DNA from: Megaustenia siamemsis
Lineage: Eukaryota > Mollusca > Gastropoda > Stylommatophora > Ariophantidae
Direction: 5' to 3'
DNA length: 64,000 bases
NCBI GenBank assembly: GCA_032433765.1
Contig: JAVIAB010000041.1
Coordinates: forward strand, 81,182,428 to 81,246,427
The translations under genes were made by a program, and so were the position numbers. The first letter of the stretch is position 1, and the number at the start of each line of letters is the position of its first letter. Shown piece by piece: positions 1 through 64,000 of the stretch. The notes below the pieces were generated by a model. It worked only from the letters and a program-made list of their open reading frames with translations. It made no database searches and was not told where the DNA came from.

Positions 1-2878
1 TTGTAAGACATTAGAGTTGGTTACTTTGTCCTGCCATGATGGATGGGAGTTTGGCTCGTTGTAAGACATTAGAGTTGGTTACTCTGTCCTGTCATGATGA
101 ATGGGAGTTTGGCTCGTTGTAAGACATTAGAGTTGGTTACTTTGTCCTGCCATGATGGATGGGAGTTTGGCTCGTTGTAAGACATTAGAGTTGGTTACTT
201 TGTCCTGCCATGATGGATGGGAGTTTGGCTCGTTGTAAGACATTAGAGTTGGTTACTTTGTCCTGCCATGATGGATGGGAGTTTGGCTCGTTGTAAGACA
301 TTAGAGTTGGTTACTTTGTCCTGCCATGATGGATGGGAGTTTGGCTCGTTGTAAGACATTAGAGTTGGTTACTCTGTCCTGCCATGATGGATGGGAGTTT
401 GGCTCGTTGTAAGACATTAGAGTTGGTTACTCTGTCCTGTCATGATGGATGGGAGTTTGTCTCGTTGTAAGACATTAGAGTTGGTTACTTTGTCCTGTCA
501 TGATGGATGGGAGTTTGTCTCGTTGTAAGACATTAGAGTTGGTTACTTTGTCCTGTCATGATGGATGGGAGTTTGTCTCGTTGTAAGACATTAGAGTTGG
601 TTACTTTGTCCTGTCATGATGGATGGGAGTTTGTCTCGTTGTAAGACATTAGAGTTGGTTACTTTGTCCTGCCATGATGGATGGGAGTTTGGCTCGTTGT
701 AAGACATTAGAGTTGGTTACTTTGTCCTGCCATGATGGATGGGAGTTTGGCTCGTTGTAAGACATTAGAGTTGGTTACTTTGTCCTGTCATGATGGATGG
801 GAGTTTGTCTCGTTGTAAGACATTAGAGTTGGTTACTTTGTCCTGCCATGATGGATGGGAGTTTGTCTCGTTGTAAGACATTAGAGTTGGTTACTTTGTC
901 CTGCCATGATGGATGGGAGTTTGGCTCGTTGTAAGACATTAGAGTTGGTTACTTTGTCCTGCCATGATGGATGGGAGTTTGGCTCGTTGTAAGACATTAG
1001 AGTTAGTTACTTTGTCCTGCCATGATGGATGGGAGTTTGGCTCGTTGTAAGACATTAGAGTTAGTTACTTTGTCCTGCCATGATGGATGGGAGTTTGGCT
1101 CGTTGTAAGACATTAGAGTTGGTTACTTTGTCCTGCCATGATGGATGGGAGTTTGGCTCGTTGTAAGACATTAGAGTTGGTTACTCTGTCCTGTCATGAT
1201 GAATGGGAGTTTGGCTCGTTGTAAGACATTAGAGTTGGTTACTTTGTCCTGCCATGATGGATGGGAGTTTGGCTCGTTGTAAGACATTAGAGTTGGTTAC
1301 TTTGTCCTGCCATGATGGATGGGAGTTTGGCTCGTTGTAAGACATTAGAGTTGGTTACTTTGTCCTGCCATGATGGATGGGAGTTTGGCTCGTTGTAAGA
1401 CATTAGAGTTGGTTACTTTGTCCTGTCATGATGGATGGGAGTTTGGCTCGTTGTAAGACATTAGAGTTGGTTACTCTGTCCTGCCATGATGGATGGGAGT
1501 TTGGCTCGTTGTAAGACATTAGAGTTGGTTACTTTGTCCTGCCATGATGGATGGGAGTTTGGCTCGTTGTAAGACATTAGAGTTGGTTACTTTGTCCTGT
1601 CATGATGGATGGGAGTTTGGCTCGTTGTAAGACATTAGAGTTGGTTACTCTGTCCTGTCATGATGAATGGGAGTTTGGCTCGTTGTAAGACATTAGAGTT
1701 GGTTACTTTGTCCTGCCATGATGGATGAGAGTTTGGCTCGTTGTAAGACATTAGAGTTGGTTACTCTGTCCTGTCATGATGAATGGGAGTTTGGCTCGTT
1801 GTAAGACATTAGAGTTGGTTACTTTGTCCTGCCATGATGGATGGGAGTTTGGCTCGTTGTAAGACATTAGAGTTGGTTACTCTGTCCTGTCATGATGAAT
1901 GGGAGTTTGGCTCGTTGTAAGACATTAGAGTTGGTTACTTTGTCCTGCTATGATGGATGGGAGTTTGGCTCGTTGTAAGACATTAGAGTTGGTTACCTTT
2001 GTCCTGACATGATGGATGGGAGTTTGGCTCGTTGTAAGACATTAGAATTGGTTACTTTGTCCTGTCATGATGGATGGGAGTTTGGCTCGTTGTAAGACAT
2101 TAGAGTTGGTTACTCTGTCCTGTCATGATGAATGGGAGTTTGGCTCGTTGTAAGACATTAGAGTTGGTTACTTTGTCCTGTCATGATGGATGGGAGTTTG
2201 GCTCGTTGTAAGACATTAGAGTTGGTTACTCTGTCCTGTCATGATGAATGGGAGTTTGGCTCGTTGTAAGACATTAGAGTTGGTTACTTTGTCCTGCCAT
2301 GATGAATGGGAGTTTGGCTCGTTGTAAGACATTAGAGTTGGTTACTTTGTCCTGCCATGATGGATGGGAGTTTGGCTCGTTGTAAGACATTAGAGTTGGT
2401 TACTTTGTCCTGCCATGATGGATGGGAGTTTGGCTCGTTGTAAGACATTAGAGTTGGTTACTTTGTCCTGCCATGATGGATGAGAGTTTGGCTCGTTGTA
2501 AGACATTAGAGTTGGTTACTTTGTCCTGCCATGATGGATGAGAGTTTGGCTCGTTGTAAGACATTAGAGTTGGTTACTTTGTCCTGCCATGATGGATGGG
2601 AGTTTGGCTCGTTGTAAGACATTAGAGTTGGTTACTTTGTCCTGCCATGATGGATGGGAGTTTGGCTCGTTGTAAGACATTAGAGTTGGTTACTTTGTCC
2701 TGCCATGATGGATGGGAGTTTGGCTCGTTGTAAGACATTAGAGTTGGTTACTTTGTCCTGCCATGATGGATGAGAGTTTGGCTCGTTGTAAGACATTAGA
2801 GTTGGTTACTTTGTCCTGTCATGATGGATGAGAGTTTGGCTCGTTGTAAGACATTAGAGTTGGTTACTTTGTCCTGCC
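1..2878. repeat. 58-bp tandem array derived from a LINE
   Basis: About 50 head-to-tail copies of a 58-bp unit beginning TTGTAAGACATTAGAGTTGG, with few variants (ACTTTG/ACTCTG, GGCTCG/GTCTCG). Read on the minus strand, one unit encodes a LINE 3'-domain peptide (WQDKVTNSNVLQRAKLPSI), and the unit runs directly into a single-copy stretch of that LINE at 2,796-2,990. The unit is 57+1 bp, so each copy shifts the frame and no long ORF exists. Confidence 0.95.
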
Positions 2879-2990
2879 ATTTGATGTTCATAATCTTTCC
2901 AAGGCAACGCACATGAAAACTGGTTAACCTTTTCTCCTGCCCTACATAGGTAGTCCACGTTTCTGATCCACATATAAGTGTACTAGGCAC
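2796..2990 (-). pseudogene. LINE 3'-domain fragment (non-LTR retrotransposon)
   Basis: A 64-codon minus-strand stretch reads CGSETWTTYVGQEKRLTSFH followed by a RCLGKIMNIKWQDKVTN segment. This is the conserved region downstream of the reverse transcriptase in many animal LINEs (YGSETWT...WQDKVTN). Only this piece is present: no RT motifs or endonuclease are seen, and the downstream part has been replaced by the 58-bp array. It is a dead fragment and the probable source of that array. Clade assignment is not possible from this length. Confidence 0.75.
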
Positions 2991-3250
2991 ACACTTTGGT
3001 CAATGAAATCGAGGTCAGTCAAATATCCCCAGCAAAGCGCGGTGTAGAGAGGTGGCAAATATTGTGAAAGAAGTAACAGCTGGGAACGACAGAGAGGACG
3101 AGGAAAGAGAGACAAGTAGGTGGGTGTCTAATGCCAGTTATTGGAAAGGGGGATAACTTCAGGAGAATTGTCGATGCTGTCAACATGGAAAAAATGAATA
3201 TCCAGGTTGTGAGCTCCCCTGGCTGGTACGTGGCTTTGCCGGTTCTGCGC
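2991..3250. other. Unique spacer, no gene recognised
   Basis: Mixed-composition sequence between the LINE scrap and the next array. Short minus-strand open stretches match nothing I recognise. Confidence 0.5.
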
Positions 3251-4390
3251 TGGTCCACTCCAGGCCGGGGATAATACGATGGGCCAGTCCAGCCCGGGGA
3301 CTCTACTATGGTCCACTCCAGGCCGGGGACTCTACGATGGTCCACTCCAGGCTGGGAAATATACGATGGTTCACTCCAGGTCGGGTACTCTACGATGGTT
3401 CACTCCAGGTCGGGAACTATACGATGGTTCACTCCAGGCTGTGAACTATACGATGGTTCACTCCAGGCCGTGAACTATACGATGGTCTACTCCAGGCCGT
3501 GAACTATACGATGGTTCACTCCAGGCCGTGAACTATACGATGGTTCACTCCAGGCCGTGAACTATACTATGGTCTACTCCAGGCCGTGGACTATACGATG
3601 GTTCACTCCAGGCCGTGAACTATAGGATGGTCTACTCCAGGCCGGGGACTCTACGATGGTCTACTCCAGGCCGTGAACTATACGATGGTCTACTCCAGGC
3701 CGTGAACTATACGATGGTCTACTCCAGGCCGTGAACTATACGATGGTCTACTCCAGGCCGTGGACTATACGATGGTCTACTCCAGGCCGTGGACTCTACG
3801 ATGTTCCACTCCAGGCCGGGGACTCTACGATGGTCCACTCCAGGCCGCGGACTCTACGATGGTCCACTCCAGGCCGGGGACTCTACGATGGTCCACTCCA
3901 GGCCGGGGACTCTACGATGGTCCACTCCAGGCCGGGGACTCTACGATGGTCCACTCCAGGCCGGGGACTCTACGATGGTCCACTCCAGGCCGGGGACTCT
4001 ACGATGGTCCACCCCAGGCCGGGGACTCTACGATGGTCTACTCCAGGCCGTGAACTATACGATGGTCTACTCCAGGCCGTGAACTATACGATGGTCTACT
4101 CCAGGCCGTGAACTATACGATGGTCTACTCCAGGCCGTGAACTATACGATGGTCTACTCCAGGCCGTGAACTATACGATGGTCTACTCCAGGCCGTGGAC
4201 TATACGATGGTCTACTCCAGGCCGTGGACTATACGATGGTCTACTCAAACCGTGGACTATACGATGGTCTACTCAAACCGTGGACTATACGATGGTCATC
4301 TCCAGGCCGTGGACTATACGATGGTCATCTCCAGGCCTTGGACTATACGATGGTCTACTCCAGGCCGTGGACTATACGATGCGTTCGTTA
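3251..4390. repeat. 29-bp tandem array
   Basis: About 39 copies of a 29-bp unit containing CTACGATGGTCCACTCCAGG. Two sub-families alternate in blocks: GGCCGGGGACTCTACGATGG in the centre (about 3,800-4,030) and GGCCGTGAACTATACGATGG on either side. Because 29 is not a multiple of 3, overlapping ORFs appear in all frames; they are artefacts. Confidence 0.95.
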
Positions 4391-4400
4391 CATCTGCAAC

Positions 4401-4610
4401 TCTTCCCAGTGGGATATGTTAAATAAGGTTAGCTCCCAGTGGGATATGTTAAATAAGGTTAGCTCCCAGTGGGATATGTTAAATAAGGTTAGCTCCCAGT
4501 GGGATATGTTAAATAAGGTTAGCTCCCAGTGGGATATGTTAAATAAGGTTAGCTCCCAGTGGGATATGTTAAATAAGGTTAGCTCCCAGTGGGATATGTT
4601 AAATAAGGTT
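4401..4610. repeat. 30-bp tandem array, 7 copies
   Basis: Seven nearly identical 30-bp units (AGCTCCCAGTGGGATATGTT plus AAATAAGGTT). They sit directly against the preceding 29-bp array. Confidence 0.95.
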
Positions 4611-5106
4611 AGCTCCGCTGGTGCATGTTGTTTTTGCGCTGTCGTTCAGAACGTTCATCCGATGGATCGGGTGGACATCATCAATGCCCTCCGATATGTG
4701 GGAAGGGCACAGGACTTCGACGATCACAAATCCACGTCCCTTCTTCGGATAGAGATAGGAGTTAAGATGGGAGTTAAGATGGGAGTTAAGATGGGCACAG
4801 CCAGAAATGGGAAACATAGTGGGCGTGTAAGAAAACTTATCAACCAACACAGAACTGAAGACGCCAGTCGCTGGACACTGCGGGACTTGCTGAGGAGGGG
4901 ATGTGATCACCTATGGACATGTTCGGAGTGCGATGATGATGACCCGCAAATAACTCAATGTTGTTGTTGCTGTCAGCCATAATGAGTTGTCTTCTCTATA
5001 GAACGAGCAACATTGATGATTCTATATCTTGTCATAGCCATATTTAATGGTCTGCCTTTGTGAAATAACAGATTCTCTGATTTATTTTAATTCCAGACTC
5101 AGAAAA
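4611..5106. other. Unique spacer with a short 12-bp triplication
   Basis: A continuation of the preceding open frame runs to about 4,980, but nothing in it is recognisable. ATGGGAGTTAAG is repeated three times near 4,760-4,795. It could be part of an old retroelement; unproven. Confidence 0.5.
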
Positions 5107-5330
5107 TATCTATTTACCTACCTACCTACCTACCTACCTACCTACCTACCTACCTATCAACCTACCTGCCTACCTACCCACCTACCTACCTACCTACCTT
5201 CCTACCTGCCTATCTACCTACCTTCCTACCAACCTACTTTCTTACCTATCTACCTTCCTACCTACCTTCCTACCTACTTACCTAACTTCCTACCTACCTT
5301 CCTACCTATCTTCCTACCTACCTACCGTCA
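5107..5330. repeat. TACC tetranucleotide microsatellite
   Basis: Imperfect (TACC)n with CTTCC and CCAACC variants for about 220 bp. Pyrimidine-rich on the plus strand. Confidence 0.95.
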
Positions 5331-5336
5331 TGTGTT

Positions 5337-5690
5337 GCATTAAATCAACCCTCCACTACCACTCCTACATTAAATCAACCCTCCATTACCACATTAAATC
5401 AACCCTCCATTACCACATTAAATCAACCCTCCACTACCACTCCCACATTAAAACAACCATCCACTACCACATTAAATCAACCCTCCACTACCACTCCCAC
5501 ATTAAATCAACCCTCCACTACCACATTAAATCAACCCTCCACTACCACATTAAATCAACCCTCCACTACCACTCCCACATTAAAACAACCATCCACTACC
5601 ACTCCCATATTAAATCAACCATCCACTACCACATTAAATCAACCCTCCACTGCCACTCCCACATTAAATCAACTGTCCACTATCTCTGTC
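5337..5690. repeat. 24/30-bp tandem array
   Basis: About 13 units of ACATTAAATCAACCCTCCAC plus TACC (24 bp), irregularly extended by ACTCCC to 30 bp. The two lengths keep one frame open, giving an artefactual ORF. Confidence 0.9.
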
Positions 5691-6519
5691 AGTTCTGTTT
5701 AAAGACTTGCTACTGAAGCAAATGACATTGTCCGGTCATTAGATGACAATATGCCAGCCCTGTGACATATCCGTGTCATTGGGGAGTGACGTAAAAAATG
5801 TCTCGCTGACAGAAGACAAGTTCTATCCCCGTCACGTGGTGGTGTCTAGGGAATATTTTGTTAGTGCCTTTGTCTTTAATAGAGCCGACTGCCCATTACT
5901 GTTTGGGCAGCCTGGTCAGTATTACGCCAGGCGGTGACCGAAAACCAGCACAGCTACCAAATTTTGGACCAGAGACCCGTCCGTGTAGCAGTAAGTTACC
6001 CGCCATTTTTCAGGTCAGCGACTTGGGGCGTAGAGCACTCGTCGTTGTTTGCCTCGCGTGCGCCTCGAGTAGAGAAGCATTGAGGAGGCGCCAGTCGTGA
6101 GTAAGGCTCAACAGTTTGAATGGGGGGGGGGGGGGGGGGGGCTGGGGGGAGAGAAGGACGGAGTGGAGGTGTGTAGGGGGCCAGTGGTTTAGTTGAGGGC
6201 TGGCGGAGCCACCGAGCAGTGGTGGGCCGCAGTTATGTGGAAGTTGTTGAAGCTGGCGCGGGAGAGATATCTACGCACACAGAGAGAGTTCATAGTGAGG
6301 GATTTACGCGTTTGTGGTTTGGGGAATTCTTGGAGCGCTACAAGTGGAGGTCTCTCACAGGTCGGTGTGTGTGTGTGTCTCAGTGTGATGTGGGTTATCG
6401 CATTGGTCAGTAATGAGTTGCCGGGTGTTCATAGATTAACGGATGCGTCCACTACTGTACACATTTTTTTATTTTTATTTCAATACAAAACTGGTCTTCT
6501 TGGTTAATTTAAACATTAT
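5691..6519. other. Unique spacer containing a 20-nt poly-G run
   Basis: A relatively CpG-containing single-copy stretch. A run of 20 G lies at 6,122-6,141. Short ORFs overlap in several frames without recognisable domains. No splice or coding signal is convincing. Confidence 0.5.
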
Positions 6520-7046
6520 AGTGTTTGGTTGCGACTTTTAGCGATTGTAATATAATATTACCAGTTTGGTTGCGACTTTTAGCGATTGTAATATAATATT
6601 ACCAGTTTAGTTGCGACTTTTAGCGATTGTAATATAATATTACCAGTTTGGTTGCGACTTTTAGCGATTGTAATATAATATTACCAGTTTAGTTGCGACT
6701 TTTAGCGATTGTAATATTATATTACCAGTTTAGTTGCGACTTTTAGCGATTGTAATATAATATTACCAGTTTGGTTGCGACTTTTAGCGATTGTAATATA
6801 ATATTACCAGTTTGGTTGCGACTTTTAGCGATTGTAATATTATATTACCAGTTTAGTTGCGACTTTTAGCGATTGTAATATTATATTACCAGTTTGGTTG
6901 CGACTTTTAGCGATTGTAATATAATATTACCAGTTTAGTTGCGACTTTTAGCGATTGTAATATTATATTACCAGTTTAGTTGCGATTTTTAGCGATTGTA
7001 ATATAATATTACCAGTTTAGTTGCGACTTTTAGCGATTGTAATATT
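6520..7046. repeat. 41-bp tandem array
   Basis: About 13 copies of a 41-bp unit (GGTTGCGACTTTTAGCGATT then GTAATATAATATTACCAGTTT). The second half contains the self-complementary core TAATATAATATTA or its TATTATA variant. Confidence 0.95.
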
Positions 7047-7199
7047 GTCAGTTTGGTTGACAGCAGCATGTGTGTACACAACATCCTGGGTACAACATGC
7101 TCGTTCAGCTTCTCCATTTCCTCCTCATGATTTTCCTTCCTTGTTTGCGGTCAGCTTTCCAAGGTCGCTGTTCACGATGATGTCAACATCTGCCACGCT

Positions 7200-9610
7200 G
7201 GGGCCATGTTGTTGTGAATGCTGTTGTGAATGTTGCTGTTAATGTTGTTATGATGACTGTCGTTGTGACTGTTGTTGTGAATGTTGTTGTGACTGTTGCT
7301 GTTAATGTTGTTATGATGACTGTTGTTGTGGCTGTTGTTGTGAATATTGCTGTTATATTGTTATGATGACTGTTATTGTGACTATTGTTGTGAATGTTGC
7401 TGTTATATTGTTATGATGACTGTTGTTGTGACTGTTGTTGTGACTGTTGTGATTTTCGTTGTGACTGTCGTTGTAACTGTTGTTGTGACTGTCGTTGTAA
7501 ATGTTGTTGTGACTGTTGCTGCAACTGTTGCTGTTAATATTGTTATGATGACTATTGTTGTGACTGTCGTTGTGACTGTTGTTGTTAATGATGTTGTGAA
7601 TGTTGCTGTTAATGTTGTTATGATGACTGTCGTTGTGACTGTTGTTGTGAATGCTGTTGTGAATGTTGCTGTTAATGTTGTTATGATGACTGTCGTTGTG
7701 ACTGTTTTTGTGAATGTTGCTGTTAATGTTGTTATGATGACTGTCGTTGTGACTGTTGTTGTGAATGTTTTTGTGACTGTTGCTGTTAATGTTGTTATGA
7801 TGTCTGTTGTTATGGCTGTTGTTGTGAATGTTGCTGTTATATTGTTATGATGATTCTTATTGTGACTGTTGTTGTGAATGTTGCTGTTAATGTTGTTATG
7901 ATGACTGTCGTTGTGACTGTTGTTGTGAATGTTTTTGTGACTGTTGCTGTTAATGTTGTTATGATGTCTGTTGTTGTGGCTGTTGTTGTGAATGTTGCTG
8001 TTATATTGTTATGATGATTCTTATTGTGACTATTGTTGTGAATGTTGCTGTTATATTGTTATGATAACTGTTGTTGTGACTGTTGTTGTGACTGTTGTGA
8101 TTTTCGTTGTGACTGTCGTTGTAACTGTTGTTGTGACTGTCGTTGTAACTGTTGTTGTGACTGTTGTTGTAACTGTTGCTGTTAATATTGTTATGATGAC
8201 TGTTGTTGTGCCTGTCGTTGTGACTGTTGTTGTGACTGTTGTTGTGGCTGTTGTTGTGACTGTCGTTGTGACTGTTGCTGTTAATATTGTTATGATGACT
8301 GTTGTTGTGACTGTTGTTGTGACTGTTGTTGTGACTGTTGTTGTGACTGTCGTTGTGACTGTTGTTGTGAATGTTGCTGTTAATGTTGTTATGATGACTG
8401 TCGTTGTGACTGTTGTTGTGAATGTTGTTGTGACTGTTGCTGTTAATGTTGTTATGATGTCTGTTGTTGTGGCTGTTGTTGTGAATGTTGCTGTTATATT
8501 GGTATGATGATTCTTATTGTGACTATTGTTGTGAATGTTGCTGTTATATTGTTATGATGACTGCTGTTGTGACTGTTGTTGTGACTGTTGTGATTTTCGT
8601 TGTGACTGTCGTTGTAACTGTTGTTGTGACTGTCGTTGTAACTGTTGTTGTGACTGTTGTTGTAACTGTTGCTGTTAATATTGTTATGATGACTGTTGTT
8701 GTGCCTGTCGTTGTGACTGTTGTTGTGACTGTTGTTGTGGCTGTTGTTGTGACTGTCGTTGTGACTGTTGCTGTTAATATTGTTATGATGACTGTTGTTG
8801 TGACTGTTGTTGTGACTGTTGTTGTGAATGTTGTTGTGACTGTTGTTGTGATTGTCGCTGTGACTGTTGCTGTTAATATTGTTATGATGATTGTTGTTGT
8901 GACTGTCGTTGTGACTGTTGTTGTGACTGTTGTTGTGGCTGTTGTTGTGACTGTCGTTGTGGCTGTTGCTGTTAATATTGTTATGATGACTGTTGTTGTG
9001 ACTGTTGTTGTGAATGTTGTTGTAACTGTTGTTGTGACTGTCGTTGTGACTGTTGCTGTTAATATTGTTATGATGACTGTTGTTGTGACTGTTGTTGTGA
9101 TTGTCGTTGTGACTGTTGTTGTAACTGTTGTTGTGACTGTCGTTCTGACTGTTGCTGTTAATATTGTTACGATGACTGTTGTTGTCTCTGTTGTTGTGAC
9201 TGTTGTTGTGACTGTTGTTGTGACTGTTGTTGTGACTGTCGTTGTTACTGTTGTTGTGACTGTTTTTGTGACTGTCGTTGTGACTGTTGTTGTGAATATT
9301 GTTATGACTATTGTTGTGACTGTTGTTGTGACTGTTGTTGTGACTGTTGTTGTGACTGTTGTTGTGAATATTGTTGTGACTATTGTTGTGACTGTTGTTG
9401 TGACTGTTGTTGTGACTGTTGTTGTGAATATTGTTGTGACTGTTTTTGTGACTGTCGTTGTGACTGTTGTTGTGAATATTGTTGTGACTATTGTTGTGAC
9501 TGTTGTTGTGACTGTTGTTGTGACTGTTGTTGTGACTGTTGTTGTGAATATTGTTGTGACTATTGTTGTGACTGTTGTTGTGACTGTTGTTGTGACTGTT
9601 GTTGTGATGT
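7200..9610. repeat. 12-bp core (GACTGTTGTTGT) array with higher-order structure
   Basis: About 2.4 kb built from GACTGTTGTTGT with GAATGT, GGCTGT and GTTGCTGTTAATATTG variants. The long plus-frame (VTVVVTVVVNV) and minus-frame (NNSHNNSH) translations are repeat artefacts. Larger blocks starting with TATTGTTATGATGATTCTTA recur near 7,840, 8,005 and 8,498. The last ~300 bp is the most homogeneous. Confidence 0.95.
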
Positions 9611-9636
9611 AAAAGGGATCTGGTCAATGTGGATCG

Positions 9637-9790
9637 CTGAGCTGTACAAGTATCACATTCAAGAGCTGTACAAGTATCACATTCAAGAGCTGTACAAGTA
9701 TCATATTCAAGAGCTGTACAAGTATCACATTCAAGAGCTGTACAAGTATCACATTCAAGAGCTGTACAAGTATCACATTCAAGAGCTGAC
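9637..9790. repeat. 24-bp tandem array
   Basis: Six copies of GAGCTGTACAAGTATCACAT plus TCAA, one with a single substitution. Confidence 0.95.
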
Positions 9791-10369
9791 ATGAATAGTC
9801 AGTCAGTATACGCTTAGAGCAATGTTGGGACGGGCGGTGGAGCTGATATGGGGATCCCCCACGTGCAATGCAACTGATTCCAATGAAGAGAAGAGAATGG
9901 TGTTCTCACTATCCATTGAGTGTGGGCGGAGACGGGAAAACGTCAAGAGAATAGACGAAGAGATTGAGTGGCATAGATCATTCACATTTTGTTTCCATTT
10001 AAGAAAGAGAGAGAGAGCGAGAGAGAGAGAGAGCGAGAGAGAGAGAGAGAATCGTGCAGGGCTTCACAAGAGAGGCCAACATGAGAGGGCCAGGCAGCCC
10101 ATGAGATAAATGAGTAGTTGGGTGGAGACAGCAGAGATCACGTGACCACGTGTTTGTGACGGTCATTGGATGCGTTCATCAAACATGGCCGATGTTAGTG
10201 CTAGAGCATTGATGAGAGAGCATGGACATGGTCCAGTCAGCGCGGGCAGTCAGGGCGTTACAGGCAGCGGCAGACACCATTGAACGACCGTTGGGCGGGA
10301 TGAGGGTGGGAGACAGAAGGCAGGAGGGTATGTCCCTCGTCTACATGTCAAGTCTGTCATCAACATTGA
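9791..10369. other. Unique spacer with GA microsatellite and double E-box
   Basis: It contains an imperfect (GA)n at about 10,005-10,050 and TCACGTGACCACGTG at 10,138-10,152, which is two CACGTG hexamers 2 bp apart. No supported gene. Confidence 0.5.
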
Positions 10370-10905
10370 GGGCAACCTCTGTCTTCTACAGTGTCTACAA
10401 TCTCTGTCATCTACATTGTCTACAATCTCTGTCTTCTACAGTGTCTACAATCTCTGTCATCTACATGGTCTATAATCTCTGTCTTCAAAAATGTTTACAA
10501 TCTCTGTCTTTAACATTCTCTACAATCTCTGTCTTTAACATTGTCTACAATCTCTGTCATCTACGTTGTCTACAATCTCTGTCATCTACATTGTCTACAA
10601 ACTCTGCCAACTACATTGTCTACAAACTCTGTCATCTACATTGTCTACAATCTCTGTCATCTACATTGTCTACAAACTCTGTCATCTACATAGTCTATCT
10701 ACAAACTCTGTTATCTACATTGTCTACAAACTCTGTCATCTACATACTCTACAAACTCTGTCATCTACATTGTCCACAAAATCTGTCATCTACATAGTTT
10801 ACAATATCTGTCATCTACATTGTCTACAAACTCTATCATCTACATTGTCTACAAACTCTGTCATCTACATTGTCTATAAACTCTGTCATCTACATTGTGT
10901 TAAAA
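10370..10905. repeat. 25-bp tandem array
   Basis: About 21 copies of TCTACATTGTCTACAAACTC plus TGTCA, more diverged at the left end (TCTTCTACAGTG, TTTAACATT variants). Confidence 0.95.
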
Positions 10906-10965
10906 AGTAAGATGAGATGAGAAAGTGATAGACGGAGATAATTTGAGAGTCCAGAAATAATAAAA

Positions 10966-12604
10966 TGAGAGTTAGAAGTGGGGAGAGACATTAAAGATTA
11001 GTTATAGACGTACAGGAAACAATGATATGAGAGTTAGAAGTGGGGAGAGACATTAAAGATTAGTTATAGACGTACAGGAAACAATGATATGAGAGTTAGA
11101 AGTGGGGAGAGACATTAAAGATTAGTTATAGACGTACAGGAAACAATGATATGAGAGTTAGAAGTGGGGAGAGACATTAAAGATTAGTTATAGACGTACA
11201 GGAAACAATGATATGCGAGTTAGAAGTGGGGACACATTAAAGATTAGTTATAGACATACAGGAAACAATGATATGAGAGTTAGAAGTGGGGAGACATTAA
11301 AGATTAGTTATAGACGTACAGGAAACAAAGATATGAGAGTTAGAAGTGGGGAGAGACATTAAAGATTAGTTATAGACGTACAGGAAACAATGATATGAGA
11401 GTTAGAAGTGGGGAGAGACATTAAAGATTAGTTATAGACGTACAGGAAACAATGATATGAGAGTTAGAAGTGGGGAGACATTAAAGATTAGTTATAGACG
11501 TACAGGAAACAATGATATGAGAGTTAGAAGTGGGAGAGACAATGAAGATTAGTTATAGACGTACAGGAAACAATGATATGAGAGTTAGAAGTGGGGAGAG
11601 ACATTAAAGATTAGTTATAGACGTACAGGAAACAATGATATGAGAGTTAGAAGTGGGGAGACATTAAAGATTAGTTATAGACGTACAGGAAACAATGATA
11701 TGAGAGTTAGAAGTGGGGAGAGACATTAAAGATTAGTTATAGACATACAGGAAACAATGATGTGAGAGTTAGAAGTGGGGAGAGACATTAAAGATTAGTT
11801 ATAGACGTACAGGAAACAATGATATGAGAGTTAGAAGTGGAGAGACATTAAAGATTAGTTATAGACGTACAGGAAACAATTATATGAGAGTTAGAAGTGG
11901 AGAGACATTAAAGATTAGTTATAGACGTACAGGAAACAATGATATGAGAGTTAGAAGTGGAGAGACATTAAAGATTAGTTATAGACGTACAGGAAACAAC
12001 GATATGAGAGTTAGAAGTGGGGAGACACTAAAGATTAGTTATAGACGTACAGGAAACAATGATATGAGAGTTAGAAGTGGGGAGAGACATTAAAGATTAG
12101 TTATAGACGTACAGGAAACAATGATATGAGAGTTAGAAGTGGAGATACATTAAAGATTAGTTATAGACGTACAGGAAACAATGATATGAGAGTTAGAAGT
12201 GGAGATACATTAAAGATTAGTTATAGACGTACAGGAAACAATGATATGAGAGTTAGAAGTGGAGATACATTAAAGATTAGTTATAGACGTACAGGAAACA
12301 ATGATATGAGAGTTAGAAGTGGAGATACATTAAAGATTAGTTATAGACGTACAGGAAACAATGATATGAGAGTTAGAAGTGGGGATACATTAAAGATTAG
12401 TTATAGACGTACAGGAAACAATGATATGAGAGTTAGAAGTGGAGAGACATTAAAGATTAGTTATAGACGTACAGGAAACAATGATATGAGAGTTAGAAGT
12501 GGGGATACATTAAAGATTAGTTATAGACGTACAGGAAACAATGATATGAGAGTTAGAAGTGGGGATACATTAAAGATTAGTTATAGACGTACAGGAAACA
12601 ATGA
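10966..12604. repeat. 60/62-bp tandem array
   Basis: About 27 copies of a unit with GATATGAGAGTTAGAAGTGG and GATTAGTTATAGACGTACAG. Left copies are mostly 62 bp (GGGGAGAGACATT). Right copies are 60 bp (GGAGAGACATT, then GGAGATACATT). The 60-bp form keeps one frame open for 20-residue repeats at 11,824-12,093 and 12,126-12,665; there is no evidence that this is translated. Confidence 0.95.
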
Positions 12605-13342
12605 TAGTCTGGCACGAAATGATAGTCGCAGTAGAAATCTGGGAAGATATCAGAGGAGGGAATAATGTAAGAGGCGGGTGGAGATTAGAGGGGAGGTAGA
12701 AATGTAGTTAGAAATGAGTAAAGAGAAATAAACGTGATTGAAGGAATGCGGACATATCAGGCATAGTAGCGCAGTGTGAGGGGAGAGTCATTGAGACCTT
12801 TGGCGCGTGCTCGGCGCGTGAGTTAGTGTGTACGTGAAATGGGACAGGCCAGAGTGGAGGCGGACGAGCTAAGTTAAGAATGTCGGTGGCAGGAAGTCGT
12901 ATGTTTGTGAGTACAGACCCAGGTCGGCGGCCTGGTGTGGGATGGGCCAGGCGTAGACATACCGCAGGAAACAGGTGGTTATCATGGGGGCCTTGGGGCT
13001 GCCTGTGTTACGGTGGAATAGCTAGAGTTCAAGTCTGTGAGGACACAGCGAGCTTTCGAACTTTCGGTTTGATGCGGTACGACAGCAGCTGGGACCTCAC
13101 ATAATGGGTGAAGGTGAGTTTTTGTGATAGCTTCTACGTGTCTGGGTTGATTTCACTGAAGATCAACGGTTGTTCTTCCTATGGGTTGACCTCACCAAAC
13201 AGGTGGGAATCAACGGTTGTTCTTGCTGTGGGTTGACCTCACTCAACAGGTTGGAATCAACGGTTGTTCTTGCTATGTTGTGTTTGTGCAGTGGCTACTG
13301 TTGACGATATCAATGAAGTGCAAACTTTCTCTATGGGTGGTC
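12605..13342. other. Unique spacer with three copies of a ~47-bp repeat
   Basis: Single-copy sequence. About 13,160-13,280 holds three diverged copies of a unit starting ATCAACGGTTGTTCTTGCTA and ending in CTCAACAGGTTGGA. No gene recognised. Confidence 0.5.
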
Positions 13343-14275
13343 AGTCTTAGGTCAGTGAAGTAGTGAGTTCTAGATCTACTGAAGTAGTTAGTTCTAGATC
13401 TAGTGAAGTAGTTAGTTCTAGATCTAGTGAAGTAGTTAGTTCTAGATCTAGTGAAGTAGTTAGTTCTAGATCTAGTGAAGTAGTGAGTTCTAGATCTAGT
13501 GAAGTAGTGAGTTCTAGATCTAGTGAAGTAGTTAGTTCTAGATCTAGTGAAGTAGTGAGTTCTAGATCTAGTGAAGTAGTGAGTTCTAGATCTAGTGAAG
13601 TAGTGAGTTCTAGATCTAGCGAAGTAGTGAGTTCTAGATCTAGTGAAGTAGTGAGTTCTAGATCTAGTGAAGTAGTGAGTTCTAGATCTAGTGAAGTAGT
13701 GAGTTCTAGATCTAGTGAAGTAGTGAGTTCTAGATCTAGTGAAGTAGTGAGTTCTAGATCTAGTGAAGAAGTGAGTTCTAGATCTAGTGAAATAGTGAGC
13801 TCTAGATCTAGTGAAGTAGTGAGTTCTAGATCTAGTGAAGTAGTGAGTTCTAGATCTAGTGAAGAAGTGAGTTCTAGATCTAGTGAAATAGTGAGCTCTA
13901 GATCTAGTGAAGTAGTAAGTTCTAGATCTAGTGAAGTAGTGAGTTCTAGATCTAGTGAAGTAGTGAGTTCTAGATCTAGTGAAGTAGTGAGTTCTAGATC
14001 TAGTGAAGTAGTGAGTTCTAGATCTAGTGAAGTAGTGAGTTCTAGATCTAGTGAAGTAGTAAGTTCTAGATCTAGTGAAGTAGTGAGTTCTAGATCTAGT
14101 GAAGTAGTGAGTTCTAGATCTAGTGAAGTAGTGAGTTCTAGATCTAGTGAAGTAGTAAGTTCTAGATCTAGTGAAGTAGTGAGTTCTAGAACTAGTGAAG
14201 AAGTGATGAGTTCTAGATCTAGTGAAGTAGTAAGTTCTAGACCTACAGAAGTAGTAATTCTATATCAAGAGAAGT
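13343..14275. repeat. 24-bp tandem array (TCTAGATCTAGT)
   Basis: About 38 copies of GAAGTAGTGAGTTCTAGATC plus TAGT. Each copy carries overlapping XbaI-type and BglII-type hexamers. One plus frame is open for 304 codons (SSRSSEVV repeats), which is a property of the 24-bp period and not evidence of a gene. Confidence 0.95.
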
Positions 14276-15085
14276 AATGAGTTCTAAATCAGAGAAGTAA
14301 TGATTTCTAGATCTAGAGAAGTAATGAGTTCTAATTCTGGCGTAGTAATGATTTCTGGGTCAGTGAAGTAATGAATTCTACATCAAGAGAAGTAATGAGT
14401 GCTAGATCTAGAGAAAAAGTGTGTTTTAGATCTGGAGAATTAATGAGTTCTAGATCAAGTGATGAGTTCTAGATCTGGAGAATTAATGAGTTCTAGATCA
14501 AAGAAGTGACGAGTTCTAAATCTGGAGAATTAATTAGTTCTAGATCAAAGAATTGATGAGTTCTAGATCTGGAGAATTAATTAGTTCTAGATCAAAGAAT
14601 TGACGAGTTCTAGATCTGGAGTTAATTAGTTCTAGATCAAAGAATTGACGAGTTCTAGATCTGGAGTTAATTAGTTCTAGATCAAAGAATTGACGAGTTC
14701 TAGATCTGGAGTTAATTAGTTCTAGATCAAAGAATTGACGAGTTCTAGATCTGGAGAAGTCATGAATTCTAGATCAAAGAATTGACGAGTTCTAGATCTG
14801 AAGTTAATTAGTTCTAGATCAAAGAAGTGATGAGTTCTAGATCTGGAGTTAATTAGTTCTAGATCAAAGAAGTGATGAGTTCTAAATCTGGAGAATTAAT
14901 GAGTTCTAGATCAAAGAAGTGACGAGTTCTAGATCTGGAGAATTAATTAGTTCTAGATCAAAGAATTGACGAGTTCTAGATCTGGAGAATTAATGAGTTC
15001 TAGATCAAAGAATTGACGAGTTCTAGATCTGGAGAATTAATGAGTTCTAGATCAAAGAATTGACGAGTTCTAGATCTTGAGAAGT
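14276..15085. repeat. Diverged 46-50-bp array related to the 24-bp array
   Basis: Units alternate GAGTTCTAGATCTGGAGAAT with TAGTTCTAGATCAAAGAATT. They are dimers of the neighbouring 24-bp motif that have drifted and been re-amplified as a longer unit. Confidence 0.85.
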
Positions 15086-15086
15086 A

Positions 15087-15245
15087 GTGAGATCTAAACA
15101 TGTGATGTGTTGTAGACATGCGATGTGTTTACACATGCGATGTGTTGTAGACATGTGTTGTGTTGTAGACATGCAATGTGTTGTAGACATGCGATGTGTT
15201 GTAGACATGTGATGTGTTGTAGACATGTGATCTATTATAGACATA
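15087..15245. repeat. 18-bp tandem array
   Basis: About 8 imperfect copies of GTAGACATGTGATGTGTT. Confidence 0.9.
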
Positions 15246-16022
15246 TTCCTGTATGTGTATGGCTGGCTCTCTCTACCTGTAGAATGTTCTGCCCTCTTAG
15301 TCTGTGCCGAATGTTAACTTGCTCTCTCCTTGTAAACACATCTATACTGTTTTTGCTGTTTGTCTGTCTCCACGATTCAAGTGTTTTCTCACACGAGTAA
15401 CGTTCTATATGTGTGCCCAGTGCTCTATCTGTTATGTTTCCTAGCTATCGTGTGTGCTATGTATGCACATCTTGTTTATGTGATTAACACACAGGTTGAA
15501 TATTTTAATACCCCCTTGTTCTATCGGTACGTGATGTTTCCCGCGTGTATTTTACGTGATTTCGTGTATTTATTCTTTACGTTTTCACTATTACATACAT
15601 TTATTGCTGTATTTAATTACTATTGATTGTGTTGCATGTGTGTAGATTGTTGAGTGTGTGTACTGTGCCAAACATGCATCAGGTGTGGTACATACTTACT
15701 GTGTGTTCTATATTTGTTCTGTGTGTCCTGTCCATGTTGTGTGATTATTATTCGGTGTGCACTTAACGATGAACAGCCAGTTTCACAATTTGGGGCACAC
15801 ACCAACTTTCTGTTTAACTGACGTTCAACAAACAAGCTGATCAGTCTCAGAATGTTGTATTCAGTGCGTCAAATATTGAATGTTAGTGATAAGTTCCGTT
15901 AGCTCGTGGGCTATTCCTCTTTTAGTGTCTGTCTGAAAGAGTGTCATTCTGACCTCAATGGCCAGCACGCACGCGCTGTGGCCTGGGTGTTCCTTTCTCC
16001 ATGTCAGCCTTCAACAATTGCA
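15246..16022. other. Unique spacer, no gene recognised
   Basis: AT-rich single-copy sequence with short ORFs on both strands and no recognisable domain or RNA. Confidence 0.5.
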
Positions 16023-17090
16023 TATACCATTGACTTCATGACCATCACAGACTAACAGAACTACCACAGCTACATCTACCATTAACCTCACTACCACCAC
16101 AGACAAACAGAACTACCACAGCTACATCTACCATTAACCTCACTACCATCACAGACAAACAGAACTACCACAGCTACATATACCATTGACTTCATGACCA
16201 TCACAGACAAACAGAACTACCACAGCTACATCTACCATTAACCTCACTACCATCACAGACTACCAGAACTACCACAGCTACATCTACCATTAACCTCACT
16301 ACCGTCACAGACTTACAGAACTACCACAGCTACATATACCATTAACCTCACTACCATCACAGACTAACAGAACTACCACAGCTACATATACCATTGACTT
16401 CATGACCATCACAGACAAACAGAACTACCACAGCTACATCTACCATTAACCTCACTACCATCACAGACTACCAGATCTACCACAGCTACATATACCATTG
16501 ACTTCATGACCATCACAGACAAACAGAACTACCACAGCTACATCTACCATTAACCTCACTACCATCACAGACTACCAGAACTACCACAGCTACATCTACC
16601 ATTAACCTCACTACCGTCACAGACTAACAGAACTACCACAGCTACATATACCATTAACCTCACTACCGTCACAGACTAACAGAACTACCACAGCTACATC
16701 TACCATTAACCTCACTACCACCACAGACTAACAGAACTACCACAGCTACATCTACCATTAACCTCACTACCACCACAGACAAACAGAACTACCACATCTA
16801 CATATACCATTAACCTCACTACCATCACAGACTAACAGAACTACCACAGCTACATATACCATTAACCTCACTACCACCACAGACTAACAGAGCTACCACA
16901 GCTACATATACCATTAACCTCACTACCACCACAGACAAACAGAACTACCACAGCTACATATACCATTAACCTCACTACCATCACAGACTAACAGAACTAC
17001 CACAGCTACATATACCATTAACCTCACTACCACCACAGACTAACAGAACTACCACAGCTACATATACCATTAACCTCACTACCACCACAG
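16023..17090. repeat. 52-bp tandem array, left part
   Basis: About 20 copies of a 52-bp unit containing CAGCTACATCTACCATTAAC and CTCACTACCATCACAGACTA. It is interrupted by a SINE and resumes at 17,347. Confidence 0.95.
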
Positions 17091-17346
17091 GGTGTCCGGT
17101 TAGCGCAATCGATAGGCGGTTGGCTTACCACGGCAACAGCCGGGGTTCGTACCCTGGCGAGGACACCTGGGTTTTACTAATTCCCTAAAAATTAGTACCT
17201 CTGAAGTCGGAGTAAATCTGCCTGCATGGCGAGGGACATCCTGTAGTGGGATAAAACAGACTTTACACGCAAAATTCAGTCCCACAAAATTGAGTGGGTG
17301 GGACTTCGTCAGAGGTCAAAGCTGACGAAAGCGAACGAACGAACGA
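17091..17346 (+). mobile_element. tRNA-derived SINE with 13-bp target-site duplication
   Basis: A 256-bp insertion inside the 52-bp array. The head carries an RNA polymerase III A box (TAGCGCAATCG, 17,101-17,111) and a B box (GGTTCGTACCC, 17,144-17,154) at tRNA-like spacing. A roughly 175-bp body follows, and it ends in a (CGAA)n tail at 17,332-17,346. The duplicated target ACTACCACCACAG is at 17,078-17,090 and 17,347-17,359. Because it lies inside an array and its TSD is perfect, it is probably recent. It carries its own promoter but no protein. Family name unknown. Confidence 0.9.
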
Positions 17347-18157
17347 ACTACCACCACAGACTAACAGAACTACCACAGTTACATATACCATTAACCTCTC
17401 TACCGTCACAGACTAACAGAACTACCACAGCTACATCTACCATTAACCTCACTACCATCACAGACTAACAGAACTACCACAGCTACATCTACCATTAACC
17501 TCACTACCATCACAGACTACCAGATCTACCACAGCTACATCTACCATTAACCTCACTACCATCACAGACTACCAGATAACCACAGCTACATCTACCATTA
17601 ACCTCACTACCATCACAGACTACCAGAACTACCACAGCTACATCTACCATTAACCTCACTACCATCACAGACTAACAGAGCTACCACAGCTACATCTACC
17701 ATTAACATCACTACCATCACAGACTAACAGAACTACCACAGGTACATCTGCCATTAACCTCACTACCATCACAGACTACCAGATCTACCACAGCTACATA
17801 TACCATTTACCTCACTACCATCACAGACTACCAGATCTACCACAGCTACATCTACCATTAACCTCACTACCATCACAGGCTACCAGATCTACCACAGCTA
17901 CATCTACCATTAACCTCACTACCATCACAGACTACCAGAAGTACCACAGCTACATATACCATTAACCTCACTACAATCACAGACTAACAGAGCTACCACA
18001 GCTACATCTACCATTAACCTCACTACCATCACAGACTACCAGATCTACCACAGCTACATCTACCATTAACCTCACTACCATCACAGACTACCAGATCTAC
18101 CACAGCTACATCTACCATTAACCTCACTACCATCACAGACTAACAGAACTACCACAG
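17347..18157. repeat. 52-bp tandem array, right part
   Basis: Continuation of the same array after the SINE, about 15 copies. The ACTACCAGATCTACC variant is more common here. Confidence 0.95.
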
Positions 18158-20888
18158 TGATGAGAAGAAGATAGTGACAGATGAGGACATTGAAGAGTAG
18201 AAGATAGTGACAGATGAGGGAATTCAAGAGAAGAAGATAGTGACAGATGAGGACATTCAAGAGAAGAAGATAGTGACAGATGAGGACATTGAAGAGAAGA
18301 AGATAGTGACAGATGAGGGAATTGAAGAGTAGAAGATAGTGACAGATGAGGGAATTCAAGAGAAGAAGATAGTGACAGATGAGGACATTGAAGAGAAGAA
18401 GATAGTGACAGATGAGGACATTGAAGAGAAGAAGATAGTGACAGATGAGGGAATTGAAGAGTAGAAGATAGTGACAGATGAGGGAATTGAAGAGTAGAAG
18501 ATAGTGACAGATGAGGACATTGATGAGAAGAAGATAGTGATAGATGAGGGAATTGAAGAGTAGAAGATAGTGACAGATGAGGACATTGATGAGAAGAAGA
18601 TAGTGACAGGTGAGGACATTGAAGAGAAGAAGATAGTGACAGATGAGGGAATTGAAGAGAAGAAGATAGTGACAGATGAGGGAATTGAAGAGAAGAAGTT
18701 AGTGACAGATGAGGACATTGAAGAGATTGAAGAGAAGAAGATAGTGACAGATGAGGGAATTGAAGAGAAGAAGATAGTGACAGATGAGGACATTGAAGAG
18801 AAGAAGATAGTGACAGATGAGGACATTCAAGAGAAGAAGATAGTGACAGATGAGGGAATTGAAGAGAAGAAGATAGTGACAGATGAGGACATTGAAGAGA
18901 AGAAGATAGTGACAGATGAGAGAATTGAAGAGAAGAAGATAGTGACAGATGAGGACATTGAAGAGAAGAAGATAGTGACAGATGAGGGAATTGAAGAGAA
19001 GAAGATAGTGACAGATGAGGGAATTGAAGAGATTGAAGAGAAGAAGATAGTGACAGATGAGGGAATTGAAGAGAAGAAGATAGTGACAGATGAGGACATT
19101 GAAGAGAAGAAGATAGTGACAGATGAGGACATTCAAGAGAAGAAGATAGTGACAGATGAGGACATTGAAGAGAAGAAGATAGTGACAGATGAGGACATTG
19201 AAGAGATTGAAGAGAAGAAGATAGTGACAGATGAGGACATTGATGAGAAGAAGATAGTGACAGATGAGGACATTGAAGAGAAGAAGATAGTGACAGATGA
19301 GGGAATTGAAGAGTAGAAGATAGTGACAGATGAGGACATTGAAGAGAAGAAGATAGTGACAGGTGAGGACATTGAAGAGATTGAAGAGAAGAAGATAGTG
19401 ACAGATGAGGACATTGATGAGAAGAAGATAGTGACAGATGAGGACATTGAAGAGAAGAAGATAGTGACAGATGAGGGAATTGAAGAGTAGAAGATAGTGA
19501 CAGATGAGGACATTCAAGAGAAGAAGATAGTGACAGATGAGGGAATTGAAGAGAAGAAGATAGTGACAGATGAGGACATTGAAGAGAAGAAGATAGTGAC
19601 AGATGAGGACATTGAAGAGAAGAAGATAGTGACAGATGAGGACATTGAAGAGAAGAAGATAGTGACAGATGAGGACATTGAAGAGAAGAAGATAGTGACA
19701 GATGAGGGAATTGAAGAGAAGAAGATAGTGACAGATGAGGGAATTGAAGAGAAGAAGATAGTGACAGATGAGGACATTGAAGAGAAGAAGATAGTGACAG
19801 ATGAGGACATTGAAGAGAAGAAGATAGTGACAGATGAGGGAATTGAAGAGAAGAAGATAGTGACAGATGAGAACATTGAAGAGAAGAAGATAGTGACAGA
19901 TGAGGACGTTGAAGAGATTGAAGAGAAGAAGATAGTGACAGATGAGGACATTGAAGAGAAGAAGATAGTGACAGATGAGGGAATTGAAGAGAAGAAGATA
20001 GTGACAGATGAGGACATTGAAGAGAAGAAGATAGTGACAGATGAGGACATTGAAGAGAAGAAGATAGTGACAGATGAGGGAATTGAAGAGTAGAAGATAG
20101 TGACAGATGAGGACATTGAAGAGAAGAAGATAGTGACAGATGAGGACATTGATGAGAAGAAGATAGTGACAGATGAGGACATTGAAGAGAAGAAGATAGT
20201 GACAGATGAGGACATTGAAGAGAAGAAGATAGTGACAGATGAGGGAATTGAAGAGAAGAAGATAGTGACAGATGAGGACATTGAAGAGAAGAAGATAGTG
20301 ACAGATGAGGACATTGAAGAGATTGAAGAGAAGAAGATAGTGACAGATGAGGACATTGATGAGAAGAAGATAGTGACAGATGAGGACATTGATGAGAAGA
20401 AGATAGTGACAGATGAGGACATTGAAGAGAAGAAGATAGTGACAGATGAGGGAATTGAAGAGATTGAAGAGAAGAAGATAGTGACAGATGAGGACATTGA
20501 AGAGAAGAAGATAGTGACAGATGAGGACATTGAAGAGAAGAAGATAGTGACAGATGAGGGAATTGAAGAGAAGAAGATAGTGACAATTGAGGACATTGAA
20601 GAGAAGAAGATAGTGACAGATGAGGACATTGAAGAGAAGAAGATAGTGACAGATGAGGGAATTGAAGAGTAGAAGATAGTGACAGATGAGGACATTGAAG
20701 AGAAGAAGATAGTGACAGATGAGGACATTGATGAGAAGAAGATAGTGACAGATGAGGACATTGAAGAGAAGAAGATAGTGACAGATGAGGGAATTGAAGA
20801 GATTGAAGAGAAGAAGATAGTGACAGATGAGGGAATTGAAGAGTAGAAGATAGTGACAGATGAGGGAATTGAAGAGTAGAAGATAGTG
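18158..20888. repeat. 33-bp tandem array with 9-bp insert variants
   Basis: About 82 copies of GAAGAGAAGAAGATAGTGAC plus AGATGAGGACATT, with GGGAATT alternatives and occasional extra GAAGAGATT (9 bp). The 33-bp period opens several frames on both strands, up to 921 codons on the minus strand. The plus frame (KKIVTDEDIEE) is broken repeatedly by AAG-to-TAG variants. These are not genes. Confidence 0.95.
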
Positions 20889-21089
20889 ACACATACAAGA
20901 GTTGAAGACATTAAGACAGCGAGCAATAGACGATGCTGAGATTAGAGATTGCCTCAAGCCACAATCAGAAACAACAACTGAGACTGGCAGAGAGCAAGAC
21001 CTTGAGGGACAGCGAACGTGTCAATCTGTTCATGTGTCTCATCGGTTTGTCGTTCAATCTGAAAGTCATTGATTGATCTAACTCTTGAT
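20889..21089. other. Short unique spacer
   Basis: About 200 bp between two arrays, nothing recognised. Confidence 0.5.
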
Positions 21090-22700
21090 ATTATCTTTAG
21101 CACTTTGATGCTACTCTCTCATCTTTATCACTTTAATGCTACTCTCTCATCTTTAGCACTTTTATGCTACTCTCTCATCTTTATCACTTTAATGCTACTC
21201 TCTCATCTTTAGCACTTTAATGCTACTCTCTCATCTTTATCACTTTTATGCTACTCTCTCATCTTTAGCACTTTAATGCTACTCTCTCATCTTTATCACT
21301 TTAATGCTACTCTCTCACCTTTAGCACTTTAATGCTACTCTCTCATCTTTATCACTTTTATGCTACTCTCTCATCTTTAGCACTTTAATGCTACTCTCTC
21401 ATCTTTATCACTTTAATGCTACTCTCTCATCTTTAGCACTTTAATGCTACTCTCTCATCTTTATCACTTTTATGCTACTCTCTCATCTGTATCACTTTAA
21501 TGCTACTCTCTCATCTTTAGCACTTTAATGCTACTCTCTCACCTTTAGCACTTTAATGCTACTCTCTCATCTTTATCACTTTTATGCTACTCTCTCATCT
21601 TTAGCACTTTAATGCTACTCTCTCATCTTTATCACTTTAATGCTACTCTCTCATCTTTAGCACTTTAATGCTACTCTCTCATCTTTAGCACTTTAATGCT
21701 ACTCTCTCATCTTTATCACTTTAATGCTACTCTCTCATCTTTATCACTTTTATGCTACTCTCTCATCTTTAGCACTTTAATGCTACTCTCTCATCTTTAT
21801 CACTTTTATGCTACTCTCTCATCTTTAGCACTTTAATGCTACTCTCTCATCTTTATCACTTTAATGCTACTCTCTCATCTTTAGCACTTTAATGCTACTC
21901 TCTCATCTTTATCACTTTTATGCTACTCTCTCATCTTTATCACTTTAATGCTACTCTCTCATCTTTAGCACTTTTATGCTACTCTCTCATCTTTATCACT
22001 TTAATGCTACTCTCTCATCTTTATCACTTTTATGCTACTCTCTCATCTTTAGCACTTTAATGCTACTCTCTCATCTTTAGCACTTTTATGCTACTCTCTC
22101 ATCTTTATCACTTTAATGCTACTCTCTCATCTTTAGCACTTTAATGCTACTCTCTCATCTTTATCACTTTAATGCTACTCTCTCATCTTTATCACTTTTA
22201 TGCTACTCTCTCATCTTTATCACTTTAATGCTACTCTCTCATCTTTATCACTTTTATGCTACTCTCTCATCTTTAGCACTTTAATGCTACTCTCTCATCT
22301 TTATCACTTTAATGCTACTCTCTCATCTTTAGCACTTTAATGCTACTCTCTCATCTTATCACTTTTATGCTACTCTCTCATCTTTATCACTTTAATGCTA
22401 CTCTCTCATCTTTAGCACTTTAATGCTACTCTCTCACCTTTAGCACTTTAATGCTACTCTCTCATCTTTATCACTTTTATGCTACTCTCTCATCTTTAGC
22501 ACTTTAATGCTACTCTCTCATCTTTATCACTTTTATGCTACTCTCTCATCTTTATCACTTTAATGCTACTCTCTCATCTTTAACACTTTAATGCTAATCT
22601 CTCATCTTTATCACTTTAATGCTACTCTCTCATCTTTATCACTTTTATGCTACTCTCTCATCTTTAGCACTTTAATGCTACTCTCTCACCTTTAGCGTTA
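21090..22700. repeat. 28-bp tandem array
   Basis: About 57 copies of TCTCTCATCTTTAGCACTTT plus AATGCTAC. TTAGCAC/TTATCAC and TTTAATG/TTTTATG variants are interspersed in semi-regular order. Confidence 0.95.
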
Positions 22701-23202
22701 TTATGCTAATTTCCAGTCTTTATCGCCCTGATGTTACGGTACCATCTTTAGCTTTCCACCGCTAGACCTCCACTCTTCTATCTGTACCTCAAGAACAGCT
22801 TCCAAACTCCATCCCCGCAGACCCTACATTTGATGCAGAATTTCTGGTTTATTTCTACTTTCTCTCCAACTAATTATTTTTATCTTGTAATTCCTGTGAC
22901 GTATTCTACTTGTCTGCTCATCTACCGGCCAACTAGCTCGACCCTCTATGAGTCTAGATCCGTTCAGTCAACCATTGAAACGAGATTTGGCGATAACAAG
23001 ACACAGGCTATGAGCTGTAGGTGTCAGCTTGAAGGGAACGATGTCAAGTCGATAACAGATTAGCTCAATTTGTGGGCTCGTGGCTGGTTGTTGGGGGGCA
23101 GATATCTTTACTGGATGTGTTTGTGTGCTTGTGTGCTTGTGTGTTTGTGTGCTTGTGTGTTTGTGTGTCAAGATGGATACAGCGAGAAAAGGTTGGGCAT
23201 TG
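22701..23202. other. Unique spacer with TG-rich tract
   Basis: Single-copy sequence with a GTGTTTGTGTGCTTGTGTG-type tract at about 23,117-23,170. No gene recognised. Confidence 0.5.
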
Positions 23203-23735
23203 CTAGCTCAACATGTTGGGATCACTGCTAGCTCAACATGTTGGGATCACTGCTAGCTCAACATGTTGGGATCACTGCTAGCTCAACATGTTGGGATCAC
23301 TGCTAGCTCAACATGTTGGGATCACTGCTAGCTCAACATGTTGGGATCACTGCTAGCTCAACATGTTGGGATCACTGCTAGCTCAACATGTTGGGATCAC
23401 AGCTAGCTCAACATGTTGGGATCACTGCCAGCTCAACATGTTGGGATCACTGCTAGCTCAACATGTTGGGATCACTGCTAGCTCAACATGTTGGGATCAC
23501 TGCCAGCTCAACATGTTGGGATCACTGCTATCTCAACATGTTGGGATCACTGCTAGCTCAACATGTTGGGATCACTGCCAGCTAAACTTGTTGGGATCAT
23601 TGCTAGCTCAACATGTTGGGATCACTGCTAGCTCAACATGTTGGGATCATTGCTAGCTCAACATGTTGGGATCACTGCTAGCTCAACATGTTGGAATCAC
23701 TGCTAGCTCAACATGTTGGGATCACTGCTAGCTCA
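23203..23735. repeat. 25-bp tandem array
   Basis: About 21 copies of ATGTTGGGATCACTGCTAGC plus TCAAC. There are no variable spacers, so it is not a CRISPR array. Confidence 0.95.
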
Positions 23736-24848
23736 GTGACAACCCAGTGAATGTACATTACTGCCAGTTATGACTAACTCAACATTGGACAACCCAGTGA
23801 ATGTACATTACTGCCAGTTATGACTAACTCAACATTGGACAACCCAGTGAATGTACATTACTGCCAGTTATGACTAACTCAACATTGGACAACCCAGTGA
23901 ATGTACATTACTGCCAGTTATGACTAACTCAACATTGGACAACCCAGTGAATGTACATTACTGCCAGTTATGACTAACTCAACATTGGACAACCCAGTGA
24001 ATGTACATTACTGCCAGTTATGACTAACTCAACATTGGACAACCCAGTGAATGTACATTACTGCCAGTTATGACTAACTCAACATTGGACAACCCAGTGA
24101 ATGTACATTACTGCCAGTTATGACTAACTCAACATTGGACAACCCAGTGAATGTACATTACTGCCAGTTATGACTAACTCAACATTGGACAACCCAGTGA
24201 ATGTACATTACTGCCAGTTATGACTAACTCAACATTGGACAACTCAGAGAATGTACATTACTGCCAGTCATGACTAACTCAACAATTGGACAACCCAGTG
24301 AATGTACATTACTGCCAGTCATCACTAAGTCAACGATTGGACGACCCAGTGAACATACATTACTGCCAGTCATGACTAACTCAACGATTGTACGACCCAT
24401 TGAACGTACATTACTGCCAGTCATGACTAAGTCAACGATTGGACGACCCAGTGAATGTACATTACTGCCAGTCATGACTAACTCAACGATTGTACGACCC
24501 AGTGAATGTACATTACTGCCAGTCATGACTAACTCAACAATTGGACAACCCAGTGAATGTACATTACTGCCAGTCATGACTAACTCAACAATTGGACAAC
24601 CCAGTGAATGTACATTACTACCAGTCAAGACTAACTCAACAATTGGACAACCCAGTGAATGTACATTACTGCCAGTCTTGACTAACTCAACAATTGGACA
24701 ACCCAGTGAATGTACATTACTGCCAGTCATCACTAACTCAACAATTGGACAACTCAGAGAATGTACATTACTGTCAGTCATGACTAAGTCAACAATTGGA
24801 CAACCCAGTGAACGTACATTACTGCCAGTCATGACTAACTCACAAGTC
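23736..24848. repeat. 50/51-bp tandem array
   Basis: About 22 copies of a unit with GACAACCCAGTGAATGTACA. The first ten are almost identical 50-mers (CAACATTG). The rest are 51-mers (CAACAATTG) with more variation, and those open 51-bp-period frames on both strands. Confidence 0.95.
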
Positions 24849-25365
24849 TAACCAACGATTGAACTAGCTTCCCACTTCAGAAACAATCATGTGCCCGTTT
24901 CACATATTCTGAAGTTGGCAGAGTTCTTTTTGTGTCTACCTGGAACAAATGCTGCAACAGAACGAGTGTTTTCTCTGATGAACAGTTTGTGGACAAATGA
25001 TAAAACACAACTAGGTGTTGAAACTTTAAAAGCCATGTTGATCACCAAAGTGAACTATGAGGGAACATGTGTCGAATTTTATAAGATGCTGCATACAAAG
25101 AAGGACATTTTACAGAAAATTCACTCATCTGAAAAGTACAGCATCTCTGTTTCACCTTCAATTTAAGTGAGTATCACTTGTTTTTTTTTTTATCTCCTGA
25201 TTATCCTGATAGCGTATTGTAGGTCTATATTATTAGATGGTTTAAAATGTATGTATTATTCACTTGAAAATGACAGCAAGAAGAAATGTAATTTTATTGG
25301 TGGAAAATTGAAGTAAAATTATTCCGTCCCGGAATGGGATTTCAAAAATATGGTCACCTTACATA
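24849..25365 (+). mobile_element. 3' end of a hAT DNA transposon
   Basis: It covers the dimerisation-domain fragment plus about 200 bp of AT-rich 3' UTR. It ends near ATATGGTCACCTTA (25,352-25,365), which on the other strand starts TAAGGTGACCATAT and resembles hAT termini. The 5' terminus is absent, so no TIR pair or 8-bp TSD can be shown. Confidence 0.6.
24852..25166 (+). pseudogene. hAT transposase C-terminal dimerisation domain, fragment
   Basis: An open frame preceded by a stop at 24,849, with no ATG at a sensible start. It contains the hAT C-terminal dimerisation signature: ILKLAEFFLCLPGTN, then ATERVFSLMNSLW, and a following LKAMLITKVNYEGTCVEFY segment. In hAT transposases this region pairs subunits and holds the last part of the RNase H-like fold. 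The BED zinc finger and the DDE residues upstream are missing, replaced by the 50/51-bp array. It ends in a natural-looking stop. A domesticated hAT gene would keep more than this, so a relic is the better reading. Confidence 0.85.
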
Positions 25366-27115
25366 TCTTTCTATTTCTCTCTATCTTTCTCTGCCTGCAT
25401 ATCTTTCTGTTTCTCTCTATCTCTCTCTGCCTGTATATATTTCTATTTCTCTCTATCTCTCTCTGCCTGCATACCTTTCTGTTTCTCTCTATCTCTCTCT
25501 GCCTGTATATATTTCTATTTCTCTCTATCTTTCTCTGCCTGCATATCTTTCTATTTCTCTCTATCTCTCTCTGCCTGCATATCTTTCTGTTTTTCTCTAT
25601 CTCTCTCTGCCTGTATATATTTCTATTTCTCTCTATCTCTCTCTGCCTGCATATCTTTCTGTTTCTCTCTATCTCTCTCTGCCTGCATATCTTTCTATTT
25701 CTCTCTATCTCTCTCTGCCTGCATATCTTTCTATTTCTCTCTATCTTTCTCTGCCTGCATATCTTTCTGTTTCTCTCTATCTCTCTCTGCCTGTATATAT
25801 TTCTATTTCTCTCTATCTCTCTCTGCCTGCATATCTTTCTGTTTCTCTCTATTTCTCTCTGCCTGCATATCTTTCTATTTCTCTCTATCTTTCTCTGCCT
25901 GCATATCTTTCTGTTTCTCTCTATCTCTCTCTGCCTGTATATATTTCTATTTCTCTCTATCTCTCTCTGCCTGCATATCTTTCTGTTTCTCTCTATTTCT
26001 CTCTGCCTGCATATCTTTCTATTTCTCTCTATCTTTCTCTGCCTGCATATCTTTCTGTTTCTCTCTATCTCTCTCTGCCTGCATATCTTTCTATTTCTCT
26101 CTATCTCTCTCTGCCTGCATATCTTTCTATTTCTCTCTATCTTTCTCTGCCTGCATATCTTTCTGTTTCTCTCTATCTCTCTCTGCCTGTATATATTTCT
26201 ATTTCTCTCTATCTCTCTCTGCCTGCATATCTTTCTGTTTCTCTCTATTTCTCTCTGCCTGCATATCTTTCTATTTCTCTCTATCTTTCTCTGCCTGCAT
26301 ATCTTTCTGTTTCTCTATATCTCTCTCTGCCTGTATATCTTTCTATTTCTCTCTATCTCTCTCTGCCTGCATATCTTTCTATTTCTCTCTATCTTTCTCT
26401 GCCTGCATATCTTTCTGTTTCTCTCTATCTCTCTCTGCCTGTATATATTTCTATTTCTCTCTATCTCTCTCTGCCTGCATATCTTTCTGTTTCTCTCTAT
26501 TTCTCTCTGCCTGCATATCTTTCTATTTCTCTCTATCTTTCTCTGCCTGCATATCTTTCTGTTTCTCTCTATCTCTCTCTGCCTGTATATATTTCTATTT
26601 CTCTCTATCTCTCTCTGCCTGCATATCTTTCTGTTTCTCTCTATTTCTCTCTGCCTGCATATCTTTCTATTTCTCTCTATCTCTCTATGCCTGCATATCT
26701 TTCTATTTCTCTCTATCTCTCTCTGCCTGCATATCTTTCTATTTCTCTCTATCTTTCTCTGCCTGCATATCTTTCTGTTTCTCTCTATCTCTCTCTGCCT
26801 GTATATATTTCTATTTCTCTCTATCTCTCTCTGCCTGCATATCTTTCTGTTTCTCTATATTTCTCTCTGCCTGCATATCTTTCTATTTCTCTCTATCTTT
26901 CTCTGCCTGCATATCTTTCTGTTTCTCTATATCTCTCTCTGCCTGTATATATTTCTATTTCTCTCTATCTCTCTCTGCCTGCATATCTTTCTGTTTCTCT
27001 ATATCTTTCTCTGCCTGTATATATTTCTATTTCTCTCTATCTCTCTCTGCCTGCATATATTTCTGTTTCTCTCTATCTTTCTCTGCCTGCATATCTTTCT
27101 GTTTCTCTGTATATT
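25366..27115. repeat. 36-bp pyrimidine-rich tandem array
   Basis: About 48 copies of a unit containing CTCTCTGCCTGCATATCTTT then CTGTTTCTCTCTAT. TGCATATC/TGTATATA and TTTCTATTT/TTTCTGTTT variants alternate in a higher-order pattern. The 36-bp period opens two plus frames (639 and 687 codons), which are artefacts with signal-peptide-like hydrophobic composition. Confidence 0.95.
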
Positions 27116-27215
27116 TTACAGTCAGTTTTCTTTCTGTTTCTCTGTATATTTTACAGTCAGTTTTCTTTCTGTTTCTCTGTATATTTTACAGTCAGTTTTC
27201 TTTCCGTCTGTTTCT
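27100..27215. repeat. 35-bp tandem array, 3 copies
   Basis: Three copies of TCTGTATATTTTACAGTCAG plus TTTTCTTTCTGTTTC, grown from the end of the preceding array. Confidence 0.9.
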
Positions 27216-27449
27216 CTGTGGTTTCTTCCCCTGACTATCCGACGGAAACATGATCTGTTATATTGTCTGTGTGTTTGTGTCTGTCAAACCAACACATTAG
27301 AGTTTGTCAAGTTGCCGCTATCTTTGTTTCCTTTTTCTCAAAGTGTTGCTCTACACATCTGTTGGTCTGTACATCTGTTGATGTACACATCTGTTGATCT
27401 GTACATCTGTTGATCCACACATCTGTCGATCTGTTGATTCACACATCGT
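27216..27449. other. Spacer leading into ATCTGTTGAT repeats
   Basis: Unique to about 27,335, then irregular ACATCTGTTGATCTGT repeats. Confidence 0.6.
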
Positions 27450-27860
27450 TTGTCTAAACATCTATTTGTCTACTCAAATCCATTAGTCAGTTGTTGTGTC
27501 ACCTACATAGATGTTCAACCTACACATCTATTTATCTACACATCTATTGATCTACTCAAATCCATTAGTCAGTTGTTGTGTCACCTACATAGATGTTCAA
27601 CCTACACATCTATTTATCTACACATCTATTGATCTACTCAAATCCATTAGTCAGTTGTTGTGTCACCTACATACATGTTCAACCTACACATCTATTTATC
27701 TACACATCTATTGATCTACTCAAATCCATTAGTCAGTTGTTGTGTGACCTACATAGATGTTCAACCTACACAGTTGTTCAACTACACATCTATTGATCTA
27801 CTCAAATCCATTAGTCAGTTGTTGTGTCACCTACATAGATGTTCAACTACACATCTATTT
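27450..27860. repeat. 82-bp tandem array
   Basis: About five copies of a unit containing CAAATCCATTAGTCAGTTGT and CACCTACATAGATGTTCAAC. A further partial copy (CAAATCCATTAGTCAG) appears at the far end near 28,545. Confidence 0.9.
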
Positions 27861-28560
27861 ATCTACACTTCTATTGATCTACGCTTCTATTGATTTACAC
27901 ATTTATTAATCGTAATATCTAATTATCAACACATCTATTAATCTTCACATCTATTGATGTAATCATCTATTGATCAACACATCTATTGATCTACAATTCT
28001 TTGGATCAACACATATATTGATAAACACATCTATTGATACATATCTATTGATCTTCACATCTACTAATCTACACATGTATTGATCTATAAATCTATTGAT
28101 CTTTACATCTATTGATCTACACATCTATTGATCTTCACATCTATTTACCTACACATCTATTGATCTTCACATCTATTGGTCTATAAATCTTTTTTATCTA
28201 CACATCTATTGATCTACAAATATTTTTGATCTACACAAATATTGATCTACACAAATATTGCTCTACACATCTATTGATCTTCACATCTATTGATCTACAA
28301 ATCTATTGATCTTCACATATATTGATCTACACATCTACTGATCTACACATGTATTGATACACATATCTATTGATCTTCACATCTATTGATCTACACATCT
28401 ATTGGTCTATAAATCTTTTTTATCTACACATCTATTGATCTACAAATATTTTTGATCTACACATCTATTGATCTACAAATCTTTTTGATCAACAAATCTT
28501 TTTGATCTACACATCTATTGATCTACACATCTATTGATCTACTCAAATCCATTAGTCAGT
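27861..28560. repeat. ~16-bp (ATCTATTGATCTACAC) diverged array
   Basis: Irregular tandem copies of ATCTATTGATCTACAC with TTCACATC and TTTTTGATC variants. A longer block is duplicated (ATAAATCTTTTTTATCTACA near 28,182 and 28,410). Confidence 0.85.
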
Positions 28561-28639
28561 TTTTGTGTGAGGTCATTAAGAGAGCTCCTCCAACCGCTAC
28601 CTAGAACCACCTCCCTCCTGTAGCATCCAAGAAATCATC

Positions 28640-29022
28640 GGCATTCCTGTCTGTGATCCTCTACAACATTCCGATCTGTGATCCTCTACAACATTCCTGT
28701 CTGTGATCCTCTACAACATTCCTGTCTGTGATCCTCTACAACATTCCTGTCTGTGATCCTCTACAACATTCCTGTCTGTGATCCTCTACAACATTCCGAT
28801 CTGTGATCCTCTACAACATTCCGATCTGTGATCCTCTACCACATTCCGATCTGTGATCCTCTACCACATTCCGATCTGTGATCCTCTACAACATTCCGAT
28901 CTGTGATCCTCTACCACATTCCGATCTGTGATCCTCTACAACATTCCGATCTGTGATCCTCTACCACATTCCGATCTGTGATCCTCTACCACATTCCGAT
29001 CTGTGATCCTCTACCACATTCC
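28640..29022. repeat. 25-bp tandem array
   Basis: About 15 copies of CTACAACATTCCGATCTGTG plus ATCCT, with CCTGTC and CTACCAC variants. Confidence 0.95.
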
Positions 29023-29280
29023 TCAGACCCGAAAACAACAACCGCCCACACTAAACAAACCCATCATCATCAAGAGTCAGTTGTAATCAGCTCAGATCTG
29101 ATCTTTCCTCTCTCGTTCAATGACAGAGACCAAGCCCTCGCTTCAAGCTCGCGAGAAGTTGTTTACCAGACTTGAACCGTTGATGAGCTCGTGGAAGTCT
29201 CGCGGGGTCTACCTCCAGGTGTATGCTCGTGCTGCACTGGGTTAGTGTGACCTAGTGTCATCATTTACTTTCACAACTAC
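29023..29280. other. Unique spacer
   Basis: Single-copy sequence, no gene recognised. Confidence 0.5.
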
Positions 29281-30060
29281 GGGGGGTGGGGGGGGGGTTT
29301 GTTTTACATGGGATGGTGAGTGTGTGTTTGTGGGGTGATGGATGTGTGTTTGTGGGGTGGTGGGTGTGTGTTTGTGGGGTGGTGGTGTGTGTTTGTGGGG
29401 TGGTGAGTGTGTGTTTGTGGGATGATGGATGTGTGTTTGTGGGGTGGTGGGTGTGTGTTTGTGGGGTGGTGGGTGTGTGTTTGTGGGGTGGTGAGCGTGT
29501 GTTTGTGGGGTGGTGGGTGTGTGTTTGTGGGGTGGTTGATGTGTGTTTGTGGGGTGGTGGATGTGTGTTTGTGGGGAGGTGGGTGTGTGTTTGTGGGTTG
29601 GTGAGTGTGTGTTTGTGGGGTGGTGGGTGTGTGTTTGTGGGTTGGTGGGTGTGTGTTTGTGGTGTGGTGAGTGTGTGTTTATGGGGTGGTGGGTGTGTGT
29701 TTGTGGGTTGGTGGGTGTGAGTTTGTGGGGTGGTGGATGTGTGTTTGTGGGTTGGTGGGTGTGTGTTTGTGGGGTGGTGGGTGTGTGTTTGTGGGTTGGT
29801 GGGTGTGTTTGTGGGGTGGTGGGTGTGTTTTTCGGGTGGTGGGTGTGGGTTGATGGGTGTGTTTGTGGGGTTGGTGGGTGGGTGTTTGTGGGGTGGTGGG
29901 TGGGTGTTTTTCGGGTGGTGGGTGTGGGTTGATGGGTGTGTTTGTGGGGTTGGTGGGGGTGTGTTTGTGGGGTGGTGGGTGTGTGTTTTTCGGGTGGTGG
30001 GTGTGCGTTTGTCGGGTGGTGGGTGTTTGTTTGTGTTATGGTGGGTGTTTCGTTGTGGTG
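29281..30060. repeat. 22-bp G-rich tandem array
   Basis: About 35 copies of GTGTGTTTGTGGGGTGGTGG-type units. The plus strand has closely spaced GGG/GGGG tracts throughout, so G-quadruplex formation is plausible. ORFs in all frames are artefacts. Confidence 0.95.
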
Positions 30061-30555
30061 TGGAAGGTTTGTAGTGAGATAGATGTGTGGTTGTGGTGAG
30101 ATAGATGTGTGGTTGTGGTGAGGTAGATATGTGGTTGTGGTGAGGTAGATATGTGGTTGTGGTGAGGTAGATGTGTGGTTGTGGTGAGGTAGATATGTGG
30201 TTGTGGTGAGGTAGATATGTGGTTGTGGTGAGGTATATGTGTGGTTGTGGTGAGGTAGATGTGTGGTTGTGGTGAGATAGATATGTGGTTGTGGTGAGGT
30301 AGATGTGTGGTTGTGGTGAGATAGATATGTGGTTGTGGTGAGGTAGATGTGTGGTTGTGGTGAGGTAGATATGTGGTTGTGGTGAGGTAGATATGTGGTT
30401 GTGGTGAGGTATATGTGTGGTTGTAGTGAGGTAGATGTGTGGTTGTGGTGAGGTAGATATGTGGTTGTGGTGAGGTAGATGTGTGGTTGTGGTGAGGTAT
30501 ATGTGTGGTTGTGGTGAGGTAGATGTGTTGTTGTGGTGAGGTATGTGTGTGGTTG
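30061..30555. repeat. 22-bp tandem array (GGTAGATATGTGGTTGTGGT)
   Basis: About 22 copies, the same length as the neighbouring G-rich array and sharing its TGTGGTTGTGG character. It may be a diverged sister array. Confidence 0.95.
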
Positions 30556-31188
30556 TGAAGAGAAACAAACAAAAACTAATGCAGCAACACCAATAGATAT
30601 AACAGCGTTAAACCAGAAAGATGTAAAAGAAACTTATACTGTACAAGTAAAGAACACATATCAGAAGCTACTAGAAGAGGGTATTGAGCAGTACAGAAGA
30701 GAAAATCCTGAAGAAAAAGTCACAACCAAATGGCGATGCATAAAAAACAGCATGCAAGAATCCTGCAACACCTTGCCCAAAAGGAAAGTAACAAAAAAAC
30801 AAAAATGGATAACAGACAAAATCTTAGAAAAATGGAAGAAAGAAGACAAGCGAAAAACACAGCCAGATACAAGGATATAGACAATGAAATACAGAGAATG
30901 TGCAAAAATGCAAAAGAAGACTGGCTCAACCAAAGATGTCTAGAAATCGAAACTATGGAAAGTAAACAAAACTTAAGAGAGATGCACACAGAATTAAAGA
31001 GAATGACGAATAAAGACAAAAAAGCTACAGGAATCGGATGTATAACAAACAAAGAGGGAAGAATGCTAACAGACAACAAAGATATAATAGATAGATGGCA
31101 AGAATATATAACAGAATTATTTCATGACGAAAGGGACAAAAAGCCAGACATAAAATGTACATACAACTATAAAATCCTGAAATCTTAA
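30556..31188 (+). pseudogene. LINE ORF2 linker region, frameshifted
   Basis: Two overlapping frames (to 30,880 and from 30,730) together cover the lysine-rich region that precedes RT in LINE ORF2. The first includes TALNQKDVKETYTVQVKNTY; the second a segment with WQEYITELFHDER. A frame change lies between about 30,790 and 30,880. The second frame ends in TAA at 31,186, followed in frame by VEKAIKTMKKGKAAGPDNI. The stop therefore interrupts the RT start and is probably a point mutation. Confidence 0.8.
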
Positions 31189-32302
31189 GTAGAAAAAGCT
31201 ATAAAAACAATGAAAAAGGGAAAAGCAGCAGGGCCTGACAATATACAGATAGAGATGATACAGGCTCTAGAAGAGTTTGGCGTCGAAGTGATCACAGACA
31301 TATGCAATGACATATACCATACAGGATATATACAAACGATCTAAAAACATCAACTTTCATTGCATTGCCTAAAAAGAATGGTGCAGTTGAATGCAGTGAC
31401 TTCAGAGCAATAAGCCTAATGAGCCAGGTAACACACATTTTACTAAAGTTATACAGGGAAGGATTCAGAATAAAATCAATACTGAATTAGACGAGCAACA
31501 GTTTGGATTCAAGAAAAACAGGGGGACAAAAGAAGCCATATTCAGGATGAGAACATTGATTGTAAAGTACACAGAAGTAAACAAACCAATATATGCCTGC
31601 TTTATAGACTACACCAAAGCTTTCGATAGAATACACCATAACCAACTTATAGACTGCCTAAAGGATATAAATCTAGACGACGCAGACATACGACTAATAT
31701 GTAATTTGTACTGGGAGCAAACAGCAGTAATAAGATATAACAAGGAGAACTCTACACCCATGGACATAAAAAGAGGAGTAAGACAAGGATGCATCCTATC
31801 ACCAAGCTTGTTCAATCTATACACTGAGCAAATCTTTAAAAACATCTCAGAGATACCAGGCCTAAACATTAATGGAAAGATAACAAATAACCTAAGATAT
31901 GCTGATGATACTGTTCTACTAGCAGAAAATCCTAAAGACCTACAACAATTGCTTAATGTGATAAACATAACAAGCAAAAAATATGGACTAGAAATGAATA
32001 TCAAAAAGACTAAAACTATGATCATAAACAAAGAAAATTCTCAAGACCTACAATTAAATATCACAGTTGAGGGAATACATCTGGAGACAGTCCAGAGCTA
32101 CAACTACCTGGGACATACTATAACCAATTATGGAAAATGTAAGACTGAAATAAACAAAAGAATAGGTATGGCAAAAAGTAATTTTAATGCCATGAAAAAT
32201 ATACTAACAACAAAACAAATATCAACAGGGCTGAAACTAAGAATGGTAAATGTTACATCTTCTCAATATTCCTGTATGGTGCAGAAACATGGACATTAGA
32301 CA
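31189..32302 (+). pseudogene. LINE reverse transcriptase domain, frameshifted
   Basis: RT motifs in order: KKGKAAGPDNI (about 31,210-31,245), DFRAISLMSQ (about 31,400), QQFGFKKNRGTKEAIF (about 31,500), ACFIDYTKAFDRIHHNQL with the motif A aspartate (about 31,590-31,645), GVRQGCILSPSLFN (about 31,775), and the catalytic LRYADDTVLLAENP (about 31,890-31,930). At least two frameshifts lie between 31,330 and 31,450. The longest clean frame is 31,547-32,299, which begins at an internal methionine. A further frameshift near 32,260 separates it from the 3' domain. RT would copy the LINE RNA at the genomic nick. Confidence 0.88.
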
Positions 32303-32685
32303 AGAAAACAGAACAGAAAATTGAAGCCTTTGAAATGTGGATTTATAGAAGAATAGGTAGAATTGGATGGAAACAAAAGATAACAAACGATGAAGTTTTA
32401 AAACAACTGAAAATAAAAAGAGAACTACTAAATACAATTAAGACAAGACATGAAATTTTTGGGGCATGTTAAAAGACACAACAGCCTACTAAAAGTAATA
32501 TTGGAAGGGAAAATACAAGGTAAAAGAGGCAGAGGCAGACCATGACTAACATGGACGAGTAACATAAAAAAAATGGACAAGTAAATCTATGACAGCCTGC
32601 ACCATCAAAGCAAGAAACAGAGTAGAATGGCGATCCATGGTAGCCAACCTTCGTTGCGGAGAAGGCACTCGATGATGATGGTCTA

Positions 32686-32949
32686 ACCACTGGAACTATC
32701 GTTGGCCTCATTCAACAAGACTATCATGGCTCACTGATCGTCCAAGTGTATTTATTGGGAACGATTACCAGCCATAAGACAATATGGGATCCATACAGCA
32801 ATGTAGACAGCACTGTGTAGCGTCAACATGCTCTCACTCACAGTATTGTCCACTATGTTCTTCTGTCTGTGTGGAATCTTGTTGGAACCAGTAAACACGT
32901 TCTCTGTTTGTGCTCGGCTTTTCTCACATTTTTATATGAGCTTCATTGA
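32686..32949. other. Unique spacer
   Basis: Single-copy sequence after the LINE 3' end, nothing recognised. Confidence 0.5.
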
Positions 32950-35070
32950 GAGTAATGTGTGTTTGATAGCTCGCTGATGTGTTTGATAGCTCGCTGATGT
33001 GTTTAATAGCTCACGGATGTGTTTGTGTTTGATAACTCGCTGATGTGTTTAATAGCTCGCTGGTGTGTTTGATAGCTCGCTGATGTGTTTGATAGCTCGC
33101 TGATGTGTTTGATAGCTCGCTGATGTGTTTGATAGCTCGCTGATGTGTTTGATAGCTCGCTGATGTGTTTGTGTTTGATAACTCGCTGATGTGTTTAATA
33201 GCTCGCTGATGTGTTTAATAGCTCGCTGATGTGTTTGATAGCTCGCTGATGTGTTTGTGTTTGATAACTCGCTGATGTGTTTAATAACTCGCTGATGTGT
33301 TTGATAGCTCGCTGATGTGTTTGATAGTTCGCTGATGTGTTTGATAGCTCGCTGATGTGTTTGATAGCTCGCGGATGTGTTTGATAGCTCGCTGATGTGT
33401 TTGATAGCTCGCGGATGTGTTTGATAGCTCGCGGATGTGTTTGATAGCTCGCTGATGTGTTTGATAGCTCGCGGATGTTTTTGATAGCTCGCGGATGTGT
33501 TTGATAGCTCGCTGATGTGTTTGATAGCTCGCGGATGTGTTGATAGCTCGCTGATGTGTTTGATAGCTCGCGGATGTGTTTAATAGCTCGCTGATGTGTT
33601 TGATAGCTCGCGGATGTGTTTGATAGCTCGCTGATGTGTTTGATAGCTCGCGGATGTGTTTAATAGCTCGCGGATGTGTTTGTGTTTGATAACTTGCTGA
33701 TGTGTTTGATAGCTCGCGGATGTGTTTAATAGCTCGCGGATGTGTTTGTGTTTGATAACTCGCTGATGTGTTTGTGTTTGATAACTCGCTGATGTGTTTA
33801 ATAGCTCACTAATGTGTTTTGTGTTTGATAACTCGCTGATGTGTTTGATAGCTCGCGGATGTGTTTGATAGCTCGCGGATGTTTTTGATAACTCGCTGAT
33901 GTGTTTGATAGCTCGCGTATGTGTTTGATAGCTCGCGGATGTGTTTGATAGCTCGCTGATGTGTTTGATAGCTCGCGGATGTTTTTGATAACTCGCTGAT
34001 GTGTTTGATAACTCGCTGATGTGTTTGATAGCTCGCGGATGTTTTTGATAACTCGCTGATGTGTTTGATAGCTCGCGGATGTGTTTGATAGCTCGCTGAT
34101 GTGTTTGATAGCTCGCGGATGTGTTTAATAGCTCGCGGATGTGTTTGTGTTTGATAACTTGCTGATGTGTTTGATAGCTCGCGGATGTGTTTAATAGCTC
34201 GCGGATGTGTTTGTGTTTGATAACTCGCTGATGTGTTTGTGTTTGATAACTCGCTGATGTGTTTAATAGCTCACTAATGTGTTTTGTGTTTGATAACTCG
34301 CTGATGTGTTTGATAGCTCGCGGATGTGTTTGATAGCTCGCGGATGTTTTTGATAACTCGCTGATGTGTTTGATAGCTCGCGTATGTGTTTGATAGCTCG
34401 CGGATGTGTTTGATAGCTCGCTGATGTGTTTGATAGCTCGCGGATGTTTTTGATAACTCGCTGATGTGTTTGATAACTCGCTGATGTGTTTGATAGCTCG
34501 CGGATGTTTTTGATAACTCGCTGATGTGTTTGATAGCTCGCGGATGTGTTTGATAGCTCGCGGATGTATTTGATAACTCGTTGATGTGTTTGATAGCTCG
34601 CTGATGTGTTTGATAGCTCGCTGATGTGTTTGATAGCTCGCGGATGTGTTTGATAGCTCGCGGATGTATTTGATAACTCGTTGGTGTGTTTGATAGCTCG
34701 CTGATGTGTTTGATAGCTCGCGGATGTGTTTGATAACTCGCTGATGTGTTTGATAGCTCGCGGATGTATTTGATAACTCGTTGATGTGTTTGATAGCTCG
34801 CTGATGTGTTTGATACCTCGCTGATGTGTTTGATAACTCGCGGATGTATTTGATAACTCGTTGATATGTTTGATAGCTCGCTGATGTGTTTGATAACTCG
34901 CGGATGTTTTTGATAACTCGCTGATGCGTTTGATAGCTCGTTGATGTGTTTGATAGCTCGCTGATGTTTTTGATAGCTCGCGGATGTATTTGATAACTCG
35001 TTGATATGTTTGATAGCTCGTTGATGTGTTTGATAGCTCGCTGATGTTTTTGATAGCTCGCGGATGTATT
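32950..35070. repeat. 20-bp tandem array with a 465-bp higher-order duplication
   Basis: About 105 copies of TGATGTGTTTGATAGCTCGC with CGGATG, AACTCG and GTGTTTGTGTTTG variants. The same order of variants is repeated 465 bp apart: the GTGTTTGATAACTTGCTGA landmark at about 33,681 recurs at 34,146 with matching downstream order. Confidence 0.95.
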
Positions 35071-35078
35071 TTGATCTT

Positions 35079-35274
35079 ATTGCGAATCACAGGAGGAAGA
35101 GGTATGTTTACAGCACTCGAAAAGAATGACAAATAATCAACAGAAATAAAAGAAAACAAAGAACAATGTATGGTCCGAAGCAGGATCAAACCCGAACTCA
35201 TTGGCACAGCGCCTTGCCACGAGAAGCCGAACACTTGAGAACACGGCCAACTCAGCTAACTCAATGTTTATAAC
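35079..35274 (-). mobile_element. tRNA-derived SINE, probable
   Basis: On the minus strand a tRNA-like head has an A box TAGCTGAGTTG (35,248-35,258) and a B box GGTTTGATCCT (35,182-35,192). An A-rich AAATAAAAGAAAAC-type stretch lies downstream. TTGATCTT flanks it at 35,071-35,078 and 35,275-35,282, a possible 8-bp TSD. The end of the 20-bp array is the left boundary. Pol III boxes are good; the exact ends are less certain. Confidence 0.6.
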
Positions 35275-35282
35275 TTGATCTT

Positions 35283-35542
35283 TCTGATTGAGTATGACGT
35301 CACCTTGGCGTGTTTCAACTTGCGATAACCAGCGAGGTAACTGACAACCTTATCGATGTTTCATTTATAACGTTAGTCGGGGAACAATTTGATGACTCAT
35401 CACCCTCTCTCGGCAGCTGTCCGCCCTGCCTCACCCATCCATGTAAGAATTCCTAGTCGTATCTCCCTTGTATCTCCCTTGTATCTCCCTTGTATCTCCA
35501 TTGTTCCACCCTTGCTCCAAAATCTTTTCAAAACAACTTATC
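35283..35542. other. Unique spacer with an 11-bp repeat
   Basis: Single-copy sequence. CTTGTATCTCC is repeated three to four times at about 35,457-35,500. Confidence 0.5.
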
Positions 35543-36505
35543 AGCCTCCTCTAAACATGGACACATAGCCAGACCTACTCTAAACATGGACACATAGCCA
35601 GATCAACTCTAAACATTGACACATAGCCATACCTACTCTAAACATTGACAATAGCCAGATCAACTCTAAACATTGACACATAGCCAGATCAACTCTAAAC
35701 ATTGACACATAGCCAGACCTACTCTAAACATTGACACATAGCCAGACCTACTCTAAACATTGACTATAGCCAGACCTACTCTAAACATTGACACATAGCC
35801 AGATCAACTCTAAACATTGACCATAGTCAGACCTACTCTAAACATTGACACATAGCCAGATCAACTCTAAACATTGACACATAGCCAGACCAGCTATAAA
35901 CATGGACACGTAGCCAGACCTACTCTAAACATGGACACATAGCCCGACCAGCTATAAACATGGACACATAGCCCGACCAGCTATAAACATGGACACATAG
36001 CCCGACCAGCTATAAACATGGACATATAGCCAGACCTACTCTAAACATGGACACATAGCCCGACCAGCTATAAACATGGACACATAGCCCGACCAGCTAT
36101 AAACATGGACACATAGCCCGACCAGCTATAAACATGGACACATAGCCCGACCAGCTATAAACATGGACACATAGCCAGACCTACTCTAAACATGGACACA
36201 TAGCCCGACCAGCTATAAACATGGACACATAGCCCGACCAGCTATAAACATGGACACATAGCCCGACCAGCTATAAACATGGACACATAGCCCGACCAGC
36301 TATAAACATGGACACATAGCCAGACCTACTCTAAACATGGACACATAGCCCGACCAGCTATAAACATGGACACATAGCCCGACCAGCTATAAACATGGAC
36401 ACATAGCCAGACCAGCTATAAACATGGACACATAGCCAGACCTACTCTAAACATGGACACATAGCCAGACCAGCTATAAACATGGACACATAGCCCTACC
36501 AGTTA
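35543..36505. repeat. 28-bp tandem array
   Basis: About 34 copies of GACCAGCTATAAACATGGAC plus ACATAGCC. The left third has the GACCTACTCTAAACATTGAC sub-type; the right part is mostly the CAGCTATAAACATGG sub-type. Confidence 0.95.
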
Positions 36506-36784
36506 TTATATTTTGTGGAGACAACTCTCTTCGTTGTCCCTGCTGTTTATTGCGCTCTAGATCAAGGGCACTAGATGGTCGCTATGGCAACCGTTAAGGT
36601 CGTAGCCAGCCTGGCCACGTTAATAATGGATGAGATGGTCGGTTTGACCTACCATACCACGTGACAACCACGATAATTGTGGTCGCTCTAGTAGCAGCAT
36701 CAGCCGCCAACATTTTGTTGTTGACGATAATGCCCTCCTCAGGGATGACTCATCATTGATGGGATCATTGATTGGACAAGATTT
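36506..36784. other. Unique spacer
   Basis: Single-copy sequence, no gene recognised. Confidence 0.5.
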
Positions 36785-37390
36785 GGACACGACAGCGACT
36801 ATCATGAATGTCTATGTTTGCACACGACAGCGACTATCATGAATTTCTATGTTTGGACACGACAGCGACTATCATGAATTTCTATGTTTGGACACGAAAG
36901 CGACTATCATGAATTTTTATATCTGGACACGACAGCGACTATCATGAATTTCTATGTTTGGACACGACAGCGACTATCATGAATTTCTATGTTTGGACAC
37001 GACAGCGACTATCATGAATTTTTATATCTGGACACGACAGCGACTATCATGAATTTTTATATCTGGACACGACAGCGACTATCATGAATTTTTATATCTG
37101 GACACGACAGCGACTATCATGAATTTTTATATCTGGACACGTCAGCGACTATCATGAATTTATATGTTTGGACACGACAGCGACTATCATGAATTTGTAT
37201 GTTTGGACACGACAGCGACTATCATGAATTTATATGTTTGGACACGACAGCGACTATCATGAATTTATATGTTTGGACACGACAGCGACTATCATGAATT
37301 TTTATACCTGGACACGTCAGCGACTATTTTGAATCTCTATGTTTGGAACAAACTGCAACTATCATGAATTTCTACGTTTTGAGAAGATAG
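36785..37390. repeat. 35-bp tandem array
   Basis: About 17 copies of TTTGGACACGACAGCGACTA plus TCATGAATTTCTATG. The right-most copies are more diverged. Confidence 0.95.
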
Positions 37391-37604
37391 CAATAATTTC
37401 ATTATATTTTCCATGAATAGAAATGGCATTCATCTCATTCATGAACATATCACAGCAAGAATAAATCTCATAGTTTTGTCAAGTGAACAGTGATCATTAT
37501 TTGCCTCATTTCGGGAAGATCCCTGACACAATTATTTAGCGCAGAAATGTTCACACAAAACTATCTGTTAGTTTTCACAATTAGATTTGTTATATTTATG
37601 ACAT
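37391..37604. other. Unique AT-rich spacer
   Basis: No gene recognised. It ends in the left target-site duplication of the next SINE. Confidence 0.5.
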
Positions 37605-37860
37605 AAAAGTAAAGTACCCCCGTCACGCCAAGTGACGTATAAGGAAATATGGTGTTAGTGACCATATATTTTACAGACCTTCAGCACATGATTTTTTGGG
37701 TAATGTGGTCGGTATTACGACCGTGCTGCTTTACTTTCCCAGAAAAAAATCCGGTACCCATTTAAGGCTGGGTGAACCCGGAAGCCGTCGATTGGGATAG
37801 AACCCTACCCCGTGTCCTTTGTAGTCCAGTTCACTAACCACTGAGCTATCGTGGCTCCCA
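37605..37860 (-). mobile_element. tRNA-derived SINE with ~13-bp target-site duplication
   Basis: Minus-strand SINE. The head starts TGGGAGCCACGATAGCTCAG. A box TAGCTCAGTGG is at 37,838-37,848 and B box GGTTCTATCCC at 37,794-37,804, followed by GGGTTCACCCAGCCTTAAAT, a body type widespread in marine and molluscan tRNA SINEs as far as I recall. ATATTTATGACAT flanks it (37,592-37,604 and about 37,860-37,872). It inserted immediately next to a LINE fragment. Confidence 0.88.
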
Positions 37861-37872
37861 TATTTATGACAT

Positions 37873-38250
37873 GATGAAATCTTATTGTAGGGTGTGCCAC
37901 CAACGCCAGACCTGGACCCTAGATGCAAGAACAATAAGTAAAATACCCTCTACTGAGATGAAATGTGTCAGACGAATGACAGGAAACAGTCTGAGAGATA
38001 AGATCAGAAATGAAGAACTGAGAAAAGAGCTAGGAATAATCCCCGCCATAGAATATATAAAGAAACAACATATAAAATGGTTTGGGCACGTGACACGACA
38101 GAAAGATCAAAACACAGCACAACGAGCCCTCAATAAACGTTGCGAGAACATCAGACTCAAGGGCCGACCACGAAAAAGATGGATCGGCGTAATATTAGAA
38201 ACACTAGAAAAAAAAACATAACAGCAGCAGAGACCAAGAGAAGAGAAAAA
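37873..38250 (+). pseudogene. LINE 3'-domain fragment (same family as 43.08-43.25 kb)
   Basis: The plus-strand frame reads TWTLDARTISKI, then EMKCVRRMTGNSLRDKIRNE, then IKWFGHVTRQKDQNTAQRAL, and GRPRKRWIGVILETLEKK. This is the region after the RT domain in a LINE ORF2, ending near the ORF terminus. RT and endonuclease are absent, and the upstream side meets the SINE. The right side runs straight into the 38-bp array. Confidence 0.82.
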
Positions 38251-40080
38251 GATTGATTGATCTCTCTGTGGGGCATAGGTCTTCAACAAACACTTTCAGC
38301 TCCTTGTGGAGCATAGGTCTTCAACAAACACTTTCAGCTCCTTGTGGGGCATAGGTCTTCAACAAACACTTTCAGCTCCTTGTGGGACATAGGTCTTCAA
38401 CAAACACTTTCAGCTCCTTGTGGGACATAGGTCTTCAACAAACACTTTCAGCTCCTTGTGGGACATAGGTCTTCAACAAACACTTTCAGCTCCTTGTGGG
38501 GCATAGGTCTTCAACAAACACTTTCAGCTCCTTGTGGGACATACGTCTTCAACAAACACTTTCAGCTCCTTGTGGGACATACGTCTTCAACAAACACTTT
38601 CAGCTCCTTGTGGGACATACGTCTTCAACAAACACTTTCAGCTCCTTGTGGGACATACGTCTTCAACAAACACTTTCAGCTCCTTGTGGGGCATAGGTCT
38701 TCAACAAACACTTTCAGCTCCTTGTGGGGCATAGGTCTTCAACAAACACTTTCAGCTCCTTGTGGGACATACGTCTTCAACAAACACTTTCAGCTCCTTG
38801 TGGGGCATAGGTCTTCAACAAACACTTTCAGCTCCTTGTGGGGCATAGGTCTTCAACAAACACTTTCAGCTCCTTGTGGAGCATAGGTCTTCAACAAACA
38901 CTTTCAGCTCCTTGTGGGGCATAGGTCTTCAACAAACACTTTCAGCTCCTTGTGGGGCATAGGTCTTCAACAAACACTTTCAGCTCCTTGTGGGACATAC
39001 GTCTTCAACAAACACTTTCAGCTCCTTGTGGGGCATAGGTCTTCAACAAACACTTTCAGCTCCCTGTGGAGCATAGGTCTTCAACAAACACTTTCAGCTC
39101 CCTGTGTAGCATAGGTCTTCAACAAACACTTTCAGCTCCTTGTGGGGCATAGGTCTTCAACAAACACTTTCAGCTCCTTGTGGAGCATAGGTCTTCAACA
39201 AACACTTTCAGCTCCTTGTGGGGCATAGGTCTTCAACAAACACTTTCAGCTCCCTGTGTAGCATAGGTCTTCAACAAACACTTTCAGCTCCTTGTGGAGC
39301 ATAGGTCTTCAACAAACACTTTCAGCTCCTTGTGTAGCATAGGTCTTCAACAAACACTTTCAGCTCCCTGTGTAGCATAGGTCTTCAACAAACACTTTCA
39401 GCTCCTTGTGGGGCATAGGTCTTCAACAAACACTTTCAGCTCCCTGTGGAGCATAAGTCTTCAACAAACACTTTCAGCTCCCTGTGTAGCATAGGTCTTC
39501 AACAAACACTTTCAGCTCCTTGTGGGGCATAGGTCTTCAACAAACACTTTCAGCTCCTTGTGGAGCATAGGTCTTCAACAAACACTTTCAGCTCCTTGTG
39601 GGGCATAGGTCTTCAACAAACACTTTCAGCTCCCTGTGTAGCATAGGTCTTCAACAAACACTTTCAGCTCCTCGTGGAGCATAGGTCTTCAACAAACACT
39701 TTCAGCTCCTTGTGTAGCATAGGTCTTCAACAAACACTTTCAGCTCCCTGTGTAGCATAGGTCTTCAACAAACACTTTCAGCTCCTTGTGGAGCATAGGT
39801 CTTCAACAAACACTTTCAGCTCCCTGTGTAGCATAGGTCTTCAACAAACACTTTCAGCTCCTTGTGGAGCATAGGTCTTCAACAAACACTTTCAGCTCCT
39901 TGGGGGCATACGTTTTCAACAAACACTTTCGGCTCCTTGTGGAGCATAGGTCTTCAACAAACACTTTCGGATCCTTGTGGAGCATAGGTCTTCAACAAAC
40001 ACTTTCAGCTCCTTGTGGAGCATAGGTCTTCAACAAACACTTTCGGCTCCTTGTGGAGCATAGGTCTTCAACAAACACTT
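38250..40080. repeat. 38-bp tandem array derived from a LINE ORF terminus
   Basis: About 48 copies of CATAGGTCTTCAACAAACAC plus TTTCAGCTCCTTGTGGGG. On the minus strand one unit encodes KVFVEDLCSTRS, which equals the last codons of the LINE whose fragment begins at 40,081. At 46,066-46,110 the single-copy version ends KVFVEDQCSTGS followed by TAA. Confidence 0.95.
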
Positions 40081-40400
40081 TCCACGCCTTTCTGTTCCTT
40101 CCCATTATTTTAAGATCATTCCATGTTTTCCCCATCATCTTCATCTCTGCTTCCATCTGTCTTCCCCATCATCTTCATCTCTGCTTCCATCTGTCTTCCC
40201 CATCATCTTCATCTCTGCTTCCATCTGTCTTTTCCAAAAATATTTTGGTGTTTCTCTTTGTTTCTTCCCCTTGGGATTCCAGAAAAGAACCTGCCGTGTA
40301 ACACTTTCATTTGCTTCCGTAGTGTGTGTCCCGTCGTCGGGTCCGTTGTATCTGTGACCATGTTAGCACAACTGAAATCATGATGTTGCAATAGTTAGAT
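40081..40400 (-). pseudogene. LINE 3'-domain fragment, source of the 38-bp array
   Basis: The minus strand encodes GHTLRKQMKVLHGRFFSGIP, then RGRNKEKHQNIFGKDRWKQR, then a region with a 34-bp segment repeated three times (about 40,125-40,235; TCTTCCCCATCATCTTCATC core). It ends in NRKAWKVFVEDLCSTRS and passes into the 38-bp array. It matches the fragment at 46,045-46,583. Non-functional. Confidence 0.8.
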
Positions 40401-40479
40401 ACAGCATCAATTGTTTCGCGTTCCAGCAGTCACAATATGTCAACAGATTTGGTTAAAAACATTCTCCTCCGTGATTCCG
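40401..40479. other. Short unique spacer
   Basis: Under 100 bp, nothing recognised. Confidence 0.4.
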
Positions 40480-41275
40480 CTGTGAACCGTTACGTCGTCA
40501 TTACCTCGTGTTCACTGTGAACCGCCACGTCGTCATTACCTCGTGTTCACTGTGAACCGCCACGTCGTCATTACCTCGTGTCCACTGTGAACTGTTACGT
40601 CGTCATTACCTCGTGTTCACTGTGAACCGCCACGTCGTCATTACCTCGTGTTCACTGTGAACCGTTACGTCGTCATTACCTCGTGTCCACTGTGAACCGC
40701 CACGTCGTCATTATCTCGTGTTCACTGTGAACCGCCACGTCGTCAATGTCTCGTGTCCACTGTGAACCGCCACGTCGTCAATGTCTCGTGTCCACTGTGA
40801 ACCGCCACGTCGTCATTGTCTAGTGTCCACTGTGAACCACCACGTCGTCATTACCTCGTGTCCACTGTGAACCGCCACGTCGTTAATGTCTCGTGTCCAC
40901 TGTGAACCGCCACGTCGTCAATGTCTCGTGTCCACTGTGAACCACCACGTCGTCAATGCCTCGTGTCCACTGTGAACCGCCACGTCGTCAATGTCTCGTG
41001 TCCACTGTGAACCACCACGTCGTCAATGTCTCGTGTCCACTGTGAACCACCACGTCGTCAATGCCTCGTGTCCACTGTGAACCACCACGTCGGCAATGTC
41101 TCGTGTCCACAGTGTAACCGCCACGTCGTCAATGTCTCGTGTCCACAGTGTAACCGCCACGTCGTGAATGTCTCGTGTCCACAGTGTAACCGCCACGTCG
41201 TCAATGTCTCGTGTCCACAGTGTAACCGCCACGTCGTCAATGCCCCGTGTCCACTGTGAACCGCCACGTTATCAT
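40480..41275. repeat. 35-bp CpG-containing tandem array
   Basis: About 22 copies of GTCCACTGTGAACCGCCACG plus TCGTCAATGTCTCGT. Each copy carries several CpGs. Five right-hand copies have ACAGTGTAACC and are 36 bp. Confidence 0.95.
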
Positions 41276-41359
41276 TGCCGCGCCCACGTTTGTCTGTATA
41301 TGTTAATATTGTGTTTACATTCGTAACTAATTGTTACACAACGCTATGGGTTGAACAAA

Positions 41360-41690
41360 CAGCATGACATAGTCAAACATCCCAGTTTGATGTCACATGA
41401 CCTTGTCAAACATCACAGTTTAATAACACGTTATCTTGTCAAAAATCACAGTTTGATGTCACATTACCTTGTCAAACATCACAGTGTGATGTCACATTAC
41501 CTTGTCAAACATCACAGTGTGAAGTCACATTACATTGTCAAACATCACAGTGTGATGTCACATTACCTTGTCAAACATCACAGTGTGATGTCACATTACA
41601 TTGTCCAACATCACAGTGTGATGTGACATTACATTGTCAAACATCACAGTGTGATGTCACATTACCTTGTCAAACATCACACTTTTATTC
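41360..41690. repeat. 33-bp tandem array
   Basis: About 10 copies of AAACATCACAGTGTGATGTC plus ACATTACCTTGTC. Each contains a short dyad (CACAGTGTGATGTCAC region). Confidence 0.93.
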
Positions 41691-41914
41691 CCCTTATTCT
41701 ATCCCCTGTCCAGGACAACGCGGGTTAAAATTACTGACAGATGGCGACCCAAACACCTCGTAACGACTACACTGGGCAAGCTGCCTTTGTTGACCGAATC
41801 TAACCTGCCCCCTCCCCGTTTCAGTAATGGGGAAATGATGTCACAAATGTTGTGTGTTTGATCGCCATAGTTGTCAACATGTGTTTTAGCCTGCCATTAA
41901 AGCTACATTCATTC
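41691..41914. other. Unique spacer
   Basis: No gene recognised. Confidence 0.4.
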
Positions 41915-42606
41915 TCTCTCCTGCACACACAATCTCTCTCCTGCACACACAATCTCTCTCCTGCACACACAATCTCTCTCCTGCACACACAATCTCTCTC
42001 CTGCACACACAATCTCTCTCCTGCACACACAATCTCTCTCCTGCACACACAATCTCTCTCCTGCACACACAATCTCTCTCCTGCACACACAATCTCTCTC
42101 CTACACACACAATCTCTCTCCTACACACAATCTCTCTCCTACACACACAATCTCTCTTCTACACACACAATCTCTCCCCTACACACACAATCTCTCTCCT
42201 ACATACACAATCTCTCTCCTACACACACAATCTCTCTCCTACGCACACAATCTCTCTCCTACACACAATCTCTCTCCTACACACACAATCTCTCTCCTAC
42301 ACACACAATCTCTCTCCTACACACACAATCTCTCCCCTACACACACAATCTCTCCCCTACACACACAGTCTCTCTCATACACACACAATCTCTCTCCTAC
42401 ACACACAATCTCTCCCCTACACACACAATCTCTCTCCTACACACACAATCTCTCTCCTACACACAATCTCTGTCCTACACACACAATCTCTCTCCTACAC
42501 ACACAATCTCTCTCCTACACACACAATCTCTCCCCTACACACACAATCTCTCCCCTACACACACAATCTCATCCCTACACACACAATCTCTCACTTACAC
42601 ACACAA
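41915..42606. repeat. 20-bp tandem array (CTCCTGCACACACAATCTCT)
   Basis: About 35 copies. The first ten are pure CTGCACACAC; the remainder are CTACACACAC with drift. Followed by a (CT)n tract at 42,613-42,640. Confidence 0.95.
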
Positions 42607-42784
42607 TATCTATCTATCTCTCTCTCTCTCTCTCTCTCTGCTGTATGTATACTTGATCATAAGTTATCATTCAACACGAAGCTATTCATTAAGTATGTCA
42701 ATAAATAGAGAAACGAGAAAGACAACACATTAAGTATGTCAATAAAAAGAGAAACAAGAAACACAACACATGTTTCCTAGTGTT
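42607..42784. other. CT microsatellite and spacer
   Basis: A (TC)n tract, then AT-rich sequence with two copies of ATTAAGTATGTCAATAAA. Confidence 0.7.
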
Positions 42785-43082
42785 TCTAATATTCCATGAA
42801 TCCATCTTTTACTCTTCTGTTGATCTCTCCAGCTGTTATGTTTCCTAGTGTTTCAAATATTCCATCAATCCATCTTTTACTCTTCTGTTGCCCTCTCCTG
42901 CTGTTATGTTTCCTAGTGTTTCAAATATTCCATCAATCCATCTTTTACTCTTCTGTTGATCTCTCCAGCTGTTATGTTTCCTAGTGTTTCTAATATTCCA
43001 TCAATCCATCTTTTACTCTTCTGTTGATCTCTCCAGCTGTTATGTTTCCTAGTGTTTCTAATATTCCATCAATCCATCTTGT
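42785..43082. repeat. ~69-bp tandem array derived from a LINE 3' end
   Basis: About 4.5 copies of a unit with GTTATGTTTCCTAGTGTTTC and AATATTCCATCAATCCATCT. On the minus strand it encodes WIDGILETLGNITAGE, the LINE 3' end seen once at 38,160-38,240, and it is continuous with a LINE fragment at its right edge. Confidence 0.88.
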
Positions 43083-43245
43083 TGTGGTCGGCCCTTGTGT
43101 TCATGTAACGTTTATTAAATGCTCGTTGTGTTGTGATTCCCGCCTTATCACGGTGCCCAACCATATTATCTGTGCTTTCTTCATGTATCCCTAACATATA
43201 TTGATAATCTGAAGCCGGTGGCTTCTCTTCAGTTACGATATCACT
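43083..43245 (-). pseudogene. LINE 3'-domain fragment, source of the 69-bp array
   Basis: The minus strand reads VGHRDKAGITTQRAFNKRYM, matching the FGHVTRQKDQNTAQRALNKR segment of the 37.9-kb LINE, then a frameshift before the GRP...W-D segment. Same LINE family as 37,873-38,250. Only about 160 bp remain outside the array. Confidence 0.7.
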
Positions 43246-43627
43246 GAAGGTAAATACCAGGTAGATTCCTACCTTCCCCTCCCAGCTGTCGCGCGCTAAT
43301 GTTTGGAATGGCACGTGCCTGGATCTCGCGAGAGCTGCCCGGATGTGCTACACACACGGACGCCCTCTTGGTACATGCGCACCGAGGTCTGTGTGCTGAG
43401 GCACCTAAGGTCAGAGTGCAGCCTTCCCGTAGCAACTCAAGAGTTTAGGTAAACAAATGAGATGTTTAGTTCCGTGCGACTGCTGTCTCTTCTTCCTCGT
43501 TATCTCTGATTGTTGATGGAAGAGTTGCTGTTCGTACAGCATCAAACGTTCCGGAATAAAAGATTACATCAGGACTAGAGTGGTATTGTTCTCTTTCTCC
43601 ATACTTCTCACTTAACATTGACGCAGT
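43246..43627. other. Unique spacer, no gene recognised
   Basis: Single-copy, moderately CpG-rich. Nothing recognisable. Confidence 0.45.
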
Positions 43628-44112
43628 ATAAATAAATCAGATATACAGCCGTGAGGTGTCTATAATAAATCAGATTTACAGCCGTGAGGTGTCTATAATA
43701 AATCAGATTTACAGCCGTGAGGTGTCTATAATAAATCAGATTTACAGCCGTGAGGTGTCTATAATAAATCAGATTTACAGCCGTGAGGTGTCTATAATAA
43801 ATCAGATATACAGCCGTGAGGTGTCTATAATAAATCAGATATACAGCCGTGAGGTGTCTATAATAAATCAGATTTATAGCCGTGAGGTGTCTATAATAAA
43901 TCAGATATACAGCCGTGAGGTGTCTATAATAAATCAGATATACAGCCGTGAGGTGTCTATAATAAATCAGATTTATAGCCGTGAGGTGTCTATAATAAAT
44001 CAGATATACAGCCGTGAGGTGTCTATAATAAATCAGATATACAGCCGTGAGGTGTCTATAATAAATCAGATATACAGCCGTGAGGTGTCTATAATAAATC
44101 AGATAAATCAGC
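43628..44112. repeat. 33-bp tandem array
   Basis: About 15 copies of TGTCTATAATAAATCAGATA plus TACAGCCGTGAGG. The 33-bp period opens frames on both strands (SIINQIYSREV / LIYYRHLTAVY), both artefacts. Confidence 0.95.
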
Positions 44113-44332
44113 CGTGAGGTGTCTTTGGGACAACATGAGCGATGTCTACCGCCGCTTTGAGGTAAACTAGCCATACAACGCACATACACCCATTTAACGG
44201 ATGAGCGCAAACAATGGGAACGAGACAGTGGTAACGAGGGACCTTCCAATACATCCATTTATCTCTCGAGATAAACGGCCTTCCGTTATAATTATAGAGT
44301 TACTGTTGACTTTTTCATGTGAAACATTAAGG
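44113..44332. other. Unique spacer
   Basis: No gene recognised. Confidence 0.4.
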
Positions 44333-44415
44333 TTTAGTTTAGTTTAGTTTAGTTTAGTTTAGTTTAGTTTAGTTTAGTTTAGTTTAGTTTAGTTTAGTTT
44401 AGTTTAGTTTAGTTT
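44333..44415. repeat. (TTTAG)n microsatellite
   Basis: About 16 perfect TTTAG units. This is internal and not the animal telomere repeat (TTAGGG). Confidence 0.97.
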
Positions 44416-44954
44416 GTAGACAGATCATATTAGAACCGCTAACAACAAATTAGGGTTTATTAAAAATTGCAAATACATTTTCTCTTCCTTATTTTTGCAA
44501 GTTCAAGTTACTATCTGTAGTTAGATTATGTTTCCACTTTGTATTTGTTTCTTTTTGTTGTCATTGTTTTCTGTGGAAGACCGATGTAGGTGGAAACATC
44601 TCGTATTGTCCTCCTGTGTAAAGAGCTCACCATGCACTGGTTAATTCCCTACAGCTTAACCTCAACGCTACAGTTATGTACCTATTCCTTGATATGTGGT
44701 TGAGTCCAGCCGGTAGATCATCCCCACGACGAACACATCCCCAGTGTCCGGATTCCATCCTGAGCACAATTCCCGGTACGACAGCAACTAACTTGGGAAA
44801 GTACCGAAGATGGCTTCAACTCAGTTGCAACGAACTCCGTAAAACCGGTAAAGACATCCCCCCCCCCACAAACACCTTAGTCGCCTCTTACGACACGCGA
44901 GACAGTGGCTCTAGTCTATTCTCCTCTCATCGTGGGCATGTAGCCACACGGACG
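44416..44954. other. Unique spacer, possible retroelement remnant
   Basis: It contains AGTCGCCTCTTACGACACGC (about 44,879) and a C run at 44,861-44,869. That motif looks like a piece of a dispersed non-coding element, but I cannot define ends or a promoter. Confidence 0.35.
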
Positions 44955-45485
44955 ACATGGGGTGTTGCTGTTCAGGTTTTCATGTTACATCCATGAATGT
45001 AGTAATGCTGTCTCCTACAGGTTTTCATGTTGCATCCATGAATGTAGTAATGCTATCTCCTACAGGTTTTCATGTTACATTCATGAATGTAGTAATGCTG
45101 TCTCCTACAGGTTTTCATGTTACATTCATGAATGTAGTAATGCTGTCTCCTACAGGTTTTCATGTTACATCCATGAATGTAGTAATGCTGTCTCCTACAG
45201 GTTTTCATGTTGCATCCATGAATGTAGTAATGCTGTCTCCTACAGGTTTTCATGTTGCATCCATGAATGTAGTAATGCTGTCTCCTACAGGTTTTCATGT
45301 TGCATCCATGAATGTAGTAATGCTATCTCCTACAGGTTTTCATGTTACATTCATGAATGTAGTAATGCTGTCTCCTACAGGTTTTCATGTTACATTCATG
45401 AATGTAGTAATGCTGTCTCCTACAGGTTTTCATGTTACATTCATGAATGTAGTAATGCTGTCTCCTACAGGTTTTCATGTTACAT
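44955..45485. repeat. 45-bp tandem array
   Basis: About 12 copies of TCTCCTACAGGTTTTCATGT plus TACATCCATGAATGTAGTAATGCTG in two pieces (CATTCATGAATGTAG variant). Three frames are open because 45 is a multiple of 3. The unit includes a small dyad (ACATTCATGAATGT). Confidence 0.95.
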
Positions 45486-45552
45486 CTTGAGGTATCACTA
45501 CAATTGTCTTGTAGTCATTGCACATCTCTATCTTTAGCCCATACATTACTTC

Positions 45553-46044
45553 ACATATATCTCTACTCCATCAATTATATCAATCTTTACTCCATCAATT
45601 ATATCAATCTTTACTCCATCAATTATATCAATCTTTACTCCATCAATTATATCAATCTTTACTCCATCAATTATATCAATCTTTACTCCATCAATTATAT
45701 CAATCTTTACTCCATCAATTATATCAATCTTTACTCCATCAATTATATCAATCTTTACTCCATCAATTATATCAATCTTTACTCCATCAATTATATCAAT
45801 CTTTATTCCATCAATTATATCAATCTTTACTCCATCAATTATATCAATCTTTACTCCATCAATTATATCAAGCTTTACTCCATCAATTATATCAATCTTT
45901 ACTCCATCAATTATATCAATCTTTACTCCATCAATTATATCAATCTTTACTCCATCTATTATATCAATCTTTACTCCATCAATTATATCAATCTTTACTC
46001 CATCAATTATATCAATCTTTACTCCATCAATTATATCAATCTTT
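45553..46044. repeat. 24-bp satellite, type 1, left block
   Basis: About 20 nearly identical copies of ATATCAATCTTTACTCCATC plus AATT. The same type resumes after the LINE insertion at 46,584. Confidence 0.97.
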
Positions 46045-46583
46045 CTTCTTCTGCTTTTACCTTTTAGCTCCCAGTGGAGCATTGGTCTTCAACAAACACT
46101 TTCCAAGTTGTTCTGTTTTTTGCCATTGTTTTAAGATCATTCCATGTCTTCCCCATCATCTTCATCTCTGCTTCTATCTGTCTTCTCCAAGAATTCCTTG
46201 GTCTTCCTCTTTGTCTTTTCCCCTGGGGATTCCAAAAAGGGCCTGTTGTGTAATACTCTCAGTTGGCTTCCGTAGTGTGTGTCCTATCCATCGCCATCGT
46301 CTTCGCTGTATCTCTTTATCCACTGGTATTTGACCGGTACATTTCCATAATTCCACGTTAGTGACTTTGTCCTGCCATTTCCATCCCTTTATTCTGCGCA
46401 AGCATCCATTAATGAAAGTCTGTACTTTCGTGATTGTCAATTTTGTCATTCTCCATGTTTCACAGCCATATAATAGGACCGACTTAACATTTGAGTTGAA
46501 AATTTTTATTTTTGTATTTAGCCTAATTTCTTTGGATTTCCATATGTTTCACAGTGCAAGGAAAGCTCCTCTTGCTTTTGATA
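46045..46583 (-). mobile_element. 5'-truncated LINE inserted in the 24-bp satellite
   Basis: Minus-strand LINE 3' end: VLLYGCETWRMTKLTITKVQ, then GCLRRIKGWKWQDKVTNVEL, then RRRWRWIGHTLRKPTESITQ, ending KVFVEDQCSTGS and TAA, then an AGAAGAAG-type tail at 46,045. The 12-bp ATATCAATCTTT is present on both sides (46,033-46,044 and 46,584-46,595) and the satellite continues in phase, as expected of a target-site duplication. RT and endonuclease are absent (5' truncation); some internal codons are damaged. The best-preserved copy of this 3' end in the window. Confidence 0.88.
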
Positions 46584-49500
46584 ATATCAATCTTTACTCC
46601 ATCAATTATATCAATCTTTACTCCATCAATTATATCAATCTTTACTCCATCAATTATATCAAACTCTACTCCATCAATTACATAAACCTGGACTCCATAA
46701 ATTACATAAACCACTACTCCATCAATTACATAAACCTGGACTCCATAAATTACATAAACCTGGACTCCATCAATTACATAAACCACTACTCCATCAATTA
46801 CATCAACCTGGACTCCGTCAATTACATAAAACTCTACTCCATCAATTACATAAACCTCTGTTCCATCAATTATATAAACCTCTACTCCATCAATTACATA
46901 AACGTCTATTTGATAAAATACATAAACCACTACTCCATCAATTACATAAACCTCTACTCCATCAAATACATAAACCTCTATTCCATCAAATACATAAACC
47001 TCTACTCCATCAATTACATAAACCTCTATTCCATCAAATACATAAACCTCTATTCCATCAAATACATAAACCTCTACTCCATCAAATACATAAACCTCTA
47101 CTCCATCAATTACATAAACCACTACTCCATCAATTATATAAACATCTACTCCATCAATTATATAAACCTCTATTCCATCAATTAAATAAACCACTGCTCC
47201 ATCAAATATATGAACCTCTACTCCATCAACTATATAAACCTCTATTCCATCAAATACATAAACCTCTACTTCATCAATTACATAAACAACTACTCCATCA
47301 AATATATAAACCTCTACTCCATCAACTATATAAACCTCTATTCCATCAAATACATAAACCTCTACTCCATCATTACATAAACCACTACTCCATCAAATAT
47401 ATAAACCTCTACTCCATCAACTATATAAACCTCTATTCCATCAAATACATAAACCTCTACTCCATCAATTACATAAACCACTATTCCATCAACTATATAA
47501 ACCTCTATTCCATCAAATACATAAACCTCTACTCCATCAATTACATAAACCACTATTCCATCAAATATATAAACCTCTACTCCATCAATTATATCAACCT
47601 CTACTTCATCAAATATATAAACCTCTACTCCATCAATTATATCAACCTCTACTCCACCAATTACATCATCCTGAACTCCATCATTTACACAAATTTCTAC
47701 TCTATCAATTACATAAAAATATACTCCATCAATTACATCAACCTGGACTCCATCAATGACACCAACCTGTACTTCATCAATGACACCAACCTCACATCCA
47801 TCAATGACAACAACTTCTACTCCATCAATGACAACAACCTCTACTACATCAATGACACCAACCTCACATCCATCAATGACAACAACTTCTACTCCATCAA
47901 TGACAACAACCTCTACTACATCAATGACAACAACCTCTACTCCATCAATGACAACAACCTCTACACCATCAATGACACCAACCTCTACACCATCAATGAC
48001 ACCAACCTCTACTCCATCAATGACAACAACCTCTACTCCATCAATGACAACAACCTCTACACCATCAATGACACCAACCTCTACACCATCAATGACACCA
48101 ACCTCTACTCCATCAATGACAACAACCTCTACTCCATCAATGACACCAACCTCTACTCCATCAATGACAACAACCTCTACTCCATCAATGACAACAACCT
48201 CTACTCCATCAATGACACCAACCTCTACTCCATCAATGACAACAACCTCTACTCCATCAATGACAACAACCTCTACACCATCAATGACACCAACCTCTAC
48301 ACCATCAATGACACCAACCTCTACTCCATCAATGACAACAACCTCTACTCCATCAATGACACCAACCTCTACTCCATCAATGACAACAACCTCTACACCA
48401 TCAATGACACCAACCTCTACTCCATCAATGACAACAACCTTTACTCCATCAATGACAACAACCCCTACTCCATCCAACCGCCCAGACTAGGCTAACGTGA
48501 AGCCAACAAACCGACAACTACTCCATCAATGACACCAACCTCTACTCCATCCAACTGCCCAGACTAGGCTAGCGTGAAGCCAACAAACCGACAACTACAC
48601 CATCAATGACACCAACCTCTACTCCATCAATGACAACAACCTCTACACCATCAATGACACCAACCTCTACTCCATCAATGACACCAACCTTTACTCCATC
48701 AATGACAACAACCCCTACTCCATCCAACCGCCCAGACTAGGCTAACGTGAAGCCAACAAACCGACAACTACACCATCAATGACACCAACCTCGACACCAT
48801 CAATGACACCAACCTCTACTACATCAATGACACCAACCTCTACTCCATCAATGACACCAACCTCTACTCCATCCAACTGCCCAGACTAGGCTAACGTGAA
48901 GCCAACAAACCGACAACTACTCCATCAATGACACCAACCTCTACACCATCAATGACACCAACCTCTACACCATCAATGACACCAACCTCTACACCATCAA
49001 TGACAACAACCTCTACACCATCAATGACACCAACATCTACTCCATCAATGACACCAACCTCTACACCATCAATGACACCAACCTCTACACCATCAATGAC
49101 ACCAACCCCTACACCATCAATGACACCAACCTCTACACCATCAATGACACCAACCTCTACACCATCAATGACACCAACATCTACTCCATCAATGACACCA
49201 ACCTCTACACCATCAATGACACCAACCTCTACACCATCAATGACAACAACCTCTACACCATCAATGACACCAACATCTACTCCATCAATGACACCAACCT
49301 CTACACCATCAATGACACCAACCTCTACACCATCAATGACACCAACCTCTACACCATCAATGACACCAACCTCTACACCATCAATGACACCAACATCTAC
49401 TCCATCAATGACACCAACCTCTACACCATCAATGACACCACCTCAACCTCTACACATCAATAACACCAACCTCTACTCCATCCAACTGCCCAGACTAGGC

Positions 49501-49624
49501 TAACGTGAAGCCAACAAACCGACAACTACTCCATCAATGACACCAACCTCTACTCCATCAATGACACCAACCACTGCTCCATCCAGCCGCACAGACTAGG
49601 CTAACGTGAAGCCAACAAACCGAC
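46584..49624. repeat. 24-bp satellite, types 1 to 3, with ~50-bp spacer motif
   Basis: Monomers drift from type 1 (CCATCAATTATATCAATC) to type 2 (CCATCAATTACATAAACC, about 46,680-47,750) to type 3 (CCATCAATGACACCAACC, about 47,750-49,600). From 48,470 a spacer (CAGACTAGGCTAACGTGAAG then CCAACAAACCGACAACTAC) interrupts at intervals, forming a higher-order unit of about 931 bp (spacer ends at 48,593 and 49,524). Frames of both strands are open because of the 24-bp period. Confidence 0.93.
49619..49624. other. Left 6-bp target-site duplication (ACCGAC)
   Basis: Directly precedes the AG terminus at 49,625. It is identical to 63,870-63,875. Confidence 0.75.
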
Positions 49625-49884
49625 AGTAGTATACAATGTTCCAACTGGTTATCATTGTGGTGCTAAATTAACAAAGATATATAGTGTGGTGCGCAGCGCA
49701 CCACATGTACACGAAAGACAAGGAGAGTTAACCACGACCGCGCGTGTCCGGATGTTGACCTCTACTCTCGGTGACCCCGGAAGTGACCTGTTTATGTCTG
49801 GTGTATGCTGACTTTGGAGTTCTTTATGTACTTGATCGTTAGTGATAGGTTAGTAGATTATACATCAATGAAAAACATTAAATA
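49625..49884 (+). repeat. Terminal inverted repeat, left copy
   Basis: 260 bp matching the other two copies in reverse complement, with two differences (49,724 and 49,735). It contains a 10-bp-arm hairpin around GTGGTGCGCAGCGCACCAC (about 49,684-49,704). Confidence 0.9.
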
Positions 49885-50102
49885 TAAAACAGAAAGCAAA
49901 AGATATACTTTATTCTTTTATTATCTCAATAGGTATATAACATACAGTGGATATTATATAACATTACAAACATATTTAGTACACTGGGTAAATATATTGT
50001 ACAAGTATAACATTTATTTATAGCTATGTAGTTGGGTGTCTGCTTAGCGTTGTACCATAAATGATTCATAAGGGGTGAAACTGTTAGAGGTTGCTGGGTA
50101 GT
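49885..50102. other. AT-rich segment between terminal repeat and polB
   Basis: A short hydrophobic open frame (to 50,023) starts inside the terminal repeat and is not recognisable. Mirrored at 58,583-58,800. Confidence 0.5.
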
Positions 50103-50759
50103 CTAAACTGGTAGTGTAAAGAGTTTAATATCCAGTGGCGTAGTCGAGACGTTATCAGCAGCTACCTTTCTTTTTATATAGAAATAGGAAAGAGCATTTC
50201 TTGTTTGACTGTAGGAAAATATAGAATTATTTAAGACTTTGAAACCTACATTTTTCCCACCCTTAGCCTTTTGCGTAGCGAGAACCTCTAAAAACATATC
50301 TTTATCTAATTTGTTGTGTTGCTTGCTTAGCCCTTTACAACTGATTTTATCGTAATCCCCACTGCAGTGGTACGTCTTACTACATAAGCTAACAAGAGAT
50401 GTCCCTTCGTACTCTAGTTTAAAAAGCCCGGGTGTTCGTTTGGTGTACGCTTTAACACCCTTACAGCTTATACAGTCTGTTTTGCTAGTATGTTCATCGC
50501 AAAAATCGGCAGGAAACCAGTCTTTATATACGCTATTAAACTCAGCCCGCAGCCCTGACTTAACTATGTCCTCTAGCTTAGGTGCACTTAAAGCTAAGTA
50601 TAAACTATCAGTATCTGTTTCACATAACTGAAAGTCTGACCTATCTACAAACTTATCTAAGAACTCGAAATAAAAATCTAACATACGAAGTTTTGCATAT
50701 TGATAGACGAAGAAACCGATTTGTAGGGACAAGTCCCAAACCGTTTTCTTTTTCTCCAT
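50103..50759 (-). pseudogene. DNA polymerase B C-terminal part, left arm
   Basis: Family-B DNA polymerase fragment of the Polinton/viral protein-primed type. Residues 11-28 read SLQIGFFVYQYAKLRMLD, followed by motif C with the catalytic DTDSLY (residues 49-54). Downstream, GLFKLEYEGTSLVSLCSKTY is a conserved thumb-side segment of this polymerase group. Motif B is in another frame (50,678-51,139), so a frameshift splits the gene. The frame ends in a normal-looking stop about 480 bp from the element terminus. One codon differs from the right arm (TPG here, TTG there). The enzyme would have copied the element DNA; as it stands it is a relic. Confidence 0.88.
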
Positions 50760-51139
50760 CTCAAAAGATCCTCCCCTATTTCACTCATCTTTTTAAACCG
50801 GGAACTATTAATCATTTTCGATATCTCATCCCCCTGAACATACGAGACAGCGCTATGATTGGCCTTATTGGTTAGAGTCTTCCCATAGGCTGAGTTTCCT
50901 AAGAGCTTCATCGTATCGCTTACTATAGATTGATTCTCGTCTAGATCACCAGCCCTCCTAGCGTCAGAAACCATTTCGCCAAACTTTTTAAAACAACTAG
51001 ACGGTTGATATTCTATCACTTGATAAATTTTTGTTACCACCAATCCGTGGTCTAAATACCATTTTAACAGTGGTGTTGCCAACAAAATTTTTTCCCCGAC
51101 ATAACTACCGATTAGGGTGCGACGAGGGGTTGACAACAA
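50678..51139 (-). pseudogene. DNA polymerase B palm fragment, left arm
   Basis: The frame includes PRRTLIGSYVGEKILLATPL and motif B, KLLGNSAYGKTLTN (residues 78-91), the nucleotide-binding helix of family-B polymerases. It overlaps the C-terminal frame by about 82 bp and is offset by -1; the break is near an A-rich run (about 50,745-50,755). There is no ATG: the frame opens at TTG. Exonuclease domain, protein-priming insertions and motif A are missing upstream, where a 21-bp minisatellite begins. The reading is identical to the right-arm copy. Confidence 0.88.
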
Positions 51140-51157
51140 GTTATGTTTGAGTGCGCA

Positions 51158-52030
51158 GAAACCAAGGAGGGAAGGTCAGAAAGCAAAGAGTGGAAACCTA
51201 GGAGGCAAGGTCAGAAACCTAGGAGGCAAGGTCAGAAACCTAGGAGGCAAGAGCAGAAACCTAAGAGGCAAGGGCAGAAACATAAGAGGCAAAGACAGAA
51301 ACCTAGGAGGCAAGGTCAGAAACCTAGGAGGCAGGGGCAGAAACCTAGGAGGCAAGGGCAGAAACCAAGGAGGGAAGGTCAGAAACCAAAGAGGGGAAAC
51401 CTAGGAGGCAAGGGCAGAAACCTAGGAGGCAAGGGCAGAAACCTAGGAGGCAAGGACAGAAACCTAGGAGGCGAGGTCAGAAACCTAGGAGGCAAGGTCA
51501 GAAACCAAAGAGGAAGGTCAGAAACCTAGGAGGCAAGGTCAGAAACCTAGGAGGCAAGAGCAGAAACCTAAGAGGCAAGGGCAGAAACATAAGAGGCAAA
51601 GACAGAAACCTAGGAGGCAAGGACAGAAACCTAGGAGGCAAGGGCAGAAACCTAGGAGGCAAGGGCAGAAACCTAGGAGGCAAGGGCATAAACCTAGGAG
51701 GCAAGGGCAGAAACCTAGGAGGCAAGGTCAGAAACCTAGGAGGCAAGGGCAGAAACCTAGAAGGCAAGGGCAGAAACCAAAGAGGCAAGGGCAGAAACCT
51801 AAGAGGCAAGGGCAGAAACCTAGGAGGTAAGGGTAGAAACCTAAGAGGCAAGGGCAGAAACCTAGGAGGCAAGGGCAGAAACCTAAGAGGCAAGGGCAGA
51901 AACCTAAGAGGCAAAGACAGAAACCTAGGAGGCAAGGCCAGAAACCTAGGAGGCAAGGGCAGAAACCTAGGAGGCAAGGGCAGAAACCTAGGAAGCAAGG
52001 GCTGAAAACAAGGAGGGAAGGTCATAAATC
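51158..52030. repeat. 21-bp minisatellite, left arm
   Basis: About 41 copies of CAGAAACCTAGGAGGCAAGG plus G, with AAGAGGCAA and TCAGAAACC variants, abutting the truncated polB. About 60 bp longer than the right-arm array. Open frames in it (arginine/proline-rich) are artefacts. Confidence 0.95.
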
Positions 52031-52819
52031 TAGGAAGCTGTGTTAGAAAACAAGGAGGGGAGGTCAGAAAGGACACACCATTAATACAACTGAAATTCCT
52101 TTAATGATAACCTATCACATCGTTATGAGATAAGAGAAAAACAGAAGAAAAAAAAATTCAACTTACACCGTAAAATATTCCACTACAACACAGACCGCTA
52201 GACTGAACAGTACTATGAAAATAAACTTCCGTGAATCAAGCGCGCTTATAACACGAAGTCTCACATCCGACTAGTTTAATCTGGTAAATAAAGTTGGACG
52301 ACACTATTCCACCCTCGACTAACATCTAGGTTAACCAATCAGAGAGAGGATTTCTATCGGACACCCACCAACGAAATGACTGACCTCTGGATTAACTAAT
52401 CAGAGAAAAATATTACTGTTATCGTGATAACTGACCTCATTTTCAACTTGGAGTGCTGTCGAGTCTGACGCGTGGGTTACTTTAAATCGAGTCGGCCCTG
52501 ATACAATCCACCTAGCGGGTCAATGATGGGAGGAAATAATACAAGTGACGGGTTACTTGAACGCGTTTTGACCCCTGATGCAATACCAGGAGTTCCATGA
52601 CAGTCATAAATAGTTGGATACAACGAGCAGGAAGTTATATTCAAGGTCCAAAAAGAGTGGCCAAATCACTAACATTTTACCTCCAGAACACAACAATTTA
52701 GGCTCATACTAAAAAGTCGACCTAAAAATCCCAAAAAGCTACTCACATAGTCATAATAGTTAGACACAACGAGTAGAAAGTTATATTCAAGGTCCAAAAA
52801 ACGTTATTTTAGACATCCC
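52031..52819. other. Unique AT-rich segment of the left arm
   Basis: No gene recognised. It contains two related blocks about 140 bp apart (AGTTATATTCAAGGTCCAAA at about 52,634 and 52,777). Mirrored at about 55,935-56,705. Confidence 0.5.
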
Positions 52820-53640
52820 CATAGCAAAAAGGCACTTATAACTCACTTTCGAAATTGTTACCCCCTTACTATTTTTAGGGATACGCCCATAAAATCGGTA
52901 AAAATCGTAAATTTTCACTCTAGGCATACCCCCAAACTTTATTTTAGACATCCCCATTGCAAAAATTTACATAAAAACCCACTTTTAGGATTTTACCCCC
53001 TTAGCATTTTTGAGGGTTACGCCCATGAAATCGGTAAAAATCGTAAATTTTCACTCTAGGCATACCCCCAAACTTTATTTTAGACATCCCCATTGCAAAA
53101 ATTTACATAAAAAACCACTTTTAGGATTTTACCCCCTTAGCATTTTTGAGGGTTACGCCCATGAAATCGGTAAAAATCGTAAATTTTCACGCTAGGCATA
53201 CCCCCAAACTTTATTTTAGACATCCCCATTGCAAAAATTTACATTAAAAACCACTTTTAGGATTTTACCCCTTATCATTTTTTAGGGTTACGCCCATTAA
53301 ATCGGTAAAAAATCGTAATTTTAGCACGTAGGCTTACCTAAAACTTTATTTTAGACATCCCCACACCAAAAATTAACTTAAAAATCACTTTTGAAATTGT
53401 TACCCCCTTACCATTTTTGAGGGTTACGCCCATGGAATCGATAAAAATCGTAAATTTAGCACGTAGGCTTACCTAAAACTTTATTTTAGACATCCTCACA
53501 CCAAAAATTAACTTAAAAATCACTTTTGAAATTGTTACCCCCCTTAAAATTTTTGAGGGTTACGCCCCTGAAATCGATAAAAAATTGAAATATAACCTCA
53601 CGGCATACCTCCCACATAATTTTTGACACCCCTACATATC
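52820..53640. repeat. ~130-bp tandem array, left arm
   Basis: About six diverged copies of a unit with TTTTGAGGGTTACGCCCATG, AAATCGGTAAAAATCGTAAA and TTATTTTAGACATCCCCAT. Mirrored at about 55,095-55,930. Confidence 0.92.
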
Positions 53641-53689
53641 AAACTCCAACAAAAAACAACAAAAAGCTAGTAGTGATAGTGGCTGTGAA

Positions 53690-53762
53690 TGCACCCCAAA
53701 AGTGGAATAACATGCACCGAAACTGCACCAAAACCGCACAAGAAGTAGTATGTTAGGGTATT
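53690..53762. other. 73-bp loop at the centre of the palindrome
   Basis: The only non-palindromic host sequence between the arms once the pogo insertion is removed. Symmetry stops exactly at 53,689/53,763. The loop holds three related GCACC-type motifs (GCACCCC, GCACCGA, GCACCAA). Confidence 0.85.
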
Positions 53763-53781
53763 TTCACAGCCACTATCACTA

Positions 53782-55069
53782 CAGTAAAGTCTTGATTATG
53801 CGGTACTCAATAATCCGGAATTCTCAATTTAACGGACTTTTTTTTTTAATTATTATAGGGAGAAAGCTTGAATCATGTTTTGTTCAGTTAAATTAAATGC
53901 CTTTATCCGGAAATCGAAAACGCTACAACACGGTTTGTGCGCTGCGCTTACTTCTACAGGCTCTATCATTACACAATATTGCGTTTACAATAGTGTATTT
54001 ACAGTAATATACTTCAAATAGGAGCGAACATATTTTATTCAATCCAGACATTGTGTCTCCATTAATTCCAAGTAAAAGCGACAGACAGTCTATATCTTCA
54101 CTTTTTCCCCCGACTAAATGTTTTTGTCGGGAAATCTTAGTCGTGCCAAAAACACTTATCTACATGATTTTACAAATTTGCTTAATTTTCTCATAGCCTG
54201 CTTTAGATCTAAAGTTGGTCATGAATTTGTCAAAAATATGGCGTTTGACAGTCTGACCGAACATTAGAAGCAGACGTATTGTTTGTGAAAATTGAAGAGC
54301 CCATAACTTTGATGATTATAAATCAAAGGTTGAGCAGCCGGCGTGCAGTGACATAGAGATGGTGAGAAGAAAGGGGGAGGGGTTCAAAAATTACCGACTG
54401 GAAATTCAAAAAGAGTAAGATACAGAGTTTGACGTTAGTTTGTCTCAGACATTTGTGCAAGCTGAAATTCGTTCCATCAGTATAAATTATAAATGATATG
54501 CTATAAACGCATGTGTGCATACTTTTTAACGGAATACATTTTTGTGTTAAATAATGGCCTCTGCGAGTGCAAACCACACCTCAATTTCCCGCAAAGGTAA
54601 ACGCAAGCGAACTGTATTGACACTGAACCAGAAGATTGAAATCGCTAGTAGACTTGAAAAAGGCGTTAATCGCAACGTTTTGATGACTGAATTTGGCATA
54701 GCCTCTTCAACATTATATGACATACGAAATCAAAAAGATGAGTTGTTTAAGTTTGCGTCGGAGTCTGAAAGCAGCAACAATATACACCAGAGACGAAGTA
54801 TGAAACGGCCAAAATTTGAAAAACTCGACGACGTCCTTTATGTGTGGTTTTTAGAAAGAAGAAGAAAAGGAATGCCAATATCAGGACCCATGTTGATAGA
54901 GAAAGCTAGTGAATGTCACACAAATTTAAATATTTCTGAGCATTGCAATTTTTCAATCATGTTTTTTCATAAATTTTGAGTTTGGTTTTCTTACTCTCGA
55001 TTATCCAGAAAATTCAATTATCCAGAATGGGTTCTTCCCCGAGCATTCCGGATAATCGAGACTTTACTG
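53782..55069 (+). mobile_element. pogo/Tigger-type DNA transposon, non-autonomous
   Basis: 1,288 bp. The termini are CAGTAAAGTCTTGATTATGC at the left and, inverted, CAGTAAAGTCTCGATTATCC at the right, with a further sub-terminal ATTATCCAG/AATAATCCGG motif. TA is duplicated at 53,780-53,781 and 55,070-55,071, as in the Tc1/mariner superfamily. It encodes only the DNA-binding part of the transposase, and the DDE domain is deleted. It sits inside the right arm 19 bp from the central loop. Confidence 0.93.
54554..54979 (+). pseudogene. pogo/Tigger transposase N-terminal DNA-binding region, truncated
   Basis: Starts at ATG 54,554; 141 codons. Residues 16-62 (GKRKRTVLTLNQKIEIASRL, then EFGIASSTLYDIRNQKDEL) form the CENP-B-type N-terminal helix-turn-helix. 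Residues 86-120 (PKFEKLDDVLYVWFLERRRK, then GMPISGPMLIEKA) begin the second CENPB/Tc5 helix-turn-helix. About 20 residues later the frame ends in unrelated FSIMFFHKF, which marks a deletion joining directly to the 3' terminal region. The DDE/D catalytic domain (normally about 200 residues more) is absent, so it could bind termini at most. It could act as a repressor-like peptide, which is speculative. Confidence 0.9.
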
Positions 55070-55094
55070 TACTAGCTTTTTGTTGTTTTTTTTG

Positions 55095-55930
55095 TTGGAG
55101 TTTGATATGTAGGGGTGTCAAAAATTATGTGGGAGGTATGCCTTGAGGTTATATTTCAATTTTTTATCGATTTCAGGGGCGTAACCCTCAAAAATTTTAA
55201 GGGGGGTAACAATTTCAAAAGTGATTTTTAAGTTAATTTTTGGTGTGGGGATGTCTAAAATAAAGTTTTAGGTAAGCCTACGTGCTAAATTTGCGATTTT
55301 TATCGATTCCATGGGCGTAACCCTCAAAAATGGTAAGGGGGGTAACAATTTCAAAAGTGATTTTTAAGTTAATTTTTGGTGTGGGGATGTCTAAAATAAA
55401 GTTTTAGGTAAGCCTACGTGCTAAAATTACGATTTTTTACCGATTTAATGGGCGTAACCCTAAAAAATGATAAGGGGGTAAAATCCTAAAAGTGGTTTTT
55501 AATGTAAATTTGTGCAATGGGGATGTCTAAAATAAAGTTTGGGGGTATGCCTAGCGTGAAAATTTACGATTTTTACCGATTTCATGGGCGTAACCCTCAA
55601 AAATGCTAAGGGGGTAAAATCCTAAAAGTGGTTTTTTATGTAAATTTTTGCAATGGGGATGTCTAAAATAAAGTTTAGGGGTATGCCTAGAGTGATAATT
55701 TACGATTTTTACCGATTTCATGGGCGTAACCCTCAAAAATGCTAAGGGGGTAAAATCCTAAAAGTGGGTTTTTATGTAAATTTTTGCAATGGGGATGTCT
55801 AAAATAAAGTTTGGGGGTATGCCTAGAGTGAAAATTTACGATTTTTACCGATTTTATGGGCGTATCCCTAAAAATAGTAAGGGGGTAACAATTTCGAAAG
55901 TGAGTTATAAGTGCCTTTTTGCTATGGGGA
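55095..55930. repeat. ~130-bp tandem array, right arm
   Basis: Reverse complement of the left-arm array at 52,820-53,640, same copy order, with small differences. Confidence 0.92.
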
Positions 55931-56709
55931 TGTCTAAAATAACGTTTTTTGGACCTTGAATATAACTTTCTACTCGTTGTGTCTAACTATTATGACTATG
56001 TGAGTAGCTTTTTTGGGATTTTTAGGTCGACTTTTTAGTATGAGCCTAAATTGTTGTGTTCTGGAGGTAAAATGTTAGTGATTTGGCCACTCTTTTTGGA
56101 CCTTGAATATAACTTCCTGCTCGTTGTATCCAACTATTTATGACTGTCATGGAACTCCTGGTATTGCATCAGGGGTCAAAACGCGTTCAAGTAACCCGTC
56201 ACTTGTATTATTTCCTCCCATCATTGACCCGCTAGGTGGATTGTATCAGGGCCGACTCGATTTAAAGTAACCCACGCGTCAGACTCGACAGCACTCCAAG
56301 TTGAAAATGAGGTCAGTTATCACGATAACAGTAATATTTTTCTCTGATTAGTTAATCCAGAGGTCAGTCATTTCGTTGGTGGGTGTCCGATAGAAATCCT
56401 CTCTCTGATTGGTTAACCTAGATGTTAGTCGAGGGTGGAATAGTGTCGTCCAACTTTATTTACCAGATTAAACTAGTCGGATGTGAGACTTCGTGTTATA
56501 AGCGCGCTTGATTCACGGAAGTTTATTTTCATAGTACTGTTCAGTCTAGCGGTCTGTGTTGTAGTGGAATATTTTACGGTGTAAGTTGAATTTTTTTTTC
56601 TTCTGTTTTTCTCTTATCTCATAACGATGTGATAGGTTATCATTAAAGGAATTTCAGTTGTATTAATGGTGTGTCCTTTCTGACCTCCCCTCCTTGTTTT
56701 CTAACACAG
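55931..56709. other. Unique AT-rich segment of the right arm
   Basis: Mirror of 52,031-52,819. No gene recognised. Confidence 0.5.
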
Positions 56710-57525
56710 CTTCCTAGATTTATGACCTTCCCTCCTTGTTTTCAGCCCTTGCTTCCTAGGTTTCTGCCCTTGCCTCCTAGGTTTCTGCCCTTGCCTCCTA
56801 GGTTTCTGGCCTTGCCTCCTAGGTTTCTGTCTTTGCCTCCTAGGTTTCTACCCTTACCTCCTAGGTTTCTGCCCTTGCCTCTTAGGTTTCTGCCCTTGCC
56901 TCTTTGGTTTCTGCCCTTGCCTTCTAGGTTTCTGCCCTTGCCTCCTAGGTTTCTGACCTTGCCTCCTAGGTTTCTGCCCTTGCCTCCTAGGTTTATGCCC
57001 TTGCCTCCTAGGTTTCTGCCCTTGCCTCCTAGGTTTCTGCCCTTGCCTCCTAGGTTTCTGTCCTTGCCTCCTAGGTTTCTGTCTTTGCCTCTTATGTTTC
57101 TGCCCTTGCCTCTTAGGTTTCTGCTCTTGCCTCCTAGGTTTCTGACCTTGCCTCCTAGGTTTCTGACCTTCCCTCTTTGGTTTCTGACCTTGCCTCCTAG
57201 GTTTCTGACCTCGCCTCCTAGGTTTCTGTCCTTGCCTCCTAGGTTTCTGCCCTTGCCTCCTAGGTTTCTGCCCTTGCCTCCTAGGTTTCCCCTCTTTGGT
57301 TTTTGACCTTCCCTCCTTGGTTTCTGCCCTTGCAACCTAGGTTTCTGCCCTTGCCTCCTAGGTTTCTGACCTTGCCTCCTAGGTTTCTGTCTTTGCCTCT
57401 TATGTTTCTGCCCTTGCCTCTTAGGTTTCTGCTCTTGCCTCCTAGGTTTCTGATCTTGCCTCCTAGGTTTCTGACCTTGCCTCCTAGGTTTCCACTCTTT
57501 GCTTTCTGACCTTCCCTCCTTGGTT
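56710..57525. repeat. 21-bp minisatellite, right arm
   Basis: About 39 copies of CCTAGGTTTCTGCCCTTGCC plus T. It differs from the left-arm array in copy number and in some variants, for example GCAACCTAGG near 57,333. Confidence 0.95.
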
Positions 57526-57545
57526 TCTGCGCACTCAAACATAAC

Positions 57546-58007
57546 TTGTTGTCAACCCCTCGTCGCACCCTAATCGGTAGTTATGTCGGGGAAAAAATTT
57601 TGTTGGCAACACCACTGTTAAAATGGTATTTAGACCACGGATTGGTGGTAACAAAAATTTATCAAGTGATAGAATATCAACCGTCTAGTTGTTTTAAAAA
57701 GTTTGGCGAAATGGTTTCTGACGCTAGGAGGGCTGGTGATCTAGACGAGAATCAATCTATAGTAAGCGATACGATGAAGCTCTTAGGAAACTCAGCCTAT
57801 GGGAAGACTCTAACCAATAAGGCCAATCATAGCGCTGTCTCGTATGTTCAGGGGGATGAGATATCGAAAATGATTAACAGTTCCCGGTTTAAAAAGATGA
57901 GTGAAATAGGGGAGGATCTTTTGAGATGGAGAAAAAGAAAACGGTTTGGGACTTGTCCCTACAAATCGGTTTCTTCGTCTATCAATATGCAAAACTTCGT
58001 ATGTTAG
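57546..58007 (+). pseudogene. DNA polymerase B palm fragment, right arm
   Basis: Mirror copy of 50,678-51,139 and the same protein reading: PRRTLIGSYVGEKI near the start and motif B (KLLGNSAYGKTLTN, residues 78-91). It opens at a TTG, not ATG, and the open frame reaches back to 57,510 inside the minisatellite edge. All upstream polymerase domains, including motif A, are lacking. The break to the next frame is at about 57,926-57,942, an A-rich stretch without a canonical slippery heptamer. Confidence 0.88.
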
Positions 58008-58582
58008 ATTTTTATTTCGAGTTCTTAGATAAGTTTGTAGATAGGTCAGACTTTCAGTTATGTGAAACAGATACTGATAGTTTATACTTAGCTTTAAGTG
58101 CACCTAAGCTAGAGGACATAGTTAAGTCAGGGCTGCGGGCTGAGTTTAATAGCGTATATAAAGACTGGTTTCCTGCCGATTTTTGCGATGAACATACTAG
58201 CAAAACAGACTGTATAAGCTGTAAGGGTGTTAAAGCGTACACCAAACGAACAACCGGGCTTTTTAAACTAGAGTACGAAGGGACATCTCTTGTTAGCTTA
58301 TGTAGTAAGACGTACCACTGCAGTGGGGATTACGATAAAATCAGTTGTAAAGGGCTAAGCAAGCAACACAACAAATTAGATAAAGATATGTTTTTAGAGG
58401 TTCTCGCTACGCAAAAGGCTAAGGGTGGGAAAAATGTAGGTTTCAAAGTCTTAAATAATTCTATATTTTCCTACAGTCAAACAAGAAATGCTCTTTCCTA
58501 TTTCTATATAAAAAGAAAGGTAGCTGCTGATAACGTCTCGACTACGCCACTGGATATTAAACTCTTTACACTACCAGTTTAG
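57926..58582 (+). pseudogene. DNA polymerase B C-terminal part, right arm
   Basis: Mirror copy of 50,103-50,759. Motif C DTDSLY is at residues 49-54 and the CSKTYHC segment near residue 131. One codon differs from the left arm. It carries the same -1 offset relative to the palm fragment as the left arm, so the lesion predates the inverted duplication or was homogenised. Confidence 0.88.
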
Positions 58583-58800
58583 ACTACCCAGCAACCTCTA
58601 ACAGTTTCACCCCTTATGAATCATTTATGGTACAACGCTAAGCAGACACCCAACTACATAGCTATAAATAAATGTTATACTTGTACAATATATTTACCCA
58701 GTGTACTAAATATGTTTGTAATGTTATATAATATCCACTGTATGTTATATACCTATTGAGATAATAAAAGAATAAAGTATATCTTTTGCTTTCTGTTTTA
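58583..58800. other. AT-rich segment between polB and inner terminal repeat
   Basis: Mirror of 49,885-50,102. No gene supported. Confidence 0.5.
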
Positions 58801-59060
58801 TATTTAATGTTTTTCATTGATGTATAATCTACTAACCTATCACTAACGATCAAGTACATAAAGAACTCCAAAGTCAGCATACACCAGACATAAACAGGTC
58901 ACTTCCGGGGTCACCGAGAGTAGAGGTCAACATCCGGACACGCGCGGTCATGGTTAACTCCCCTTGTCTTTCGTGTACATGTGGTGCGCTGCGCACCACA
59001 CTATATATCTTTGTTAATTTAGCACCACAATGATAACCAGTTGGAACATTGTATACTACT
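58801..59060 (-). repeat. Terminal inverted repeat, inner copy on right arm
   Basis: 260 bp, identical by eye to 63,610-63,869 and differing from the left copy at two positions. It is followed by inverted satellite (GTCGGTTTGTTGGCTTCACG) rather than by a target-site duplication. Confidence 0.9.
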
Positions 59061-62000
59061 GTCGGTTTGTTGGCTTCACGTTAGCCTAGTCTGTGCGGCT
59101 GGATGGAGCAGTGGTTGGTGTCATTGATGGAGTAGAGGTTGGTGTCATTGATGGAGTAGTTGTCGGTTTGTTGGCTTCACGTTAGCCTAGTCTGGGCAGT
59201 TGGATGGAGTAGAGGTTGGTGTCATTGATGGTGTAGAGGTTGGTGTCATTGATGGTGTAGAGGTTGGTGTCATTGATGGAGTAGATGTTGGTGTCATTGA
59301 TGGTGTAGAGGTTGGTGTCATTGATGGTGTAGAGGTTGGTGTCATTGATGGTGTAGAGGTTGGTGTCATTGATGGTGTAGAGGTTGGTGTCATTGATGGA
59401 GTAGATGTTGGTGTCATTGATGGTGTAGAGGTTGTTGTCATTGATGGTGTAGAGGTTGGTGTCATTGATGGTGTAGAGGTTGGTGTCATTGATGGAGTAG
59501 ATGTTGGTGTCATTGATGGTGTAGAGGTTGTTGTCATTGATGGTGTAGAGGTTGGTGTCATTGATGGTGTAGAGGTTGGTGTCATTGATGGAGTAGATGT
59601 TGGTGTCATTGATGGTGTAGAGGTTGGTGTCATTGATGGTGTAGAGGTTGGTGTCATTGATGGTGTAGAGGTTGGTGTCATTGATGGTGTAGAGGTTGGT
59701 GTCATTGATGGTGTAGAGGTTGGTGTCATTGATGGAGTAGATGTTGGTGTCATTGATGGTGTAGAGGTTGTTGTCATTGATGGTGTAGAGGTTGGTGTCA
59801 TTGATGGTGTAGAGGTTGGTGTCATTGATGGTGTAGAGGTTGGTGTCATTGATGGAGTAGTTGTCGGTTTGTTGGCTTCACGTTAGCCTAGTCTGGGCAT
59901 TTGGATGGAGTAGAGGTTGGTGTCATTGATGGAGTAGAGGTTGGTGTCATTGATGTAGTAGAGGTTGGTGTCATTGATGGTGTCGAGGTTGGTGTCATTG
60001 ATGGTGTAGTTGTCGGTTTGTTGGCTTCACGTTAGCCTAGTCTGGGCGGTTGGATGGAGTAGGGGTTGTTGTCATTGATGGAGTAAAGGTTGGTGTCATT
60101 GATGGAGTAGAGGTTGGTGTCATTGATGGTGTAGAGGTTGTTGTCATTGATGGAGTAGAGGTTGGTGTCATTGATGGAGTAGTTGTCGGTTTGTTGGCTT
60201 CACGTTAGCCTAGTCTGGGCAGTTGGATGGAGTAGAGGTTGGTGTCATTGATGGTGTAGAGGTTGGTGTCATTGATGGTGTAGAGGTTGGTGTCATTGAT
60301 GGTGTAGAGGTTGGTGTCATTGATGGAGTAGATGTTGGTGTCATTGATGGTGTAGAGGTTGTTGTCATTGATGGTGTAGAGGTTGGTGTCATTGATGGTG
60401 TAGAGGTTGGTGTCATTGATGGAGTAGATGTTGGTGTCATTGATGGTGTAGAGGTTGGTGTCATTGATGGTGTAGAGGTTGGTGTCATTGATGGTGTAGA
60501 GGTTGGTGTCATTGATGGTGTAGAGGTTGGTGTCATTGATGGTGTAGAGGTTGGTGTCATTGATGGAGTAGATGTTGGTGTCATTGATGGTGTAGAGGTT
60601 GTTGTCATTGATGGTGTAGAGGTTGGTGTCATTGATGGTGTAGAGGTTGGTGTCATTGATGGTGTAGAGGTTGGTGTCATTGATGGAGTAGTTGTCGGTT
60701 TGTTGGCTTCACGTTAGCCTAGTCTGGGCATTTGGATGGAGTAGAGGTTGGTGTCATTGATGGAGTAGAGGTTGGTGTCATTGATGTAGTAGAGGTTGGT
60801 GTCATTGATGGTGTCGAGGTTGGTGTCATTGATGGTGTAGTTGTCGGTTTGTTGGCTTCACGTTAGCCTAGTCTGGGCGGTTGGATGGAGTAGGGGTTGT
60901 TGTCATTGATGGAGTAAAGGTTGGTGTCATTGATGGAGTAGAGGTTGGTGTCATTGATGGTGTAGAGGTTGTTGTCATTGATGGAGTAGAGGTTGGTGTC
61001 ATTGATGGAGTAGTTGTCGGTTTGTTGGCTTCACGTTAGCCTAGTCTGGGCAGTTGGATGGAGTAGAGGTTGGTGTCATTGATGGTGTAGAGGTTGGTGT
61101 CATTGATGGTGTAGAGGTTGGTGTCATTGATGGAGTAGATGTTGGTGTCATTGATGGTGTAGAGGTTGGTGTCATTGATGGTGTAGAGGTTGGTGTCATT
61201 GATGGTGTAGAGGTTGGTGTCATTGATGGTGTAGAGGTTGGTGTCATTGATGGAGTAGATGTTGGTGTCATTGATGGTGTAGAGGTTGTTGTCATTGATG
61301 GTGTAGAGGTTGGTGTCATTGATGGTGTAGAGGTTGGTGTCATTGATGGAGTAGATGTTGGTGTCATTGATGGTGTAGAGGTTGTTGTCATTGATGGTGT
61401 AGAGGTTGGTGTCATTGATGGTGTAGAGGTTGGTGTCATTGATGGAGTAGATGTTGGTGTCATTGATGGTGTAGAGGTTGGTGTCATTGATGGTGTAGAG
61501 GTTGGTGTCATTGATGGTGTAGAGGTTGGTGTCATTGATGGTGTAGAGGTTGGTGTCATTGATGGTGTAGAGGTTGGTGTCATTGATGGAGTAGATGTTG
61601 GTGTCATTGATGGTGTAGAGGTTGTTGTCATTGATGGTGTAGAGGTTGGTGTCATTGATGGTGTAGAGGTTGGTGTCATTGATGGTGTAGAGGTTGGTGT
61701 CATTGATGGAGTAGTTGTCGGTTTGTTGGCTTCACGTTAGCCTAGTCTGGGCATTTGGATGGAGTAGAGGTTGGTGTCATTGATGGAGTAGAGGTTGGTG
61801 TCATTGATGTAGTAGAGGTTGGTGTCATTGATGGTGTCGAGGTTGGTGTCATTGATGGTGTAGTTGTCGGTTTGTTGGCTTCACGTTAGCCTAGTCTGGG
61901 CGGTTGGATGGAGTAGGGGTTGTTGTCATTGATGGAGTAAAGGTTGGTGTCATTGATGGAGTAGAGGTTGGTGTCATTGATGGTGTAGAGGTTGTTGTCA

Positions 62001-63609
62001 TTGATGGAGTAGAGGTTGGTGTCATTGATGGTGTAGTTGTCGGTTTGTTGGCTTCACGCTAGCCTAGTCTGGGCAGTTGGATGGAGTAGAGGTTGGTGTC
62101 ATTGATGGAGTAGTTGTCGGTTTGTTGGCTTCACGTTAGCCTAGTCTGGGCGGTTGGATGGAGTAGGGGTTGTTGTCATTGATGGAGTAAAGGTTGTTGT
62201 CATTGATGGAGTAGAGGTTGGTGTCATTGATGGTGTAGAGGTTGTTGTCATTGATGGAGTAGAGGTTGGTGTCATTGATGGAGTAGAGGTTGTTGTCATT
62301 GATGGAGTAGAGGTTGGTGTCATTGATGGTGTAGAGGTTGGTGTCATTGATGGTGTAGAGGTTGTTGTCATTGATGGAGTAGAGGTTGTTGTCATTGATG
62401 GAGTAGAGGTTGGTGTCATTGATGGAGTAGAGGTTGTTGTCATTGATGGAGTAGAGGTTGTTGTCATTGATGGAGTAGAGGTTGGTGTCATTGATGGAGT
62501 AGAGGTTGTTGTCATTGATGGAGTAGAGGTTGGTGTCATTGATGGTGTAGAGGTTGGTGTCATTGATGGTGTAGAGGTTGTTGTCATTGATGGAGTAGAG
62601 GTTGTTGTCATTGATGGAGTAGAGGTTGGTGTCATTGATGGTGTAGAGGTTGGTGTCATTGATGGTGTAGAGGTTGTTGTCATTGATGGAGTAGAGGTTG
62701 TTGTCATTGATGTAGTAGAGGTTGTTGTCATTGATGGAGTAGAAGTTGTTGTCATTGATGGATGTGAGGTTGGTGTCATTGATGTAGTAGAGGTTGTTGT
62801 CATTGATGGAGTAGAAGTTGTTGTCATTGATGGATGTGAGGTTGGTGTCATTGATGAAGTACAGGTTGGTGTCATTGATGGAGTCCAGGTTGATGTAATT
62901 GATGGAGTATATTTTTATGTAATTGATAGAGTAGAAATTTGTGTAAATGATGGAGTTCAGGATGATGTAATTGGTGGAGTAGAGGTTGATATAATTGATG
63001 GAGTAGAGGTTTATATATTTGATGAAGTAGAGGTTGATATAATTGATGGAGTAGAGGTTTATATATTTGATGGAATAGTGGTTTATGTAATTGATGGAGT
63101 AGAGGTTTATGTATTTGATGGAATAGAGGTTTTTATAGTTGATGGAATAGTGGTTTATGTAATTGATGGAGTAGAGGTTTATGTATTTGATGGAATAGAG
63201 GTTTATATAGTTGAGGGAGTAGAGGTTTATATATTTGATGGAGTAGTGGTTTATGTAATTGATGGAGTAGAGGTTTATGTATTTGATGGAATAGAGGTTT
63301 ATATAGTTGATGGAGTAGAGGTTTATATATTTGATGGAGTAGTGGTTTATGTAATTGATGGAGTAGAGGTTTATGTATTTGATGGAATAGAGGTTTATAT
63401 AGTTGATGGAGTAGAGGTTTATATATTTGATGGAGTAGTTGTTTATGTAATTGATGAAGTAGAGGTTTATGTATTTGATGGAATAGAGGTTTATATAGTT
63501 GATGGAGTAGAGGTTCATATATTTGATGGAGCAGTGGTTTATTTAATTGATGGAATAGAGGTTTATATAATTGATGGAGTAGAGGTTTATATAATTGATG
63601 GAGTAGTGG
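59061..63609. repeat. Inverted 24-bp satellite with ~1-kb higher-order units
   Basis: Reverse-complement satellite of the palindrome's right arm. The spacer landmark TGTCGGTTTG recurs at 59,161, 60,184, 61,015 and 62,038, giving higher-order units of 1,023, 831 and 1,023 bp; the short unit lacks 192 bp (8 monomers). Beyond 62,140 come type 3, then type 2, then near-type 1 monomers, mirroring the left arm. Confidence 0.93.
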
Positions 63610-63869
63610 TATTTAATGTTTTTCATTGATGTATAATCTACTAACCTATCACTAACGATCAAGTACATAAAGAACTCCAAAGTCAGCATACACCAGACAT
63701 AAACAGGTCACTTCCGGGGTCACCGAGAGTAGAGGTCAACATCCGGACACGCGCGGTCATGGTTAACTCCCCTTGTCTTTCGTGTACATGTGGTGCGCTG
63801 CGCACCACACTATATATCTTTGTTAATTTAGCACCACAATGATAACCAGTTGGAACATTGTATACTACT
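63610..63869 (-). repeat. Terminal inverted repeat, outer right copy
   Basis: The element's right end, terminating GTATACTACT. It joins the satellite abruptly at 63,609/63,610 (GGAGTAGTGG to TATTTAATG). Confidence 0.9.
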
Positions 63870-63875
63870 ACCGAC
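63870..63875. other. Right 6-bp target-site duplication (ACCGAC)
   Basis: Identical to 49,619-49,624. AACTACTCCATCAATGAC follows in satellite phase. Confidence 0.75.
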
Positions 63876-64000
63876 AACTACTCCATCAATGACACCAACC
63901 TCTACACCACCAATGACACCAACCTCTACACCATCAATGACACCAACCTCTACACCATCAATGACACCAACCTCTACCCCATCCAACCACCCAGACTAGG
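63876..64000. repeat. 24-bp satellite, type 3, right flank
   Basis: Same orientation as the left-flank satellite, ending in the CAGACTAGG spacer at the window edge. Confidence 0.93.

Follow-up and report, generated by a model that had tools for sequence, protein, structure and literature searches.

Intact Mavericks of vertebrates have terminal repeats of 46–1447 bp and carry seven or eight genes, according to the excerpt of PMC8097293 used here. The element studied in this work resembles these Polintons/Mavericks in its (AGT)2 termini, its 6-bp target duplications and a polB of Polinton descent (PMC8097293, same excerpt), but here the arm itself serves as the inverted repeat (about 2–6 kb in the fetched copies) and polB lies in both arms. 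Foldback/Galileo elements also have long, internally repetitive inverted repeats; their transposase places Galileo with the P elements (PMC3573991, in excerpt), whereas our family, compared by description, has polB and a 6-bp duplication. Fold-back and ODIRA events produce inverted copies of adjoining DNA via hairpins or inverted repeats (PMC3907307 and PMC4689423, both in excerpt). In our case the inverted homology comes from a mobile element and is of kilobase scale. In SYREC symmetric adenovirus recombinants, a protein-primed genome joins a left-end palindrome to host DNA; these are virus genomes, whereas the host DNA described here is an integration flank in place. Our literature search found no symmetric adenovirus recombinants and, among the titles and abstract openings listed from journals free of subscription, no palindromic or foldback Polinton.

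The window, i.e. the whole stretch of 64,000 nucleotides that was analysed, contains one insertion into a 24-bp host satellite, with the following parts:

47119–49624, forward strand: host flank on the left side (24-bp satellite), the source of the inverted copy (unit order and variants are the reverse of 59061–63609)
49619–49624, forward strand: target duplication ACCGAC, left copy
49625–53689, forward strand: palindromic element, left arm, with its terminal 260 bp at 49625–49884; matches the inner right arm in inverted orientation
50103–51139, reverse strand: C-terminal polB fragments of the left arm, open frames 50103–50759 and 50678–51139
51193–52035, forward strand: 21-bp tandem array of the left arm, mirrored at 56712–57492
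52799–53583, forward strand: 136-bp tandem array of the left arm, mirrored at 55161–55947
53669–53783, no strand: central stem-loop, stem 53670–53689 with 53763–53782
53782–55069, forward strand: Tigger/pogo-like insertion, right arm only, TA duplication at 53780–53781 and 55070–55071
55070–59060, reverse strand: inner right arm (terminal 260 bp at 58801–59060), innermost bases at 53763–53781, beyond the pogo-like insertion
59061–63609, reverse strand: inverted copy of the left flank, one block present three times instead of once
63610–63869, reverse strand: solo outer right end, the residual 260 bp of the original right arm, matching the left end at 258/260 and the inner right end at 260/260 positions
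63870–63875, forward strand: target duplication ACCGAC, right copy, then in-phase satellite running on into L030

An earlier note on this DNA had recognised a single insertion from 260-bp inverted termini, a matching 6-bp flank and a satellite that resumes in phase. Alignment of 49625–49884 with the reverse complement of 63610–63869 indeed gives 258/260 identical positions, and ACCGAC stands as a direct flank on both sides. When the left and right flanks are abutted they restore the satellite unit ...CCAACAAACCGACAACTACTCC..., which is also present unbroken nearby. Both window ends bear the end motif AGTAGTATA ((AGT)2/(AG)n). Other copies agree with an insertion defined by Polinton-type termini and a 6-bp duplication. 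The 260 bp are not a discrete terminal repeat, as that note had supposed, but the remnant of an outer right arm; a third copy, identical to the outer right end, closes the inner right arm at 58801–59060 (reverse strand).

The left arm (49625–53672) and the inner right arm (55070–59060, reverse strand) align over 3985 bases with 16 substitutions and 6 gap runs, one of which is a 63-bp difference within the 21-bp array. The inverted match continues from the arm into the flank (64/64 bases compared). As previously described, the 4.5 kb between the inner and outer right ends are the host's own satellite in inverted orientation: 59061–63609, reversed, tracks the left satellite from 47119 to 49624 unit by unit, with a block of roughly 0.8–1 kb present in three copies in the inverted flank and one in the left flank. 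The sole new junction, 63609/63610, has a 1-bp overlap, and the window sequence is free of N. The opposed ends, the palindrome and the inverted flank are real, and chance is excluded because of their length and identity. The central loop (53690–53762) contains a AGTAGTATG motif, and a centre like this one is present in most other family copies. A non-duplicated loop between short inverted sequences would be a sign of chromosomal fold-back, but this loop belongs to the element and so does not mark the event. The Tigger/pogo-like insertion had been overlooked before; it has an N-terminal transposase frame (54554–54979) with CENP-B_N (E 1e-14) and Tc5 HTH (E 1.2e-07) matches.

The 2.59-Gb genome gave thousands of first-look candidate sites, of which the best 40 or 150 were scored per search. 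Of 15 other opposed-end pairs, the 14 that were fetched make up our E copies, and 10 further polB-bearing end pairs, with interiors outside the fetched sequence, our F copies. All 14 E copies have inverted arms that pair over 56–100% of arm length and begin at the ends (in E6 from base 5). Exact 6-bp target duplications, whose absence elsewhere would have spoken against the proposed insertion, flank 12/14 E copies (all but E6 and E10) and 8/10 F copies (seven by script, and F7). The AGTAGTATA motif is found on 27/28 E ends (the exception is the left end of E6) and on most F ends. Among the polB matches listed, 51 of 52 neighbouring pairs within 16 kb are inverted, the window pair included. The palindrome is the usual form of the family and no accident of the window copy, because all 14 E pairs are inverted and polB fragments recur as inverted neighbours. 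Two inverted copies of one half do form the interior, as first described, but they are no peculiarity of this insertion, and we dropped the idea that the palindrome was formed at this locus. What is special to the window copy is the inverted flank and the solo outer end. At L029 the inverted match spans 1.2 kb only. Loop orientation is opposite in E7, E12, E13 and E14; we considered flip-flop of the loop and rejected it, as opposite orientation is expected anyway from the insertion orientation of a palindrome.

Arms were also compared over their first 480 bases in 23 elements; F2 and F9, each with one end off its expected position, were left out. Arm–arm distance within a copy is 0–0.83%, in 18/23 cases no other element is as close to the arms as they are to one another, and they are sisters in the tree for 20/23 elements. 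Judged from this pattern, one arm is evidently copied onto the other across the family, because arms within a copy mostly match better than arms between copies. This copying may take place either during the element's own replication, which it could reflect, or in the chromosome.

Regarding the coding content, the frame 50678–51139 matches PF03175 at E 0.0043, which is under the curated cut-off, and 50103–50759 matches no Pfam family but has 438 homologues; PF03175 is matched by 5/26 relatives. The polB contains KLLGNSAYG and DTDS, which we take to be type B polymerase motifs. The same genome harbours a conventional Polinton/adintovirus-like provirus of 15.2 kb (L051:163 to L052:5499), and the window polB pieces are 63% and 72% identical to its polB (62–72% over the catalytic part). 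The two are alike also in C2H2 zinc fingers at the polB N-terminus (strong in the provirus; weak, under cut-off, in E3) and in ends that begin with AG (by eye in the provirus). The provirus differs in having frames for an rve+chromo integrase, adenovirus-type protease, ATPase, PC4 and Bcl-2, and a 555-bp terminal repeat. The orientation of polB is a further difference: in the provirus the N-terminus is directed at the closer terminus, while in palindromic copies it is the C-terminus that is found about 0.5 kb from the end. By sequence, family polB, a putatively protein-primed polymerase, appears related by descent to Polinton polB. A proposed search for copies with the same ends and a full polB/integrase set returned opposed-end copies and polB, but no integrase frame in the four polB-rich copies read (E1, E2, E3, E6), where all frames of at least 150 codons lie within or beside the polB stretch. 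Capsid, protease and ATPase were likewise not seen in these copies among frames of at least 150 codons (shorter broken ones would escape), which again sets the family apart from Polintons/Mavericks. Rve was absent from the long E3 frame, the sole frame of the four copies searched against Pfam (in four pieces). Since no integrase frame was seen in the polB-rich copies read, we regard the family as a derivative and no autonomous Polinton. The polB profile found no relative in IMG/VR. A poor AlphaFold model of the polB fragment (mean pLDDT 62) had no PDB match with E ≤ 0.001, which weighs against the joint reading given below, and a PDB search by sequence gave none up to E 1. The terminal 18-mer has two exact matches in IMG/VR (L001, L002), which were set aside because they extend to only 19 and 20 bases, about the estimated chance level.

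How did the window copy arise? The copied flank indicates that repair or replication took place in the chromosome once the element had inserted. On balance we favour, as somewhat more likely than not, the following joint reading. The family is abundant and Polinton-derived, with the layout end, polB (long or truncated), tandem arrays, central stem-loop and the same reversed. A palindromic copy inserted into the satellite with a 6-bp duplication. Later, one arm would have broken about 260 bp from the right end. The centre-side broken end may then have copied the near-identical other arm outward, continued beyond the left end of the element through 2.5 kb of host satellite, and been end-joined across the break. 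Such repair would account for the complete palindrome with its inverted flank and solo outer end, would preserve the original target duplication and would create only one new junction. The Tigger/pogo-like entry into the right arm and the copy-number change of the satellite block, both seen, would have come later. The single new junction with its 1-bp overlap and a second locus of the same design, C107, speak for repair. Against it stand the two informative end sites in the window, at which the right ends, inner and outer, agree with each other and differ from the left one; two subsequent changes in the left end would have to be assumed.

C107 shows the same design with its own outer target duplication (AATGTA), though it does not match the window in every part, which tells against the joint reading. 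Beyond its inner right end come 812 bp that repeat the left flank in inverted orientation at 100% identity, then 4060 bp holding a dispersed repeat, and the residual outer arm measures 2.9 kb. Left and inner arm differ by 2/2900 substitutions in the terminal tract and by 8/2597 farther in (loop excluded); left and outer arm differ by 8 substitutions in about 2.9 kb. The contrast at the break point has a Fisher P of 0.054, based on few sites. Seven substitution sites group left and inner against outer arm, and the other groupings have 1 and 1. This profile leans towards break repair. The contrast is weak and not mirrored by gaps, which also counts against repair: gap columns group 2, 3 and 3, with 4 gap runs in the terminal tract and 3 farther in. 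Because gap columns show no preference, less weight falls on break repair and more on template switching. C106, a third three-ended locus, likewise does not help the repair account, since an identical 20-base sequence follows each of its two right ends and the locus thus looks like a direct duplication. C106 also holds two short matches to its left flank in inverted orientation (85% and 91%), which such a duplication leaves unexplained.

Template switching at a replication fork, which would turn back at the central stem-loop, copy the left arm with 2.5 kb of flank and jump to the right end, is the strongest competitor, although we think it unlikely. The window centre folds into a long stem, one new junction is equally compatible, and fold-back at short inverted sequences explains human inverted duplications (PMC3907307, in excerpt). 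It predicts, however, that the entire inner right arm was freshly copied from the left, whereas in C107 the centre-ward left–inner divergence is about that between left and outer arm, unlike the terminal tract; this rests on few sites and does not extend to gaps. Distinctly less probable is an assembly or read artefact, in which the assembler or chimeric reads took the wrong exit from the palindrome, perhaps into the second haplotype. Walking through a palindrome can lead out into the inverted left flank, and arm differences could be allelic. Yet a 1-bp overlap at the satellite/260-bp join in a window without N is not normal output of an overlap assembler, the pogo-like element sits in a single arm, arrays and blocks differ, and C107 repeats the design with its own duplication. 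Such an artefact would in any case leave the family-level palindrome untouched.

Aberrant protein-primed replication of the linear element, flank included, is very improbable. Adenovirus genomes that are symmetric, left-end-duplicated and joined to host DNA make it conceivable. (AGT)2 termini are tied to protein-primed replication in the excerpt of PMC8097293. However, the inverted DNA is the flank of the same insertion site and hence was copied after integration, and we disfavour such an accident for the flank because priming at the element ends should not reach host DNA. Of the earlier note's suggestion of aberrant replication or repair of a protein-primed element, what survives is repair or replication in the chromosome after insertion. 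Two nested or adjacent insertions of this abundant family are scarcely credible as the source of three ends, since the window offers the solo end no further partner, a single duplication is common to the outer ends, the inner end is bordered by reversed left flank and no direct 6-bp duplication surrounds the inner pair.

Returning to the family, we tentatively suggest, and would sooner doubt than assert, that these protein-primed DNA transposons form a class in which one palindrome, carrying a polymerase gene per arm, makes up the whole genome. Each cycle would include a half-length hairpin-closed stage, and the integrase would be borrowed from conventional Polintons. Once a strand had folded on itself, its only (AGT)2 end would serve for priming, synthesis would proceed around the conserved central loop to regenerate the full palindrome, and the borrowed integrase, made by Polintons present in that nucleus, would insert it. 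If this is true, both arms would be made identical at each transposition. The two flank-capturing loci suggest that a palindromic element can invert host DNA in place. Long palindromes usually rank with the least stable DNA of a genome. The family would supply many natural, datable insertions for the study of palindrome repair, and a mobile palindromic family whose arms match would show by what route a protein-primed linear genome can turn symmetric and yet spread.

The earlier note described 260-bp ends, ACCGAC flanks and inverted host satellite in the Polinton-like palindrome, and this anatomy was confirmed on all three points. The 260-bp end is present in the window in three copies; the two right ends have the same sequence, and the left end deviates from both at two positions:

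49625, plus strand, left end
59060, minus strand, inner right end
63869, minus strand, outer right end

ACCGAC directly flanks both outer ends. Next to the inner right end lies the left flank in reverse (64 of 64 bases exact, 169 of 170 when compared farther out), and the join between them is exactly like that at the left end. Specifically, when the satellite is split into units, 59061-63609 in reverse tracks 47119-49624 variant for variant, with one satellite block present three times in the inverted copy. This unit-by-unit agreement with one particular stretch identifies the inverted DNA as a copy of the left flank of the same insertion site; the left flank is the donor, since the left satellite extends past the copied part. 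No new joint was seen at the centre of the window palindrome. Just one junction, 63609/63610, has no match elsewhere in the locus: here satellite and 260-bp end adjoin and have one base in common. Between the arms there are 16 substitutions in 3985 bases and a 63-bp difference in the 21-bp array.

Only the right arm carries a Tigger/pogo-like element (53782-55069; CENP-B_N, E 1e-14), bounded by a TA duplication. As it lies in this arm only and the palindromic sequence resumes on either side, its insertion probably postdates the palindrome. The only transposase frame found in it is N-terminal and 141 codons long, so the element is apparently internally deleted. Tandem arrays of many different units fill much of 1-49500 (the whole window gives 110 overlapping Tandem Repeats Finder rows), and about 535 bp of non-satellite sequence breaks the 24-bp satellite at about 46045-46580.

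In repair pathways, a broken end that finds homology may copy kilobases and then finish by end joining. Behind the observed parts, their identities, the single junction and a second such locus we infer a break, copying and joining. The right arm would have been broken and the broken end would have taken the opposite arm as homology, so that copying would proceed outwards, beyond the end of the element and into the flank; the copied end would then have been closed by end joining. The nearest rival is that fold-back template switching, as treated in PMC3907307, made the inverted flank. It is also possible that an assembly error produced the arrangement.

Copying from the left arm after a right-arm break can be compared with the second locus, on contig C107, where the element ends are:

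74772887, plus strand, left end
74784164, minus strand, inner right end
74791938, minus strand, outer right end

AATGTA is found at both sides of the outer ends. Beyond the inner right end come, going outward, 812 bp that match the inverted left flank at 100% identity, 4060 bp containing a dispersed repeat (C107:74784977-74789036) and a 2.9 kb outer arm. Genome-wide, 37 candidate places were seen for an 801-bp piece of these 4060 bp, several of them at 100%; it is a young dispersed repeat. At 7 substitution sites left and inner arm agree and the outer arm differs, as compared to 1 and 1 for the other groupings; gap columns at this locus group 2, 3 and 3 and show no arm grouping. Between left and inner arm, loop excluded, the terminal tract has 2 substitutions in 2900 bases and the part farther in 8 in 2597 (Fisher P 0.054); with a cut picked after looking, the contrast is 0/2499 vs 10/2998 (P 0.003). 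A right-arm break followed by fresh copying of the terminal part from the left arm would give such a pattern, though the evidence is thin. A third three-ended locus, on contig C106 (C106:13618653-13640538), has the same host flank behind both right ends. Apparently its right half was duplicated directly together with about 2.8 kb of the flank on that side, which does not fit flank capture. Note that the loci on C107 and C106 were both picked for three ends or three polB matches among best-scored matches only and give no frequency.

The window (G000:C41:81182428-81246427) comes from an assembly of 2.59 Gb in 155 contigs. For the 260-bp end, the best 40 of 3660 first-look candidate places were scored; by eye these comprise 15 opposed pairs of 3.9-12 kb, the three ends of the window and 7 singles. 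Fourteen of the 15 pairs (E1-E14) were taken for arm comparison. Each of the 14 shows an inverted match to itself that begins at the ends (in E6 at base 5) and runs inwards; in four it spans the whole length. The fraction paired ranges from 0.56 (E3, asymmetric) to 1.0, with 96.2-99.9% identity in the outermost arm alignments. Exact 6-bp duplications were found by script at 12 of the 14 and not at E6 and E10. One-ended copy L029 has an inverted match over 1.2 kb only and is apparently rearranged.

For the window polB fragment, the best 150 of 7761 candidate places were scored. Among these, neighbours less than 16 kb apart are inverted (minus, then plus) in 51 of 52 cases, counting the window pair; their median size is estimated at 11.9 kb, and 47 of the places are without neighbour. 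At least eight of the 51 inverted pairs have, by eye, open frames of at least 1400 codons in both arms. Each of the 150 matches except the window's own two contains one TAA, which we take for the gene's own stop because the long frame of E3 stops a few codons ahead of the end of the window frame. Ends were examined in ten such pairs (F copies): eight have exact 6-bp duplications, seven by script and F7, missed by the strict script motif, from end inspection; in two pairs one end is out of place. For a related end, the best 40 of 3329 places contain, by eye, 17 pairs of opposed ends, one third end and 5 singles, and 17 of the 40 places, the query's own two included, are exact over 300 bases; part of the palindromic family is therefore recent.

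In the account of vertebrate Mavericks in PMC8097293, (AGT)2 ends and duplications of 6 bp are the norm, intact elements have terminal repeats of 46-1447 bp, and end repeats are linked to jumping-back in protein-primed replication. No palindromic Polinton was found in the literature searched for one.

Over the first 480 bases, the arms of 23 elements (the window element, 14 E and 8 F copies; F2 and F9 left out) are 0-0.83% apart, and in 18 of them the arms are nearer each other than to any other element. The arms of E2, E6 and E9 are farther apart than from another copy and those of E11 and E13 tie; each of these five has a sister copy just 0.2% away. A FastTree tree places arm pairs as sisters in 20 of 23. 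The arms agree even where the next closest copy is as much as 14% different, so substitutions are transferred from one arm onto the other. Array lengths are also mirrored between arms (435 and 435 bp in E12). Viewed by eye, the usual centre is a stem-loop with AGTAGT at the stem foot, a few variable bases (mostly able to pair within the same copy), TGGCTGTGAA and a loop (53690-53762 in the window). The loop holds AGTAGTAT, the same motif as at the termini, in 13 of 14 centres viewed (E1 not among them), and the E10 centre is without a loop. Our guess is that AGTAGTAT in the loop may be an internal start site. When the window centre (186 bp) was searched, the best 40 of 1753 places were scored, with 77 matches altogether; by eye, the further matches are nearly all the opposite stem side beside a first match.

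Of the window's two polB pieces, one has a weak match to DNA_pol_B_2, below cut-off (E 0.0043). The other has 438 homologues and 5 of 26 relatives match DNA_pol_B_2; among 120 of the 438 the few named ones are from Elysia, Nucella, Diadema and Amphiura. A search for adenovirus-type protease gave 10 matches over cut-off in the genome and none in 14 control genomes, and pointed to a conventional element of this genome, 15.2 kb long with a 555-bp terminal repeat (96%):

L051:163 to L052:5499, adintovirus-like provirus with rve+chromo integrase, protease, ATPase, PC4 and a Bcl-2-like frame

Its zinc-finger polB is in three open pieces, and no clean 6-bp duplication was seen by eye at its ends. To this polB the window pieces show 63% and 72% identity and pieces of the long E3 frame 38-69%; the polymerase of the palindromic family is therefore of Polinton/adintovirus descent. 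Against Pfam, the long E3 frame gave weak C2H2 zinc fingers only, besides an ApoA-II match (E 0.097) regarded as chance. In E1, E2, E3 and E6, all frames of at least 150 codons lie inside or adjoin the polB stretch. The palindromic elements would presumably be integrated by an integrase from elsewhere.
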